Source of the DNA: Myxococcales bacterium
GTDB lineage: Bacteria; Lernaellota; Lernaellaia; Lernaellales; Lernaellaceae
Assembly (NCBI GenBank): GCA_012517325.1
Contig: JAAYVF010000089.1
Span: forward strand, 1 to 62,073
Direction of reading: 5' to 3'
Length of the DNA stretch: 62,073 nucleotides
The notes under the pieces: model-generated
Seen by the model: the letters and a program-made list of their open reading frames with translations, nothing else
Told to the model about the DNA's origin: nothing
Databases searched by the model: none
In this document: piece by piece, positions 1 to 62,073 of the stretch
Layout of the letters: each line of letters opens with the position of its first letter
Numbering within the stretch: the first letter of the stretch is position 1
Made by a program: the position numbers and the translations under genes

Positions 1-879
1 GATGCCCGAGGCGATGAACAGGACCTTGGCCCGGCCGATCAACTGCCCGCCGATGTCGCCCGCCAGGTCGGCGCTGCCGCTGGCCCGGGTGACGATGATG
101 CCGGCGCCGGTGGAGACAATCAGGGCCGGGATCTGGGTGACCAGGCCGTCGCCGACGGTCAGCAGGGTGTAGTTCTGCGCGGCGGTCGCCGCGTCCATCC
201 CCATTTGGGCGACGCCGATGATGAAGCCGCCGATGATATTGACGATCACGATGATGATGCCGGCGATCGCGTCGCCGCGGACGAATTTGGCCGCGCCGTC
301 CATCGCGCCGTAGAAGTCGGCTTGCTGTTCGATTTGCCGTCGCCGTTCGCGGGCTCCCTGCTCGTCGATCAAACCGCTGTTCAGGTCGGCGTCGATCGAC
401 ATCTGCTTGCCGGGCATGGCGTCCAAGGTGAACCGGGCCGTCACCTCGGCGATACGCGTCGCGCCCTTGGTGATGACCACGAAGTTGATGATGATCAACA
501 CGACGAACACGATGACGCCGACGACGTAATTGCCCCCGACCACGAACTGGCCGAAGGCTTGAATGACCTTGCCGGCGGCGTCCGTGCCCTCGTTGCCGTG
601 CAGCAGAATGAGGCGGGTCGTGGCCACGTTCAGCGACAAGCGGAACAGGGTCGAAATCAACAGGACCGTCGGAAAGGCGGAAAAATCGAGCGGCCGCTCG
701 GTGAACAAACTCACCAGCAGGATCAACAACCCGAGGAAAATGCTGAGGGTCAGCAAAATGTCCATCAGGAATTTCGGGATCGGAATGACCATCACGATGA
801 CAATGCACACCATCCCGATGGGAAGAAGGAGATCCATTTTTCTCCCGAAGACACTATTGCCGATGATGTTTTCAGCCAT
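1..879 (-). CDS. flhA: Flagellar export apparatus protein FlhA (3' part lies outside the window)
   Basis: N-terminal 293 codons of FlhA, the large inner-membrane subunit of the flagellar type III export gate. The visible part holds the N-terminal transmembrane helices and the conserved cytoplasmic loop ([13 protein letters not shown], then [14 protein letters not shown]), both typical of FlhA/SctV. The cytoplasmic C-terminal ring domain is cut off by the window edge. The ATG at 879 overlaps the end of flhB by 8 bases, so the two are probably translationally coupled. This is the last visible gene of the fliL-to-flhA operon. Confidence 0.95.
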
Positions 880-1954
880 CGTTCGCCGCGCTCCGTCGTC
901 CCTTCAGGGCGTAGACGTAGGCCAGAATCTCGGCCACCGCCTGATAGAGTTGCTCGGGGATCATCCGGTCCAATTTCACCGTCGCGTACAGCAGCCGCGC
1001 CAATTCCGGCCGCTCGAGCACCGGAACGCCGTGGCTCCGGGCGGTTTCGCGGATGCGTTGCGCCACGAAGCCCTTGCCCTTGGCCACCACGCGAGGCGCC
1101 GGATACTTGGGGGATTCGTAGCGCAGCGCGACGGCGACGTGCGTCGGGTTGGTGATCACCACGTCGGCCTTCGGCACCTGCTGCATCATGCGGCGCATCG
1201 CGACCTCGCGCTGCATCGCACGGATCCGCGCCTTGATTTTGGGATCGCCTTCCGATTGTTTCATTTCATCAATGACTTCCTGTTTGGTCATTTTCAGTTG
1301 GCGCTCCCATTCGTAACGTTGAAACGCGTAATCCAGCACCGCCAAGACCACCAGGACGATCGAGGCCCGCAGGAAGAGCTTGAAAATCAGTGCCATCAAC
1401 AGGGCAAATACCTGCGGCCCGGGCTGGTTCATCAAATTCAGGATCTCGCCGCCATGCGCCCGGAGCGTGCTGTAAACCACGTAACCCAGGACAAAAATCT
1501 TGGCGATGTTTTTCACCAGGTCCACCAGACTGCGAATGGAAACGAAACGCTTGAACCCCTGCAACGGATCCAGCCGTTCGATTTTCGGCGTCATGGCCTC
1601 CTTGGCGATCAAAATGCCCGTTTGCGCCACGCTGGCGCCCACCCCGGCCAGCACCACGGTGCCCAGCACCGGCGCAATCACGACCACCAGCTTGATGCCG
1701 AGGATGACAGCCATTTGCTTGAACGAGGCCCCCGTCAGTTCCATCTGGCCGATCCAGGTGAACGGCAACCGGAACAAATCCTGAAAATGCTCCCACAACC
1801 AACCGGCGCCGGCGGAAAAGACGAGCAGCGACGCGGCCAACACCAGCGCGCTCGGCAATTCCTGCGTCTGCGCCACCTGGCCCTCGTCCCGCGCCTTGTC
1901 CCGCTTCCGGCCGGTTGCGGGTTCTGTTTTTTCCTGGTCGCTGCCTTCCGCCAT
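872..1954 (-). CDS. flhB: Flagellar export switch protein FlhB
   Basis: 360 aa, normal FlhB length. It controls the switch in export specificity from rod/hook to filament substrates. An Arg/Lys/Glu-rich cytoplasmic N-terminus ([18 protein letters not shown]) is followed by four membrane segments and a cytoplasmic domain. That domain holds the autocleavage motif NPTH, with Asn near residue 269 as in the enterobacterial protein. It lies 12 bases downstream of fliR and overlaps flhA. The family is unambiguous. Confidence 0.97.
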
Positions 1955-1966
1955 TTTTTACCCGCT

Positions 1967-2749
1967 TCAAGGCGCCGCGCTGCGCCAAAAAAGAATCATC
2001 CGGTCCAGGCTTTGGCCAAACAGGTGATCCACGCCGATGATGAACTGCGGTATGACCACCGCCGTGGCCAACAAGCCGGCGCCGATCGTCAACGGGAAAC
2101 CGACGACAAAGACGTTCATCTGCGGCACCGTGCGCGCCAGGATGCCCAGCCCGATCTTGACGAGCATCAGGGAAACGATCGGCGTCGCGGCCAACACGAT
2201 CGAAATCCGCAGCGCCAGGCCGACCGTATCGATGATCGACTGCCCCTGCCCCGGGGAGAAAACCGCCGCGCCGATCGGAACGATCCGGTAACTGGCGGCT
2301 ACCGCTTCCAGAAAATGGCGATACATGCCGCCGACCAGAAAAACCAACAACGCCAGACGCACCTGGAAGCTGGCCAGGATGCTGATCGACGAACCGGTCG
2401 TCGGATCGATGGTATTGACGATGGAAAAACCCATCTGGAAGCCGACCATCTGCATGCCGATCACGACGCCTTCCACCACCCAGGAAATCAAAAAGCCCGA
2501 AATAATGCCCAAGAGAAATTCCCGCACCAGGGCGAAGAAAAACGACAGCCCCAACTCCGGCAACGATTGCGGATCCTGGCTGACCGCCATGGTCAGAATC
2601 AGGGCCAGGCCGAAGCCCAGTCCGGCCTGGATCTTGGTCGGGATCTCGGTGGAACTGAACACGGGCGCCGTCAGGATGAAACCCATCAGGCGCAGGTAGA
2701 CCAGCGCGAACAATTCGATCAGCGGCAGCGGCAGGGTCACCAGCGGCAT
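1967..2749 (-). CDS. fliR: Flagellar export protein FliR
   Basis: 260 aa polytopic membrane protein of the FliR/SctT family, a subunit of the FliPQR export pore. About six hydrophobic segments are visible, with family-typical stretches such as GFILTAPVFSSTEIPTKI near the N-terminus. Its ATG overlaps the fliQ stop codon by one base, indicating tight coupling within the fliP-fliQ-fliR block. Confidence 0.95.
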   Translation of the reverse strand: MPLVTLPLPLIELFALVYLRLMGFILTAPVFSSTEIPTKIQAGLGFGLALILTMAVSQDPQSLPELGLSFFFALVREFLLGIISGFLISWVVEGVVIGMQMVGFQMGFSIVNTIDPTTGSSISILASFQVRLALLVFLVGGMYRHFLEAVAASYRIVPIGAAVFSPGQGQSIIDTVGLALRISIVLAATPIVSLMLVKIGLGILARTVPQMNVFVVGFPLTIGAGLLATAVVIPQFIIGVDHLFGQSLDRMILFWRSAAP

Positions 2750-3018
2750 TAGTGCAGAAAGCCTCCCCAGTCGGTGAACATGCGTTTGGTGAAACCGATC
2801 ATGACCTGCACCATTTTGTCGTACATCAAAGCCACGGTGAGGACGGCCACGAGAATCTTGGGGATGAACGTCAGGGTCATCTCGTGGATCTGGGTCACCG
2901 CCTGAAAGATGCTGATCAGCAGGCCGATCAACAGGCCGGAGACCAGCACCGGGTACGACACCTCCCAGGCCGTCATCAAGGCGTCCTTGGAAATCCCGGC
3001 CAACATTTCCAGATTCAT
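2749..3018 (-). CDS. fliQ: Flagellar export protein FliQ
   Basis: 89 aa with two transmembrane hairpin helices, the usual FliQ/SctS size. The segment SIFQAVTQIHEMTLTFIPKI is the characteristic conserved FliQ loop. It is part of the FliPQR core pore of the flagellar export gate. It lies between fliP (10-base gap) and fliR (1-base overlap). Confidence 0.95.
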   Translation of the reverse strand: MNLEMLAGISKDALMTAWEVSYPVLVSGLLIGLLISIFQAVTQIHEMTLTFIPKILVAVLTVALMYDKMVQVMIGFTKRMFTDWGGFLH

Positions 3019-3028
3019 GCGAGCCCTC

Positions 3029-3796
3029 CTACATCGTGAAACTGTTGACGAGGCTGCCGATCAGCAGATACCACCCGTCGGCCAGCACGAAGATCATCAA
3101 TTTAAACGGCAACGAGATCATGATCGGCGGCAGCATCAGCATGCCCATGCTCATCAGTACCGAGGCGATCACCATGTCGACGATGAGAAAGGGCAGCCAG
3201 ATCAGGAAGCCGATGATGAAGGCCGTCTTCAATTCGGAAACGATAAAGGCCGGGATGATCGTCAAAGTCGGGACTTCCTCGGCGTTCTGCGGCTTGGGCA
3301 GCCGGCTGATTTTAATGAACAGCGCCAGGTCCTTTTCCCGCGTCTGATGCAACATAAACGAGCGCAACGGTTTGAGCGTTTGGGTGAACGCTTCCTCGTA
3401 GCCGATCTGCTGCGCCATGTAGGGCTGGACCGCGTGTTCGTTGATCTGCTGCCAGACCGGATACATGATGTAAAAGGTGAGGAACATCGACAGGCCCAGG
3501 ATGATCTGATTGGTCGGCGTCTGGTTGGTGCCCAGCGCCTGCCGCAAAAAAGACAGCACCACGACGATGCGGGTGAAACTGGTCACCAGGATCAGCAGCG
3601 ACGGCGCCACCGCCAACACGGTGATCAAGAGCAGCAGTTTGACGGCGGTGGAAATCTGCTCGGGTTGGGACGCGCCGCTGACGGCGACCATCGGCAAGGT
3701 CAGCGCCGGCGCCGCCGGCGTCGCTTGCGCCAGGGCCGGTCCCGCCAGGGCGAGCAGCAAGACCAGTCCCGTCACGATGGTTCCAATAACCCTCAT
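3029..3796 (-). CDS. fliP: Flagellar export protein FliP
   Basis: 255 aa with an N-terminal cleavable signal (hydrophobic stretch, then ALAQA), followed by the FliP/SctR membrane domain. Family motifs include SFTRIVVVLSFLRQALGT and the C-terminal LPFKLMIFVLADGWYLL. It is a core subunit of the export pore. It starts 25 bases after the fliO stop, so co-transcription is likely. Confidence 0.96.
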   Translation of the reverse strand: MRVIGTIVTGLVLLLALAGPALAQATPAAPALTLPMVAVSGASQPEQISTAVKLLLLITVLAVAPSLLILVTSFTRIVVVLSFLRQALGTNQTPTNQIILGLSMFLTFYIMYPVWQQINEHAVQPYMAQQIGYEEAFTQTLKPLRSFMLHQTREKDLALFIKISRLPKPQNAEEVPTLTIIPAFIVSELKTAFIIGFLIWLPFLIVDMVIASVLMSMGMLMLPPIMISLPFKLMIFVLADGWYLLIGSLVNSFTM

Positions 3797-3820
3797 GCCA
3801 CCCCTCGATCCGCGTTTTGT

Positions 3821-4963
3821 TTACAGGCGCTTCAGCTTCTTGACCTTCTCCACGATGGAATTGAGCGTGTCATGACCCGCCACCGCGCTTTCCTGCGGCG
3901 CGTGCCGGGTGTAGGCGCGCAGTTTGGCGCTGAAGTCGTTAGCGGCCGTCCCCATGGTTTTCACGATTTCCGGACCGGCTTCGAAAAACGCCGGTTCGGT
4001 CAAATCCGCCGTGGCGTTGTCGCGGGGCGCCGCTTCGTCGCCCAGCAGTCGCCGGCGGGCCGTTTCGTTTTCGATCTTGGCCAGCATGGTGACTTGATTG
4101 TTGGCCAGTGCGACCACCAGCAATTCACCGGCCACGTCCACCACCGCGACGCGCCGCTTCATGTCGAGCATGCCGGTCTGCACGACGCGAATCAGGCCCG
4201 AACGGCCGCCCGTCAAGCGCGCCGGCAATTTGAACCGCTTGGCCAGGCCGGCCAGGATCAGAATCGCCGCCAGGCCGCCGGCCAGCGCCGCGATCATTTT
4301 AATGACGGCTTTCGACCAGCCGATTTCGTCCGGAGCCGGCGTCGCCGTGGCCGCGGCAGCGGCGGCCGCGGGGGCGGGTTTTTCCGGCGCCGGCGTCGCC
4401 GCCGGTTCGGCGGCGGGTGTCGGCGTCGCCGTGGGCGGCGCGGCGAGAATGGCGGCCCAGTCGATCTTGGCCTCGGGCGGCACGTTTTCGGCCGCCGGTT
4501 CCGGCGTCGCCATGGTCGGCAGAACGATCGGTTCGGCCGCCGGCAGCGGCTTGGCGCCCAAGGCGATGTGAATCAGGTTTTCGCCGATCGCGAACGAAGG
4601 CGTGGTGTCGCCGTTGTAACCTTCCTTGAGGAACAGCACGGCGCGCACGGTCTGATTGTCGATCTGCGCCACCACGGCTTTTTCGAAACATTTGCTGTCG
4701 AGTTTGTTGAACTGCAAAACGGGCGGATGGGTGTAGGTGCGCGGCAGAACGAGGCTGACTTCCTTGCCCTTGATGCCGATGGTCGCGTCGGCGAACCCGG
4801 CGCGATCCTTGATCGCCAGATCGATGGCGCAGGCGGCGCCGGCGGGAACCTGCATTTTTTCGACGAGGTTCATCTTCTGCAACTGCACCGGTTCGGCCCA
4901 GGCCAGACCGGCCAGCAGCAGCACTGCCGCCAAGGCCGAAACCCATTTGCCGCTGCGGAACAT
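3821..4963 (-). CDS. fliO: FliO-family flagellar assembly protein with long periplasmic N-terminal domain
   Basis: 380 aa, far longer than the roughly 100-130 aa of many FliO proteins. It has a signal peptide (residues 1-20), then a beta-rich AMIN-like domain of about 120 residues. An Ala/Pro/Thr-rich linker leads to one membrane helix (AALAGGLAAILILAGLAKRF) and the short FliO cytoplasmic domain (VVQTGMLDMKRRVAVVDVAG). The ATG at 4963 was chosen because a signal peptide starts there; an open frame extending upstream runs antiparallel through fliN and is spurious. FliO helps assemble the FliP ring. The AMIN resemblance is a pattern judgement. Confidence 0.85.
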   Translation of the reverse strand: MFRSGKWVSALAAVLLLAGLAWAEPVQLQKMNLVEKMQVPAGAACAIDLAIKDRAGFADATIGIKGKEVSLVLPRTYTHPPVLQFNKLDSKCFEKAVVAQIDNQTVRAVLFLKEGYNGDTTPSFAIGENLIHIALGAKPLPAAEPIVLPTMATPEPAAENVPPEAKIDWAAILAAPPTATPTPAAEPAATPAPEKPAPAAAAAAATATPAPDEIGWSKAVIKMIAALAGGLAAILILAGLAKRFKLPARLTGGRSGLIRVVQTGMLDMKRRVAVVDVAGELLVVALANNQVTMLAKIENETARRRLLGDEAAPRDNATADLTEPAFFEAGPEIVKTMGTAANDFSAKLRAYTRHAPQESAVAGHDTLNSIVEKVKKLKRL

Positions 4964-4974
4964 GGCCGCCCTCC

Positions 4975-5502
4975 TTACTTCAAGGACTCGATCCGCTCGG
5001 CCTTGCTGATGACGTCGGTCAAACGGATGCCGAATTTTTCGTTGATGATCACGGCTTCGCCGCGGGCCACCAGCTTGTCGTTGATGAAAACCTCCAACGG
5101 CTCGCCGGCCAGCTTTTGCAGTTCCACGATACTGCCCGGCCCCAGGGTCAGCAATTCGCCGATCGTCAGCCGGGAGCGGCCGACCTCGACGGTCAGCACG
5201 AGCGGAATATCCAGCACGAAATCGAGATCGCGCTGGGTGCCGGCGGGCGCCGGGGCTTTTTCGAAGGTTTGCATCGGCATTTTCTGGGTGACGGGCGCCG
5301 CGGGGGGCGGCGTTTCCTTCGGCGGCGCCTTTTTCTCCCCTTCCGCTTTGAGATCGTCCTCGGTCAAACCCCACGCGGCCGGATCGAGATTCGGATCGCC
5401 GGCGGCTTCTTTCGCGGCGGGCTTGCTCGTCCGGCTTTCCTGCTGCATCTGCGTCAGCAGGCTGTCGATGTCGTCCTGGTTCAGAACGTCTTTTTCCGTC
5501 AT
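4975..5502 (-). CDS. fliN: Flagellar motor switch protein FliN, long form
   Basis: 175 aa. The C-terminal 80 residues are the SpoA/FliN domain (DIPLVLTVEVGRSRLTIGEL, then GEAVIINEKFGIRLTDVI). Residues 1-90 form an acidic, Pro/Ala-rich extension that begins with NQDDIDSLL. This resembles the CheY-P-binding N-terminal motif of FliM/FliY. It is a C-ring component controlling rotation direction. It sits between fliM and fliO with gaps of 11-14 bases. Confidence 0.93.
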   Translation of the reverse strand: MTEKDVLNQDDIDSLLTQMQQESRTSKPAAKEAAGDPNLDPAAWGLTEDDLKAEGEKKAPPKETPPPAAPVTQKMPMQTFEKAPAPAGTQRDLDFVLDIPLVLTVEVGRSRLTIGELLTLGPGSIVELQKLAGEPLEVFINDKLVARGEAVIINEKFGIRLTDVISKAERIESLK

Positions 5503-5516
5503 GGATCAGTCCCCTC

Positions 5517-6512
5517 TCAAATAATCCGGACGGCTTTATAGCCGCGCTCGGTGCCCACCACCGCGCGGAACTTCGCGATGTTTTCGATCAAGATATCGAC
5601 CGCTTCGTCGGAAAATTTATCCAGTTGCAGCACCTGGCCGTCCTGCAGCTTGATCAGTTGTTCGAGGCTGATTTTCACCCGGCCCAACTGCACCTTCATT
5701 TCCACTTCGGATTCCTTGACCGCGTCGGTCAGCACGGTCCGCCAGGCGGAATCGTCGTAGGCGGCGCCCTCGCCCAGGAAGCCGGACGAGAGTTTCTCGC
5801 GCAGCGGCTCGACCATGGCGTAAGGGATGACGATTTGAATCAAGCCCGAATTGCCCTCGACGTCGACGCTGCTTTCGATCACCAGCACGATTTCCGTCGG
5901 GTGGGCGATCGAGACGAACTGCGGGTTGATCTCGGTCCGCTGAAATTCGATGCGCACCGGTTCGATCGGCTCCCAGGCGTGCTGCAACTCGGTCAGCGCG
6001 CCGTTGACGACCTTGCGAACGATGTTCAATTCGATCGCGGTGAAATCGCGGCCTTCCACACGGAAGCGGGTCTTGCCCATGCCGCCGAGAAAAATATTAA
6101 CCAGCACGAAAGCGAAGCTGCTCTCGACGATCATCGCCCCCATGCCGCGCAGCGGCTCCATTTTGAAGAGGTTGATCGAAGTGGGCAGCGGCAGACTGTT
6201 GAGAAATTCGCCGAATTTCACCAGGCGGATGTCGCCCACTTCCACGTCGACGACGCGGCGCAACTCGATCGAGAGCGAGGTGCGGAAGTCGCGGCAGAAT
6301 TTTTCGTGAATCACTTCGAGCATGGGCATCTTGCCGCGGAAGATGCGGTCCTGGCTGGTGATGTCGTACGGCCGCACCTCATGCGGCGCGTAGGCCGGCG
6401 CCGCCGGCGCCTTGGCCTCCTCGGGCGCAACCGGCGTCTCCGATTCGATCGAGCCGTCGGTCACCGCCGCCAGTAGGGCGTCAACTTCGTCTTGGCTGAG
6501 GACCTGACCCAT
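5517..6512 (-). CDS. fliM: Flagellar motor switch protein FliM
   Basis: 331 aa, the usual size. The N-terminal LSQDEVDALL motif is the CheY-P binding peptide, followed by an Ala/Pro linker. The CheC-like middle domain contains GGMG near residue 150, and the C-terminus is a SpoA domain resembling FliN. It forms the rotor C-ring and receives chemotaxis signals. It lies 12 bases downstream of fliL. Confidence 0.96.
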   Translation of the reverse strand: MGQVLSQDEVDALLAAVTDGSIESETPVAPEEAKAPAAPAYAPHEVRPYDITSQDRIFRGKMPMLEVIHEKFCRDFRTSLSIELRRVVDVEVGDIRLVKFGEFLNSLPLPTSINLFKMEPLRGMGAMIVESSFAFVLVNIFLGGMGKTRFRVEGRDFTAIELNIVRKVVNGALTELQHAWEPIEPVRIEFQRTEINPQFVSIAHPTEIVLVIESSVDVEGNSGLIQIVIPYAMVEPLREKLSSGFLGEGAAYDDSAWRTVLTDAVKESEVEMKVQLGRVKISLEQLIKLQDGQVLQLDKFSDEAVDILIENIAKFRAVVGTERGYKAVRII

Positions 6513-6524
6513 GCCTGCTCTTCC

Positions 6525-7052
6525 TTAGGAGATGATGAACTCGGTGAACAGAATCTCGTTGACCGCGTTGGTCCCGAGGATTTCGTTCAACCGCAGCGTG
6601 ATTTCCTGACGCAATTTCAGCTTGCCCTTGCTGTCGCGCACCTGGGCGGAGGTTTTTCCGGACAGCAAGGTGATGATCGCGTCCTTGACCTTCGGTTTGC
6701 GCGATTCGATTTCCTTCTTGAGTTCTTCCTTGGTCAGCTCGACCACCATGGTCACCTTGAGGAAACGGTTTTGATCGGTGTCGGCGAGATTGACCACGAA
6801 GGATTCCAGTTCGACCGACGGCAGCACCACGGTCGGATCGACGGGCTTCGCGGCCTCGCCCGGGTCGGCCGAAGCCGGATTGTTTTCGGTCGCGGCATGA
6901 TGCTTGCCCCCGATGACGCCGAATCCGAACAAAGCTCCGACCACCGCGCCGATCAACACCACCGCGCCCACGGCGATGAAGATCAACTTCTTTTTGCCGC
7001 CGCCCTTTTTCTGCTCTTGTTCGCCCTTCTCGAGCTCTTCTTGCTCCGCCAT
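6525..7052 (-). CDS. fliL: Flagellar basal body-associated protein FliL
   Basis: 175 aa. A charged Glu/Lys-rich cytoplasmic N-terminus with a GGGKKK stretch precedes one membrane helix (IFIAVGAVVLIGAVVGALFG). The periplasmic FliL domain (SFVVNLADTDQNRFLKVTMV) follows. FliL surrounds the stator and supports torque. The ATG at 7052 has AGGAG about 10 bases upstream. A longer in-frame start at 7139 would add 29 residues overlapping the small upstream frame and is less likely. Confidence 0.92.
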   Translation of the reverse strand: MAEQEELEKGEQEQKKGGGKKKLIFIAVGAVVLIGAVVGALFGFGVIGGKHHAATENNPASADPGEAAKPVDPTVVLPSVELESFVVNLADTDQNRFLKVTMVVELTKEELKKEIESRKPKVKDAIITLLSGKTSAQVRDSKGKLKLRQEITLRLNEILGTNAVNEILFTEFIIS

Positions 7053-7057
7053 GTGCC

Positions 7058-7234
7058 TTATCTCCTGTGTGAAAGTTGCCACATCCCTTTTTTCATCTCG
7101 CAACCGGGCCGCATTTGCAACCAGGCCGCCGGCCGGCAAGCCGGAACGAGGAGATGGGCGGCATCCGACATGGCTTGCTCAAACGCGAAAAACCCGAGCA
7201 CCGGCAGGAAGCAGCAGCACAGGATCATTTCCAC
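7058..7234 (-). CDS. Small hypothetical protein at the head of the flagellar operon
   Basis: A 58-codon frame starting with GTG at 7234, preceded by a strong AAAGGAG ribosome-binding site 8 bases upstream. It ends with TAA 5 bases before the fliL ATG. It lies fully inside the transcript predicted from the sigma-54 promoter at 7283-7299. The product starts VEMILCCCFLPVLGFFAFEQ, a Cys-rich hydrophobic start followed by a basic tail, and resembles no family I recognise. It could be a real small membrane protein or a leader ORF coupling translation to fliL. Confidence 0.4.
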   Translation of the reverse strand: MEMILCCCFLPVLGFFAFEQAMSDAAHLLVPACRPAAWLQMRPGCEMKKGMWQLSHRR

Positions 7235-7603
7235 TTTGCGGGCTCCTTTACCACTCGGGTTTCTCGTTCCATGAGATGAATGAGCAAGCGCTATGCCAAC
7301 CGGATCGCCTGATTTCCTCATTGCGGCGTCGAATTACCGACAGCCGTTAAATTTATATTTTTCTCCGTAATTCCAATGCTTTAACTTTATAAATCGCTTT
7401 CTCAATAACTGCAAGCAACAAAAACAGGGGCCGGCTCGCTCGTCAAAAGCGGGCGAAAAGCGTCGGAACTTTGACGACCCTCAGCGCAAAGAGGATAAAC
7501 AGCGATGGGATCGGTGGAAAAGGCAATGTCACCGTCTCGAAATGACGGGGAGAGTCCGTTGCTCGACTATTTCGAATTCAGTCGTTTTTCTTCAGGCCGG
7601 CGT
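7235..7603. other. Intergenic region upstream of the flagellar operon
   Basis: About 370 bases with no credible gene. The part near 7283-7299 carries the sigma-54 promoter for the flagellar operon. The stretch around 7350-7420 is visibly AT-richer than the surroundings (ttaaatttatatttttc), a plausible activator-binding or DNA-bending region. No clear terminator for the downstream lipoprotein gene was recognised. Confidence 0.6.
7283..7299 (-). promoter_or_regulatory. Sigma-54 (RpoN) promoter of the flagellar operon
   Basis: On the minus strand the sequence reads TTGGCATAGCGCTTGCT. This matches the sigma-54 consensus YTGGCACGRNNNTTGCW, with the invariant GG and GC dinucleotides at correct spacing (TGGCA-N6-TTGC). 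Initiation would be near 7272, about 38 bases before the GTG of the small leading ORF. RpoN control of flagellar genes is common in Proteobacteria-like lineages. No activator gene is visible in the window. Confidence 0.8.
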
Positions 7604-8602
7604 TTACTTCGCGGTGTCGTTGTCGTCGTCGTCATCCGTGCCGGTGTCGTTGTCGTCGTCGGAAGTGTCGTTGTCGTCGTCATCGTCGTCATCGTCGTCG
7701 TCGTCCGAGGCCGAGTCCACCGTATAGCCTTCCGACAGTTCGGCGTATTCGTCGTCGGCGTTGATCACCCGCACCGAATAAACCCCCGGCGTGATGCCGG
7801 CCGGGACGGTGGCGGTCAGGATATCGCTGGCCACGGTGGTCACGTCTTCCAGCAGGTTGGGGCCGACGATGACCGTCATGGAATCATCGAAATTGGCGCC
7901 ATAGATGGTGACCGCCGTATCCAGATCGGTCGGCCCATGATTCGGGTCGATGCTGGTGATTTGCAGTTCTTTCGAATTGAGCACCGTATAACCGGCGATC
8001 AACTTCGCCGTGCCGCCGCCGCTGTTGGTCACTTCCACGTCGTAGGTGCCCGGAGTGATGCCGAGCGGGACCGTGCCGGTGATGGTCGTCCCGCTGACCA
8101 CGGACACCGATTCCACGCTGGTGGCGCCGATACTGACAGTGGCGCCGGCGACGAAGTTCGTTCCCGTGATGGTGACGGCCACCGGGACATTGTCCAATCC
8201 CTGATTGGGATCGATGGCGGTGACGGTTAGATTGTTCGGGTTGATGACGGTGAACGCATCGGCGAGGCTGGCTTGATCCAACTTCTCGGTGATGACGGTG
8301 ATGTCGTACAATCCGGCGGCCGTCCCGGCGGGGATGACGGCGGAAAGCAGGCTGCTGGTCACCACGGCCACCGAGGTGCATTCGACGGCGCCGACCAGGA
8401 CGCGCGGCGTGCCGCTGAAATTCGTGCCCGACAGCACGATGGCGATGTCCGCATCGTTCGAGCCGGCGGTCGGCTCGACCTTCGTCAGGGTCAGCGACGA
8501 GGCGCTGCCGGAGGGGAAACGATTGAAATCCCGGCCGCAACCCGACAGGACCAGGTACCCGGCGAGGGCCGCCACCGACAAGATCAACAACCATCGTTTC
8601 AT
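7604..8602 (-). CDS. Lipoprotein with three IPT/TIG domains and a poly-Asp tail
   Basis: 332 aa. The signal peptide ends in a canonical lipobox (LVLSGC), so the protein is probably anchored in a membrane by acylation. Three Ig-like IPT/TIG repeats follow at about residues 38-118, 124-206 and 211-295. Each carries the family signature of a GTNF-type strand and a (P)GxxxGxYDV turn. The last 35 residues are almost all Asp with Asn/Thr/Ser/Gly, encoded by GTC-type trinucleotide repeats on the plus strand. Such tails recur in this genome. Role unknown; IPT domains are common in surface adhesion or carbohydrate-binding proteins. GGGAGC precedes the ATG. Confidence 0.8.
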   Translation of the reverse strand: MKRWLLILSVAALAGYLVLSGCGRDFNRFPSGSASSLTLTKVEPTAGSNDADIAIVLSGTNFSGTPRVLVGAVECTSVAVVTSSLLSAVIPAGTAAGLYDITVITEKLDQASLADAFTVINPNNLTVTAIDPNQGLDNVPVAVTITGTNFVAGATVSIGATSVESVSVVSGTTITGTVPLGITPGTYDVEVTNSGGGTAKLIAGYTVLNSKELQITSIDPNHGPTDLDTAVTIYGANFDDSMTVIVGPNLLEDVTTVASDILTATVPAGITPGVYSVRVINADDEYAELSEGYTVDSASDDDDDDDDDDDNDTSDDDNDTGTDDDDDNDTAK

Positions 8603-8613
8603 GGCCTAGCTCC

Positions 8614-9594
8614 CTAGAAGCGCGTGTAACAACCGACCCCGTAACGGGTCGGCGTCACCACCGGCATCAAAGCGAAACGCACCGGAGCCGTTTCGCGCTC
8701 CGCGTACTGGCGGGCCGGATCGGTCAGGAGCAGATACGTGCCCCCGCCGATCAATCCCAGCCCGATCGGGCCGAGGATCTCCCACATCTGATCGTATTCT
8801 TTGGTGTCGTCCTGATAGCGCGAAAGATCCGCCGCGCTGTCGGCCGAACCGTATTTGCGATAGGCCTGGCTCGACATCGTCAGGTAATACACCGCGGCGA
8901 CGGTCGTGACCGCCCCGGCGGACAGCAGGCTGTAGCCCCAGATCATTCGCGGCGAGGTTTGCGAAACCTCGATGCGGCCGCCGGTTTCGTAAATCTGGCC
9001 GATCCGCTCGGCGGCGCCCTGAACGCCGCGTTCGGACAAAACGCTCGTCGGCGGCGCGGTGACCGGCTCATTGAGGGCGGGCGAACCACCCTTGCCGATC
9101 ATCAGTTCGCGCACGGACCAGAGCGTTTCGAGCGAGCCGATTTCCACCATTTCGAACTGCACTTCGAATTCCGCCTGATCCAAATGCGATTGCACGAAAC
9201 GCTTGACCTGCCCGAAGATGACGCCTTCTGTTTTCAGTTCGCGGGCGATTTTCACCGCGCTGGACAGGTTTCCCTGATAGACCCATTCGCGCAGGTTGCC
9301 GTAGGAAGCGGTCATGGCCTCAGTCACCTGATCGCCGCCCACGAGGTCGAACAGCCGTTTCGCCGCCAATTCGGTCATAAACTGATTGGTCAGTTCGACA
9401 CTCACTGCCTCCCCGCCCTTGTCCATCAGGTAGTCGGGCACGACCACCGGCAGCACGGCCACGCGGCGCACCGGCGAGTTTTTCAAGTCGCCCGCCACAT
9501 AGGGAGCCAACGGGACGCGGACAATCTGACTGGTGCAGCCGGCCAACCAGGCCGCCAGAACGCCCAAGACGAGAAAAGTAAGAAACCGTCGCAT
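8614..9594 (-). CDS. Predicted lipoprotein, CsgG/GNA1162-like
   Basis: About 326 aa from the ATG at 9594; another in-frame ATG lies at 9603. The N-terminus is a signal with lipobox WLAGC. Residues 45-160 (VRRVAVLPVVVPDYLMDKGG, then LTNQFMTELAAKRLFDLVGG) resemble the CsgG/GNA1162 group of periplasmic lipoproteins, in which a strand is followed by an amphipathic helix. Two hydrophobic stretches near residues 220 and 280 could be membrane segments. It lies 11 bases upstream of the IPT lipoprotein and probably shares its transcript. Function is not established. Confidence 0.6.
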   Translation of the reverse strand: MRRFLTFLVLGVLAAWLAGCTSQIVRVPLAPYVAGDLKNSPVRRVAVLPVVVPDYLMDKGGEAVSVELTNQFMTELAAKRLFDLVGGDQVTEAMTASYGNLREWVYQGNLSSAVKIARELKTEGVIFGQVKRFVQSHLDQAEFEVQFEMVEIGSLETLWSVRELMIGKGGSPALNEPVTAPPTSVLSERGVQGAAERIGQIYETGGRIEVSQTSPRMIWGYSLLSAGAVTTVAAVYYLTMSSQAYRKYGSADSAADLSRYQDDTKEYDQMWEILGPIGLGLIGGGTYLLLTDPARQYAERETAPVRFALMPVVTPTRYGVGCYTRF

Positions 9595-9615
9595 GCCGTC
9601 CATCCGTTTTACGGT

Positions 9616-10677
9616 TTAGAGAAATTCGTTTTTCGCGCTCGCGAATATCTGCACGAACCGATCGAACATTTCCTTGCCCAGCGCCGGCTCCAGCCGCAGC
9701 AGGCGCGTCGCTGGATGACTCGCCAGGTCGATTTCCTCGGGGGCGGCCAAGCCGATTCCGGCCTGACGGCAAAACACGTCGGCCAACGAAATGACCGAAA
9801 CCACCCGCTGGGGAGTGGTCTGATTTTGCGGCGTCTCGAAGTGCGCGATGACCGTGCCGACGACTGGCGGCAGCGCCCACTTGGCCACCGTCAGTTCACC
9901 GATGTCGCGATGGTATTGATCGAGAATGCCGATCGCCATGCTTTCCGGCGGCCGGAAATCGGAGCCGACCTCGTGTTGCGCCTTTTCCAGGATGCTCAGC
10001 GCGATCATCCGGCCGATGTTGTGCATCAAGCCGCAGAGAAACGATTCGTCGCGATCGGCGTTGAGTTTCGTGGCCAGAACGCGCGCGGCGAAGGCTACCC
10101 CGACGGCTTTTTCCCACAGCGTTTTGGCCAGCCGGCCGTACAGCCGGCTTTTGAAAATTTTCGTTCCCAGGCTGATGGCCAGCATCAGGTTCTTTACCTC
10201 GGCCTGGCCGAGGCGCACCAGCGCCTGGTTGATGTTGCTGATTTCCGTGATCGCCGCATAAACGGGACTGTTGGCGATTTGCAGAATTTTCGCGGCGATC
10301 GTCTGGTCGGTCAGAATCACCTTGGCCAGATCCTGCATGCTGGCGTCGGGGTCGCTGGACAAGCGGATGACCTTCAACGCCACGTGCGGCAGCATCGGCA
10401 GTTCGAAATCGCGGGCCAGGATCGCCTTGACGATCCGATCGCGGAAATCCTCCTCCTCCGGCGTCAGTTCCCGCTCTTCCTCGATCGGTTCCGGCGCGGG
10501 CCGCGGCGGTGCGGCGGAAAGCGGCGGCGGGGACGGAGGCGAAGGCGGCGACGCCGCCGGTCGCGGCGGGACGACCGGTTCCGTTTTTATCGCTTCTTCC
10601 ATTGTGGCGTTGACGATAAACATCTGGTTGCAGTGAGGGCACCGGACCTTGAATTTGAGTCGCGGTTGTTCCGCCAT
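9616..10677 (-). CDS. HDOD domain signalling protein with N-terminal CxxC motif
   Basis: 353 aa from the ATG at 10677 (AGGGACA upstream). The N-terminus carries CPHC (Cys13, Cys16), resembling half of a zinc ribbon. A Pro/Ala/Ser-rich linker leads to an HDOD domain (about residues 85-300), recognisable by LPMLPHVALKVIRLSSDP, ILQIANSPVY and FLCGLMHNIGRMI. HDOD proteins are HD-related signalling proteins often tied to motility, biofilm or stress control. A near-perfect sigma-54 promoter lies upstream, suggesting co-regulation with flagella. It is probably the first gene of the operon with the two lipoproteins. Confidence 0.85.
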   Translation of the reverse strand: MAEQPRLKFKVRCPHCNQMFIVNATMEEAIKTEPVVPPRPAASPPSPPSPPPLSAAPPRPAPEPIEEERELTPEEEDFRDRIVKAILARDFELPMLPHVALKVIRLSSDPDASMQDLAKVILTDQTIAAKILQIANSPVYAAITEISNINQALVRLGQAEVKNLMLAISLGTKIFKSRLYGRLAKTLWEKAVGVAFAARVLATKLNADRDESFLCGLMHNIGRMIALSILEKAQHEVGSDFRPPESMAIGILDQYHRDIGELTVAKWALPPVVGTVIAHFETPQNQTTPQRVVSVISLADVFCRQAGIGLAAPEEIDLASHPATRLLRLEPALGKEMFDRFVQIFASAKNEFL

Positions 10678-11025
10678 TGTGTCCCTTTCATCCGGACGCA
10701 GCCTGAAACCGGTCCCTTTGCCGGACTTTTCCTCCACGTCCTGTAAAGCAAACCTTGTGCCAGTGTTCAAAAGATCGTCTAACTTGTTGAATTATTATCA
10801 TTTCGGTCAATTTTATGCCACCCTCCCCGGATGCGGCAACCGGCTTTCCGGGTTGTCCTGTCAAACTCTTGACGGCAATTCTTGCCGGGGGCTAGGCGCC
10901 CGGGAAAAAAACGCCCGCCGACCAAAATTGCTAAAATAATCGGCAATTCGGCAACCGGCGGCAATGAACGTTGTTTCAGGCGATGCTTTTTGCTACCTTT
11001 TAAGTTCCTTTTTGTAGGATGTGGC
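10678..11025. other. Divergent intergenic region between HDOD and the barrel-peptidase gene
   Basis: About 350 bases with no gene. It holds the sigma-54 promoter of the HDOD gene (10747-10763). Several GC-rich short repeats of the type GGCAA/TTGCCGG follow near 10830-10960, interrupted by AT-rich patches, which could fold or bind a regulator. I saw no riboswitch consensus I could assign. The plus-strand gene has AGGA about 9 bases before its ATG, but I found no convincing plus-strand -35/-10 pair. Confidence 0.5.
10747..10763 (-). promoter_or_regulatory. Sigma-54 (RpoN) promoter of the HDOD gene
   Basis: The minus strand reads CTGGCACAAGGTTTGCT. This contains TGGCAC-N5-TTGC and differs from the consensus YTGGCACGRNNNTTGCW at a single specified position. 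Initiation is expected near 10736, giving a leader of roughly 60 bases before the HDOD ATG at 10677. It is the second strong RpoN-type site within 3.5 kb, after the flagellar one. Confidence 0.85.
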
Positions 11026-13911
11026 ATGCGCTTCCGGATATTCACGCTAGGATTCATTTTCGCTTTGCTCTGGAGCGCCGGCGCCTTTGCCTATCCGTTT
11101 CGGCCGGCCGATGATTTTCGCACCCTGCATACCGAGCATTTTCGCATCACTTATCACGATCCTTATCGCTTCGCCGCCTTGCGCGCCGCGGTCATCGCCG
11201 AGGAACAGTTCGCCGTGCTGACCGCCCGCTACGGGTGGACGCCGCACACGCCCTTCGATGTGGTGATGACCGACCGCACCGACCTCAGCAACGGTTCGTC
11301 CAGCATCACGCCGGTGCAGGTGACGCGCCTGCTGCTCGCCCCGCCCCATCCGACCGATCGCCTGGACTATTACGACGATTGGCTGCGCCTGCTGATCACG
11401 CACGAATTGACGCACGCCGTCGAAACCGACATGGTGTTCAAGCTCAACACGGCGCTGCGCTACACCTTCGGCCGGTTGACGCCGCTCGGCCATTTCCAGC
11501 CGCAGGGATTCATCGAGGGCAACGCCGTATTCCAAGAGACCGACCTGACGACCAAGGGCCGCAACCGCAGCGCGCATTCGCTGATGATGCTGCGCATGGC
11601 CGCCCTGGACGACCGTTGGCCGACGCTGGATCAGATCGCGGTGTTTCCGCGCGAATGGCCGTCGGGCGCCGCGCCCTACATCTGGGGCGGCCTGTTTCAT
11701 CAATACCTGGTCGAACGTTTCGGTATGGAAAAAGTGGCGGCCTATTATCGCAAGCACGCCGGACAAATCTGGCCGTTTCTGTTCAATCACGACGCGCGGG
11801 TCGTTTTCGGCACCCACATGTCCGATTTGTACGAAGCCTGGACGAAAAACGAAAAAGCCCGCTTCGCGGCCGACCGCGATCGCCTGACCACGATCGGCCT
11901 GACGCCGGCGACCCGACTGACCACCAACGGTTTCCAGCACGACAGCCCGCGCTGGCTGGACGCCGACCGCCTGCTGTTCTTCGAGGACGATCCCGATCGC
12001 ACACCCAACCTGCGCGTCATCAATCTGGCCGAGGCCAGGCCGAAAGACCGGCGGTTGGTCTCCGTGGAGGACGTGCGCGGTCTGGACGTCACCGACACCG
12101 GGGCGATCGTTTACGCCGATCTGAAGCCGCACGACCGCTGGCACGCGGAATTCGATCTGTGGCGGCTCCCGTCCGGCGCGTCCTGCCCCCGACGGATCAC
12201 GACGCTGGCGCGATTCGCCGACCCGGCCGCGGTCCCCGGCACGTCCCGCGTCATCGGCACGACCCAGGAAGGCGGCCTGACCCGGCTGACCGAGATCGAC
12301 CTGGAAACCGGCGAGCTGCGCCATCTCACCGAACCTGACGACTCGGGCGCCTATTTTCAATACGCCCAGCCGGCGGTACACCCGAGCGGCCGTTGGCTGG
12401 CGGTCAGCGTCTGGCACGACGACGGCAACCGCGACCTCTTTCGCTTTGATCTCGAAACGCGCGCCTTCAGCCGCCTGACGGCCGATCCCGAATTGGATCT
12501 CGCCCCGGCTTTCGACCCGACCGGGCGCCACCTGCTCTTTTCCTCCAGCCGCACGGGCGTCTACAACATCTACGCGCTGGACCTGGAAACCGGCAAGCTC
12601 TACCGGGTGACCAACGTGTTGGGCGGCGCGTTCAATCCGGCGGTCGATCCGACGGGCAAACGGCTGGCTTTCGTCGGCTACAACGGCGGCGGCTTCGACG
12701 TCTACGCGACCGACTTCGCGCCGGAACGGTGGACGGAAGTGGCGCGCGAATCGCCGGAGCCCGACGCCCTGGTGGTCGGCCCGATCACCCGGGACATCAA
12801 CCGGCGCGCCCGGGAGATCGATCCGCCGACCGACAACTATCAGGCCTATCGCACGGCCTGGCCGCATTACTGGTTGCCGGCGTTTTCCCTCTCCGACGAC
12901 GACCTGTGGCTGGGCGCGCAAACGGCCGGATTCGACGTCGCGGGTTACCACGCCTGGAGTGCCGAGGCGCTTTGGGCCTTCGAGCGCCGTTTTCTCGACG
13001 CCTACGTCAACTATACCTACTCCCGGTTCACGCCGAACCTGCAACTGTTGGCCGCGCAGGAAGCGGTCAACCTCGGCAAAATCGTCTACAACCGCGACCT
13101 GGAATGGGTCGATTACTACGAACGGCGCATCACCGGGCAGGCGCTGGTCACCTATCCCGTTTTTTATCGCCACCTGCTGTTCGCCGGTTACCTCGGGCAG
13201 GATCGACGCGGCCTGGACGATCCCGACAAGTTCAAGCCCAAGCAAGAATTCGTCGGCTACTGGTCGGGAGCTCGTTTCGGTTGGACCTTCGACCAGGGCC
13301 TCGCCGCCAACCGGCCAATCACGTTTCCGTCGGGCTTCGGGGCGACGATCTACGACGAGGCGCTCGGCGGGGTCATTTCGCAGCAACTGCTCGGCGGTCA
13401 ATTGGGCGTCTACGTGCCGCTGCCGTTTCGGGAAGGCAGCCTCAGCCTGACCGCGCTGGGCGGCATCAGTTTCGGCGAGCAATTGCGCGAGCGGGATTTC
13501 CGACTCGGCGGTTATACGCAAAGCAATCCGCTGTTTCTGAGTTTTCTCAGTGATCGGTTCGCCCTGCCCGGCTACGACGGCAGCTTTCAAAACGGCGACC
13601 GCGTCGCCACGGGCACGGCGGCGTTCACCTTCCCGCTGTTCGAAATCGAGCGCGGCATTTCGACCTGGCCCATCTATTTCCGGGATATCGGCGGCCGCAC
13701 CTTCGCCGACGCCGGCTTCGCGCTGGACCGTGACGAGCCGTTGACCGACGAGGATCTCTACCCGTCCGCGGGATTCGATCTTTATTTTGATTGGTTGCTC
13801 GCTTATGCTTTTGCGGCGCGCATTCAGACATCGGTGGCTTATGGTTTCCGTGATCGTCAGGACACGGGCGGTTTTCACTGGTTCTTTACGTTCGGCGGTT
13901 TGATCCCATGA
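11026..13911 (+). CDS. Secreted zinc-peptidase / beta-propeller / outer-membrane beta-barrel fusion
   Basis: 961 aa from the ATG at 11026 (TAGGA upstream; a signal peptide starts here). Residues 25-290 are a peptidase-MA-like domain with HELTH at residues 126-130 and a downstream Glu in FIEGNAVFQE (near 164), giving the HExxH...E zinc-site pattern. Residues 300-570 carry TolB/PD40-type propeller blades (for example FDPTGRHLLFSSSRTGVYNI). The C-terminal third alternates aromatic strands and glycine turns like an Omp85/surface-antigen barrel and ends IPXstop after FTFGG. It is predicted to sit in the outer membrane. It overlaps the next gene by 4 bases. Substrate unknown. Confidence 0.8.
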   Translation: MRFRIFTLGFIFALLWSAGAFAYPFRPADDFRTLHTEHFRITYHDPYRFAALRAAVIAEEQFAVLTARYGWTPHTPFDVVMTDRTDLSNGSSSITPVQVTRLLLAPPHPTDRLDYYDDWLRLLITHELTHAVETDMVFKLNTALRYTFGRLTPLGHFQPQGFIEGNAVFQETDLTTKGRNRSAHSLMMLRMAALDDRWPTLDQIAVFPREWPSGAAPYIWGGLFHQYLVERFGMEKVAAYYRKHAGQIWPFLFNHDARVVFGTHMSDLYEAWTKNEKARFAADRDRLTTIGLTPATRLTTNGFQHDSPRWLDADRLLFFEDDPDRTPNLRVINLAEARPKDRRLVSVEDVRGLDVTDTGAIVYADLKPHDRWHAEFDLWRLPSGASCPRRITTLARFADPAAVPGTSRVIGTTQEGGLTRLTEIDLETGELRHLTEPDDSGAYFQYAQPAVHPSGRWLAVSVWHDDGNRDLFRFDLETRAFSRLTADPELDLAPAFDPTGRHLLFSSSRTGVYNIYALDLETGKLYRVTNVLGGAFNPAVDPTGKRLAFVGYNGGGFDVYATDFAPERWTEVARESPEPDALVVGPITRDINRRAREIDPPTDNYQAYRTAWPHYWLPAFSLSDDDLWLGAQTAGFDVAGYHAWSAEALWAFERRFLDAYVNYTYSRFTPNLQLLAAQEAVNLGKIVYNRDLEWVDYYERRITGQALVTYPVFYRHLLFAGYLGQDRRGLDDPDKFKPKQEFVGYWSGARFGWTFDQGLAANRPITFPSGFGATIYDEALGGVISQQLLGGQLGVYVPLPFREGSLSLTALGGISFGEQLRERDFRLGGYTQSNPLFLSFLSDRFALPGYDGSFQNGDRVATGTAAFTFPLFEIERGISTWPIYFRDIGGRTFADAGFALDRDEPLTDEDLYPSAGFDLYFDWLLAYAFAARIQTSVAYGFRDRQDTGGFHWFFTFGGLIP

Positions 13912-15788
13912 AGAAGAAGTACAAACCCAAGAAAAGTGTTACGCCGGCCCGGCCGACGCGTTGGCGCAAGATCTGGCGCTTCGCGAGCCTCGCCTTCTGG
14001 CCGCTGCTGATTTTCGTCGCCGCCGCCTACGCGATCTACCCGACCTTTTTCGACGCGTTCGGCCAGCCCGGGCTGCCGCGGCTGATCGACGAGGCGACGG
14101 CGGACCGGTTGATCACGGTCGCCCGCCTGGCGGTTCAAGGCCAACCGATCGAGGCGGGCGCGCCGGTTTCGGGCGTCATCGGGGCGGTGGTGATGATTTA
14201 CGGCGACCAGGGTCCGCGCGCCGGCGCCGCCTGTTTCGGCGAGGACGCGGCGCAGGCGATCGCCTGCGGCGGGCGGATCGTCCATGACGTCGCGCCCGAT
14301 TTCGGGTTGGCCGACACCGACAAGGTTTCCATCCACCTGCTGCGCGAATTGCGCTCCGCCGCGCCGTTGTGGTTTCGCGAAAAGGGCTGGGGATACAGCC
14401 GCGGCCTCTATTCGGTATTGGTGGCGGACGGCGACGGCGCCCGGATGATGCCCGACACGCAAATGCACGTGCTCAACGCCGGGCTGGAAAAGGCGCTCGA
14501 TCACCTGCGAAAGAAAAAGAACGGCGTGCCGGTGCTCGGCAAGGCGCCCGACCAGGGCGAATTCATCATTCCCACCGAGTCCTACACCGAATACCAGGGC
14601 AAGCCCGTGGCGCTGTATCGCGCCTCAACCATTCTTCCGCCGCCGACGCCGCAAGAAATCGTCGAAGCCTGCAAACTGGGCGGCGACTACCTGGTGAAAA
14701 TCCTGCAACCCAACAACAAGTGGCTGTACGAAGGCGACCTGGGCTTCGACCGCTACAAGTCCTCGTACAACCAATTGCGGCATGCCGGCGCCGTTTATTC
14801 GCTCTACCAGCTCTTCGAGGCGACCGGCGTCGAACGCTACAAGGAAGCGGCGGATCGCGGCTGGCAGTGGGTGCTGGAGCAGATCGAGCGCGAGCCCGAC
14901 GCCGGCGGCGCGACCTGCGCGTTCATGCTGGAAAAGCACACCAAGACGATCAAGGGCAAGAAGAAAACGGTCTATTCGGTCAAACTCGGCGGCACCGGCC
15001 TGGCGCTGATCGCCCTCGGCGAACGGATGAAAATCAATCGGAGCGCGGAGGATCTCGAACTCGCCCATCAGTTGGCCAATCACATTTTGCGCAGCCAGAA
15101 CAAGGACGGTTCGTTCGACAGCTACTGGCCTTACAAGGAACAACCGGCCAAACGCATCCGTTCGATCTATTACCCGGGCGAGGCCATGCTCGGCCTGGTG
15201 CGGCTCTACCAACTCGATCCTCAGCCGCGGTATCTCGAGGCCGTGGAGGCCGCGGCGGACTACTTCACCAACGAACGCTTCAAGCTGCTGGGCATGCGGT
15301 TGTCGGTGCCGCCCGACGCCTGGCTGATGCTGACGCTCAACGAATTGCACGCGATCAGCCCCAAGAAAATCTATGCCGACTATTGCGAAACGCTGACCGA
15401 TTCGATGCTGAACGACCAGATGGATCGCGCTTGGGAAATTTTCTATCCCGACTACGACGGCGGCTACTATCCGTATCCGCCCTACGTGACGCCCGCCGGC
15501 GCCCGGATGGAAGGCATCTCGGCCTGCTATCAGGCCATGGAACGGGTCGGCCGCGACAATCGCGACATCCGCGCGCTCCTGGCCCGCGCCGCGCGCTTCC
15601 AGATCGAACGGATCATCCGCCCCGAATTCGCGCACCTGTACCCCAATCCGCAACGGGCCCTGGGCGCGTTCCGCCATTCGCCGGTGGCCAACGCCATCCG
15701 CATCGACTACAACCAGCACAACATTTCCGGCTTGCTGGTCACGGCGAAAATTCTGGAACAAGCGGGGGCCGGCGCCGCCGGCAAGTAA
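13908..15788 (+). CDS. Membrane-anchored alpha/alpha-barrel (six-hairpin-like) protein
   Basis: 626 aa. A Lys/Arg-rich N-terminus and one membrane helix (residues 25-45) precede an unassigned domain of about 180 residues. The rest consists of repeated helical hairpins with patterns such as LRHAGAVYSLYQLFEATG, GGTGLALIALGERMK and YYPGEAMLGLVRLYQLDP. These are typical of six-hairpin glycosidase, terpenoid cyclase or LanC-like (alpha/alpha) barrels. The start codon overlaps the stop of the barrel-peptidase gene (ATGA), so the two proteins are probably made together and may cooperate at the envelope. Catalytic residues could not be assigned. Confidence 0.65.
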   Translation: MKKKYKPKKSVTPARPTRWRKIWRFASLAFWPLLIFVAAAYAIYPTFFDAFGQPGLPRLIDEATADRLITVARLAVQGQPIEAGAPVSGVIGAVVMIYGDQGPRAGAACFGEDAAQAIACGGRIVHDVAPDFGLADTDKVSIHLLRELRSAAPLWFREKGWGYSRGLYSVLVADGDGARMMPDTQMHVLNAGLEKALDHLRKKKNGVPVLGKAPDQGEFIIPTESYTEYQGKPVALYRASTILPPPTPQEIVEACKLGGDYLVKILQPNNKWLYEGDLGFDRYKSSYNQLRHAGAVYSLYQLFEATGVERYKEAADRGWQWVLEQIEREPDAGGATCAFMLEKHTKTIKGKKKTVYSVKLGGTGLALIALGERMKINRSAEDLELAHQLANHILRSQNKDGSFDSYWPYKEQPAKRIRSIYYPGEAMLGLVRLYQLDPQPRYLEAVEAAADYFTNERFKLLGMRLSVPPDAWLMLTLNELHAISPKKIYADYCETLTDSMLNDQMDRAWEIFYPDYDGGYYPYPPYVTPAGARMEGISACYQAMERVGRDNRDIRALLARAARFQIERIIRPEFAHLYPNPQRALGAFRHSPVANAIRIDYNQHNISGLLVTAKILEQAGAGAAGK

Positions 15789-15830
15789 TAGACGTTTTCG
15801 CCGGATACCCATCCGGCGACGGGAGGACCG

Positions 15831-16613
15831 ATGGACGAACGTGGGATTGTCACCGAAGCGCGCGGGCACGTTTTATTGATCGGCTTGCACCGCGCGGCCA
15901 AACGCAATGCGTTCAATCTGCAGATGCTGCGCGAATTGTCGGCCGCCTATTCGCGGCTGGAAAACGATCCCGAACTGCGGTGCGCCGTGCTGTATGCCGA
16001 CGGCGAACACTTCACCGCCGGCCTGGATCTCGCCGAGGTCGGCCCGGCCGTCGCGCAAGGCGCGCCGCTGTTTCCCGAAAACGGCATCGACCCGCTCGAC
16101 CTGATGCCGCCGCGCCGCGTCAAACCGGTGGTCATGGCGATGCAGGGCTACTGCTTCACCATCGGCGTCGAGCTTTGCCTCGCGGCGGACATCCGCATCG
16201 CCGCAACCTCAACGATTTTCGCGCAGATGGAAGTGTGCCGCGGCATCATGCCCTTCGGCGGCGCGACGTTGCGCCTGCCGGCGCTGACCGGTTGGGGTAA
16301 CGCCATGCGCTACCTGCTGACCGGCGAGCGGTTCGACGCGGCCGAAGCCTTGCGGATCGGCCTCGTGCAGGAAGTGACCGCGCCCGGCCAACAATTCGAA
16401 CGCGCCCTCGCCATCGCCGAAACGGTGGCGAAACAGGCGCCGCTGGCCGTTTACGAGGCCCGCAAAGCGGCGCAAATCGCGCTCGAGGAAGGCCGCCCCG
16501 CCGCCCTGGCCCGGCTGCTCGACCAGGCCCGTTTTCTGATGCGCACCGAGGACGCGGTGGAAGGGATGATGTCGTTCATCGAGCGCCGCGAGGCGAATTT
16601 CAAGGGCAAGTAG
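15831..16613 (+). CDS. Enoyl-CoA hydratase/isomerase family protein (crotonase)
   Basis: 260 aa, the standard crotonase length. Both acidic residues typical of enoyl-CoA hydratases are present: Glu114 in TIGVELCLAADI and Glu134 in AQMEVCRGIMPFGG. The oxyanion-hole region GEHFTAGLDLAEV is present near residue 60. It likely hydrates or isomerises enoyl-CoA thioesters in the cytoplasm. GGGAGG precedes the ATG. The convergent acyl-CoA ligase at 16982-18724 may act on related substrates, but the exact substrate cannot be read from sequence. Confidence 0.9.
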   Translation: MDERGIVTEARGHVLLIGLHRAAKRNAFNLQMLRELSAAYSRLENDPELRCAVLYADGEHFTAGLDLAEVGPAVAQGAPLFPENGIDPLDLMPPRRVKPVVMAMQGYCFTIGVELCLAADIRIAATSTIFAQMEVCRGIMPFGGATLRLPALTGWGNAMRYLLTGERFDAAEALRIGLVQEVTAPGQQFERALAIAETVAKQAPLAVYEARKAAQIALEEGRPAALARLLDQARFLMRTEDAVEGMMSFIERREANFKGK

Positions 16614-16660
16614 CGCAATTTCCGATCCTTTGAATTCTCATTTACTTCTTGGAGGTAAAG

Positions 16661-16928
16661 ATGAAGACAAGGATGGTGATTTGTCTGTTGCTGGGCTTTG
16701 CCTCGTCTGTCCTGGCCGATATCCCCTGCGCCGATGCCCCCTCGGGGGAAATCGTTTCCGCCGTCGAACAACCCGATCAATCCGTCAGCATTTGATCCTT
16801 CCGCCGCGAATTCCAGTCCGACGGCCTGGGAATGCGGCTGCGGCATTCAATCCGGATCGGAAGGCTGGGGGCTCTTTTGCCTCATGATCGGGGTCGGCCT
16901 CTTGGCTCTTTGGCTCGGGAGATATTAA
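16661..16928 (+). pseudogene. Small secreted protein with MYXO-CTERM-like tail, split by a frameshift
   Basis: A GGAGG site precedes an ATG at 16661. That frame encodes a clear signal peptide (MKTRMVICLLLGFASSVLA) and stops at 16795 after 44 aa. Another frame continues to TAA at 16928 and encodes an Ala/Ser/Pro linker, then ECGCG, then a hydrophobic helix (LFCLMIGVGLLALWLG) and RY. Together they look like one protein of about 88 aa: signal peptide, linker, Cys motif, membrane helix and basic end, resembling MYXO-CTERM-type sorting tails. The break may be a mutation, sequencing error or recoding site; it lies somewhere between about 16715 and 16795. Confidence 0.6.
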
Positions 16929-16929
16929 A

Positions 16930-16962
16930 AAGAACGGCGGAGTTCCGAGGACTCCGCCGTTT
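16930..16962 (-). terminator. Rho-independent terminator between convergent genes
   Basis: An 11-bp inverted repeat (AACGGCGGAGT at 16933-16943, ACTCCGCCGTT at 16951-16961) with a 7-base loop. On the minus strand it is followed by CTTTTTAATA, so it ends the acyl-CoA ligase transcript. On the plus strand the T-tract is short, so function there would be weaker. Confidence 0.85.
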
Positions 16963-16981
16963 CCGAATCGTCGTGGATCCG

Positions 16982-18724
16982 CTATTTTTTGTGATATTCC
17001 TTGAAAATCGGGTCGCCTTCCTGCAACTGGCGGCGCTGCACCTTGCCGACGAGCGATTTCGGCAGTTCGTCGATGAAGTCGATGTAGCGCGGCACCTTGT
17101 AGTGCGTGAAATTGTCCTTGGCCCATTTCAGCAGATCTTCCGGCTTGATCTTGCCCTTGTATTCCGCCCGGATCACCACCCAGGCCTTGATGATCTCGCC
17201 GGCTTCCTTGTCGGGCAGACCCGCCACCGCCGCCTCGAGGATCGACTCGTGGCCCAGCAGCATCGTCTCGATCTCGGTCGGGAACACGCTGTAGCCGCGC
17301 ACTTTAATGAGCTGCTTCTTGCGGTCCTCGATCGTGATGCGGCCTTGCGGATCCATGCGGCCGATGTCGCCCGTCAGCAGCCAGCGCTTGCCGTCGGCCA
17401 ACGTGACGATCGTCTCGGCCGTTTCCGTTTCGTGATGAAGATAGCCGACCATGACTTGCGGGCCGGCCACGGCGATTTCCCCGGCGTCGCCCTGCGGCAG
17501 TTCCTTGTTCGGATCGCCCGCGTCGACGATCTTCCATTCGGTGCCCGGGAACGGCAGCCCGATGGTGCCGATCTTGCGGTTGCCCCAGAACGGGCCCGCC
17601 GAGACGACCGGCGAGGATTCGCTCAGGCCGTAGCCCTCGACCAGGCGCGCGCCGGTGACCTGCTCGAACTTTTCCTGCACCGGGCGATGGAGCGGCCCGG
17701 CGCCGGAAACGCACAGGGTGATTTTGCCGGACAGGTTGTAATTGACGATTTCCGGCCATTCGGCCATGCGCTGGAAAAGCACTTCCGCGCCCACGTAGAT
17801 GCTGCCGAGCGGCGGGCTGACGCGCAGGATCGTTTCGACCAGTTCCTTCACGGCGGGCGGCCGCGGGAACAGGATCATCGTGCCGCCGTAGGACAGGGAG
17901 ATGTTCATCACGCAGGTCATGGCGAAGCTGTGGAACAGCGGCAGGACGCCGATCGCGGCGGTGCCCGGCTTGATCTTGTACATCCAGAGCTGGGCCTGCT
18001 TGGCGTTGGAAACGCAATTCAGGTGCGAGAGGATGGCCGCCTTGGGTACGCCGGTCGTGCCGCCGGTCATGATGTAGGTCGCGACGTCGTCGGCGCTCAG
18101 TTCGATCTTCGGCAGCGCGGGAGGCGTTTTCAGCAGTTGCTTGAATTGCAGGCTGCCCGCGGGCGCTTCCGCGAAGGGGATCTTCTTCAGCTTTTTCCCG
18201 AGCCAGCGCTTGAGCGGCGACAGCGCCGCCAGGTCGGTCACGTTGGTGACGATGACGTGCTGGATCGCGGTGTCCTTGACGATCGGCGCGATGGTCTCGC
18301 CGTACAGCACGTCGAGAACCACGATGCCCTTGGCGCCGGTCAGCTTGAGCTGGTGCTTCACCTCGCCCGGCTTATAGGTCGGATTGACGCCGGTGACGAT
18401 GACGCCGAGCTTGGCGCAAGCGTAATAGCTGATGACGTATTGGAAGCTGTTGGGCAGCATCAGCGCCATCACATCGCCCTTGCGCAACCCCAATTGATGA
18501 ATCGCCGTCGCGAAGGCGTTGACCTTCTCGTTCAGTTCCCGGTACTTCATCCAGGTATCCAGGAACCAGATCGCGTTCAGGTCGGGAAATTCCTTGACGG
18601 TCCGCTCGAACATCTCACCGAGCGTAACGCGCTCGAAATCCCAATTCTTCGGCACTTCTTCCGGCCACCCGGCCTCCGCCGTAAACCAAGGCCGCGATTC
18701 ATCAACATAATAAGGGTTGTTCAT
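16982..18724 (-). CDS. Long-chain fatty-acid--CoA ligase (FadD-like AMP-binding enzyme)
   Basis: 580 aa, typical of FadD. Activates a carboxylic acid with ATP and CoA. Motifs: P-loop TGGTTGVPK near residue 225, YGLSESSP, and RWLLTGDIGRMD with the adenylate-binding Asp. A Lys-bearing C-terminus (SLVGKVQRRQL) carries the catalytic lysine. The ATG at 18724 has AAGGAG 7 bases upstream; a TTG two codons earlier is crowded by the ribosome-binding site. It is convergent to the crotonase gene and could act in fatty-acid degradation or lipid scavenging. Confidence 0.92.
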   Translation of the reverse strand: MNNPYYVDESRPWFTAEAGWPEEVPKNWDFERVTLGEMFERTVKEFPDLNAIWFLDTWMKYRELNEKVNAFATAIHQLGLRKGDVMALMLPNSFQYVISYYACAKLGVIVTGVNPTYKPGEVKHQLKLTGAKGIVVLDVLYGETIAPIVKDTAIQHVIVTNVTDLAALSPLKRWLGKKLKKIPFAEAPAGSLQFKQLLKTPPALPKIELSADDVATYIMTGGTTGVPKAAILSHLNCVSNAKQAQLWMYKIKPGTAAIGVLPLFHSFAMTCVMNISLSYGGTMILFPRPPAVKELVETILRVSPPLGSIYVGAEVLFQRMAEWPEIVNYNLSGKITLCVSGAGPLHRPVQEKFEQVTGARLVEGYGLSESSPVVSAGPFWGNRKIGTIGLPFPGTEWKIVDAGDPNKELPQGDAGEIAVAGPQVMVGYLHHETETAETIVTLADGKRWLLTGDIGRMDPQGRITIEDRKKQLIKVRGYSVFPTEIETMLLGHESILEAAVAGLPDKEAGEIIKAWVVIRAEYKGKIKPEDLLKWAKDNFTHYKVPRYIDFIDELPKSLVGKVQRRQLQEGDPIFKEYHKK

Positions 18725-18889
18725 CGTCAAAACTCCTTGATGAATAAGTGGTTGCAGAAGGCGATGGCCGTCCGTCGCGAGCGCACAGCCCTAACTTCGA
18801 CGAAGCGGATCATCGCCGCAAACGAATTGGGAAAACGCGTCTATCAAATCAAAGGCGATCGAAAATTCAAGGTTGCCGACCGCTTCCCA

Positions 18890-20176
18890 CTACCGAAATC
18901 GGATCATATCGAACAATTCCAGCACATACAGCAACTGATGAATGACCGGCAGCGACTGGCCGGATTCGGCGGCGACTTCCGCCACCGTTCGCTTGCCGTC
19001 GATCAGGATGAAGGCGTCCAGGTGCTCCTCGCGCCATTGGATCCGGCCGGCGAGCAGCAGGTTTTCCTCATTCTTGAACACCACCTGGTTGACCCGGCCG
19101 TCGTACCGTTCGGCCAAATCCGCCTCGCTGTTCTGCTTGGCGACGACCTGATAGGTCAGATCGAAAATGTTGATTTCCGGCCGTTTGATTTTTTCGAGCC
19201 AGGAATCGTCTTCCGCGAAGGAATATTTGCCGGCCGCCAGGCGCAGCACGGCCTCGGCCCGGCAATCGACCTCGCGCAGGAGATAGGCGGCGAGGTCGGC
19301 CTGGTCGATCAGGGCGTTTTCCACCAGCAGTTTGCCCACGGTGGAGCCGCGCTCCCTGGCCAGCCGCTCGGTGCGGCCGAGCTGTTCCGCCGTGACCTTG
19401 CCGTCGGCGACCAGCAACTGGGTGAAGGATTCGCCGGCGACATTGCTGTTGGCATAGACCGGCACGCCCTCGCGCAGATATAGCGTGCGTACCGCGCTGC
19501 CGTTGGTCACGTTCAGTTTGCCGGTCAGTTTGCGGCGGAAAATCTCGCCGATCAGCACCGGGGACGGCCAATCGACCAGGTCGCCGGCCTCGGGAAAGGT
19601 CGGCCGGTCGAGGTCGAGTTCGGTCTCTTCCTCGTCGCTGATCGCGATTTCCTCTTCCGCGTCCGGCAGAACGTACAGCGAGCCGGTCCGGGTCGCGGGA
19701 TCGACCGCCTCCGGATTGGCGGCCGACTCGTCCGCCGCGACCGCCGCGGATTCAGGCGCGGGCTCTCCCGCCGGTTCGGCTTCCTTGATCCGGACGGGCT
19801 TTTCGATGCCGAGCAGCCGGCAGAGCAACCGCGCCAGATTCATCAGGTTGAGCGGTTTGATCAGATATTCGTCGGCGCCGTATTTCGTTTTGGCTTCGGT
19901 TTGCATGCTGTAGGTCTTGTACAGCGCGCTCATCAATACCACCGGCACCGGCCGGGGGCCCTTTTTGATTTTTTCGCAGATTTGAAAACCGTTGACTTTC
20001 GGGAGCAGCACGTCGGCCAGCACGATATTGGGCACCGCGCGCTCAAACAGATCGAGGCCTTCCTGGCCGTCCTTGGCGGGCAGAACGATAAATCCGTACG
20101 CCTCGAGGAATTCCTCGATGATCTCCCGCAGATCCTGATTGTCTTCGATCAACAGCAGCTTGATGTTCGTGGACAT
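18890..20176 (-). CDS. Response regulator with C-terminal DUF4388/PATAN domain
   Basis: 428 aa. Residues 1-125 are a receiver domain (LLIEDNQDL, phospho-Asp in VLADVLLP, LIKPLNL). An acidic linker (about 130-200) precedes a PATAN/DUF4388-like region with GKLNVTNGSAVRTLYLREG and a paired helix block QLLVADGKVTAEQL / KLLVENALIDQADL. The C-terminal helical segment resembles those following DUF4388 in delta-type proteins. No DNA-binding or enzymatic domain is visible. It is the last gene of a four-gene kinase/receiver/GGDEF operon and may be its protein-interaction output. The ATG at 20176 was chosen because the receiver starts there. Confidence 0.85.
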   Translation of the reverse strand: MSTNIKLLLIEDNQDLREIIEEFLEAYGFIVLPAKDGQEGLDLFERAVPNIVLADVLLPKVNGFQICEKIKKGPRPVPVVLMSALYKTYSMQTEAKTKYGADEYLIKPLNLMNLARLLCRLLGIEKPVRIKEAEPAGEPAPESAAVAADESAANPEAVDPATRTGSLYVLPDAEEEIAISDEEETELDLDRPTFPEAGDLVDWPSPVLIGEIFRRKLTGKLNVTNGSAVRTLYLREGVPVYANSNVAGESFTQLLVADGKVTAEQLGRTERLARERGSTVGKLLVENALIDQADLAAYLLREVDCRAEAVLRLAAGKYSFAEDDSWLEKIKRPEINIFDLTYQVVAKQNSEADLAERYDGRVNQVVFKNEENLLLAGRIQWREEHLDAFILIDGKRTVAEVAAESGQSLPVIHQLLYVLELFDMIRFR

Positions 20177-20195
20177 TCTTTTCTTGTTCCCGTTG

Positions 20196-21122
20196 TCACT
20201 TGTCCTTAATGATGGTGGCGACCCGATTGCGCCCCGCTTGTTTGGCCTGGTACAGCGCTTCGTCGGCCAGCCGCAGCAATTCGTTGCCGTCATCCACCGC
20301 GCCCACGGCGGCCTGGCAGACGCCCGCCGAAACACGCACCTGGGTTTGCTGGCCCTCGAAGAAAAAGTCCGTCGTTTCCACCGTCTGGCGAATGCGTTCG
20401 GCCAACGGCGTCGCGCCCTCGGTATCGGTGACCAGGATCGCGAATTCCTCGCCGCCGTAACGGGCGACGACGTCACCGGCGCGCGCCAACCGCCGGAAAA
20501 CCTCGGAAACCTTGCGCAGCACGTAATCGCCGAACAGGTGGCCGAACGTGTCGTTGATCTGTTTGAAATGGTCGAGGTCGAGCATGATGACCGCCAGCGG
20601 CCGGTTGTAACGCCGGGCGCGGCTGACCTCGACCTGCAACTGCTCCACCAGGTAGCGGTGGTTGAACAGGCCGGTCAGCCCGTCGGTCACCGACATCTCC
20701 GCCAGGCGTTCGTTCGCGGCGCGCAGCTCGTCCTGCAACGTTTTGATCCGCAACAGGCTTTTCACCCGGGCCGAAAGTTCCTCGATGTCGAACGGCTTGG
20801 TGATGTAGTCGTCGGCGCCGGCGGCGAAACCTTCCAGCTTGGATTGCGTGTCGTCGCGCACCGTGACCAACACGATCGGCACGAAATTGGTCCGGTAGCT
20901 GCTCTTGAGCTGCCGGCAGACCTCGAAGCCGCTGATGCGGGGCATCATCACGTCAAGCAAGATCAGGTCGACCGGTTCCCGCTTGGCGATGAGCAACGCC
21001 TCCTCGCCGTCGTAGGCCGGCAAGACATCGTAGCCCAGGCCGGTCAGGTACTGTGTCAACAGGTCGACGTTATCGGGATTGTCGTCGACCACCATGATCC
21101 TGAGGGCACGTTCGTTCGTCAC
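20196..21122 (-). CDS. REC-GGDEF response regulator, predicted diguanylate cyclase (PleD-like)
   Basis: 308 aa. The receiver domain (IMVVDDNPDN, phospho-Asp in LILLDVMMP, ITKPF) is joined by a short coiled segment to a GGDEF domain. The active site GGEEF is intact, and an inhibitory RAGD motif (RxxD) sits 5 residues before it, predicting product feedback. It makes c-di-GMP from two GTP upon phosphorylation. It starts with GTG at 21122, overlapping the stop of the upstream receiver gene (GTGA), so translation is coupled. Confidence 0.93.
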   Translation of the reverse strand: MTNERALRIMVVDDNPDNVDLLTQYLTGLGYDVLPAYDGEEALLIAKREPVDLILLDVMMPRISGFEVCRQLKSSYRTNFVPIVLVTVRDDTQSKLEGFAAGADDYITKPFDIEELSARVKSLLRIKTLQDELRAANERLAEMSVTDGLTGLFNHRYLVEQLQVEVSRARRYNRPLAVIMLDLDHFKQINDTFGHLFGDYVLRKVSEVFRRLARAGDVVARYGGEEFAILVTDTEGATPLAERIRQTVETTDFFFEGQQTQVRVSAGVCQAAVGAVDDGNELLRLADEALYQAKQAGRNRVATIIKDK

Positions 21123-21487
21123 GCTACACCTAAATATTTGTTGACCACGCGTTCCAGCTCGACAAAATCGACCGGTTTGGAAAGATAAGCGTCGCAACCG
21201 ACCGCCAACGCCTTGCGTTCGTCGCCCACCATCGCGTGCGCGCTGATGGCGATAATCGGAATATGCCGGGTGCGAGCGTCGGCTTTCAAGGCCGCCGTCG
21301 CCTGCCAGCCGTCGAGCACCGGCAGGGACAGATCCATCAGGATCAGATCCGGCCGGATCTTATGCGCCTGGGCGATGCCTTCCTGCCCGTCCACGGCTTC
21401 GTGGATCTCATACTGCCCCTCGAAGAACTGCACCAGCAGTTCGCGATTGTCCTCGACGTCCTCGATGATCAAGATTTTTTTTTGCAT
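21119..21487 (-). CDS. Single-domain response regulator (CheY/DivK-like)
   Basis: 122 aa consisting only of a receiver domain: acidic pocket IIEDVEDN, phospho-Asp in LILMDLSLP, Ser in IAISAHA, Lys in LSKPVD. It could relay phosphate from the adjacent kinase to the downstream REC-GGDEF and REC-PATAN proteins. The ATG overlaps the kinase stop by one base (TGATG), and its own stop overlaps the GGDEF start. Confidence 0.93.
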   Translation of the reverse strand: MQKKILIIEDVEDNRELLVQFFEGQYEIHEAVDGQEGIAQAHKIRPDLILMDLSLPVLDGWQATAALKADARTRHIPIIAISAHAMVGDERKALAVGCDAYLSKPVDFVELERVVNKYLGVA

Positions 21488-23514
21488 CAGTCGGACTCTC
21501 CTCCCGAACCGCTGGCCGCGGCGGCCGGTTCCGGCGTCCCGTTGTCTTCCACCGCCCGCGCGGGCGGCAACGGATGCTCGTACTCGTTGCGCACGAGCGG
21601 TTGCGCCATTTCATGCCGCACCGGGATCACCACCGTGAAGGTGGAGCCGAAACCCAATTCACTTTTGACTAAAATATCACCTCCGAGCAACTTTGCCAAC
21701 TTTTTCGAGATCGACAACCCCAGACCGGTGCCGCCGTACTTGCGGCTGGGGGAGCCGTCGACCTGGCGGAATTCGTTGAAAATGTTTTCGAGGTCTTTTT
21801 CGTGCACGCCGATGCCGCTGTCCTCGACCCAAATCCGGACCCACGGGCCCGGCCCCTTCTCGGCGCCGCTGAACCCCGGATCGTTGACGACCACGTATCC
21901 GGTGCGGAGATAGCCCTTTTCGGTGAACTTGGCGGCGTTGCCGAGCAGATTGATGATGATTTGTTGCAACTTGTTGCGGTCGGTGTAAAGGACGAGACTC
22001 CGATCGGAAGCGGCCGCGGAAAGCTCGATGGGCCGGCCTTCCAACAGCGGCAGGATGGTGTGATGGCAGCCGTCCATCAGGCTGGCGAGCGAAAATTCCT
22101 CGACGGCGACGTCCATGCTGCCCGCCTCGATTTTGGACAAGTCGAGAATGGAATTGAGCAGCTTGAGCAGTTGCAGGGTGTTTTTCCGCACCTTGATGAG
22201 GTTGTTGCGCTGCTGCTCGGGCAGGCTGTCGCCCGTCCGCTGCAAGACCAGGGTCGTAAAGCCGAGAATCGAATTCATCGGCGTCCGCAACTCGTGGCTG
22301 ACGTTCGCCAGGAATTCGCTTTTCAGCCGGTTGGCTTCCTCCAATTGCTGGTTGGTGCGCCGCAACTCTTCGTCGCGCTCGCGCAGCGCGTCGGACATTT
22401 GATTGAAGGTATTGGCGAGAATGCCGATTTCGTCGACGCTCTTCACGGGCATTTCGACGTTCATGTTGCCGGCGGCGATCGCCTGGGCGCCGTTGACCAG
22501 CTGCAGCAACGGGTCCGAAAAGCGCCGGCTGATGAAGTAGACGATGATGATGATCGCCAGCACGGCCAGGATCGTCAGGGTCATGAACAACACCCGCAGG
22601 AACTTCGCCTGGCGGTAGATCACCTCGTCGGGCGCCTCCACGACCACGACCCACGGCTGGCTCTCGCCGGCGCGCATGCCGCTGACCTGCGCGTAGCCGA
22701 TGGTCTTGGGCTCCGGCCAATCGACGTTCAGAATGCCGGCCGGGTTGCGTTCGACGGTGCTCTTCAGGTCGACCCGCAACGGATACGGCTCGCCGTACAG
22801 TTTCGGGTTGCGATGGGCGATGAAGCGGTTGGAATCCAGGTCCAGCATGAACAGCAGGCCGGCGAGATCCTGGGCGTGGGCGGCCTGCGCGACATCGAGG
22901 ATATCCTGGACGTAATTCCAATTCAGGTAAGCGATGAAGTAGCCGCAAATGTTATCCGCCGCGTCGCGGATCGGCATGCTCAGGCTCATGCTGTTGCCCT
23001 GGTTGCCCATGATATGGCTCAGCAGCGACGAATGGCGGAAGCCCGACATATAAAAGCCGGTCTGGGCGGCCTCGGAAAACCAGGGGCCCTCGCTGATCTG
23101 GTTGCCGATCAGATTGCCCGTGGACAAGGGTTGCCCCTGGGCCGTGACGCTGTTGACCGCGAAGACCCGGTGGTCCGCATCGACGAGCAGGAGCAGCGAG
23201 TACATCGGGTAGTAGGCCATCCATTGATCGAAGATGGCGTTGATTTCCGGGCGCTTGGCCGCCGCCTTTTTGTCCAGGGCTTCGATGAACATGGGCAGAC
23301 GCGACCAGGCTTGGATTTCGGCGCGCCGGGAGCGGATCATTTCCTCGATTTTGTAAGCGGTTTCCACCGCGATCAGGCTCAGCAGGCGCAGCGAATTTTC
23401 ACGGATGACGCCGTTGAGCTGATGATAGGAGAGATAACCCAACCCGATGAGCGGCAATAGGCTGACCAGCAAAAAATAGATGATCAATTTGTTGTAGATC
23501 GATAATGTTTTCAT
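21487..23514 (-). CDS. Membrane sensor histidine kinase (Cache-HAMP-HisKA-HATPase)
   Basis: About 675 aa from the ATG at 23514 (GTG at 23535 is an alternative). Helix 1 (IIYFLLVSLLPLIGLGYL) and helix 2 (near 310-330) flank a periplasmic double-Cache-like sensor of about 270 residues. HAMP (DPLLQLVNGAQAIAAGNM), HisKA with VSHELRTPMNS, and HATPase with NLLGNAAKFTE and GTGLGLSIS follow. All kinase motifs are intact. It heads an operon with a lone receiver, a diguanylate cyclase and a REC-PATAN protein, so an external signal probably controls c-di-GMP. Confidence 0.93.
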   Translation of the reverse strand: MKTLSIYNKLIIYFLLVSLLPLIGLGYLSYHQLNGVIRENSLRLLSLIAVETAYKIEEMIRSRRAEIQAWSRLPMFIEALDKKAAAKRPEINAIFDQWMAYYPMYSLLLLVDADHRVFAVNSVTAQGQPLSTGNLIGNQISEGPWFSEAAQTGFYMSGFRHSSLLSHIMGNQGNSMSLSMPIRDAADNICGYFIAYLNWNYVQDILDVAQAAHAQDLAGLLFMLDLDSNRFIAHRNPKLYGEPYPLRVDLKSTVERNPAGILNVDWPEPKTIGYAQVSGMRAGESQPWVVVVEAPDEVIYRQAKFLRVLFMTLTILAVLAIIIIVYFISRRFSDPLLQLVNGAQAIAAGNMNVEMPVKSVDEIGILANTFNQMSDALRERDEELRRTNQQLEEANRLKSEFLANVSHELRTPMNSILGFTTLVLQRTGDSLPEQQRNNLIKVRKNTLQLLKLLNSILDLSKIEAGSMDVAVEEFSLASLMDGCHHTILPLLEGRPIELSAAASDRSLVLYTDRNKLQQIIINLLGNAAKFTEKGYLRTGYVVVNDPGFSGAEKGPGPWVRIWVEDSGIGVHEKDLENIFNEFRQVDGSPSRKYGGTGLGLSISKKLAKLLGGDILVKSELGFGSTFTVVIPVRHEMAQPLVRNEYEHPLPPARAVEDNGTPEPAAAASGSGGESD

Positions 23515-23546
23515 CCACCAGCCGTTTCGCTTCACATTAAAAAGGC

Positions 23547-23574
23547 ATCATACACTCATTGCCGCCGGACGCAA
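23547..23574 (-). promoter_or_regulatory. Candidate sigma-70 promoter for the sensor kinase operon
   Basis: The minus strand has TATGAT (23547-23552) 16 bases downstream of TTGCGT (23569-23574). The -10 matches the consensus in 5 of 6 positions and the -35 is weak. It sits 33 bases upstream of the kinase ATG. Confidence 0.45.
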
Positions 23575-23618
23575 ATTACAGAAACCGGCCGGCGCGCCGG
23601 GTCGGGCGGCGCGTCTGG

Positions 23619-23647
23619 TTGACAAGCCGGAGTGATTTTCCAATAGT
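23619..23647 (+). promoter_or_regulatory. Sigma-70-type promoter for lepB
   Basis: TTGACA at 23619-23624 (6 of 6) and AATAGT at 23642-23647 (4 of 6) with a 17-base spacer. Initiation near 23654 gives a leader of about 70 bases before the lepB ATG. Confidence 0.6.
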
Positions 23648-23722
23648 AGGCACAACTTTTTCGCCGGCCGACGTGTCAGTGGGTTGAAAAAACGACGCGC
23701 CCTGACGATCGGGAGTGAAGAC

Positions 23723-24607
23723 ATGTTCACCGAACGCAAAGTACGCAAACTCGCCAAGGAAGCGAACCGTTACATCGCCCAGGCGAAGCGTGAAATGGCC
23801 AAAAGCCCGGCTTTATTCCCGGGGGCCGAAAAACAGGCGGTGGAAGCCGCGATCGCCGCCCTGCAAGCCGCCATCGAACGCCGCGTTCCGAACGACATCC
23901 TCGAGGCCCTGAAAGAAGCGAAAAGCCGCGTCGACCGCCACCTGCCGATTTACCGCAAAAGCCTCGTGCGCGAATACGTCGAGGTCATCGTCGTCGCCCT
24001 GGTGCTGGCGCTGTTCATCCGCACCTTCATCGTGCAAGCCTTCAAAATCCCGTCGGGCAGTATGATTCCGACGTTGCGCGTCGGCGACCACATCCTGGTC
24101 AACAAGTTCATCTACGGCATCCCGATCCCCTTCACCGACCGGAAAATCCCGCTGAGCAAGCCCGAGCGCGGCGACATCGTGGTCTTCAAGTTTCCCAACA
24201 ATCCGTCGATCGACTACATCAAGCGCGTGGTCGGTCTGCCCGGCGACACCATCGAGGTGCGCGGCGACGATCTCTACATCAACGGCGAATTGGCCGCCAA
24301 GACGCGCGACGGCACGTTCCGCTTCGAGGATCCGCGCGGCTATCCGCAAACGAGCGAGATGTACATCGAGAATCTGACCGGGCGGAAGCATCCCGTGCTG
24401 TACGACAAAAACGCCTTGCGCGGCGGCGATCAGGTGCAGAAGGTGCCGTCCGGCCATTACTTCTGCATGGGCGACAACCGCGACCATTCGAACGACAGCC
24501 GCTACTGGGGCTTCGTTCCCGAAAGTTATCTCCGCGGCGAGGCGATGGTGATCTACTTCTCCTGGCCGCCCGGACAACTCCTCCGCTTCGGAAAAATCAT
24601 CCGATGA
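23723..24607 (+). CDS. lepB: Signal peptidase I
   Basis: 294 aa. Cleaves Sec/Tat signal peptides at the outer face of the inner membrane. A membrane helix (VIVVALVLALFIRTFIVQAF) precedes the catalytic domain, with Ser113 in IPSGSMIPTL and Lys167 in DYIKRVVGLPGD; the later box GDNRDHSNDSRYWG is intact. A cytoplasmic helical extension of about 85 residues precedes the helix. The ATG at 23723 with GGGAGTG upstream is preferred over an in-frame TTG at 23684. It overlaps the following gene by 4 bases. Confidence 0.96.
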   Translation: MFTERKVRKLAKEANRYIAQAKREMAKSPALFPGAEKQAVEAAIAALQAAIERRVPNDILEALKEAKSRVDRHLPIYRKSLVREYVEVIVVALVLALFIRTFIVQAFKIPSGSMIPTLRVGDHILVNKFIYGIPIPFTDRKIPLSKPERGDIVVFKFPNNPSIDYIKRVVGLPGDTIEVRGDDLYINGELAAKTRDGTFRFEDPRGYPQTSEMYIENLTGRKHPVLYDKNALRGGDQVQKVPSGHYFCMGDNRDHSNDSRYWGFVPESYLRGEAMVIYFSWPPGQLLRFGKIIR

Positions 24608-26511
24608 AAATGACGGGCGACGGGCGTTTTGCCTGGCTGCTCGTTTTCGGAGTCGCTTATCTCCTGACCCTGGCGCTGGCCGGCTGGACGATCGCCGACG
24701 GGCCGCTCGTCGATGACAATCCGTTGTTGTTTTCCGCCCAGGCGAATACGCCGCAAAAATGGGGCCTCTTGCTGGCCCCGCACGCCGACCTCTACTGGCG
24801 GCCGGTGGCCAAGCTGACGCTGGTTCCAGCCGCCCTCGTTGCCGGATACGCGACCTGGCCGCATCGCCTGACCGCCTTGCTCCTGCACGCCCTGGTGACG
24901 ACGCTGCTCTGGGTTCTGGCGCGCCGGTTGTACGACCTTCGTTCGGCCTACTGGACCGCCGCGGTCTTCCTGTTGCACCCGATCCACGCCGGAACGATTT
25001 ACTGGATCAGCGCCCGCTACGATCTCGTCGCCGCCGCGTTCGCGACGGCGGCCGTCGTCGCCGCCCTTCCCGCCGCCGCAGGTGCAACCCGCGCCCGCAA
25101 CCGCTGGGCTGCTGCGATCTTCACCCTGCTGGCCTGCCTGTCGAAGGAAATCGCCTTCATCACCCCCGGTTTGATCGCCGTCACCGTCTGGCTGCAAAGC
25201 GACGGCGCGCGCCGGGAAAAAGCCGCCCTGGCCTGGCGGCAGACCGCCGGCAGTTTGATCGCCGTGGCGCTGGTGCTGCTGGCGCGGCTGGCGCTGCTGC
25301 ATCGGCTGGGCGGACCGGAACCGCTGTCGCACCCGGAGCCGACGACGATTCTCGGCAATCTGCTGATCAGCATCCCGCTGGCGCTGTTCGCGCCGATCAA
25401 CTGGGAGGCGGTCACGGCGGGTTCGGCGTGGTCTATCGGGCTGGGCTGGCTGGCGCTGGGCATCACGGCGCTCGTGTTGTTCGCCGCTCGGCGGCGCGAG
25501 CGGCGGTTATGGTTGGGGCCGCTCTGGATCGCGATCGCCGCCTTGCCGCTGGCGGGATTCATTTTTCTCGGCCGGTCGCTGAACGCGGGTTATATGCTCT
25601 ACCTGCCGTCGGCCGGCCTGGCGCTCTGGCTGGGCCCGCTGCTCGCCTGGCCGGACGAGCGGTCGAAAAAACCACGCCGCCTCGCGCGGCGGTTGCTGCA
25701 ATTCGCCCTGTGCTTGTACTGCGTCGCCGGGCTGACGTTGAATCTGCAAGCGTACCATCGGGCGGAGCGCCTACTGGGGCAGATCACCGGGCTGGTCCGC
25801 AACTACGCCGCGCAAAACCCGGCGCGCAACATCCTCGTGGAAGACCTGCCGCAAGAGGTCGCCGGGTTGCCGCTGTTCTACGATCACTTCGATCAATTCT
25901 TCCTGCCCGATCCCGAGTCGGCCGAGCGCCGCTTCCTGCTCGTCGGCCCTCGTTTTTACCGGACGGAAGGCGCGGCGCTGCCCTGGTCGGATCCCGCCTG
26001 GATCGCCGACACCGCCGTCATCCGGTGGCAGGGCAACCGGCAGGGGATGACCGCCGTTTCACCACAGGATTTGACGGCGCCGACGCGCGAAAAGTGGCGG
26101 CGGCGCGGCGACCGGCCGAACGGTTCGCTGGCGCTCGCGATCGGCCCGGAACCGCCCGCCGGCCTGACCCGCACCCCCGCGGGGCTGGAGTGGCGGCGCG
26201 GCCCGGTTTCGCTGCCGCTGCTGGCGGCCGGCGCGGATCACGTCGCGGCGCGGATCGACGTCGGCGACACCGGCGAGGTCGTCCTGACCTTCGCGATCGA
26301 AAAGCTGGACCGGCGCGCGGCCCCCGAGTTGCGCTTCGAATGGACCGACCAGGATGACGAACCGCACGCCGTGCTGCTTCCCGTCAACGCCGACGGCCGG
26401 CCGCACACCTACCGGCTGGCCCTGGCGGCCGACCCACGCTGGGCGCGCACGCTCTTCGCGCACGGGCTGGTGCTGCACCTGCCGTGGCGCGCCGGACGAT
26501 TGCGTTTTTAG
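24604..26511 (+). CDS. Polytopic GT-C-like glycosyltransferase-family membrane protein
   Basis: 635 aa with about ten hydrophobic helices in the first 400 residues and a soluble C-terminal domain of about 210 residues. The first loop contains the acidic motif ADGPLVDDNPLLF, and a helix-border HPIHAGTIYWISAR box follows. Both are patterns found in GT-C/PMT-like and TPR-associated membrane glycosyltransferases. It probably uses a lipid-linked sugar at the periplasmic face, but no substrate can be named. It is translationally coupled to lepB (ATGA overlap). It could also be a non-catalytic relative. Confidence 0.6.
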   Translation: MKMTGDGRFAWLLVFGVAYLLTLALAGWTIADGPLVDDNPLLFSAQANTPQKWGLLLAPHADLYWRPVAKLTLVPAALVAGYATWPHRLTALLLHALVTTLLWVLARRLYDLRSAYWTAAVFLLHPIHAGTIYWISARYDLVAAAFATAAVVAALPAAAGATRARNRWAAAIFTLLACLSKEIAFITPGLIAVTVWLQSDGARREKAALAWRQTAGSLIAVALVLLARLALLHRLGGPEPLSHPEPTTILGNLLISIPLALFAPINWEAVTAGSAWSIGLGWLALGITALVLFAARRRERRLWLGPLWIAIAALPLAGFIFLGRSLNAGYMLYLPSAGLALWLGPLLAWPDERSKKPRRLARRLLQFALCLYCVAGLTLNLQAYHRAERLLGQITGLVRNYAAQNPARNILVEDLPQEVAGLPLFYDHFDQFFLPDPESAERRFLLVGPRFYRTEGAALPWSDPAWIADTAVIRWQGNRQGMTAVSPQDLTAPTREKWRRRGDRPNGSLALAIGPEPPAGLTRTPAGLEWRRGPVSLPLLAAGADHVAARIDVGDTGEVVLTFAIEKLDRRAAPELRFEWTDQDDEPHAVLLPVNADGRPHTYRLALAADPRWARTLFAHGLVLHLPWRAGRLRF

Positions 26512-27575
26512 GGGATCAGTTCGTGGGTCAGCCGATGGCTGCCGATCCAGTTGTGCAGGCTGGCGCGGGGGGTATCCTTTTCAAAATCGATTTTGACATA
26601 CGGCCGCAGGTAGGACCGCCCCAGTTGCGCCACGTCCACCGAGATGATCTCGGTCCAGGTTCCGGTGTTGAAGTATTCGCGGAAATTGCCGAACAGGTGG
26701 TAATCGATTTTGTGGCTGTGACCCATGACGACCAGCTTGTAATTGGTCTGGCGCAAGATGTCCTCGGCGGTACGCGGCAGCGATTTGTGGGTCATCGCGT
26801 TTAAAAACCGCATCGGCGAAAGGGCGAATTCGCGCCGGCGATAGGGATCGCGCGAAAACCGGTTGACCGACCAGAAGCCGATGATGCCGAAAATGACCCG
26901 CCAGAAGAACAGGTGATCGTTCCAGAACGCCCACCGCAGGTATTTTTCGAACGGTTTGACCTTGTCGATGTACGGCCGGCGCGATTTCATCCGCCGCAGG
27001 AATTGGATGACGAACAGGCTGCCGTAAGGCAATTTCAGACATTCCACGCCGTCGGGATCGCGATGCGTGAAGTCGCGCATGTCGAAGTTGTGGATGAACT
27101 CGTACTGGTGGCCGTGAATGATGAACACGCCGCCGTACGAATAGTAATTCTTGATTTCGACCTGCCGGCCCAGGCGTTGATGCAGGGCCCGCTGGACCTC
27201 CGGAAACAAGAGGGCAGCGTCGTGATTGCCGACGATGAACGTCAGGCTCTTGTGCTCGCGCCGGGCGAAATCGTGCAGCGCGTCGAACAAATCCGGGTGC
27301 CCGGCGAAAATCCGTTCCAGGTGCGCCACGGCCACTTCCGCCGTGATTGTTTCGGTCGCCCGGTTGTCGCCGACGATTTCCAACAGATTGAAAAAATCGC
27401 CGTTGATGATCAATTCGAGGTCGTCGGCCGCGTATTCGCCCGCGGAAAAATGTTCGAGAAACTCGATCAGCAGATCGTCCTCGCTGAATTCCTCGAATAC
27501 GTTGCGGCGGCCGTCCGGCAGGCGCGGGCCGGTATGAACATGCAGATCGCTGATGACGAGCTTGGTCTTCCTCAC
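26508..27575 (-). CDS. Metallophosphoesterase (LpxH-like calcineurin fold)
   Basis: 355 aa with GTG start (GGGGAGG upstream). Metal-ligand motifs in order: SDLHVH, INGDFFN, VGNHDA, IHGHQYE and GHSHKID, the complete calcineurin-like dinuclear site. The middle contains a 60-residue aromatic insertion (FFWRVIFGIIGFW) that could touch membrane, as in UDP-diacylglucosamine hydrolases such as LpxH. The substrate is not certain. It is convergent with the preceding membrane gene, with stops overlapping, and lies downstream of serS. Confidence 0.8.
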   Translation of the reverse strand: MRKTKLVISDLHVHTGPRLPDGRRNVFEEFSEDDLLIEFLEHFSAGEYAADDLELIINGDFFNLLEIVGDNRATETITAEVAVAHLERIFAGHPDLFDALHDFARREHKSLTFIVGNHDAALLFPEVQRALHQRLGRQVEIKNYYSYGGVFIIHGHQYEFIHNFDMRDFTHRDPDGVECLKLPYGSLFVIQFLRRMKSRRPYIDKVKPFEKYLRWAFWNDHLFFWRVIFGIIGFWSVNRFSRDPYRRREFALSPMRFLNAMTHKSLPRTAEDILRQTNYKLVVMGHSHKIDYHLFGNFREYFNTGTWTEIISVDVAQLGRSYLRPYVKIDFEKDTPRASLHNWIGSHRLTHELIP

Positions 27576-27597
27576 GAGCCTCCCCGGAGAAACAAAC

Positions 27598-28887
27598 TCA
27601 CTTTTTGCCCTTGGCCCGGATCACTTCCTTGCCCAGGTACGGCACCAGCGCCGCTGGGACGCGGATCGAGCCGTCGGCCTGCTGGTGGTTTTCCATGACC
27701 GCGATCAACGCGCGCGAGATGGCCACGGCCGTGCCATTCAGGGTGTGCACGAAGCGCGGGCGGCCGCCGGCGCTCGGCCGAAAGCGGATGTTGAGCCGCC
27801 GCGCCTGGTAATCGGTGCAGTTGGAGGTGCTGGTCACCTCGCCGTAGGCGCCGCCCTCGCCGCGTCCCGGCATCCAGGCCTCGATGTCGAATTTGCGGTA
27901 GGCCGGCGAGCCCAGGTCGCCGGTGCAGATATCGACCACGTGATACGGCACTTCGAAACCCTGGAAGATCTTTTCCTCGATCGCCAGCATGCGGCGATGG
28001 ATCGCGTCGGATTGCTCGGGCGTCGAATAGGCGAACATCTCCACCTTGGTGAACTGGTGGACCCGATAGAGGCCGCGGCTCGTGCGGCCGTAGGATCCGG
28101 CCTCGGTGCGGAAACAATGGCTGACGCCGGCCAGCAACAGGGGCAGCTCGGCCTCGTTGACGATGTCGTCCTGCAACATGCCGCCGAGGGTGATTTCGGC
28201 GGTGGCGATCAGCGACAAATCCTGCTTTTCGATCGAATAAATCTGTGTCTCGTCGCCGCGCGGATTGAAGCCGATGCCGTCGAGAATCGCCGGCCGCGCC
28301 AGGTCGGGCGTGGTATAGGGCACGAATCCCTCGGCGATCAGGGTGTCCAGGGCGAACCGGCACATCGCCAGTTCCAGCAACACCGCATCGTTCTTCAGAA
28401 AATAAAAATTGGACCCCGCGACCTTCTGCCCGGCGGCGAAATCGACCAGATCCAGTTCCTGGCCCAGCACGACGTGGTCTTTGGCCGGAAAGTCGAAACG
28501 GCGCGGCTCGCCCCAGCGCGCGATTTCCTTGTTGTCTTCCTCGGTCAGGCCGATGGGCGACTCGGGGTGCGTCAGATTGGGAATCTGGCGGAGCAACGCG
28601 TCGAGCTGGGCGTGGGCTTCCTTGGCCTGGGCTTCGTTTTCAGCGATCCGCCCCTTGAGCGCGCGGCCTTCCTCGATGCGCCGCTGGCGCTCGTCCGGTT
28701 CCATTTTGCCCTTCATCGACTGAGCGATTTCGTTGGCGCGGCGGCGCAGTTCGTCGCCATCGGTGATCAACCGCGAGCGGGTTTCAGCCAGTTCCGGCAG
28801 CGCCGAAAGATCGACTTTCATGTTCCGGTTGGCGATATTGGTTTTGACTTCGTCCAGGTGTTCCAACACGTAATTGAGATCCAGCAT
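27598..28887 (-). CDS. serS: Seryl-tRNA synthetase
   Basis: 429 aa, the standard bacterial length. The N-terminal long coiled-coil arm (about residues 30-105) binds the tRNA-Ser variable arm. Class II motifs are visible: motif 2 around CFRTEAGSYGRTSRGLYRVHQFTKVE and motif 3 NGTAVAISRALIAVMENHQ (partly quoted). It charges tRNA-Ser and tRNA-Sec. GAGGGAAG precedes the ATG. The metallophosphoesterase follows 22 bases downstream. Confidence 0.97.
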   Translation of the reverse strand: MLDLNYVLEHLDEVKTNIANRNMKVDLSALPELAETRSRLITDGDELRRRANEIAQSMKGKMEPDERQRRIEEGRALKGRIAENEAQAKEAHAQLDALLRQIPNLTHPESPIGLTEEDNKEIARWGEPRRFDFPAKDHVVLGQELDLVDFAAGQKVAGSNFYFLKNDAVLLELAMCRFALDTLIAEGFVPYTTPDLARPAILDGIGFNPRGDETQIYSIEKQDLSLIATAEITLGGMLQDDIVNEAELPLLLAGVSHCFRTEAGSYGRTSRGLYRVHQFTKVEMFAYSTPEQSDAIHRRMLAIEEKIFQGFEVPYHVVDICTGDLGSPAYRKFDIEAWMPGRGEGGAYGEVTSTSNCTDYQARRLNIRFRPSAGGRPRFVHTLNGTAVAISRALIAVMENHQQADGSIRVPAALVPYLGKEVIRAKGKK

Positions 28888-28967
28888 GCGCTTCCCTCGT
28901 GATTTTCGGTTTGCGGGTGCAATGTATCAGGGGCCGGTGGCCGCGGGCAAGGGGAACGGACCGCCGC

Positions 28968-29324
28968 TCAGCTCACCCACCACTCGCCGTCGCTGTTGTA
29001 GCGGATGACTTGAAAGAGGTTGACCGAGCTTTCGAAATCCATCCGCGTGAAGCGCAAGGCCACCTCGCGGGTTTCCTCGGCGGCCGGGCTGCGTTCCGAG
29101 CGCACGACCTCGACATTCGCCGCGACCAGGGTGTCTTCCCGGGTCGAATCCTTGACGATGCGGATTTTCCCGAATTCGCCGATCCGCAAATCGCGATCGA
29201 CCTCGAGCAACAATCCGCTCATGCTGATGTTGACCGATTTCGCCCGGTGCCAGTCGCCTTCGAAGGCGTACTGGATTTCCACCCGGTACTCGACCCGTTT
29301 GCGTCGCCGACGTTCCGCTCGCAT
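28968..29324 (-). CDS. PilZ domain protein, predicted c-di-GMP receptor
   Basis: 118 aa, a single PilZ domain. The two c-di-GMP-binding motifs are present: RVEYR (RxxxR) near residue 9 and NISMSG (NxSxxG) near residue 34. The ATG at 29324 has GGGGGAGGG upstream; longer frames continue without coding character. It may act as an effector of the c-di-GMP made by the REC-GGDEF protein encoded near 20200, in motility or envelope control, although it is not in the same operon. Confidence 0.85.
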   Translation of the reverse strand: MRAERRRRKRVEYRVEIQYAFEGDWHRAKSVNISMSGLLLEVDRDLRIGEFGKIRIVKDSTREDTLVAANVEVVRSERSPAAEETREVALRFTRMDFESSVNLFQVIRYNSDGEWWVS

Positions 29325-29391
29325 GACCCTCCCCCCTGTCCTGCCTGATTCAATTTTTACCGCGCTTTGGCCGGGAAGGAAAGAGACTCGT

Positions 29392-30708
29392 TCAGGATTC
29401 GGCGGAGCGCTCCCGTTTGCGGCGCAACCGCTCCAAACGATGAAGCAAGGCGGTGCGTTGTTCGTCCACGGCCAGGTGCGGCGCGGCGAGCAAGCGCTCC
29501 ACCAGATCGATCGCCTCGGCAAAGGCATGTTGGCGATGTTCCAGCCATTTCGCCATTTCCTCGGCGGCGAACAGGTCGAGCGGATCGGCCTGCAATTGCC
29601 GCCGCCAAAGCTCCGCCGCTTCCTCCCAACGTTCCTGCCGTTTGCAAATCAGCGACCATTCCCGCAGGCAATCCGCTCCGGCATCCCAACCGCGCGCCAA
29701 CCATAGCCCGCGCAGCAACTGCTCGGCGTAAGCCAGCGCGCCGGATTGCAGGTGCAGCCGCGCCGCCGCCACCACGTCGCCGGGGAAGGCATCGGCGGCT
29801 TCGTGGCCGGATCGCGCCAATTCGACCAGATGCACGGCCAGGGACGCCATCGAAACGACGTCGAGCCGGTTGTGCCGCAAGATATCGGCGACCAGCCGGG
29901 CGTCCCGCGTGCGCAGGTAGTCGAAATAGCGCTGGGGAATTTCGCTGCCGGGAATGTCGCCGTCGCGGTGCAAACCGAGCACGTGCTGCTCCAGCGTGAC
30001 CAGGCGGCTGTTTTCGAGCCGGTGCCCGAGCAGCCGGCGCGACGGATGCAACAGATCCAGGTGCGGCAGATCGGCGATGGGATTGCGCCGGCGGTTGAGC
30101 ACGTACCGGGCGGCCAGCAGGCCGGCATCGAACGTTTTGCCGTTGAAGGTGACCAGAAAGCGCTTGTCCGCCGCGTAGGTCGCCAGTTGGTGAAGCGCAG
30201 CGGGTTCCTCGGTGAAATCGCGGGAAAAGATCAGCCGGGTGACGAACCGCTCGCCGTCGAACCAGCCCAGCCCGATGAGAAACGCCAGCGTCCCCGTGCC
30301 GCCGGCCAACCCGGTGGTTTCCGTGTCGAGAAACAAGGCATCGGTCGGGACCAGCGCGGCGAGACGCGCGTCGTCGGCCAGCAACGCGGCGGTCGGCATG
30401 TGCATTTCCGTCAGTTCGCGCAGCCGCCGCCGGCCCCAGAAGAGCCCGGCGTCCAGTTCGTCCGTCGCCACGAAAACCGGCCCGTACGGCGTGACGATTT
30501 CCTCGCCCTTGGCCACCGATTCCAATTCGACCGGCTGCCTTTCCGGCTCGGCGGGTCGCGGCGCCGGCGCTTCGCCGGTCGCCGGGCGGCGGGAGAGGAT
30601 TTCATCGATGCGTCGGCGCAGTTCGCCGATTTGCGTTTTCTTTTCAGCGGCCGGGGCGGCCGGCGATTGGTCGCCGGTCAGGCGGTCGAGGCGGTCGCGC
30701 AGGCTCAT
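29392..30708 (-). CDS. MrfB/YprB-like 3'-5' exonuclease with TPR-like C-terminus
   Basis: 438 aa. After a charged, Pro-rich N-terminus (1-110), an RNase H-like DnaQ-type exonuclease domain spans about residues 125-300. Key acidic positions are in ALFLDTETTGL, TFNGKTFDAGLL, LDLLHPSRRLLG and HNRLDVVSM, the layout of the YprB/PF13482 family. The C-terminal 120 residues are helical repeats. The start overlaps the helicase stop (ATGA). In Bacillus subtilis the YprA/YprB pair is MrfA/MrfB, required for mitomycin lesion repair; the same pairing here supports that role. Confidence 0.85.
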   Translation of the reverse strand: MSLRDRLDRLTGDQSPAAPAAEKKTQIGELRRRIDEILSRRPATGEAPAPRPAEPERQPVELESVAKGEEIVTPYGPVFVATDELDAGLFWGRRRLRELTEMHMPTAALLADDARLAALVPTDALFLDTETTGLAGGTGTLAFLIGLGWFDGERFVTRLIFSRDFTEEPAALHQLATYAADKRFLVTFNGKTFDAGLLAARYVLNRRRNPIADLPHLDLLHPSRRLLGHRLENSRLVTLEQHVLGLHRDGDIPGSEIPQRYFDYLRTRDARLVADILRHNRLDVVSMASLAVHLVELARSGHEAADAFPGDVVAAARLHLQSGALAYAEQLLRGLWLARGWDAGADCLREWSLICKRQERWEEAAELWRRQLQADPLDLFAAEEMAKWLEHRQHAFAEAIDLVERLLAAPHLAVDEQRTALLHRLERLRRKRERSAES

Positions 30709-33056
30709 TTTTGCAGCAGCGTCAGGATCGCCAACGCCACTTCCTTGGCTTTGACGCCGACTTCCAACGTGGGTCCGACGCAGGACGGGCAGCCGTGTTC
30801 GCACGGGCAGGCGGTGATGCCGCCGCGCACCGCCCGCAACAGTTCGTCGTGGCGGGTGAACAGCAGGTCGGAAAAACCGATGCCGCCGGGATAGGCGTCG
30901 TACAGGAAAACGGTCGGATCGAAGGCGTCGATCCGCCCGCCGTCGCCCCCCTCGGCGACGATCGTCCGGCCCTGGCGGTCGTGGCGGACGAACCAGGCGC
31001 CGCTCTTGTCGCTGATGCAGCGGTCGAGGTCGCGCACGTCGGCCATGAGCATCATGGCGGCGAGGTGATGCAGGCTGTAGGCCAGGCCGGAAAGGCCGTC
31101 GATCAGCTCCGCGCGGGTGAAGGGCAACTCGTCCAGCAAATTTTTCGGTATCGTGAACCAATAACTGGTGGTGTGCAGATCCTTTTCGGGCAGGTTCACG
31201 TCGCCGTAGCCGACGTTTTCGCTGGTGTAGAACTTGATTTTCTTGTAGCCCGTCACCTTGCGCACCACTTGCACCTCGCCGTGCTCGACGATCGCGTTCG
31301 GCCGCCGTTGCGTGGCGAATTCGTCGATCACCCGGACGTTGGTGTAGGTCATGGCGTCGGTGTAATAGTCGACGTTCACTTTGTGCACGTAGGCTTTTTG
31401 CCGCTCCAGGTCGAGCTGGTCGACGTGGTACTGCTGCGATTCGATCATGTAGATCGCGTCGTCGTGCACGGTGGTGAAGGCGCTGTCCCAGTCGACCTCG
31501 GCGATCACCTTGTGGTCGCCGGTGTCGGTCGTGTCGACGACGACGACGTTCTCGGGGTTGATGCTGCGCAGCGAGACTTCGTCGGCCGGATAGCTCTCGG
31601 CGGCCCAGTGCCAGCGGCTGCCGACGCGATGCAGGACGCCCTTTTCGACGAGGTAATCGAGCAGTTCCTCGATGTTTTCCTTGCCGAATTTTTCGCCCGC
31701 CTCGAACGGCAGCTCGAAGGCGGCGCTTTTGAGGTGGTGCAGCAGGATCAGCAGGTTGTCCGGATTGACGCGGCAGTGTTCGGGGCTGTGCGCGAAGAAA
31801 TAATCCGGATGCTCGACGATGAACTGATCGAGCGGATTGCTGCGGGCGATCAGCACCGCCAGGCTGTGGCCGGTGCGCCGGCCGGCGCGTCCCGCCTGCT
31901 GCCAGGTGCTGGCGATCGAGCCCGGGTAGCCGACCATCAGGCAGGCCTCCAGGGCGCCGACGTCGATGCCCAGTTCCAAGGCGTTGGTGCTGACCACGCC
32001 CATCACCGAACGCTCGCGCAGGCCCTGTTCGATCTGCCGCCGCAGGTTCGGCAGATAGCCGCCGCGATAGCCGGTGACGAGCTGGTTGTCGACCGGCTGG
32101 CGTTTGGCGAACTGATCTTTCAGGTATTTGGTCAGCACCTCGACGTTCAGCCGGCTGGTCGTGAACACGATGGTCTGCACGTCGTTGTCGATCAATTCGC
32201 CGGCCAGGTGTCGGGCGGGCGTCAGCGCCGACTGGCGGATACCGAGTTCCCGGTTGACGATCGGCGGGTTGTACAGCACGAACGTCTTGGCGGCGCGCGG
32301 CGCCCCGCTCTCGGCGATCAGTTCGACCGGCCGCTCGAGGATGGCCTCGGCGTGTTCGCGCGGGTTGGCGACGGTGGCGCTGCAGCAGATGAAGACCGGC
32401 TCGGAATTGTAAAACCGGCAGATGCGCACTAGGCGCCGGATGACGTTGGTCACGTGGCTGCCGAAGATGCCGCGATAAATGTGCAGTTCGTCGATCACCA
32501 CGAAGCGCAGGTTGGCGAACAGCTTTTCCCATTTCGTGTGGTGCGGCAGGATGCCCGTGTGCAGCATGTCGGGATTGGTCACGACCACGTGGCCCTGCTT
32601 GCGGATCGCCTGGCGGGCGTCGTCGGGCGTGTCGCCGTCGTAGGTGAAGGTTTTGACGTTCGCCCCGAGGCGGCCGATCAGGCCGTGGATTTCGTGCATC
32701 TGGTCCTGCGCCAGGGCCTTGGTCGGAAACAGGTAGAGCGCGCGGGTTTCCGGCTCCTCGAGGATGCGTTGCAGCACGGGCAGGTTGTAACAGAGCGTCT
32801 TGCCGCTGGCCGTCGGGGTCACCAGGACGACGTCCTTCCCCTGCCGGACCGATTCCACCGCCTGCGCCTGATGGCTGTAAAGCTGCCGGATGCCGCCGGC
32901 GGCGAGGACTTCGCGGAGTTCGGGCCGGACCCAATCCGGGTACGCGGCGAACCGGCCGGGTTCCGCCGGCAGATGCTTGAGCGCGCGAACGTTTTCCAAA
33001 AAGCGGCGCTCGCCCCGCCACCGTTCCAGAATTTCCGTCAACTTCAACTTCGCCAT
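30705..33056 (-). CDS. MrfA/YprA-family DEAD/DEAH-box DNA helicase
   Basis: 783 aa. SF2 helicase motifs: Walker A TPTASGKTLCYN near residue 82, DELH (motif II), CSATVANP (motif III), and motif VI QQAGRAGRRTGHS. The C-terminal DUF1998-like region ends with the four-cysteine cluster CPCEHGCPSC, diagnostic of the MrfA/YprA group and likely metal binding. It is probably an ATP-driven 3'-5' translocase in DNA repair. It is directly coupled to the exonuclease gene and starts 5 bases after the stop of a histidine kinase gene. Confidence 0.9.
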   Translation of the reverse strand: MAKLKLTEILERWRGERRFLENVRALKHLPAEPGRFAAYPDWVRPELREVLAAGGIRQLYSHQAQAVESVRQGKDVVLVTPTASGKTLCYNLPVLQRILEEPETRALYLFPTKALAQDQMHEIHGLIGRLGANVKTFTYDGDTPDDARQAIRKQGHVVVTNPDMLHTGILPHHTKWEKLFANLRFVVIDELHIYRGIFGSHVTNVIRRLVRICRFYNSEPVFICCSATVANPREHAEAILERPVELIAESGAPRAAKTFVLYNPPIVNRELGIRQSALTPARHLAGELIDNDVQTIVFTTSRLNVEVLTKYLKDQFAKRQPVDNQLVTGYRGGYLPNLRRQIEQGLRERSVMGVVSTNALELGIDVGALEACLMVGYPGSIASTWQQAGRAGRRTGHSLAVLIARSNPLDQFIVEHPDYFFAHSPEHCRVNPDNLLILLHHLKSAAFELPFEAGEKFGKENIEELLDYLVEKGVLHRVGSRWHWAAESYPADEVSLRSINPENVVVVDTTDTGDHKVIAEVDWDSAFTTVHDDAIYMIESQQYHVDQLDLERQKAYVHKVNVDYYTDAMTYTNVRVIDEFATQRRPNAIVEHGEVQVVRKVTGYKKIKFYTSENVGYGDVNLPEKDLHTTSYWFTIPKNLLDELPFTRAELIDGLSGLAYSLHHLAAMMLMADVRDLDRCISDKSGAWFVRHDRQGRTIVAEGGDGGRIDAFDPTVFLYDAYPGGIGFSDLLFTRHDELLRAVRGGITACPCEHGCPSCVGPTLEVGVKAKEVALAILTLLQK

Positions 33057-33061
33057 GCGCG

Positions 33062-34504
33062 TTATCCGTTACCGCCGTTCAAACCGGCAGCCGGCGGCCG
33101 GCCGAAAGGGCGGATCGGCAGGGTCACCGTGAACCGCGTGAAGACACCGGGATCGCTGGCCGCTTGCACGGTGCCGTTATGTTCCTCGACGATCGTCCGG
33201 ACCGAGTACAAACCGAGGCCCAGGCTGTTGATCGAGCCGCGCGTCGTGAAGAACGGCTCAAAAACCTTGTCGAGGTATTCGGGCGCGATGCCCTCGCCGT
33301 CGTCCTCGATTTCCACGGTGAACATGCCGTCGCCCGAACGGGTGCGCACCAGCAGGCGCCCGCCGGGGTGATTGCTCGCCTCGAAGGCGTTGACCAGCAG
33401 GTTGACGATCAGTTGCTCGAACTGGCTTTCGACGCCGAGGATTTTCGGCGCGTTCTCGTCGAAGGCCGCGTCCACCACGATGCCGCGCCGCTTGCGTTCC
33501 GGTTCGAGCGCCGACAGGCAGCGCATGATGAGGTGCCGCATATCGACCGGGTGATAGACCAGATCGCCGCGTTGCTTGGTCAGCAGGCGCAGGTTGTCGA
33601 TCAGCATGCTCAGGTGCTGGGCGTTGGTCAGCACGCGCTTGAGCACCTCGCGGTTTCGCTCGGGACGTTCCTCGTTGCGCAAAAGCTGCATTTCGACGTC
33701 GCTGATGATGATCGACAGCGGATTGGTCAGATCGTGCAAAATACCGGCGGCCAGCTTGCCGGCGGCGTTGAACCGGTCGGACCGCATCAATTGTTGGCGT
33801 GAAGTCTGCGCCTGCCGCTCGAACGAATGCGAACGCTCGAGGGCCGCTTCCAGGTCGTAGAAGCTGCGCGTCAGTTCCTCGTTGGCTTCCTCCAGTTGCC
33901 GCTCCAACGAAGCGACGACGGTGCGCAGTCCGCCCTGCCGGCGCAGGCTGCTGTAATTGGCGAACAGCGCCAACAGCAGCAACGCGAACAGAATCGGGAA
34001 CTGGAACGTCAGGGCGCGGGAAAATACGAGCGCCGGCCCGGTGATCGGTTGCAGGGGAAAGACCAGATCGATCGCGGCGACCAGCAGCATGGCGGTCATC
34101 GTGCCGCCGGTCACCAGATTGGTCAGGTAGGGAATGGCATAGACGAAAACGAACAGCACCGGGAACAGAAACAGAAAGATGAACGGGCTCTGGGCGCCGC
34201 CGCTCTGAATGATGAGCGCCATGATGTTGAGCAGATCCCAGGCGAACAGAACCAGGATGACGCGGACAGGGTGCGTCCACTGGTAGGTGAACCAAAGCAG
34301 CGACAGGTAAACGCCGGCGCCGATGATCAGCCCGACGACAAAAAGCATGCTGTGGTGCGTGAAGCAGGAAAATCCCCAGGATGAACTCCAGAGCAAGGCG
34401 ATCAGACCGAGGATCAGGAACCGGTACGCGATCATCCCCAGCGTCGCGAAACGGTTGATCCGCGCCACCAGTCCGGAAAACAATTTTTTATCCAATATCG
34501 CCAT
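33062..34504 (-). CDS. Membrane histidine kinase, orphan
   Basis: 480 aa from the ATG at 34504 (GGGAGGAGGG upstream). About six membrane helices occupy residues 20-200 with no evident periplasmic sensor domain. A coiled coil (about 205-250) leads to HisKA with GILHDLTNPLSI, and an HATPase domain with LLVNAFEAS, EDDGEGIAPE and GLGLYSV. The sensor may be the membrane bundle itself. No response regulator is adjacent. It lies between the folate cyclodeaminase and the helicase, with short gaps suggesting one transcript. Confidence 0.88.
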   Translation of the reverse strand: MAILDKKLFSGLVARINRFATLGMIAYRFLILGLIALLWSSSWGFSCFTHHSMLFVVGLIIGAGVYLSLLWFTYQWTHPVRVILVLFAWDLLNIMALIIQSGGAQSPFIFLFLFPVLFVFVYAIPYLTNLVTGGTMTAMLLVAAIDLVFPLQPITGPALVFSRALTFQFPILFALLLLALFANYSSLRRQGGLRTVVASLERQLEEANEELTRSFYDLEAALERSHSFERQAQTSRQQLMRSDRFNAAGKLAAGILHDLTNPLSIIISDVEMQLLRNEERPERNREVLKRVLTNAQHLSMLIDNLRLLTKQRGDLVYHPVDMRHLIMRCLSALEPERKRRGIVVDAAFDENAPKILGVESQFEQLIVNLLVNAFEASNHPGGRLLVRTRSGDGMFTVEIEDDGEGIAPEYLDKVFEPFFTTRGSINSLGLGLYSVRTIVEEHNGTVQAASDPGVFTRFTVTLPIRPFGRPPAAGLNGGNG

Positions 34505-34539
34505 TGCCCTCCTCCCGCCGCGCCGCAGCGCGCGTTCGG

Positions 34540-35181
34540 TCAGCCCGCCGCCGTCAGTAGCCGCCCGATTTCGTCGAGCGTCCGCGCCGCCAGCGCCGCC
34601 GTCTCCCGTTGGACCTCGGCGACCCGGGCGGCCTGCCGCCGGCTGAATTCCTCGTCGCCGGTCCCCGGCAAATTGATCAGCACGTTGAACGCCGCGCCGC
34701 TGACCGCCGCCGCGGCCATCTGCATGCCGGTGCCCGCGTCCGAAAGGCAATTGCGGTTGGTGCGCGGGTAGAGCCCGGCGATGATCCGGGCGGTGGCCAG
34801 GGCGGCCTCGAGCGTCCGCGCCGGGACTTGGGTCGCTTCCTTGGCGGCCGCCTGCATGGCGGCGCGCCGCGCGGCCTTCTGCTCGTCGGTCTCCTTGGGC
34901 AGGGCCATCGCCGCCCCGAAGGCGTTGTAGGCGGCGGTATCGGCGTCCACCAGGGCCAGCAATTCCGCCGCCAGCCGGTCGAGTTCCGCTACGGCGTTTT
35001 TCGCGTCCGCCTCGACCTCGAGGTATTTTTTCTTGCCGATCGTCAGCCGGCAGACCATCGCCATCAGCGCGGCCGCCTGCGCCCCCGCGAGGGCCGCGAC
35101 GCTGCCGCCGCCGGGCGCCGGAGCTTCGGAGGCGAGCAAGGACAGGAATTGACGAATCGGCATTTCAATCAAGGTGCTCAT
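34540..35181 (-). CDS. Formimidoyltetrahydrofolate cyclodeaminase (FTCD C-domain family)
   Basis: About 213 aa, all helical. The N-terminal signature LASEAPAPGGGSVAALAGA is diagnostic of the cyclodeaminase family. Converts 5-formimidoyl-THF to 5,10-methenyl-THF and ammonia. The ATG at 35181 is preferred (GGGGA 8-9 bases upstream, and the family begins like this), although an ATG at 35199 overlapping the preceding stop would also work. In animals this domain is fused to the glutamate formimidoyltransferase; here the partner is the adjacent upstream gene. Confidence 0.9.
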   Translation of the reverse strand: MSTLIEMPIRQFLSLLASEAPAPGGGSVAALAGAQAAALMAMVCRLTIGKKKYLEVEADAKNAVAELDRLAAELLALVDADTAAYNAFGAAMALPKETDEQKAARRAAMQAAAKEATQVPARTLEAALATARIIAGLYPRTNRNCLSDAGTGMQMAAAAVSGAAFNVLINLPGTGDEEFSRRQAARVAEVQRETAALAARTLDEIGRLLTAAG

Positions 35182-35195
35182 CGCTGGTTCCCCGT

Positions 35196-36191
35196 TCATT
35201 CGGTTTGCGCAATTACATATTCCAGCACTTTCTTGTCCGGATCGAAAGGCGCCAGGTCGCCGAGACCCAGTCGCCGGACGGCCTCCTCGACCGCCGCGCG
35301 GTCGTCCAGGCCGGCGCCGCCGTAAAACCGGCCGGCTTCGCCGAGCGCGGCCAGCGGCACTAGGCCGACGATTTCTGAACCGGTGACCGTCTCGCCTTCC
35401 GCCGCCGCCATTTCCTTCACTTTTTCGTAGACGACGTGCATGTTGGTCTGGGTGAAGTCGACCAGATTCATGCTGACCTGGGCGATTTTCCGGCCGCCGG
35501 TTTCCAGCGCGAACCCCATGGCCTTGACCGCCGGAAACAGTCCCGGCACGTGCTGGTCGCCCTTTTTATAGCCCGAAGTGCGGATGGCCTTACCGATCCG
35601 GCCGGCCAATGCCACGTTATCGGAAGCGAGATTGACGTTGTAGGCCACGAGAAATTGGCGGGCCCCGACGATCACCGCGCCCGATTCGGGAACGAATTTC
35701 GCGGGCCCGAAATCCGGCGCCCAGGCGCGATCCTTCAACTTTTCCGCGAGCCCCTCATACTCCCCTTTGCGGACATCGGCCAGATTCTGGTACTCCGGTT
35801 TCCGCGCCGCTTCGCCGTACAGGTAGACGGGAATACCGAGTTGGTCGCCGACCCGCCGCCCCAGCTTGCGCGCCAGCGTGGCGCATTCGGCCATGGTGAC
35901 GCCGCGCACCGGCACGAACGGCACCACGTCGGCCGCGCCCATCCGCGGATGCTCGCCGTGATGCTGCCGCATGTCGATCACCTGACAAGCCGACCGGATG
36001 CAGGCAAACGCCCCGGCCAGAACGCTGTCCGGATCGCCGACCAGCGTGATGACGGTCCGGTGGTAAGTGGCTTCGGGCTCGAACGACAGAACCTTGGCGC
36101 CGGCACGTTTGATCGCCTCGACGACCGTTTTGATTTTTTCCAGATCCCGGCCTTCGCTGATGTTGGGCACACACTCGATGATTTTTTCCAT
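35196..36191 (-). CDS. ftcD: Glutamate formimidoyltransferase
   Basis: 331 aa. Transfers the formimino group from N-formimidoyl-glutamate to tetrahydrofolate, linking histidine degradation to one-carbon metabolism. Signatures: IIECVPNISEGRD at the N-terminus, DMRQHHGEHPRMGAADVVPF with the catalytic-loop histidines, and VSMNLVDFTQTNMH. GGGAG precedes the ATG. It is followed at once by the cyclodeaminase. No other hut genes are visible in the window. Confidence 0.94.
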   Translation of the reverse strand: MEKIIECVPNISEGRDLEKIKTVVEAIKRAGAKVLSFEPEATYHRTVITLVGDPDSVLAGAFACIRSACQVIDMRQHHGEHPRMGAADVVPFVPVRGVTMAECATLARKLGRRVGDQLGIPVYLYGEAARKPEYQNLADVRKGEYEGLAEKLKDRAWAPDFGPAKFVPESGAVIVGARQFLVAYNVNLASDNVALAGRIGKAIRTSGYKKGDQHVPGLFPAVKAMGFALETGGRKIAQVSMNLVDFTQTNMHVVYEKVKEMAAAEGETVTGSEIVGLVPLAALGEAGRFYGGAGLDDRAAVEEAVRRLGLGDLAPFDPDKKVLEYVIAQTE

Positions 36192-36220
36192 GGCTGTACT
36201 CCCGCGACCGGCCGCGGCTT

Positions 36221-37246
36221 TTACGGCAAGCGTTTGGGCCGGGTCGCCACCTGATAACGTTTACCGAGTTCCTGCGCGAAAACCAGCGCCGTTTGCTCGG
36301 AATCGAATTCGCCGACCAGCAATTCGCACTGCTGGCCGTTCAGCAGCAGATGAATCCGCATGCCGGCCTCGGAGAACCGTTTCGCGGCCTGCTCGGCCTC
36401 GGCCAGCGTCGCGTACAACCCGACGCTGACGGCATATTTTTCGGTCGTGGCTTCCGGCGGGCCGACCGTCAGCCGTTCGCCGACGGCCAGGGTGCTGTCC
36501 AGACGATCCTTCGCCCGCCAGGCGAAGAGCGAGTCGCTCCAGCGTTGCGTCAGCTCGCGGTAATAGTGGCGCGCCGCGTCTTTCTGTCCCAGTTTTTCGG
36601 CGGCCAACCCCAAGTGGAAATACACCTGCGGCAGATCGAGCGCGCCGGCATCGGTCGCCAACGCCCGGCGGTAGGCTTCCTCGGCGCCGCGCCAGTCGCC
36701 CTGGCGGATTTTCTGGCCGGCCAGTCCGGCCAGGGCCTCGGCGATCGCCGGATGGTCGGGATACTTGGCTAAAAACGCGGCGAAACTGTCGCCGGCCGTG
36801 GCGCCCAAGGGCAGGCGCAGTTCGAGCGAACCCTTGAGCAGCAGCATTGCCGGAGCGTCTTCCGCGTCGGGATAACGAGTGAAGAATTCCTCGCAAACCG
36901 CGAGGGCCGGGCGGTCGTAACCGGCCAATTGCAGCAGGCGGGCCAATTCGACCAAGGCCCGCACGCCTTCCGGCCGGGTTGCGCAATGGTCGGCCGTCTG
37001 GCGCAAGCGCGTCTTGGCGTCGTAGACCGAACGCACGGCCAGGGCGGCGCTCAATTCCAGCGGACAGGCGATCTCATCGGCGGGGTGCGACTGGAGAAAC
37101 TCGGCCAACTGCGGGTCGGCTTCGGCGACCTGGCCTTGTTCGTAAAGCCGGCGGAGGCGCGCGGCGTCTTCCTCGGGTCCGGCGCCGGCGATCGCCGGCA
37201 ACAGCCACAGAACCAGGAAGAGCGAAATGGTGAGTGTTTTGTTCAT
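36221..37246 (-). CDS. Exported TPR-repeat protein with C-terminal SPOR domain
   Basis: 341 aa from the ATG at 37246. Signal peptide (1-22, ending AIAGAG), TPR-like helical repeats (about 25-250, for example ALVELARLLQLAGYDRPALA), and a C-terminal SPOR-type domain (about 265-335, YAVSVGLYATLAEAEQAAKR) that usually binds denuded glycan strands at division sites. It is likely periplasmic. It is the last gene of the rpsA-sppA-ihfB-lapA operon. In enterobacteria the TPR protein LapB occupies this place, but LapB has a rubredoxin-type end, so this is not called lapB. Confidence 0.8.
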   Translation of the reverse strand: MNKTLTISLFLVLWLLPAIAGAGPEEDAARLRRLYEQGQVAEADPQLAEFLQSHPADEIACPLELSAALAVRSVYDAKTRLRQTADHCATRPEGVRALVELARLLQLAGYDRPALAVCEEFFTRYPDAEDAPAMLLLKGSLELRLPLGATAGDSFAAFLAKYPDHPAIAEALAGLAGQKIRQGDWRGAEEAYRRALATDAGALDLPQVYFHLGLAAEKLGQKDAARHYYRELTQRWSDSLFAWRAKDRLDSTLAVGERLTVGPPEATTEKYAVSVGLYATLAEAEQAAKRFSEAGMRIHLLLNGQQCELLVGEFDSEQTALVFAQELGKRYQVATRPKRLP

Positions 37247-37311
37247 TCGTCCCGCGGATGATCGGCCGCGTTCACGACAATTCCGGAGAGTTTCCGGCGG
37301 GAAGACGAGCG

Positions 37312-37674
37312 TTACTTTTCGTCCCCGGCCGAAAGGGACGACTGATAACTCGTGTCGCCGCTCGGGCAGCCGCGCAGGCGCGACAATTCCTGCTGGCATT
37401 CCTCCAGTTCGCGCCGGGCCTGCCGGGCCTGGCTGGCGGCCTTGATCACCGCGCCCAGGGAAAGCACCATCACGGCGACCGCGCCCAGCAAAATGCAAAT
37501 CGCGAAGTAGGCGGCCACGGCCAAGGAGTGCGACGCCTCGAACGTGCCGACGAACGGCAACGAAAGCTGAAAAGCAAACTGCCGCGTCAGTTCCGCGCGA
37601 TTGGAATCGATGGCCTGGGTAGCCAACAAAACCAGCACCACAAAAAAGAACGCCCACAAAATCGCTCGCTTCAT
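37312..37674 (-). CDS. LapA-like small inner-membrane protein
   Basis: 120 aa with two membrane helices (residues 5-20 and 50-78) and a C-terminal coiled coil (QARQARRELEECQQELSRL). This is the same plan as the LapA/DUF1049 family. Position supports the call: in Escherichia coli lapA follows rpsA-ihfB, as here with three inserted genes. LapA is an assembly and regulatory factor for lipopolysaccharide synthesis. Sequence similarity by eye is modest, so context carries weight. Confidence 0.6.
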   Translation of the reverse strand: MKRAILWAFFFVVLVLLATQAIDSNRAELTRQFAFQLSLPFVGTFEASHSLAVAAYFAICILLGAVAVMVLSLGAVIKAASQARQARRELEECQQELSRLRGCPSGDTSYQSSLSAGDEK

Positions 37675-37683
37675 CGGGTCCCT

Positions 37684-38181
37684 CTATTCCGTGTTTGATG
37701 GCATTCGGGGCCAGGCTTCCGCCAGCGCCGCGTACGTTTCCTCGATGTGTTGATTGATTACCCGGCAATCCGCCAGCACCGTCATGAAATTCACGTCGCC
37801 GTTCCACCGCGGCACGATGTGCAGGTGCAGGTGGCCTTCCACCCCCGCGCCGGCGACCCGGCCGACATTGATGCCCAGGTTGAAACCGTGCGGTTTGCTC
37901 GTCGTTTCGATCGCTTGCACGGCCTGCTGCGCCAGGCTCATGATTTCCGCCCAGACCTCGGGAGTAATCTCGGCGATGCTTCCCAGGTGGGCATAGGGCG
38001 CGACCATCACGTGGCCGTTGGTGTAAGGATACTTGTTCATGATGACGAAGGCTTGGCGCCCGCGATGCAGAATCAGCATCCGGCGATCGTCCGCGGCCCG
38101 CAGCGCGTTGCAGAAAACGCAGCCCTCTTCCTTTTCGGACTTGATATAGTCGATGCGCCACGGAGCGTTTAGGCGATCCAT
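37684..38181 (-). CDS. HIT family nucleotide hydrolase/transferase
   Basis: 165 aa. The histidine-triad motif HLHLHIVPRW is near residue 122, with an N-terminal zinc-like CVFC pair (residues 21-24) as in Ap4A phosphorylase-like HIT proteins. The segment NKYPYTNGHVMVAPYAH is the conserved nucleotide-pocket strand. It probably hydrolyses or phosphorolyses dinucleoside polyphosphates. It lies between the phosphodiesterase and lapA-like genes with gaps of 4 and 9 bases. Confidence 0.92.
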   Translation of the reverse strand: MDRLNAPWRIDYIKSEKEEGCVFCNALRAADDRRMLILHRGRQAFVIMNKYPYTNGHVMVAPYAHLGSIAEITPEVWAEIMSLAQQAVQAIETTSKPHGFNLGINVGRVAGAGVEGHLHLHIVPRWNGDVNFMTVLADCRVINQHIEETYAALAEAWPRMPSNTE

Positions 38182-38185
38182 CGTC

Positions 38186-38719
38186 TCACCACCAGGGTTT
38201 CTGTTGAATGTGCTGCCACCGCAGGCGGCCCGGCGTCACGGTCAGCAGGCCGACGCCGGCCGTCGCCAGGCGCGGCTCGGTCGGTGATCCGGGGTTAAAG
38301 TAGGTGATTCCGCTCTCGGTTGCAAGGAAGGGTTGATGGGTATGACCGAAAACGACGGCGGCGACCGCTTCCCCTTCAAAAGCGCCGGCCAACCGCTGAG
38401 TAATTCCGGCGGGCGCCCCCCAACCATGCATCAAACCGACGCGAAAACCGCCGAATTCCACGATCCTTTTCGCCGGCAGCCGCGGATCCCCGGGTTCGTC
38501 GCAATTGCCGGCGACAGCCAGCAACTCGATATCGGGCATGGCGATTTGCGTCAACCAGTCGTAATCGACGAGGTCGCCGGCATGCAGAATCATGCGAATG
38601 CCGGCGAACGGCCCGGTCAGCAGGCGGCGAATCGGTTCGGGGTCATCGTTGCCGTTGCAGTGCGTGTCGGCCAGAACACCGATGCGGATCGGTTTGCCGT
38701 CCCACGCCGCTTCACTCAT
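38186..38719 (-). CDS. YfcE/MJ0936-type metallophosphoesterase
   Basis: 177 aa, the small YfcE-type phosphodiesterase. Metal motifs: VLADTHCN, HAGDLVD, AGNCDE, LMHGWG and FGHTHQP. The usual GNHD/GNCD position keeps Asn-Cys-Asp. It would hydrolyse phosphodiesters with Mn or similar metal. The ATG overlaps the ihfB stop by 4 bases, so it is cotranslated with it. Confidence 0.9.
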   Translation of the reverse strand: MSEAAWDGKPIRIGVLADTHCNGNDDPEPIRRLLTGPFAGIRMILHAGDLVDYDWLTQIAMPDIELLAVAGNCDEPGDPRLPAKRIVEFGGFRVGLMHGWGAPAGITQRLAGAFEGEAVAAVVFGHTHQPFLATESGITYFNPGSPTEPRLATAGVGLLTVTPGRLRWQHIQQKPWW

Positions 38720-39003
38720 TGCAGCTTCGCGTCAACGAGTTTTTTCAGTTCCTTGCCGGCTTTGAAAAACGGCACTTTTTTGGCCGGAACATCCACTTTT
38801 TGCGATGTCTTGGGATTGCGGCCCATCCGCGGGCGACGCTCCCGTAATTGAAAACTGCCGAAGCCGCGGATCTCGATCCGATCCCCTTGCTGCAAGGCTT
38901 CCGTCATGCGGTCGAAAATCGTGGTGATGATCACTTCGGCGTCTTTTTTTCGTTTGCTGGAGATTTTTTCAGCCACCATGGCAATCAGATCGCTCTTGGT
39001 CAT
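38716..39003 (-). CDS. ihfB: HU/IHF-family DNA-bending protein, IHF-beta-like
   Basis: 95 aa, the full length of the family. The intercalating arm with RNPKT (GRNPKTSQKVDVPAKKVPFF) and GFGSFQLRERRPR are diagnostic. The KTSQ/VDVPAK sequence and the place after rpsA suggest the IHF beta subunit rather than HU. IHF bends DNA and often assists sigma-54 promoters such as those in this window. It lies 15 bases downstream of sppA. Confidence 0.9.
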   Translation of the reverse strand: MTKSDLIAMVAEKISSKRKKDAEVIITTIFDRMTEALQQGDRIEIRGFGSFQLRERRPRMGRNPKTSQKVDVPAKKVPFFKAGKELKKLVDAKLQ

Positions 39004-39018
39004 TGCTGCCTTTCCTCC

Positions 39019-39927
39019 TCAACGAATGGAAAATCCCTGTGTGGTTGGGGGTTTTTGCCCGCTTTCGCCCAACAAACCCGGCAAACGTTTGAAGATCCCA
39101 TCCAGCAGGAAATCCGTAAACGACGGTTGCGGTTTCCGCGGATAAACCAAATTGAGTTTGCCCTCGACCTGCAATTTCTCTTTCAGGACGTCGACCGCGT
39201 CGTAGAACGTCCCCAGTTGATCGACCAGCCCGACGGCCTGGGCCTGCTGCCCGGAAAACACCCGCCCGTCGGCGATCGCCTCGATCTGCTCGATGGGCAG
39301 CTTGCGGCCCTCGGCGACGGCGGCGATGAACTGCCCATGCACGTCGTCGATCGTCGCCTGCAGCATCCGGCGTTCGTCGGAAGTGAGGGCGCGGGCCAGG
39401 TTGCCGGCGTCTTTGTACTTGCCGGCCTTGACCACCTCGCTCTTCAAACCCAGTTTGTCGAACGCGCCTTCCGCGCTGAAAAACTCCATCACGACGCCGA
39501 TGGAACCGGTCAGCGTGCCCGGATTGGCGACGATCGTGTCGCAAGCCGCGGCGATGTAGTAACCGCCCGAGGCCGCGGCCGACGCCATGGAGGCGACGAC
39601 CGGCTTGCCGGCCTGCGACACTTTTCGCAATTCGCTATAGATTTCCTGCGTCGGCGCCACGGCGCCGCCCGGCGAATCGATCCGCACCAATAGAGCCCGG
39701 ATCTTGTCGTCCTCGGCAAATTTCCGGATTTGCTCGACCACCACGTCGCCCGACTCGATCACGCCGTTCACCTCGATCACGCCGACGCTGTCTTTCCAGA
39801 GCGAAGAAACGCTGGACAGCTCGTCGTTGCGCTCAACGATGGCGAACACCCCCACGACGACGGCAAAGAAAGCCATCGCCGCCAGGCTCACGATCACAAA
39901 GCCGATCAGAAACGGGTGTTTTTTCAT
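39019..39927 (-). CDS. sppA: Signal peptide peptidase SppA, short type
   Basis: 302 aa from the ATG at 39927 (CCGGAG upstream). One N-terminal membrane helix, then a ClpP-like serine protease core: SPGG oxyanion motif in RIDSPGGAV, catalytic Ser in MASAAASGGYYIAAA, and Lys in VKAGKYKDAG. It degrades released signal peptides in the membrane. It is located between rpsA and ihfB, an arrangement I know from delta-type bacteria. Confidence 0.94.
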   Translation of the reverse strand: MKKHPFLIGFVIVSLAAMAFFAVVVGVFAIVERNDELSSVSSLWKDSVGVIEVNGVIESGDVVVEQIRKFAEDDKIRALLVRIDSPGGAVAPTQEIYSELRKVSQAGKPVVASMASAAASGGYYIAAACDTIVANPGTLTGSIGVVMEFFSAEGAFDKLGLKSEVVKAGKYKDAGNLARALTSDERRMLQATIDDVHGQFIAAVAEGRKLPIEQIEAIADGRVFSGQQAQAVGLVDQLGTFYDAVDVLKEKLQVEGKLNLVYPRKPQPSFTDFLLDGIFKRLPGLLGESGQKPPTTQGFSIR

Positions 39928-40020
39928 GGCATCTCCGGCCACCGGCCCGGGTTGACCGAGCCGGTTTGCCGTTGGGTGCGACTCGCCGGATAGCGCCGCC
40001 GCGCCTTTGCCGCGGAGCGA

Positions 40021-41934
<1,914 letters not shown>

Positions 41935-42023
41935 GGATACAGGTTCCCCTTTCGGAATATATTTCGCTCGCCCGCGGGGGCGAATCGATACGTCTTTTCG
42001 CTTCCGGTTTCGGCGTTCTGACT

Positions 42024-42040
42024 TTCGGAAGGCTTCCGAA
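42024..42040. repeat. 17-bp palindrome in the rpsA leader
   Basis: TTCGGAAGGCTTCCGAA is a perfect 8+1+8 inverted repeat between the predicted promoter (42099-42127) and the rpsA start (41934). It could be an operator or a leader hairpin involved in S1 autoregulation. No known binding-site consensus was matched. Confidence 0.5.
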
Positions 42041-42098
42041 TGTAAAAAACCCCAAAATTCAAGGATTTAACGAATCCTCGCCGCGAAAACGGTTGCGT

Positions 42099-42127
42099 AT
42101 AATAGCGCAGAGAAAATACCGATGCAA
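42099..42127 (-). promoter_or_regulatory. Sigma-70-type promoter of the rpsA operon
   Basis: The minus strand carries TTGCAT (42122-42127) and TATTAT (42099-42104) separated by exactly 17 bases, within an AT-rich segment. Initiation near 42092 would give a leader of about 155 bases ahead of rpsA. Confidence 0.7.
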
Positions 42128-42188
42128 GAGGTCATTTTATTTGAGGAAAATAAATAAATGAACCGCGCCGCGAAGGCGAAAAAGGCCG

Positions 42189-43043
42189 TTATTCGCGCTT
42201 GGCGGGTTCGGCCGCGGGCGGATTCAGGATCGCTTTCAATGCCTCCAGCATCGCGGGCAAGCTCAAGGGGCCCTTGATCGTGGAATCGGATTGCAGCCAC
42301 GGCAGCAGAGCGTTGAGCATTTCGCCGTTATTCAATTCGGCTGCCTGCCGCAGCTCGGCATTGTTTTGCAGCACCGTCGCGAGGGTGTCGAAATGAAATT
42401 CCAGATCGCCCGGATGGACCGCGCGAGCGATGTCCAGCCCCGGATATTGGGCCAGTTGCGCCTGGGTCATTTGCAGGAATCCGTACCGCAGAGTCCGCCG
42501 GCGGGCTTCCCTGGGCGAATGCCCCTCGCGCAACGCGGCCAGGTAGGACGGCAGATCCAGGGCCGGCGCGGCGATGCCGTCATTGGCCCAGCAAAACAGC
42601 GCCAGAAAAGCCGGAATCAACTCCGCGGGAACGCGCTTTTCCGCCTCGCGATAGTAATATTGAACCGCCGCGGCGGGCGTGTTCGGGAAAATATTGGCCA
42701 CGCGATTGAGTTGCCCCAGGGTGGCAAACCGCATCATTTCAGGGATGGAGAGCAAATAGGCTGCCGCGTCCGCCTGTAATTTCGACCGGGTGACGTCGTC
42801 GAACCGGCCCGTTATTTCGAGCCCGTTTTCTTCCTGGTACTGCTTCAGCGCGCGGCGCGTCGCGGGACCGAGGATGCCGTCGATCCAGGGCTGGCCGTGG
42901 TCGCCGGTCGGAAAACCGAGTAAAACCAGGCAGCGCTGCAGGACGCGGATTTCTTCCTCGTGGCAGTTGTCGGGGTCGGTCCAGGCCTCTTCCAGGACTT
43001 CGGGAGCCAGGCCCAAAATCTTCTCGATGGTGACATCGGTCAT
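42189..43043 (-). CDS. Cytoplasmic protein with N-terminal peptidoglycan-binding-like domain
   Basis: 284 aa without a signal peptide or membrane helix. Residues 28-90 match the PG_binding_1 pattern (EIRVLQRCLVLLGF, WIDGILGPATRRALKQYQEE, LEITGRFDDVTRSKL). The remaining 190 residues are mainly helical and unassigned. The lack of an export signal is odd for a peptidoglycan-binding domain; it may be exported by another route or the domain may bind something else. It starts 9 bases after the purQ stop and may be cotranscribed. Confidence 0.65.
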   Translation of the reverse strand: MTDVTIEKILGLAPEVLEEAWTDPDNCHEEEIRVLQRCLVLLGFPTGDHGQPWIDGILGPATRRALKQYQEENGLEITGRFDDVTRSKLQADAAAYLLSIPEMMRFATLGQLNRVANIFPNTPAAAVQYYYREAEKRVPAELIPAFLALFCWANDGIAAPALDLPSYLAALREGHSPREARRRTLRYGFLQMTQAQLAQYPGLDIARAVHPGDLEFHFDTLATVLQNNAELRQAAELNNGEMLNALLPWLQSDSTIKGPLSLPAMLEALKAILNPPAAEPAKRE

Positions 43044-43052
43044 GAAACGCCT

Positions 43053-43871
43053 CTAAAAATTCTTTTGCAGATATTGGAAGGCGTTGCGGAACAGCGCGAC
43101 CCCCTGGCCCTCCTCGGGCATGGATTTGTAGCGCTGCCAGTGCGGGAAATTGGTGTAATGGGTGAACGCCTCGGGGTGAGGCATCAGGCCGAAAATCCGG
43201 CCGCTTTCATCGCACAGGCCCGCGATGGCATCGGTGCTGCCGTTCGGGTTCGCCGGGTATTTCTGTGTCGCTTCGCCGTGGGCGTTGACGTAGCGCAGCG
43301 CCGCCAGGTTCTTTTTCTGGATTTCTTCCAGCACGTCGTTCGCGTCGACAATCAGCTTGCCCTCGCCGTGCCGCACCGGCAGGTACAGCCGCTCCAGCCC
43401 CTTCAAAAAGACGCACGGGGTCTTGGCGCCGACGGCCAGATGCACCCAGCGGTCTTCGAAGCGGCCGGAATCGTTCAGGGTGAGGGTGACGGATTGCTTG
43501 AAGTAGCCGCCGTTCAGCGCCGGCAGCAAGCCCAGTTTGACCAGCAGTTGGAACCCGTTGCAGACGCCGAGGATCAGTTTCCCGGCCTTGATGAAATGCT
43601 TGAGGTAATCGGCCAGTTTCTTGTTTTTGCCGGTGACGCCGAAGCGCCACATGACCGCCGAAGCCTTGGCGGAACCCAGGTCGTCGCCGTCCATGAAGCC
43701 GCCGGGCAGGCACAGCAGATGATAATCCTCGAGGTTCACCTCGCCGCTGAGGATTTCGTAAATGAACACGATATCCACTTGCTCGAAGCCGCCCAACCGG
43801 CAGGCATGGGCCATCTCCATTTCGCAATTGGTACCGTTGCCGGTAACGACGATTGCTTTGATCTCCGCCAC
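43053..43871 (-). CDS. purQ: Phosphoribosylformylglycinamidine synthase, glutaminase subunit PurQ
   Basis: 272 aa, class I glutamine amidotransferase. Nucleophile Cys104 lies in LGVCNGFQLL and the His-Glu pair in GLMPHPEAF. It supplies ammonia to PurL for FGAM formation in purine synthesis. GTG start at 43871 with GAGGAG about 11 bases upstream. It lies 15 bases downstream of purL, so the two subunits are made together. Confidence 0.93.
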   Translation of the reverse strand: MAEIKAIVVTGNGTNCEMEMAHACRLGGFEQVDIVFIYEILSGEVNLEDYHLLCLPGGFMDGDDLGSAKASAVMWRFGVTGKNKKLADYLKHFIKAGKLILGVCNGFQLLVKLGLLPALNGGYFKQSVTLTLNDSGRFEDRWVHLAVGAKTPCVFLKGLERLYLPVRHGEGKLIVDANDVLEEIQKKNLAALRYVNAHGEATQKYPANPNGSTDAIAGLCDESGRIFGLMPHPEAFTHYTNFPHWQRYKSMPEEGQGVALFRNAFQYLQKNF

Positions 43872-43886
43872 TTGTCCGCCGCTCCT

Positions 43887-46868
43887 CTAGAAATTCAGCG
43901 TGCTTTTCCAGGCGCGCTTGAGCTCGGCCACCGGAATGCGGCACAGCACCCGCCCGTTGATGCCGACGATCTCCAGTACCGGATCCTTTGTGACCAGGCC
44001 GATTTCGGCATACATCGAATCGATCATCCGTTCCTCGAAAGCCGTCTTGTGCTCGGGCCGGACGGTCACGAGCAATCGGCCCGGGCTTTCGCTGAACAGC
44101 ACGTAATCGTCGCGCTCCATGCCTTCGTAGGGCACGCGCGACAGGTAAGCGCTGATGCCGTAGCCGCCGGCGAAGGCGGTTTCGGCCAAGGCGATCGCCA
44201 GACCGCCGTCGGACAGATCATGGCAGGAACGCACGATGTTGGCGCGCATCGCGTCGCGCAACCGGCGATACATTTCGATGGTGTACTCCGGTTCGAGACG
44301 CGGCGCCTTGTTGCCGATCAGGCCCAGTTCGTGGAAATACTCGGAGGCGCCCATTTCATCGCGGGTGTAACCCAGCAGGTAAACCAGGTCGCCCGGATTT
44401 TTGGCGTCCATCGTCACGCTTTTACGCACGTCGTTGATGCGGCCGACGACCGTGAACAACAACGTCGGCGGCACCGAAATCTTGTGCTTGCCGATCTGGT
44501 AGTCGTTCTTCATCGAGTCCTTGCCGGAAATCAGCGGAATGCCGTAGGCCGTCGCGACGTCGAACACGCCTTTGCAGGCGCGGACCAGTTGCGCCAGCTT
44601 GTATTTGCCGTCGGGCGTGTTGTCCGATTCCACCGGATCGGGCCAGCAGAAATTGTCCAGGCCCGCCAGTTGGTCGATGTCGGCGCCGACGGCGACGGCG
44701 TTGCGCACCGCCTCGTCCACCGCGCAGGCGGCCATCGCGTAGGTGTCGATATCGCTGAATTTCGGGCAGATGCCGTGCGCGGCGACCACGCCTTCCAGCG
44801 AGGCGAGGTCGGGGCGGATCACCGCCGCGTCGCTCGGCCCGTCGTTTTGCAAGCCGATCAGCGGTTTGACCACGCTGCCGCCCTGCACTTCGTGATCGTA
44901 CTGCCGCACCCAATATTCCTTCGAGCAGACGTTGAGCCGCATCAACATGCGGAGAATCACCTGCCCCATTTCGCGCGGCAGCGGCGGCCTCGGCTCGGGA
45001 TAGCGCAACGAACGCCACACGGCGTCGAGCTTCATCGGCGGCAGGCCGTCGTGCAAGAAGGACATTTCGAGGGCGGCCACGGTCTTGCCGTCGTAGGTCA
45101 CGTGGAAAATGCCGCTGTCGGTGAAGCGGCCCAGCACGGTCGATTCGACGCTCATCTTCGCCGACAAGGCCAGGAATTCGTCGAGGCGGTCGGGCGGCAC
45201 GGCCAGGGTCATCCGCTCCTGGGCCTCGGAAAGCAGGATTTCCCAGGGGTGGAGGCCGGCGTACTTGAGCGGCGCCTTGGCCAGCTCGATTTCGCAGCCG
45301 TTGGTGTCGCGGGCCATTTCGCCGACCGACGAGGACAAGCCGCCGGCGCCGTCGTCGGTGATGGCGCGATACAAGCAGCGGTCGCGGGCTTTGAGCAGGA
45401 AATCGGTCATCCGCTTTTGGGTGATCGGGTCGCCGATCTGCACGGCGGTCGCCGGGCTGTGTTCGCTGAGGCCTTCCGACGAGAAAGTCGCGCCGTGGAT
45501 GCCGTCCTTGCCGATACGGCCGCCGGACATGACGATCAGGTCGCCGACCTCGGCTTTTTTAAACTCGCCGGGCCGGTCGCACACCTTGGTGGGCAGAATG
45601 CCGGCGGTGCCGCAGAAAACCAGCGGTTTGCCGGCGTAGCGGTCGTCGAAGACCACCGAGCCGTTGATGGTCGGAATGCCGGATTTGTTGCCGCCGTGCT
45701 CGACGCCCTCGCGGACGCCTTCCAGCACCCGTTTGGGATGCAACAGCCGCGGGCCGAGAGGCTTTTTAAAGAAGGGGCTGGCGAAGCAGAAAACGTCGGT
45801 GTTGAAGATCAGTTTCGCGCCGGCGCCGGTGCCGAACGGGTCGCGGTTGACGCCGACGATGCCGGTCAGCGCGCCGCCGTAAGGATCCAGCGCACTGGGG
45901 CTGTTGTGCGTCTCGACCTTCATGACCAGCGAGAAGCGGTCGTTGAATTTCACCACCCCGGCGTTGTCCTTGAAGACCGAGAGGCAGATATCTTTATTTC
46001 CCTTGGCTTTGCGTACCCGCTCGGTCGTTCCTTTAATATAGGTGTCGAACAACGACTGGATGGTTTCCTGTTTCTGGCCGTCTTTGTAAATAATTTTCGC
46101 GTTGAAGATTTTGTGTTTGCAATGTTCGGACCAGGTCTGCGCCAGGGCTTCGAGTTCCACGTCGGTCGGCTGCGCGCCCAGCCCGTACTTGCGGCGGAGC
46201 TTGCGCACTTCCGCGTCTTGGTAATAGCCCTGAATGACCTTCATTTCTTCCAGGGTCAGGGCCAGGGTGCGGCTGCGGCTGATGCGCGTCAGGCGCTCGT
46301 CGCCGACGGCCAGGTTGACGGTCTTCACCTCGGGTTCGGATTCGATGACGACCTTGGGCACGAAGGCGGGCAAGCCGCGTTTTTTATTGAATTTCTTGGC
46401 CGGAAGAATGGTCCAGCGCTGAATGAGCTCGTTGGCCAGCAAATCGCGGGCGATCTGTTCGATCTGCGCCGCGTCGAGCTTGCCGGACACCAAATACTGC
46501 CGGCTGGTATAAACGTTTTCCTGGTTTTTGAACGGCAGGCCGGTGGCCAGGGCGATGGCTTCCCGCGCCGTCCGGCCGACGTTGTCGGTGACGCCGGGCC
46601 GGAAACCGACCTCGACGAGCCAGTCCCAATCGTAAGCCGCCGCCGCGGGCGCATTGATGGTGTATTCCTGGATGATCGGATCGGTGAAAACGTTCTGGGC
46701 GATTTTCTTTAAAACGGGCGCGGTCAACCGCTTATCGAGGGTGTAAACGTCGATGACGCGTACTGCCGCGACTTCCAGCCCGAGATCGTTCCGGATCTTT
46801 CCCGCCACCTTAACGCCGATGGCGTCCTTGATGGACGATTTCAACCGGATCTCTATGCGATGGGCCAT
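43887..46868 (-). CDS. purL: Phosphoribosylformylglycinamidine synthase, PurS-like/PurL fusion
   Basis: 993 aa, longer than small PurL (about 740) and shorter than the single-chain enzyme (about 1300). Two PurS-like repeats form the N-terminus (about residues 1-75 and 80-160: EIRLKSSIKDAIGVKVAGKI and LVEVGFRPGVTDNVGRTARE). The PurL synthetase core follows, with QTWSEHCKHK, the ATP-site KVETHNSPSALDPYGGALTG and a C-terminal AIRS-like domain. The glutaminase is the separate purQ. It catalyses the ATP-dependent amidation of FGAR. GAAGGAAGAGG precedes the ATG. Confidence 0.93.
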   Translation of the reverse strand: MAHRIEIRLKSSIKDAIGVKVAGKIRNDLGLEVAAVRVIDVYTLDKRLTAPVLKKIAQNVFTDPIIQEYTINAPAAAAYDWDWLVEVGFRPGVTDNVGRTAREAIALATGLPFKNQENVYTSRQYLVSGKLDAAQIEQIARDLLANELIQRWTILPAKKFNKKRGLPAFVPKVVIESEPEVKTVNLAVGDERLTRISRSRTLALTLEEMKVIQGYYQDAEVRKLRRKYGLGAQPTDVELEALAQTWSEHCKHKIFNAKIIYKDGQKQETIQSLFDTYIKGTTERVRKAKGNKDICLSVFKDNAGVVKFNDRFSLVMKVETHNSPSALDPYGGALTGIVGVNRDPFGTGAGAKLIFNTDVFCFASPFFKKPLGPRLLHPKRVLEGVREGVEHGGNKSGIPTINGSVVFDDRYAGKPLVFCGTAGILPTKVCDRPGEFKKAEVGDLIVMSGGRIGKDGIHGATFSSEGLSEHSPATAVQIGDPITQKRMTDFLLKARDRCLYRAITDDGAGGLSSSVGEMARDTNGCEIELAKAPLKYAGLHPWEILLSEAQERMTLAVPPDRLDEFLALSAKMSVESTVLGRFTDSGIFHVTYDGKTVAALEMSFLHDGLPPMKLDAVWRSLRYPEPRPPLPREMGQVILRMLMRLNVCSKEYWVRQYDHEVQGGSVVKPLIGLQNDGPSDAAVIRPDLASLEGVVAAHGICPKFSDIDTYAMAACAVDEAVRNAVAVGADIDQLAGLDNFCWPDPVESDNTPDGKYKLAQLVRACKGVFDVATAYGIPLISGKDSMKNDYQIGKHKISVPPTLLFTVVGRINDVRKSVTMDAKNPGDLVYLLGYTRDEMGASEYFHELGLIGNKAPRLEPEYTIEMYRRLRDAMRANIVRSCHDLSDGGLAIALAETAFAGGYGISAYLSRVPYEGMERDDYVLFSESPGRLLVTVRPEHKTAFEERMIDSMYAEIGLVTKDPVLEIVGINGRVLCRIPVAELKRAWKSTLNF

Positions 46869-46974
46869 TCACCTCTTCCTTCTAGGTCCTACCCGAATGC
46901 CAACCGATCACCGAAAGGGGTTGACTTTTTCTTCCGAATATGCCGACACGTAAATCCATCTCTAAGTTCGCGGT

Positions 46975-47002
46975 ACTATAGCAAAAGTTGCCGGTAGGTC
47001 AA
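46975..47002 (-). promoter_or_regulatory. Sigma-70-type promoter of the purL-purQ operon
   Basis: The minus strand has TTGACC (46997-47002) and TATAGT (46975-46980) with a 16-base spacer. Initiation near 46968 leaves a leader of about 100 bases before the purL ATG. I saw no purine riboswitch or PUR box in that leader. Confidence 0.65.
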
Positions 47003-47156
47003 TGAAAAAATTACATAACATTACAACAAAGCGTATACCAGAGAATCGGGTATTGTTATAACCGTTTATTATCAATCAGTTGAGAGATAATAAGGAAGAG
47101 AATATTCAGTTATGCATTAAATACATAACGTATAAAAAGGGGGCTTGACACATCTC

Positions 47157-47201
47157 GCGAAAAAACCAATTTTGTGTCCCAACGTACCCGCCGGGACCAA
47201 A
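47157..47201 (-). terminator. Terminator downstream of the Cys-rich lipoprotein genes
   Basis: Inverted repeat TTTTG-t-GTCCC (47169-47179) and GGGAC-CAAAA (47192-47201). On the minus strand it is followed by TTGGTTTTTTCGC. It would end transcription coming from the gene at 47244-47741. Confidence 0.6.
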
Positions 47202-47243
47202 ATCGGCTTTTAATATTTCATCGTCGCGTATGTGCGGGCTCCA

Positions 47244-47741
47244 TTAGAAGCAGGCGTCGCGCTCCGCAATATACGCCTTTTGGCAGGCGTTGAAGCGGGC
47301 TTGATTCTCCGCTGTTCCATCGCCGCAGGTGACGTTCGTGTCCAGGCACTGGAACCAATGCGCCATCGCCCATTTGAGGCAATCGTTGAAATCGTCCTGC
47401 TGGCCGTCGAGCCAACCGCAGAGCGAATTCTGCTGGGCCGGCGAAGCCCCCCAGCAGTCGCGGTAGTAGGCGCGACACTGCGAGGCGAAGTCGTCGTCGC
47501 CCGTGTAAGGCGGCACGGTGTCGTCGTCGTCGGCCGCGTCGTCGTCGGCCGCGTCGTCATCGGCCGCGTCGTCGTCGGCCGCGTCGTCGTCGGCAGCATC
47601 GTCGTCGGCGGTATCGTCGTCGACGGTTTGATCGTCATCGTTATCGTCGTCATCGTCGTCGTCACCGCAGGCCAGGCCATAGGCCAGCATGACACCGCAC
47701 AAAATCGCCACCCACCACCAAAGGGAAACCTGGCGCAACAT
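47244..47741 (-). CDS. Eight-cysteine exported protein with Asp-rich repeat linker
   Basis: 165 aa from the ATG at 47741 (GGGAGG upstream). Signal segment ending LAYGLAC (lipobox-like but not canonical), then about 55 residues of Asp with a (DDDAA) unit repeated five times. The C-terminal domain of 80 residues has eight Cys with spacing C-x6-C-x11-C-x12-C-x10-C-x6-C-x13-C-x10-C. The next two genes encode the same pattern. It is probably a disulfide-bonded domain held off the membrane by a charged spacer. Function unknown. Confidence 0.75.
   Translation of the reverse strand: MLRQVSLWWWVAILCGVMLAYGLACGDDDDDDDNDDDQTVDDDTADDDAADDDAADDDAADDDAADDDAADDDDTVPPYTGDDDFASQCRAYYRDCWGASPAQQNSLCGWLDGQQDDFNDCLKWAMAHWFQCLDTNVTCGDGTAENQARFNACQKAYIAERDACF
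47521..47597. repeat. In-frame 15-bp tandem repeat coding for (DDDAA)n
   Basis: About five copies of a GCCGCGTCGTCGTCG-type unit (one copy with CAT for CGT), flanked by further GTC trinucleotide runs to about 47670. Because the period is a multiple of three, slippage would change linker length without breaking the frame. Confidence 0.8.
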
Positions 47742-47794
47742 CTCGACATCCTCCCTCCCCGGCGACCAGCCGCGCGGCCCGGGGGTTCGCTCAT

Positions 47795-48157
47795 TTACAG
47801 ACAATCGTCGATTTCGATCTCGTACGCGTCCTGGCAGGCGTTCAGCAGGTCCTGATCCTCGGTCGTGTACTCGCCGTCGCAAGACACGTCCGCCGCGAAG
47901 CAGTCGAACAGGTGCTTGATGGCGTTACGGCCACACTCGGGCACCTCGGTGGCGTCGTCGATCCAGGAGCAGGAATCCTTGGCGTCGGCCGCCGGAAAAC
48001 CCAGGCAATCGGTGAGAAACGTCCGGCAGACCTGGGCATATTCGGTGGCATCCACCTGGGTGTACTTGGTGGCCTTGTTGGACTCGTTTTCACAGGCGAC
48101 GCCAAGCGACAACACCAGCAAACCGATCAAGATAACCAGCGATGTTTTTGTCTTCAT
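47795..48157 (-). CDS. Eight-cysteine small lipoprotein-like protein without Asp linker
   Basis: 120 aa. Signal segment ending LGVAC, a short polar linker, and then the eight-Cys domain with spacing C-x6-C-x11-C-x11-C-x10-C-x6-C-x14-C-x10-C and one final residue. It is clearly paralogous to the neighbours on both sides, but it lacks the poly-Asp spacer. Function unknown; envelope location is likely. Confidence 0.72.
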   Translation of the reverse strand: MKTKTSLVILIGLLVLSLGVACENESNKATKYTQVDATEYAQVCRTFLTDCLGFPAADAKDSCSWIDDATEVPECGRNAIKHLFDCFAADVSCDGEYTTEDQDLLNACQDAYEIEIDDCL

Positions 48158-48170
48158 GCTCTTTATCTAC

Positions 48171-48211
48171 CACAAAAAAAAAGCGCGGCGCAATCGACCG
48201 CGCCGCGCTTT
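48171..48211 (-). terminator. Strong rho-independent terminator
   Basis: An 11-bp GC-rich stem (AAGCGCGGCGC 48181-48191, GCGCCGCGCTT 48200-48210) with an 8-base loop. On the minus strand it is followed by nine T residues. It ends the transcript of the gene at 48228-48587, so the middle lipoprotein gene probably has its own promoter. Confidence 0.9.
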
Positions 48212-48227
48212 GACCGCTGGAACAAAA

Positions 48228-48587
48228 TCAGTAGCAGTTCTGAATTTCCGTGCCGTAGGTGATGAGGCAGTCGGAAACGCCAACAGCATCGCAATCGGTG
48301 CCGCTGAGGCAATCGAACAGGTTGGTGATCGCATCGGAGATGCAAGAGTCGGTCAGGTCGAGGCCGTTCAGGCCGTCGCAATAACCGGCATCATCGATAC
48401 CGCAATCATCGTACCAATTCTGGCATTCGGTCACCGGGTCGCCCGAGCCGTTGTCGTCGTCGTCGCCGGTGGCATCGTCGTTGTCGTCGTTGTCGTCATC
48501 GTCGTCATCGTCGCCGCAAGCGATCGCGACCAGGCCGATGCTCAGAATCGCCGCAATCATCAACAGGAACAATTTGTTCAACTTCAT
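48228..48587 (-). CDS. Eight-cysteine small lipoprotein with poly-Asp linker
   Basis: 119 aa. Signal segment ending LVAIAC, a linker of about 25 Asp/Asn/Gly residues, then the eight-Cys domain: C-x6-C-x7-C-x11-C-x10-C-x5-C-x7-C-x10-C plus one residue. It is the shortest of three paralogues in a row. The conserved x6, x10 and last x10 spacings across all three indicate a common fold. It has its own terminator downstream. Confidence 0.75.
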   Translation of the reverse strand: MKLNKLFLLMIAAILSIGLVAIACGDDDDDDDNDDNDDATGDDDDNGSGDPVTECQNWYDDCGIDDAGYCDGLNGLDLTDSCISDAITNLFDCLSGTDCDAVGVSDCLITYGTEIQNCY

Positions 48588-48783
48588 TCTCGGATTCCTC
48601 CACTTTCTCGATTTCTTTTTTTTGGTTCTCAGCCCTCAGCAGGGTTGTTGAATTGTAATCCGTTTTTTAAACCAAACAAGTCTCATTCGCCGGAGCCCGA
48701 AAAAAATTTCCCGGCGGCGGACAGATCAAAAAAACCTTCAATATCAATAAGAATCGGCTCTTGCGGCCGACGCCAGCCACGGC

Positions 48784-50132
48784 CTATTTTCCGGCGACGG
48801 TCAGCTTGGCAAAGCGAATCGACGGCGCGCCGGTGCCGCCTCGCCAATCCAGATCGTCGGCGATCAGATCGATGTCTTTCAACATGTCGAGCAGATTGCC
48901 GGCGACGGTGATTTCCTGCACCGGGGCGGTCGGTTCGCCGTGCTCGATCAGGAGGCCGCGAGCGCCGCGCGAATATTCACCGTTGACCGTATTGACGCCC
49001 GATCCCATCATCCCGGTCACCAGCAAGCCGCGTTCGACCCCGCGATAGAGATCCGCGGGCGTCGCCTGGCCCGGCTCCAGATACAGGTTGGTCGTACCGA
49101 TACCCGGTAACGAATTGTAACCGCGCGACGCCGTGCCGGTCGGTTTGGCGCCGGCCTTGTTCGCGGTGTAAGTGTCGTACAAGTATTGCTTGAGAACGCC
49201 GTCCTCGATCAGCGCCTGCCGCCGGGTCTTCAGCCCTTCGCCGTCGAACGGCCGGCTGCCGGACCGCCGGTCCAGCGTCCCGTCGTCGATGAGCGTAAAC
49301 CGGGGCGCCGCGATTTTCTCGCCGAGCTGGTCGAGCAGGAAACTGCTTTTTTTATAGATCATGTCGCCGTTGAGGGCGCCGAGCAGCCCGCGGATGAAGC
49401 TTTTGGTCATCTCCGGCGTCAGAATCACCGGCATGATCCCGGAATCGATCTTCCGGGCGCCGAGCATTCGCAGCGCCCGCCGCGCCGCCTCGCGCGCCAC
49501 CGCTTCGGCGTCGCTCAATTCCTGTAAAAAGGTCGTCTGATCGAAATACCATTCCGACTGCTTGTCGCCCTTCTCTCGGCGACGACCTCGACGCCCAGCC
49601 AGGCGTAGGTTTTTTCGAAGACACCGGAAAAACCGGCGCTATTGACCAGGGCGACGCGCTGGACGTAGCTGCCGCTGCCCGCTTCCTGCACCGTCTTAAT
49701 GCGCGGATCGACGGCTAGCGCGACTTTTTCCAGGGCGATCGCCCAATCAGCCAGCTTGTCGCTCGACAGCGTTTCGATCTGCGGATCGAAGATTTGCGCC
49801 CGCTGGTCGATCGGCGCGAACCATTCGCGCGCCGGCAGTCCGTTATGCGGATCGACCGCGGTCGCCGCGGCCACGGCCAGCACCTGTTCGCGCAGCGTGG
49901 TCAGGCCGCGCTCGGACAGGTCGGAAGTGTAACCAAAGCCCAGCCGGCCGCCTTTGAAAACGCGCAAGCCGACGCCTTTGCTCACGGCCTGTTTCAATTT
50001 TTCGACCGCGCCCTCGCGGGCGGTGATTTCGGTTTCCCGGCCCCATTCGTAATAGGCGTCCGCCTGCTCGGCGCCGCCGCGGACGGTCGTTTCCACCAAC
50101 CGGTGAAGCCGTTCGAGATCGTGCTTGTCCAT
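48784..50132 (-). pseudogene. PmbA/TldE-family protein, interrupted by a 2-base frameshift
   Basis: The first part (50132 to about 49578) and the second part (about 49572 to 48784) lie in different frames but together form one protein of about 449 aa of the TldD/PmbA superfamily. Markers are KQAVSKGVGLRVFKGGRLGF in part 1, and GSGVNTVNGEYSRGARGLLI with TVAGNLLDMLKDID in part 2. At the junction a GAGAG run seems to carry an extra AG: removing it restores VVAEKGDKQSEWYFD. PmbA/TldE partners TldD in a heterodimeric protease. The cause may be mutation or an assembly error. GGGAG precedes the ATG at 50132. Confidence 0.85.
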
Positions 50133-50150
50133 CGCTGCCACTCCCTATCA

Positions 50151-50299
50151 GGCTGTTGAAAAAGACCGTCCTGGCCTTTTTCAACCACGCTCACTAAAAA
50201 GCGTGGTTTTTATTTCGCTTCATTTTCGTCAACTTCGGAAGTCGCCGAAAATGGCGATCCATCCATGGATCGCACGCCGGGTGTTTTTCAACACCCGGC
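50151..50299. repeat. Cluster of inverted repeats (possible REP/MITE-like element)
   Basis: Three perfect stems lie within 150 bases: GTTGAAAAAG/CTTTTTCAAC (50155-50185), CCACGCT/AGCGTGG (50185-50206, followed by TTTTTATTT) and GCCGGGTGTT/AACACCCGGC (50276-50299). Weaker pairs lie between them (CATTTTCG...CGAAAATG, GATCCAT...ATGGATC). The first and last share the TTGAAAAA core. It separates pmbA from tldD. It may be a non-autonomous repeat element or a set of terminators. Confidence 0.6.
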
Positions 50300-51837
50300 T
50301 ACGCTTTCGCCGCGCCGACGGTCATGTTGTCCAGGCGAACGTGCGGCAGGCCGACGCCGACCGGCACGCTCTGCCCGTCCTTGCCGCAGGTGCCGATGCC
50401 CGGGTCCAGTTCGGCGTCGTTCGCCACCAGCGTCACGTTTTCCAGCGCCTTCGGACCGATGCCGACCAGCATCGCCCCTTTGACCGGCGCGGTAATCTTG
50501 CCGTTTTCGATGAGGTAAGCCTCGGACACCTCGAACACGAACTGGCCGTTGGCGATATCCACCTGCCCGCCGGCGAACATCTTGCAGTACAAACCCTGTT
50601 TCACCGAGGCGATGACGTCTTCCTTCGTGGGCGCGCCGGGCGCCAGGAACGTGTTGGACATGCGGGGAATCGGAATGTGGCGGAAACTTTCCCGCCGGCC
50701 GTTGCCGGTCGACGCGAAATCGGCGCCCATCAATTGAGCGTTAAGCCGGTCGAAGAGATAGCCCCGCAGCACGCCTTTTTCGATCAGCACCTTGCGCTGC
50801 GGCTCGTTGCCCTCGTCGTCCATGTTGTAACTGCCGCGCCGGTTGGGCAGCGTGGCGTCGTCGATGACGGTGCACAGTTCGCTGGCGACCTTCTGGCCGA
50901 GGCGGCCGCTGTAGAGGCTGGTGCCCTTGCGGTTGAAATCCGCTTCCAGGCCGTGGCCGATCGCCTCGTGCAACAGTACGCCGCTCCAGCCGTTGCTGAG
51001 CACGACGGTTTGTTCGCCGGCCTTGACGTCGATGGCGCCCAGCGTCGCCACGGCGGATTCGGCGGCGTAGCGCCCGATGAACTCCGGGGTGACGCGGTCG
51101 TAAAATTCACTGCCGATCCGCCCGCCCGCGCCGTAGAAACCGGTCCGCCGGTCCTTGCCGTCGCTGGACACGACCATGGCCGACAGGCGGGCCATCACGT
51201 CGCGATCCTCGCGCAGCAGGCCGTCGGTGTTGGCGACCAGCCGGTAGGTGGCGGCGTGGGCCAGCCGGCCCATCACCTGGATCACGCGCCGGTCGAACCC
51301 GCGGGCCGCCGCGTTCATGGCCAAAAGGGCCGCGGCCCGTTTTTCAAACGGGGTGTCGTTGAGGTTCAGCACGATCGGCGACAGCGGCCGCGCCATTTCC
51401 GGTTGCAGCGGGACGGGCCGCCAGGAGCCCTGCCCGCCGGCGATCAACGCCGCCGTTTCGGCGGTGCGCAACAGGGCTTCGGGGGCGAAGTCGTCGGAAT
51501 AGGCGTAGCCGATTTTGATCCCCTTGAGCACGCGGATGCCGACGCCGCGGGAGGCGCCGACCGTCGCGCTGCGAATCTTGTCCTCGTCGAGGGCCGCGTC
51601 GGCGCCCAGCGTGTCTTCCACGTAAACCTCGGCGAACTCGCCGCCGCGCGACATGGCGACCGACAACAATTTGCCGATCAGCGCCGCGTCGAGCGGCAGG
51701 CCGCCGAACGGCGTTTCGGCGGCGGCCAAGGCCTGGAGCGTGGCGCCCGGCGCCAGCCCGGCCGCGAGGCCGGTAACGGCGAGGGTTTGCAGAAATTCGC
51801 GACGGCTGAGGGCCCATGCAGCATGGCTGTCTGTCAT
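50299..51837 (-). CDS. tldD: TldD-family metalloprotease with Tat signal peptide
   Basis: 512 aa. The metal-binding motif HEAIGHGLEADF lies near residue 290, followed by the conserved NMDDEGNEPQRKVLIEKGVL block, so it is catalytic TldD. Residues 10-42 are a classic twin-arginine signal (LSRREFLQTLAVTGLAAGL, then ALA-A), predicting export of a folded enzyme, unlike cytoplasmic E. coli TldD. The pmbA/tldE partner lies downstream but shows no such signal. TldD/E degrade or process peptides such as microcin B17 precursor in enterobacteria. Confidence 0.9.
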   Translation of the reverse strand: MTDSHAAWALSRREFLQTLAVTGLAAGLAPGATLQALAAAETPFGGLPLDAALIGKLLSVAMSRGGEFAEVYVEDTLGADAALDEDKIRSATVGASRGVGIRVLKGIKIGYAYSDDFAPEALLRTAETAALIAGGQGSWRPVPLQPEMARPLSPIVLNLNDTPFEKRAAALLAMNAAARGFDRRVIQVMGRLAHAATYRLVANTDGLLREDRDVMARLSAMVVSSDGKDRRTGFYGAGGRIGSEFYDRVTPEFIGRYAAESAVATLGAIDVKAGEQTVVLSNGWSGVLLHEAIGHGLEADFNRKGTSLYSGRLGQKVASELCTVIDDATLPNRRGSYNMDDEGNEPQRKVLIEKGVLRGYLFDRLNAQLMGADFASTGNGRRESFRHIPIPRMSNTFLAPGAPTKEDVIASVKQGLYCKMFAGGQVDIANGQFVFEVSEAYLIENGKITAPVKGAMLVGIGPKALENVTLVANDAELDPGIGTCGKDGQSVPVGVGLPHVRLDNMTVGAAKA

Positions 51838-51872
51838 GGTCGTTTCACTTTCATAAGCGGTTGAGAGTCGGG

Positions 51873-52463
51873 TTATTCTTTTTCGATTTCGGCGATCGCG
51901 CCTTTCAGATCGGTGCAGGTGATGACTTTTTTACCGACCAGGATCGCGGTCAGCGCCTTGATCAGGATTTCCGGGTCGGTGACGGCGATCAGGTTCGCCA
52001 GGTTTTGCGGATTCACGTAGTCCCGATAGGCTTCTTCAAAATACACTTCGAACATGCCGAAGCTGCAGACGTACGGTTCGACCATGCAGCCGGTCACCTG
52101 GCGGACCTTGTCGATCGCGTCGACGTTGGTCGGATCGGGGGTGGCGACGATCAGCACCGGCTCATCGGGTGGCCGTTCCATGAAGCGGATGGGCAACACC
52201 ATGTAAAATTGGGCGATTTCGGCGTCGAGCATCCGCACGGCGTTCGGATGGATTTCGGTGTAACGCAGGTCGACCTGGGGCACGTCGTAATACATGCTTA
52301 AAAAATGTAGGAGGGTTTCCTCGTTGATGTAACCCAGTTTGACCAGGATCGACCCGATGCGACAGCCGAGTTTCTCCTGTTTCGCCAAACCGGTATGCAA
52401 TTGTTCGGCGGTAATCAAGCCGCGTTGCATCAACAATTCGCCGAGTTTCACCTGCGGAAGCAT
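51873..52463 (-). CDS. Stand-alone MshEN-domain protein, predicted c-di-GMP binder
   Basis: 196 aa from the ATG at 52463 (GGGGGG upstream). The N-terminal 60 residues match the MshEN/GspE-N pattern: KLGELLMQRGLITAEQL and, 25 residues on, RIGSILVKLGYINEETL, the paired motifs that bind c-di-GMP in MshE-type ATPases. The GspE-like middle (MVLPIRFMERPPDEPVLIVA) is followed by a unique end. No ATPase domain is attached, so it may be a receptor or adaptor. It is divergent from the flippase-like gene. Confidence 0.8.
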   Translation of the reverse strand: MLPQVKLGELLMQRGLITAEQLHTGLAKQEKLGCRIGSILVKLGYINEETLLHFLSMYYDVPQVDLRYTEIHPNAVRMLDAEIAQFYMVLPIRFMERPPDEPVLIVATPDPTNVDAIDKVRQVTGCMVEPYVCSFGMFEVYFEEAYRDYVNPQNLANLIAVTDPEILIKALTAILVGKKVITCTDLKGAIAEIEKE

Positions 52464-52491
52464 GCAACCCCCCACGGTATTGAATTAACTA

Positions 52492-52520
52492 AGTGTAGAT
52501 GGTTTACGGCGGCGATTCAA
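52492..52520 (-). promoter_or_regulatory. Candidate sigma-70 promoter for the MshEN gene
   Basis: The minus strand shows TTGAAT (52515-52520) and TACACT (52492-52497) with a 17-base spacer, giving a start near 52485, about 22 bases upstream of the ATG. Confidence 0.5.
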
Positions 52521-52665
52521 CCATAATTTCCGCCGTCAAACCTCTTTTCTCGCCGGGCGGCGGGCGATTCTTCAATATCCGCGCGGCTTGTGACGTCGCC
52601 GGCCCTTCACGCCGCCCGCGCGAACTTTTGCTTTTTCCCCCCGTTCATGATAAGCGAAAAGCCAC

Positions 52666-53652
52666 ATGAAACGGCTTTTACTGCGATTGTTGCGCGCCGC
52701 GGTCGTGGGCGCGATCCTCTTTTTTCTCGGCTTGTACGTGTACCGCAACTGGTCCGAGCTGAGCAGGACGCCGTTCGCCTTTCGGCCGCTGCCGTTCCTG
52801 ATTTCCACCGTGCTGGTGCTCGTTCTCTACGCCCAGCAATCGAACTGCTGGGGGCTGCTCCTGGGCGCGATCGCCAAACCCGTCCCCGCTCGCGAAGCCA
52901 TGGCCGTCTGGTTCGCCAGCCAGGTGGCCAAGTACGTCCCCGGCAAGGTGATGCTGCCGCTGATCCGCTTCAGCCTGTGCCGGCGGCGGGGCATCGACAT
53001 CGGCCGCACCACGGTCTCGATCTACCTCGAACTGGCCCTGATGACCGGCAGCGCGATCGCCGTTTTCCTGCTTTCGACCTTCGGCTGGAGCGACGACGCC
53101 TGGCGGTTGTTGGCCGGCAAGTTGCGGTGGTCCGGCGGGGCGGTCGCCTTGCGTTACCTGATTTTGTTGACTTTACCGGCCATGCTGATCGCCATCCATC
53201 CGCGGTTGCTTTCGGGGGTCATCAACCTGGGCTTGCGGTTGTTGAAAAAAGAGCCGGTGGCGTTTCGTCTGCCCTATTCGCGCCTGCTGCTCTTGTGGCT
53301 CGCCTACATCGCCGGTTGGATCGTCTACGCCGGTTCCTGCTGGCTGCTGATGCTTTCCCTCGGGTTCGCCGAGCCGGGCAACGCCGTCGGCGTGGCGGGC
53401 GTTTTCCTCCTCGCCTGGGTCATCGGGTTTCTTTCGTTCGTTACGCCGGGAGGCATCGGCGTACGCGAGGCGATTCTCACCGGCATGCTGGCCCTGTGGA
53501 ACGTTCCGCTGGGCCTTTCGGCCGTCGCCGCCGCGTTGTCCCGCCTGCAATGGACCGGCATGGAAATGGTGGGCGCGGCGCTGACCGTGCGCGATCGCCC
53601 GGCGCCCCTGCCCGGCGAGGCGGCGGGCGCGGCGAAGGAAACGCCGTCATGA
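52666..53652 (+). CDS. LPG synthase-like / UPF0104 flippase-type membrane protein
   Basis: 328 aa with about eight hydrophobic helices. Motifs of the lysylphosphatidylglycerol-synthase transmembrane family are visible: SQVAKYVPGKVMLPLIR near residue 85 and FVTPGGIGVREAILTGML near 265. Many relatives lie beside glycosyltransferases and are thought to move or modify lipid-linked molecules. The catalytic soluble domain of MprF is absent. It overlaps the next gene by 4 bases (ATGA), suggesting a joint role in envelope glycolipid synthesis. Confidence 0.82.
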   Translation: MKRLLLRLLRAAVVGAILFFLGLYVYRNWSELSRTPFAFRPLPFLISTVLVLVLYAQQSNCWGLLLGAIAKPVPAREAMAVWFASQVAKYVPGKVMLPLIRFSLCRRRGIDIGRTTVSIYLELALMTGSAIAVFLLSTFGWSDDAWRLLAGKLRWSGGAVALRYLILLTLPAMLIAIHPRLLSGVINLGLRLLKKEPVAFRLPYSRLLLLWLAYIAGWIVYAGSCWLLMLSLGFAEPGNAVGVAGVFLLAWVIGFLSFVTPGGIGVREAILTGMLALWNVPLGLSAVAAALSRLQWTGMEMVGAALTVRDRPAPLPGEAAGAAKETPS

Positions 53653-55157
53653 ATTGGACAACCCGCCTGCGCGACGATCCGGCGTTTTTAAGGCGCGCCT
53701 TCGCGGCGTTGCTGATCCTCGCGGCGCTGGCGCGGCTGTATCACCTCAACGCGCCGCTCGCCGATCGCCAGTCCTGGAATCAGGTCAGCGCGGCGACGGT
53801 GATCCGCCATTTCGTCGAGGACGGCATCGACCCCTGGCGCACCCAGTGGGACGTGCTGATCGGCGACCGCACCGGCCCGCGGATCGAGCAGCAGGAAGCG
53901 CCGCTTTACCACGTCGCCGTCGCGTTGCTCGCGAAAATCTGGGGCCACGCCGAAGCGACCGGCCGGCTGCTGAACATCGCCGCTTCACTGCTGACGGCCC
54001 TCTTCCTGTTCCGCCTGGCGCGCCGCGAAGCCGACGGGGCGGCCGCCTGGTTCGCCGCCGCCATCTTCCTGTTCGCGCCCTTCGGCTGGTTTTTCAGCCG
54101 GACGGTCATGTCCGACGTCTGGATGCTGGCGATGATCGTCCTCGGGCTCGAACGATTCGCGCTTTGGCTCGAGGATTCGCGCGGCCGTCACCTGTGCGAG
54201 GCGGCGCTGGCCACCCTGCTGGCCGGGCTGCTCAAACCGTTCGCCCTGCACATCGGCCTGGCAATGCTGTTGCTGCAGCTTGCCCGCCGCGGCTGGCGGT
54301 CGCTGCTCGATTGGCGCCTGGTCGCGTTCGCCGTCGTGACGGTCGCCGTGCCGGTAGCCTGGGTCGTTTACGCCGCGCGCGTCGGGTCGCTCGGCGACGT
54401 GGTGACGACCGACGAAAGCTGGCTGACGGCGACGCGGCTCTGGGGCAAATGGAGCCTGCTGCTGTCGGGCGGCTTTTGGAATCGCCTGCAAGGCCGGATT
54501 TTCGATCAGTTGGCGACACCGCTCGCCACCGCGCTGGCGCTGGTCGCGCTGCTCGGCGGCGAATCGCGGCGGCAACTGCGGCTCGCCGGCGCCTGGCTCG
54601 TCGCGGTGCTGGCCTACCTGTTGGTGGTCCGCGACGGCAATTACATGCACGATTATTACCAACTGCCGTTTCTGCCGTTGATCGCGCTGACGGCGGGCAT
54701 CGGGCTGGGGTGGCTGGCGAAACGCGCCCATCCGGCCTGGATCGCGCTGCTGCTGGCGGGCTTTCTGGTCTGGTCGGCGCTGTACGTGCGCACGGCTTTT
54801 TACCTGGATTGGTCGTCGGTCCGCGCGGGCGAACTGGTCAAGAGCCTAAGTCGACCGGAGGATTTGATCGTCTCCTTCGATCCCGGCGTCACGCGGAAGA
54901 ATCAGTTGATCTACGCCGCCCATCGGCGCGGCTGGCACATCGGCGCGATCGATCAACACACCGCGGCGCTATACGCGAAACGCGGCGCCAAGTGGCTGGT
55001 CGCCTGCCTGGAGGACGAACAACTGGCCAAACACCCCCGGTGGGAAGACGAGCTACGAGCGCTGCCGGAAGTCGCCCGCGAAAGCGGTCCCTACGGGCCG
55101 CGCGGCGAACGGCATACGATCGTCGTTTATCGATTGAGTCCGGAAAAACTGCCGTAG
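53649..55157 (+). CDS. GT39/ArnT-like membrane glycosyltransferase
   Basis: 502 aa, GT-C fold with about 11 helices and a C-terminal soluble part of about 100 residues. The first periplasmic loop has PLADRQSWNQVSAATVI, the acidic motif of GT39/GT83-type transferases. HDYYQLPFLP near residue 335 is another recurrent box. It is expected to transfer a sugar from a polyprenyl-phosphate donor outside the inner membrane; the acceptor is unknown. It is translationally coupled to the flippase-like gene. The stop lies one base from the stop of the convergent lipoprotein gene. Confidence 0.8.
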   Translation: MNWTTRLRDDPAFLRRAFAALLILAALARLYHLNAPLADRQSWNQVSAATVIRHFVEDGIDPWRTQWDVLIGDRTGPRIEQQEAPLYHVAVALLAKIWGHAEATGRLLNIAASLLTALFLFRLARREADGAAAWFAAAIFLFAPFGWFFSRTVMSDVWMLAMIVLGLERFALWLEDSRGRHLCEAALATLLAGLLKPFALHIGLAMLLLQLARRGWRSLLDWRLVAFAVVTVAVPVAWVVYAARVGSLGDVVTTDESWLTATRLWGKWSLLLSGGFWNRLQGRIFDQLATPLATALALVALLGGESRRQLRLAGAWLVAVLAYLLVVRDGNYMHDYYQLPFLPLIALTAGIGLGWLAKRAHPAWIALLLAGFLVWSALYVRTAFYLDWSSVRAGELVKSLSRPEDLIVSFDPGVTRKNQLIYAAHRRGWHIGAIDQHTAALYAKRGAKWLVACLEDEQLAKHPRWEDELRALPEVARESGPYGPRGERHTIVVYRLSPEKLP

Positions 55158-55158
55158 A

Positions 55159-55551
55159 TCAATCCGGCAACAGCGCCAGACAGGCGTCGATCGCCTCCCA
55201 CAACGCCACCATGTCCTCGTACTGCGCGCAGTCGATCTCGGCCAGACAGGCGAAAAAACCGGCCTGGTAAGGATTGTCGTCCGCGAAAAGCTGCTTGCAA
55301 AGTTCCAGCGTGCTTTCGTAAACCGCGTCGTTGGGAAAACAGCCGGTCGAACCGAAAAACGCATTGGCGTAATCGCGGCAAGGCCCCGGCGGCGCGTCGT
55401 TGTCGTCATCGTCGTCGTCGCCCGACTGGTCGTCGTCGAGATCGAAATCGTCGTTGTCGTCGTCATCGTCGTCGCCGGCGCACGCCGCGATGAAAACCAG
55501 CGCCAACGACAAAACCGCGCCCAACAGGGCCCACAGGATCAGACGTTTCAT
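55159..55551 (-). CDS. Six-cysteine small lipoprotein with poly-Asp linker
   Basis: 130 aa from the ATG at 55551 (GGAAGG upstream). The signal peptide ends in lipobox FIAAC, followed by about 30 Asp/Asn-rich residues. The C-terminal domain has six Cys (C-x12-C-x13-C-x16-C-x5-C-x15-C). It resembles the eight-Cys proteins at 47244-48587 in plan and in the C-x5-C step, but it is more diverged. Its start overlaps the stop of the MauE gene (ATGA), tying it to redox-type partners. Confidence 0.72.
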   Translation of the reverse strand: MKRLILWALLGAVLSLALVFIAACAGDDDDDDNDDFDLDDDQSGDDDDDDNDAPPGPCRDYANAFFGSTGCFPNDAVYESTLELCKQLFADDNPYQAGFFACLAEIDCAQYEDMVALWEAIDACLALLPD

Positions 55552-56027
55552 CCAGTTACCTTCCTTTCCTCCAGGCGGTGATGGAACAACAGCACCAGGA
55601 CGCTGGCGATCAAGAGCGAGCCGTCGCGCAGGAGATACGCTTTGGTGATGGTATCGGCGCCCCGCGGATTGAAGCAGCCGCAGTCGATATCGAGTTGTTG
55701 CCACAGCGCCCACGACAGCGCGATGAGAAACGAGAGATACATCAGCGCCGAAAGCAGGGCGGCCGCTTCGGTCAGTTGATCGACGGGCCGCGCCCCACCC
55801 AGGCCCATGACCAGGAGCAGGCCGACCGACAATTCCGTCCAGGGCAACACCAGCGCCCACAGGTTGACCAGCGGTGTGGGCAGGAAATGATAATTGTCGA
55901 CGGCTAGCGCGAACGCGGCCGGATCGAGGATCTTCGGCGTCGCGGCGACGAGGAACAGCGCGCCCAGCAAGAGGCGCAAAGTCAGCATCACCCACGGAGA
56001 GGCGATCCAGCCCGACAACCGCTTCAT
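55548..56027 (-). CDS. MauE/DoxX-like membrane protein
   Basis: 159 aa with four membrane helices. Motifs RLLLGALFLVAATPKILDP in helix 1 and the Cys pair in DIDCGCFNPRG near residue 118 are typical of the MauE family, which supports disulfide or cofactor maturation of periplasmic proteins. It lies between the rhodanese gene (ATGA overlap) and the Cys-rich lipoprotein gene (overlap). The trio may handle thiol/disulfide chemistry in the envelope; this is inference from context. Confidence 0.8.
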   Translation of the reverse strand: MKRLSGWIASPWVMLTLRLLLGALFLVAATPKILDPAAFALAVDNYHFLPTPLVNLWALVLPWTELSVGLLLVMGLGGARPVDQLTEAAALLSALMYLSFLIALSWALWQQLDIDCGCFNPRGADTITKAYLLRDGSLLIASVLVLLFHHRLEERKVTG

Positions 56028-56551
56028 TGGCCGAACTCGTACAATTTGACCTCCAGCCGTTTCCCCTCGATCGGGTAACCGGCCGCCGACCAGGCGGGCC
56101 AGCCGGCATGGAACAGGTAAACCCGAGTGTACCCCACTTTGCGCAGCAAATCGGCGACGAGCTGCGAACTGTTGCAACCCTCGCCGCTGCAGTAGACGAC
56201 GAGCGGGGTTTCCATGTCGTCCACGCCTTGCAGGACGGTTTCCCATTCGGCGTCGGCGTGATCGTAGTAGAGTAACCGCGCGCCCAGAATGTGACCTTCC
56301 CCGTATTCCTCCGGCGTGCGCGAGTCGATGAACAGCACCCCCTGGTCGTACAACTGCCGGGCCTTGGCCAGACCGACCGCCCAGGGGTCGTTGCCGCCCT
56401 CCTCGGGGGGAACGGTCGACGGCCGGATGAGCGGCAGGCTCGAACCGCGCAGGGCGTTGACGGTGAAGGCGAACGCGGCCGACACCGCGACGATGATCGC
56501 GGCGGTGTAGAGCAAACGAAGCAGCTTGTGATCGGCCGGCAACGGACTCAT
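56024..56551 (-). CDS. Membrane-anchored rhodanese-like protein
   Basis: 175 aa from the ATG at 56551 (AAGGA upstream). One N-terminal membrane helix (LLYTAAIIVAVSAAFAFTV) and a rhodanese domain of about 110 residues with FIDSRTPEEYGEGHI. The active-site loop is CSGEGC (YCSGEGCNSS), which has the catalytic first Cys and a second Cys. It probably transfers sulfur or senses thiols at the periplasmic face. It is the first gene of the rhodanese-MauE-lipoprotein operon and is divergent from nfu. Confidence 0.85.
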   Translation of the reverse strand: MSPLPADHKLLRLLYTAAIIVAVSAAFAFTVNALRGSSLPLIRPSTVPPEEGGNDPWAVGLAKARQLYDQGVLFIDSRTPEEYGEGHILGARLLYYDHADAEWETVLQGVDDMETPLVVYCSGEGCNSSQLVADLLRKVGYTRVYLFHAGWPAWSAAGYPIEGKRLEVKLYEFGQ

Positions 56552-56603
56552 TTCGCCATCCTTGTTGCGAAAAAGTATAACCAGCCGGCGGGGTAAAACA
56601 AGG

Positions 56604-56647
56604 TTGACAAGCGCGGCGGTGAACCGCCAGAATAAGCGGCCTTGACA
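56604..56647 (+). promoter_or_regulatory. Tandem TTGACA elements upstream of the Nfu gene
   Basis: Two perfect -35 hexamers TTGACA occur at 56604-56609 and 56642-56647. The first has CAGAAT 18 bases downstream; the second has TAATAA 16 bases downstream. Either could drive the Nfu-ferredoxin pair. Confidence 0.45.
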
Positions 56648-56710
56648 GGCGGACGGCGGTCGGTAATAACCTTTCGCCGTGACCGGATAACCTATTGCGA
56701 GGATACGGGA

Positions 56711-56935
56711 ATGAAAGAAAAAGTCGAAGCCACCATCAACAAGATTCGCCCCTACCTGCAACGCGACGGCGGCGACATTGAGTTGGTTGATTTCAATCCG
56801 ACGGATAAAGTGGCCAAAGTGCGCCTCCAGGGCGCTTGCCACGGTTGCCCTGGCGCACAGATGACGCTGAAACTCGGCGTCGAGCGGACGTTGCGCGAGG
56901 AAGTCGACGACCAGATCCAAGTCATCACCGTGTAA
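56711..56935 (+). CDS. NifU C-terminal-domain protein (Nfu-type Fe-S carrier)
   Basis: 74 aa, consisting only of the Nfu domain. KIRPYLQRDGGDIELVDF and the cluster-binding CxxC in GACHGCPGAQMTLK are diagnostic. Dimers hold a 4Fe-4S cluster for delivery to target proteins. The ATG at 56711 is used; an upstream extension reads as non-coding. The ferredoxin gene 65 bases downstream is a plausible client. Confidence 0.93.
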   Translation: MKEKVEATINKIRPYLQRDGGDIELVDFNPTDKVAKVRLQGACHGCPGAQMTLKLGVERTLREEVDDQIQVITV

Positions 56936-56999
56936 CGCTGACCCGCGACGGGTCGAACGATCCGACGATTACACGCTAAACGAAACGAAGGAGATTTGC

Positions 57000-57167
57000 A
57001 TGCCTCACAAGATTTCCGACGAATGCATTTCCTGCGGCTCCTGCGCCGCCGAATGCCCGGTCGACGCCATCACCGAGGGCGAGCCCTATAAAATCGACCC
57101 GGCCAAATGCACCGATTGCGGCGCTTGCGCCGAGGTTTGCCCGGTGGAAGCCATCTCCCCGGCGTGA
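57000..57167 (+). CDS. Small 2[4Fe-4S] ferredoxin
   Basis: 55 aa. Two CxxCxxCxxxCP motifs: CISCGSCAAECP and CTDCGACAEVCP, the clostridial-type ferredoxin layout. Cytoplasmic low-potential electron carrier. AAGGAG is placed 7 bases before the ATG at 57000. It lies downstream of nfu on the same strand and is followed by a terminator at 57204. Confidence 0.96.
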   Translation: MPHKISDECISCGSCAAECPVDAITEGEPYKIDPAKCTDCGACAEVCPVEAISPA

Positions 57168-57203
57168 GCCGCGGTACGAAATACCGCTTGGCAGATGAAT
57201 GAC

Positions 57204-57240
57204 GCGGCGGCGCGGCCAACCCGTACCGCCGCTTTTCATT
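57204..57240 (+). terminator. Terminator after the ferredoxin gene
   Basis: A GCGGCGG (57204-57210) / CCGCCGC (57226-57232) stem followed by TTTTCATTT. A smaller hairpin GCGGTA/TACCGC precedes it near 57171. Confidence 0.65.
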
Positions 57241-57246
57241 TAATGA

Positions 57247-57522
57247 CTACCGCGCCGGCTCCCACGGACCGCCGGCGGAAATCATTCCGTAGTATTTGAT
57301 CTGCGCGCTGGCCGACACGCCGACCTCCGAGGAAGTCCAATACTGCCACAGATAGACGACCCGACCGTCCGGACTGGACGTGCTGAAGAAGTTTTTCCCG
57401 GCGACGATATCGGCCCGGGCTTCACGCGGCGGCGCCAACCGGTCCATCGCCATGAAAACCAGATTGGCGCACAACAGCGCGATCATCACGACCAAGAGCG
57501 TCCGCAAGGTCTTGCTTTCCAT
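57247..57522 (-). CDS. Hypothetical protein with one N-terminal membrane helix
   Basis: 91 aa from the ATG at 57522 with a strong GGAGGA site. One hydrophobic helix (LLVVMIALLCANLVFMAM), then about 65 periplasmic residues containing SPDGRVVYLWQYWTSSEVGV. No family recognised. It lies alone between a ferredoxin (convergent) and a lipoprotein (divergent). Confidence 0.6.
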   Translation of the reverse strand: MESKTLRTLLVVMIALLCANLVFMAMDRLAPPREARADIVAGKNFFSTSSPDGRVVYLWQYWTSSEVGVSASAQIKYYGMISAGGPWEPAR

Positions 57523-57657
57523 CGGTATTCCTCCAACTCGTTTCGGTTTCAAGAATCGAACTAACATAGGCCCGCGGACAAAACAATCGCGCGGCGGCAT
57601 CTTGCCTCGACCGGCGCCTTATCGTATCGTGACAACCCGGAAACAGGAGGGAATTTC

Positions 57658-58092
57658 ATGCGCACCCGATCGGCGATCCTACTGCTCGTGATCGCGGCAC
57701 TCTGCTTCGGCGGCTGCGACGTCAACTTCAACGGTTACGCGAAAGACCATCCGAAAGAAGATTGGGACCATTACGATTACGTATTCGAGGGCCCGAGCCC
57801 CGCCACCGAGGGCCTGGACGAACTGATCAAATTCAATCTCGACGACGAGGATCGGGTGACCGGCGAGGTGATGGGCATTTTCTACTCCAAGGCGACCGGC
57901 ACGCTGAACGGCGACACCCTGGAGCTGACCATGTCGTCCTTCGTCGACAACCAATGCATCGACCCGGGAAACGCCACGTTCGTCGGGCAAATCGCGGACG
58001 GCAAGCTGATCGGTCACTTCACCGTCTGGTCCTGCATCTGGTACGAATTCGACTTCGAGGGGGAACTGGCCGGCGGCCGCGTTTTGGAATAA
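57658..58092 (+). CDS. Hypothetical lipoprotein
   Basis: 144 aa; AGGAGGG precedes the ATG. The signal peptide ends CFGGC. The mature part alternates short beta strands (KFNLDDEDRVTGEVMGIFYS, GNATFVGQIADGKLIGHFTV), a small beta-barrel or lipocalin-like appearance with two further Cys. No family recognised. It is terminated by a hairpin at 58115. Confidence 0.65.
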   Translation: MRTRSAILLLVIAALCFGGCDVNFNGYAKDHPKEDWDHYDYVFEGPSPATEGLDELIKFNLDDEDRVTGEVMGIFYSKATGTLNGDTLELTMSSFVDNQCIDPGNATFVGQIADGKLIGHFTVWSCIWYEFDFEGELAGGRVLE

Positions 58093-58114
58093 ACGCGCGC
58101 GAAGAAAGCCGCGA

Positions 58115-58142
58115 CGGGGAGCCGGGCGCTCCCCGTTTTCAT
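58115..58142 (+). terminator. Terminator after the 57658 lipoprotein gene
   Basis: An 8-bp stem CGGGGAGC (58115-58122) / GCTCCCCG (58128-58135) with a 5-base loop, then TTTTCATTT. It lies just before the stop of the convergent epimerase gene. Confidence 0.85.
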
Positions 58143-59273
58143 TTAAAATTCGATGCGACCCTTGGGTTCGTAACCCAGCTCGCGGCGGGCCTTGCCGATG
58201 TCGAGCAGGGCCGAATACTTCTGCCGCTCCTTGTCCACGCTGTAATAGTACTCGGTCAGGCCGAAGGTCCGTTGCACCAGGTTGGCCAGGCCCATCAGCG
58301 GTTCCGGCAGGCTGATCAGCCCGCGGCCGTTGAGCTGCGCGAACACCGAAATCGGCGCCGTGTCCAGGCCGCCGATGTTGTAAATACCCGCCACGTTTTT
58401 CGTCAGCGCCAGCGTGATTGACTGGATGACGTCCTTCATGTGCAGCAGGTTGACCAGCGGGTTGAAGCCCATGGTCTTGATGACCGGCTTGGAATCGAAA
58501 TACGAGTTGAACTGGCCGCTGATGTTGCGCCCGATGATGTTGGTCATGCGCAGGATGACGATCTTCACCGCCCCGTTGTCCATGAAGCTGCGGCAGATCA
58601 TGTCGGCGTCGACGCGATCCTTGATCCATTGGTCGACGCCCGGATCGAAGTTGAGCGGCGCGTTCTCGTCGAGGTAGACCGGGTTGTGCGGCGTCAGTTT
58701 GTAGACGACGTCGGAGCTCTTGAAGACGAACTTCGTAATGCCGGGCGTTTCGATGCACTGCCGCAGCAGATCGCGCGTGCCCTCGACGTTCAGGCGGTGG
58801 ATGTCCTCGCCGCGCAACGGCTGGTTGTGGAACGCCAGGTGCACCACCGCGTTGATCTGCGCGGCGCGAAACGTTTTGGAAAGAAACAGGTTCTTCAGCT
58901 CGCGGCCCTTGAGAATGTTGCACTTGTGATAGATGAACTTTTCTTTCGGCAGATCGTTGAAGTAATAGGGCTTGTCGCGGTGGCCGACGCCGAGGATCAC
59001 CCCGACCCGCTTGTTGCCCGCCAGGTGCATCACCAGGTTGCGGCCGATGCTGGTCGTAACCCCGGTGATGAGGATGTTCAAGTGCTTGCCGCCCGCGCCG
59101 CCGTTTCGCTTGCGACGCGCCGGCTTCGCTTCCCTGACCGGCTGCGCCGGTGCGGCCGGCGCGCCTTGGTGATGGATTCCGGCGCGGAACTCACCCGCCA
59201 GCGAGGCCGTTCCCGGCGACAGAAAGTCCTTGATCAGGGGCTGCGGCTTTTCCCGTCCTTTGGTCGGCGTCAT
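58143..59273 (-). CDS. NAD-dependent epimerase/dehydratase (extended SDR family)
   Basis: 376 aa. After about 65 polar, Pro/Ala/Arg-rich residues a Rossmann fold begins with LNILITGVTTSIGRNLVMHL, a variant of the GxxGxxG nucleotide loop. VVHLAFH, NVEGTRDLLRQC, FKSSDVVYK and a C-terminal substrate domain follow. The Tyr-x3-Lys catalytic pair is not obvious at the usual place, so activity is uncertain. It is adjacent to an acyltransferase gene with a 3-base gap; the pair probably acts in lipid or glycolipid metabolism. Confidence 0.75.
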   Translation of the reverse strand: MTPTKGREKPQPLIKDFLSPGTASLAGEFRAGIHHQGAPAAPAQPVREAKPARRKRNGGAGGKHLNILITGVTTSIGRNLVMHLAGNKRVGVILGVGHRDKPYYFNDLPKEKFIYHKCNILKGRELKNLFLSKTFRAAQINAVVHLAFHNQPLRGEDIHRLNVEGTRDLLRQCIETPGITKFVFKSSDVVYKLTPHNPVYLDENAPLNFDPGVDQWIKDRVDADMICRSFMDNGAVKIVILRMTNIIGRNISGQFNSYFDSKPVIKTMGFNPLVNLLHMKDVIQSITLALTKNVAGIYNIGGLDTAPISVFAQLNGRGLISLPEPLMGLANLVQRTFGLTEYYYSVDKERQKYSALLDIGKARRELGYEPKGRIEF

Positions 59274-59276
59274 GGC

Positions 59277-60164
59277 TCAGGCCTCCCCAAGGCCGAAAAC
59301 GCTGGTGCGTTCTTCCAGCCCCTTGTTGATCATGTCCTGGATGGTGAGTTGAACCTTGTCGGCCAGCATGCGGATCGTTTCCGGATAGTTGACCGTCTCG
59401 GGCCCGTACTCTTCGTAATAGCGGATGGGCTCGCCGTAATACAGATGGTACTTGCTGGGCAGCGGCACCATGCCCAGCGGGCCCAGCCAGGGGAACAACG
59501 GCGTCACGGGGAAATACGGGAAACCCAATAGCCTCGCGAGGGGCTTGAGGTTGGCGATCATCGGCATTTGTTCCTCGGCGCCGACCAAGGCGGTCGGCAC
59601 GATCGGCGCGCGATAGGTCAGCGACAGCTCCATGAACCCGACGGAAAAACGCGAGAGGTTGTATCGCTGGCTGAACGGCTTGCCCAGGCCCTTGGTCCCT
59701 TCCGGCCAGACGCCCACCAGTTCGCCGGCGTTGAGCAGATCCTGAAAATTGCGTCGGTGGCCGATCACCTGCCCACAGCGATAGAAAAACACGTTCACGA
59801 ACGGCAGAAATCCGGCGAAATTGTCGACGATCGCCCGCAACGGCCGCGGCTGGTCCATGCACCGGAAAATGTCGACAGCGGTCATCGCGGCATCGATCGG
59901 CAGGGTGCCGGAATGGTTGGAGACGATCAGGGCCGGCCCGTGGAGCGGGATATTCCCGACGCCTTCGCTTTCCACGCGAAACCAGTACTCGTGTAGATAG
60001 CGCGCGAATGCATAAGCGAGAATCGACGCTTCCTTCTCCATGCCGAACTGGTCGTAGCCGAAACCCAAATCCTTGATTTCAAAGGACATCACCCGTTCGA
60101 ACTCATCGGGCGGAATCAGCTTGCGGGCCAGAGCCAACTTGCCCTCGCGGTTGAACGCGCTCAT
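59277..60164 (-). CDS. Lysophospholipid acyltransferase family protein (PlsC superfamily, MGAT-like)
   Basis: 295 aa. The acceptor-site motif appears as NHSGTLPIDA, the HxxxxxxD spacing found in the LPLAT MGAT-like branch. VWPEGTKGLGKPF matches the FPEGTRG box, and IVPTALVGAEE the third block. It transfers an acyl chain to a glycerolipid or lysolipid. GGGGGACC precedes the ATG. It is cotranscribed with the epimerase. Confidence 0.88.
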   Translation of the reverse strand: MSAFNREGKLALARKLIPPDEFERVMSFEIKDLGFGYDQFGMEKEASILAYAFARYLHEYWFRVESEGVGNIPLHGPALIVSNHSGTLPIDAAMTAVDIFRCMDQPRPLRAIVDNFAGFLPFVNVFFYRCGQVIGHRRNFQDLLNAGELVGVWPEGTKGLGKPFSQRYNLSRFSVGFMELSLTYRAPIVPTALVGAEEQMPMIANLKPLARLLGFPYFPVTPLFPWLGPLGMVPLPSKYHLYYGEPIRYYEEYGPETVNYPETIRMLADKVQLTIQDMINKGLEERTSVFGLGEA

Positions 60165-60435
60165 CGGTCCCCCACATCATCCTGGATAATTCAATAGAAG
60201 TGAAAATGGTAAATCACTCGCTTCCGGGCTGTCAAACGATTTGTGAAGAGATTCACGGCAGGGTTTAATTCGGTCGATCTTGGCGCCGCGGACGCTCAAC
60301 CGCCGCAGGCCGGTGGAAGCCCTTGGCCGTCTCGAAGGGGGCGATCCTTTTCAGGGTGCCATGGTCTTCGATCCGCTAGGATCGATGGCCATGTGAAGCG
60401 GATGTGGTGTTTGAAAAGGTCGGCGAGCGAGTTAA
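60165..60435. other. Non-coding gap with a decayed-looking inverted repeat
   Basis: No gene seen. It contains an inverted repeat TCGATCC (60369-60375) / GGATCGA (60380-60386) with a partly paired outer GCCATGG/GGCCATG arm, and a GC-rich stretch near 60290-60350. It could be a remnant of a mobile repeat or a weak terminator for the gene at 60436. Confidence 0.4.
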
Positions 60436-61860
60436 TCAGCAGCCGCAGCCTTCGTCGGCATCGTCATCGTTGTCGTCATCGCCGCTCGGTTCGCCGCCCG
60501 TATCGTCGTCATCAACGTCGTCATCAGCCCGCGTTTCGTACTCTATTATCAGATAGAAACCATCGTCGGCGCTCGGCGAAAGGCGATTGATCCGACTATT
60601 GGTTTGCGCCCCCATCGGCATCGAAGTGGTCGATTGATCGGATCCGGTCGAATCGTATCGATCGATAAAAGCCTCTTGTTCGCCGGCCGACAAATAATAG
60701 TCGATGGCCCCTCTGGCGCCGGCGACGAGCACCGAGGAATCCGCGTTGGTCAACAGGTCGATTGCCTCGTATTCCTTCTGTTCGTCCGCCGTCGGCTTTT
60801 CAAATTGCCAGACAATGCTCTCTTTTTCCTGGTCATACTTAATCAGTTCATAATCCTTTCGATACATTCCGGTATCGAAGGTCTTGGAGGCCAGCGCCAA
60901 GATATTGAATTCCTTGTCATAGGCGGTCGCGGTTAAAAAGAGGACATCGGATATCGGCGCCTCGTGCAAAACGGCCACCGTCCCCTGATCGTCGATGGCG
61001 GCCGAAACCAGTTTTACCGGCAGGCATTCGGCAAGGCCGTGAACGTTGCACGAGGCCGGTCCGTGAAAATAGAGGCGCTTTGCGCTTTCGTCATATCCCA
61101 GCTTAATCAAGCTCGGCGGTTCGTACCAAAAATAGATATCCTGCGACAAGGCGATCGCCGTATCGAAAACGGCAACACCGCTTTCGTCCAATACAATCAA
61201 GCTGTATTCATCAAACGGGCTTTCCGCTGAGTAAGAGGCTAAGGCGAGCCGAGCGTCGGGCAGCGGCAACAGATCGCCGAACATGAACCCGCTTTGACGA
61301 TAGTATTCGTTCAATTCGCCAGCCTCGCCGCCGATTTTTACGATTATCACACAGTAATCGCTCGAACCGGTAAGTGGAACTGCCAAGCCAAGGAAGACAT
61401 TATTGTCATTATCCAATTCCATTTGATAGACGGAAACGTGATACCCGGACTCGTAGAAGTCGCTTTCCCATATCCGTTTTCCTGATGAGTCGTACTTGAT
61501 GATATAATGGTGATAACCATGGTTTGCCGCGACAACGATGTTGTCGGCGAAGTCCACCTGTATTGCACCGATATCCTCGACGGTTTTCAAAATGTTTGTT
61601 TCCCAAAGAATCACGCCTTGGTTATTCAGTTTCATTATCCCGAAAGGATTGGCGATTTCCGTTTGATAAGTGACTACAACAATATCATCGCTGTTTTTAC
61701 TCATTGCCATCCCAATTAATTTCTTTTCCGCGCTCAAATAATTCCATTCCACCGTCAAGGATGAATTTGTTTTTATTAGTTGTTCGTCGGCAATGGTATT
61801 ATCAATATATTTTAGCATAAATAAAATTAATACAATTAGAATTTTCGATTTATTTTTCAT
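60436..61860 (-). CDS. Secreted propeller-like protein with Asp-rich tail ending in GCGC
   Basis: 474 aa; GAGGTGAG precedes the ATG. N-terminal signal peptide, then repeated blades such as YIIKYDSSGKRIWESDFYES and KLNNQGVILWETNI, resembling PQQ/beta-propeller repeats without a definite family. The last 35 residues are Asp/Gly/Ser-rich and finish EGCGC. Base composition is clearly more A+T-rich than the rest of the window (frequent AAT, ATT, AAA codons), suggesting recent acquisition. Function unknown; an exported or surface protein is likely. Confidence 0.65.
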   Translation of the reverse strand: MKNKSKILIVLILFMLKYIDNTIADEQLIKTNSSLTVEWNYLSAEKKLIGMAMSKNSDDIVVVTYQTEIANPFGIMKLNNQGVILWETNILKTVEDIGAIQVDFADNIVVAANHGYHHYIIKYDSSGKRIWESDFYESGYHVSVYQMELDNDNNVFLGLAVPLTGSSDYCVIIVKIGGEAGELNEYYRQSGFMFGDLLPLPDARLALASYSAESPFDEYSLIVLDESGVAVFDTAIALSQDIYFWYEPPSLIKLGYDESAKRLYFHGPASCNVHGLAECLPVKLVSAAIDDQGTVAVLHEAPISDVLFLTATAYDKEFNILALASKTFDTGMYRKDYELIKYDQEKESIVWQFEKPTADEQKEYEAIDLLTNADSSVLVAGARGAIDYYLSAGEQEAFIDRYDSTGSDQSTTSMPMGAQTNSRINRLSPSADDGFYLIIEYETRADDDVDDDDTGGEPSGDDDNDDDADEGCGC

Positions 61861-61899
61861 TACTCACCTCGTTATCCCAAAACCATCACAAACATATTG

Positions 61900-61942
61900 T
61901 AATTCCGTTAATTCCGGCGTTAATTCCGGGTTAATTCCGGGG
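61900..61942. repeat. Tandem TTAATTCCGG short repeats
   Basis: Four imperfect copies of (T)TAATTCCG(G) with spacing of 11-12 bases, followed by GGACACATTACTTA and, further on, GGGACAGTATCTAC near 62003. I recall similar TTAATTCCGGGGACA strings near IS200/REP-associated transposases, but no transposase is visible before the window ends. Confidence 0.6.
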
Positions 61943-62073
61943 ACACATTACTTATCTCCCACCGCTTTTCGCTTTTCGGATTTCCGATGGATTTAGAGGG
62001 ACAGTATCTACAAATTGGAATTTCTGGAGCATTATTTCACTCCATCCATCGACCACCGTCGGAATTTCTCACA

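Follow-up and report, generated by a model that had tools for sequence, protein, structure and literature searches.

An eight-cysteine lipoprotein domain family found, in the genomes sampled, only in the phylum FEN-1099 (Candidatus Lernaellota)

Cysteine-rich lipoprotein genes in the window

The window, meaning the whole stretch of 62,073 nucleotides analysed here, contains three adjacent genes whose products (P1, P2 and P3) carry a hydrophobic signal ending in a lipobox cysteine at the front and a domain with eight cysteines at the end. The locus comprises the following features.

47244–47741, minus strand: P1, eight-cysteine lipoprotein of 165 aa with a long (D3-A2)n linker (translation, cysteine spacing, family HMM 138.9 bits)
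47247–47492, minus strand: eight-cysteine domain of P1 (HMM match)
47520–47669, minus strand: lipobox cysteine (C25) and poly-Asp linker of P1, CGDDDDDDDNDDD...(ADDDA)n (sequence; C-x-D5 pattern)
47795–48157, minus strand: P2, eight-cysteine lipoprotein of 120 aa without a poly-Asp linker (translation, family HMM, AlphaFold)
47798–48043, minus strand: eight-cysteine domain of P2, with four predicted helices (HMM match, AlphaFold)
48180–48211, minus strand: strong terminator-like hairpin between P3 and P2, with a 14 bp stem and a T-rich tail
48228–48587, minus strand: P3, eight-cysteine lipoprotein of 119 aa with a poly-Asp linker (translation, family HMM)
48231–48440, minus strand: eight-cysteine domain of P3 (HMM match)
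48444–48518, minus strand: lipobox cysteine (C24) and poly-Asp linker of P3 (sequence, pattern site)

Counted directly, the intervals between successive cysteines are 6-11-12-10-6-13-10 in P1, 6-11-11-10-6-14-10 in P2 and 6-7-11-10-5-7-10 in P3, which bears out the three adjacent genes and the spacing described in a first-pass annotation of this DNA. That annotation was also right in placing long aspartate linkers after the signal in two of the three proteins: a long Asp-rich linker follows the lipobox cysteine in P1 and P3, and P2 has none. The single residue that it noted after the last cysteine is present in all three window proteins but does not characterize the family, whose other members end zero to three residues past that cysteine. 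Translation of P1 most likely starts at the ATG at 47741, rather than at an upstream TTG, and P3 probably forms its own transcript, since the strong terminator-like hairpin separates it from P2.

The three genes adjoin purL and tldD/pmbA, and the redox operon that encodes a six-cysteine relative, P4, lies elsewhere in the window; judged by motif, all four proteins start with a hydrophobic signal that leads up to a lipobox cysteine. Two features of the neighbouring genes deserve mention in their own right. A frameshift, in the genome or in the assembly, divides the pmbA gene (48787–50141) into two reading frames, one for domains 1–2 and the other for domain 3, with their junction at 49518. The TldD-family metallopeptidase (50302–51837) has an apparent twin-arginine signal, SRREFLQTLAV, with a Pfam TAT match below cut-off; if this signal is true, the protein would be periplasmic, unlike the usual cytoplasmic TldD.

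The eight-cysteine domain, its distribution and its predicted fold

A profile built from the three window domains matches only the sites of P1, P2 and P3 in their own genome and, across a 60-genome sample, finds clear members only in five relatives (G001, G002, G004, G005 and G006). A second search round, confined to the seven genomes of the phylum, yielded 14 members. All eight cysteines are invariant in the 14 aligned sequences, whose identity to P2 is 19–36%, and the family is defined by these cysteines together with the intervals C1-x6-C2, C4-x10-C5 and C7-x10-C8, one of the 14 members having x11 between C7 and C8. Scored with a family HMM from which each had been left out, P1, P2 and P3 reach 57.7, 55.4 and 46.6 bits, whereas the best of 300 shuffles that kept the cysteines in place reach 20.1, 18.6 and 16.3 bits, respectively; the resemblance is therefore far more than chance would produce.

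Alignment A7 served as the basis for both the structure prediction and a profile search of 386 genomes, in which the family occurs in six of the seven genomes of the phylum and in none of the 379 sampled outside it. The seventh, G003, is 98% complete and yielded no member. A four-member alignment searched against genome contigs found a sole named record, isolate FR_14, and no relative among viral contigs or in a plasmid search. We assign the window to FEN-1099, a GTDB phylum for which the names Ca. Lernaellota and Ca. Podoxiota have also been put forward (PMC13248872), on the basis that G006 falls in the same class as the window and that the isolate name reads as a GTDB label.

Comparison with described families and folds points in the same direction. 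Nothing scored above the curated cut-offs when P1–P4 were compared with Pfam and NCBIfam; weak Pfam matches of P1, P3 and P4, which mostly fall on the signal or on the Asp run, were discarded. The 14 domain members gave only isolated single-member matches in these two databases (best E 0.0027), with no family matched twice, and an hmmsearch of PDB sequences gave no match at E<=10. Foldseek comparison of the eight-cysteine model with the PDB returned nothing significant (best E 2.2, TM at most 0.40) and only chance-level matches in a viral structure library, the six-cysteine model likewise had no significant match in a fold search, and chance-level resemblances to Tai4/Rap2a and KinB were not used. 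These results support a new domain family, restricted to FEN-1099 as far as sampled and present beyond the window in five relatives, in agreement with the earlier suggestion of a lineage-specific module belonging to no known family.

Members occur in several arrangements. Tandem arrays of diverged copies are found in the window (three genes) and in G004 (three genes, contig C34); a 332-aa protein carries the domain mid-chain (L049, 8339–9334), another has the domain, a long Asp spacer and then a further domain (L050, 8198–9244), and a G001 member (C23) has a membrane anchor without a lipobox. As a separate observation, an eight-cysteine lipoprotein gene stands divergent to a conserved subtilase gene in G004, G005 and G006 (L044, 5697–7424; L046, 6854–8428; L037, 4434–5378); the G005 subtilase is an S8 peptidase with a PKD domain. 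Genes for a TMEM260-like protein O-mannosyltransferase and a GT2 protein follow the eight-cysteine gene in both G005 and G006.

AlphaFold, run with 14 sequences, predicts for the P2 domain, with confidence, four helices (residues 2–13, 18–29, 36–52 and 61–81; mean pLDDT 90.9). The P4 domain is again predicted as four helices (pLDDT 84.7) and ends soon after the position of C7. In the joint alignment, the cysteines missing from the six-cysteine group are C4 and C8, and their joint loss suggests that they form a disulfide. From hairpin geometry in the P2 domain (domain numbering), C6 would face C25 in helices 1–2, and C37 would face C81 and C48 would face C70 in helices 3–4; with these positions opposed in two predicted helix hairpins, C1 would pair with C3 and C5 with C7, so that the likely scheme is C1–C3, C4–C8, C5–C7 and, by elimination, C2–C6. 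The description of the domain as disulfide-rich, put forward from the sequence alone, is thus likely to be right, judging from the paired loss of C4 and C8, the helical-hairpin geometry and the redox operon described below. Besides the cysteines, conservation is limited to core hydrophobic residues and the surface varies, which argues for a scaffold with a binding or structural role and against an enzyme.

Two known architectures invite comparison. As in CHCH (twin CX9C) proteins, two predicted antiparallel helices each bear a pair of evenly spaced cysteines (C4-x10-C5 on one, C7-x10-C8 on the other), an arrangement that suggests two bonds across the hairpin. Unlike in CHCH proteins, the interval is 10, not 9, in nearly all members, there are two extra helices and four extra cysteines, the setting is the bacterial envelope and not mitochondria, and no Pfam CHCH match was found. 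Plant eight-cysteine-motif proteins (nsLTP, 2S albumin) share a length of about 70–90 aa, four helices and eight cysteines; the present domain contains no adjacent cysteines (CC) or CXC and gave no Pfam or significant fold match.

The six-cysteine subfamily, its operon and the poly-aspartate tether

P4 is the third gene of an operon in which stop and start codons overlap, the start of P4 overlapping the MauE stop (ATGA).

56024–56551, minus strand: membrane-anchored rhodanese with the active-site loop CSGEGC, first gene of the operon (Pfam Rhodanese, 2.2e-16)
55548–56024, minus strand: MauE/DoxX-family redox-associated membrane protein with a DIDCGCF motif (Pfam MauE, 2.3e-24)
55159–55551, minus strand: P4, six-cysteine relative of 130 aa with a poly-Asp linker (translation, subfamily)

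The P4 protein has the same architecture as P1–P3, and its mature domain contains six cysteines (C-x12-C-x13-C-x16-C-x5-C-x15-C). Its subfamily occurs in five genomes, namely its own and G001, G004, G005 and G006; one weak match from beyond the phylum, in G089 (E 0.003), was discarded because the 444-aa reading frame that holds it differs in character. The profile search with the eight-cysteine domain did not report P4, and the first-pass annotation's view of it as a diverged relative finds its support elsewhere, in two bridge proteins and in a profile comparison with shuffle controls. One bridge protein, L061, is from G006 and the other, L108, from G004; both share C1-x12-C2-x13-C3 with the six-cysteine group and retain the C4-x10-C5-x5-C6...C7-x10-C8 of the eight-cysteine group. 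Against each of the two HMMs L061 reaches 22 bits, exceeding all 300 cysteine-kept shuffles of each. The profile–profile score between the two groups is 29.2 with the six-cysteine sequences alone and 40.7 with the bridges added, against maxima of 18.3 and 17.3, respectively, when all but the cysteine columns were shuffled. Judged from these sequence comparisons, P4 is a true relative that forms a subfamily of its own.

The order rhodanese, MauE, cysteine-rich lipoprotein is kept in six genomes (G000, G001, G002, G004, G005 and G006). MauE is present in all seven genomes of the phylum, and the gene that follows it encodes a six-cysteine lipoprotein in G000, G001, G004, G005 and G006. In G002 an eight-cysteine member fills this slot, adjoining the same glycosyltransferase genes, and it is the eight-cysteine protein closest to the six-cysteine profile (16.5 bits against a shuffle maximum of 9.5). 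The family-free G003 has a rhodanese–MauE pair with no cysteine-rich lipoprotein gene behind it, and a second MauE that adjoins a DsbA-like thioredoxin. The constant third place after rhodanese and MauE in six genomes points to a tie between the operon copy and thiol/disulfide chemistry; the literature searched yielded no relevant work that connects MauE with rhodaneses or disulfides. MauE (PF07291) is known from methylamine utilisation, where the disulfide-rich client is the small subunit of methylamine dehydrogenase. There, as here, a MauE-type membrane protein is encoded beside a cysteine-rich exported protein, but the partners here are a rhodanese and a small helical lipoprotein, and no methylamine dehydrogenase subunit was found among the neighbours examined.

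The poly-Asp spacer, by contrast with the first-pass annotation's treatment of it as part of the eight-cysteine family, proves to be a general tether of lipoproteins in this phylum. Sites of the form C-x-D5 number 29 in the window's own genome, 63–101 in each of G001, G004, G005 and G006, nine in G003 and zero in G002, and outside the phylum they occur once each in two of 53 other genomes. The stricter C-x-D6 has 281 sites in the seven phylum genomes against four in 379 others, the backward control giving one. In the own genome, a hydrophobic N-terminus precedes 28 of the 29 C-x-D5 sites (L073–L101, the exception being L082), and the cargos are diverse. This combination of N-termini, cargos and phylum enrichment makes the tether a property of the phylum's lipoproteins in general, and we rejected it as a hallmark of the family, as it precedes many unrelated cargos; nor is it essential to the eight-cysteine family, since P2 lacks such an acidic run and C-x-D5 is absent from G002 altogether. 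Other cysteine-rich poly-Asp lipoproteins with a different spacing (for example C-x9/10-C...C-x3-C; L077, L083, L084, L088, L094, L099 and L049, 9379–11368) appear to be further undescribed families of the phylum. The window also encodes, at 7607–8605, a lipoprotein with repeated Ig-like (IPT/TIG-type) segments whose poly-Asp run is C-terminal instead of N-terminal.

In Bacteroidota, an acidic run just behind the +1 cysteine drives lipoproteins to the cell surface, with the consensus SDDDD in B. fragilis (PMC5080379). In P1, P3 and P4 a run of six or seven Asp starts at position +3 or +4, and P2 has none. By analogy with these Bacteroidota lipoproteins, the window proteins are probably surface-exposed, although P2, without an acidic run, may differ; the surface module suggested in the first-pass annotation is plausible. 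The resemblance to the Bacteroidota lipoprotein export signal (LES) lies in an acidic run behind the lipid-bearing +1 cysteine, mostly from +3, common to many lipoproteins of one phylum (PMC5080379). It differs here in that position +2 is usually Gly, the run is much longer (five to tens of Asp, often in D-D-D-A-A repeats), the phylum is another one, and surface export would follow by analogy.

Possible roles of the module

The reading that we favour, with a probability of roughly 0.6, is that P1–P3 are exported, lipid-anchored, disulfide-locked four-helix modules, of a family confined to this phylum in the genomes sampled, that are probably displayed at the surface and serve as binding or structural scaffolds. 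Signal peptide II and the lipobox would anchor each protein through its N-terminal cysteine, and the Asp-rich tether would hold the domain off the membrane, most likely on the outside of the outer membrane. The eight cysteines would pair as four disulfides (C4–C8, C1–C3, C5–C7 and the remaining C2–C6), giving a stable module whose role would be binding or structural, not enzymatic. The operon homologue, one in each of six genomes, would be a probable client or partner of the rhodanese/MauE thiol/disulfide module, and the remaining copies would be dispersed, expanded paralogues.

Alternatively, although we consider this unlikely, the domain might itself be redox-active, its cysteines serving as a shuttle for electrons or sulfane sulfur that links the rhodanese, MauE and targets in the periplasm; the proteins would then be thiol carriers and not passive scaffolds. 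The invariant place after rhodanese and MauE in six genomes, the translational coupling in the window and the MauE set beside a DsbA-like thioredoxin in the family-free genome are all consistent with such a role. Nevertheless, the domain lacks CxxC and any other motif typical of reactive dithiols, its eight cysteines are equally invariant, as expected of structural bonds, and most eight-cysteine copies lie outside the operon.

A less probable proposal is that cysteines and aspartates together bind a metal (Cu, Zn or Ca), making these proteins envelope metal buffers comparable to bufferins, which are cysteine-rich copper-binding RiPPs accompanied by DoxX genes (PMC12452194). Like bufferins, the present proteins are small, cysteine-rich and exported, with a DoxX-family gene in the cluster; they are also very acidic, and the MauE protein weakly matches the HvfX DoxX-like family (18.4 bits, below the cut-off of 80). 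Unlike bufferins, they have invariant cysteines in a predicted fold, spread over facing helices as for disulfides, and the annotated operon neighbours are the rhodanese, MauE and LPG_synthase_TM, with neither the bufferin-defining MNIO enzyme nor DUF2063 among them.

A role for the diverging tandem copies in kin recognition or in a contact-dependent system, as lipoproteins of recognition or immunity, is very improbable: the diverged arrays in the window and in G004 would fit, as would a weak Foldseek likeness to the helical immunity proteins Tai4 and Rap2a, but the E-values (2.9 to 5.9) are not significant and no gene for a toxin was seen next to these copies. Convergence of unrelated small cysteine-rich secreted proteins on a similar spacing, which the low pairwise identity might suggest, is hardly credible, being already contradicted by the shuffle controls and by clear homologues across genera.

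Returning to the lipid-anchored scaffold, a bolder extension seems to us possible but doubtful. The poly-Asp tether could be the phylum's own surface-export signal, with an evolutionary origin separate from that of the Bacteroidota signal, displaying a disulfide-locked twin-CX10C four-helix module that is oxidised via a dedicated rhodanese–MauE pathway. If true, tether, module and rhodanese–MauE would together be a bacterial equivalent of the CHCH/oxidase arrangement of mitochondria.

With this family, a phylum with almost no experimental data gains a new protein domain whose fold and disulfide pattern can be tested, and in six genomes a MauE-type redox protein is linked to one particular small cysteine-rich protein. 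The tether may in turn be a phylum-wide lipoprotein sorting signal, since hundreds of lipoproteins in the seven genomes appear to start with Cys-x-poly-Asp, and with it a simple reporter could be used to test how lipoproteins cross the outer membrane.
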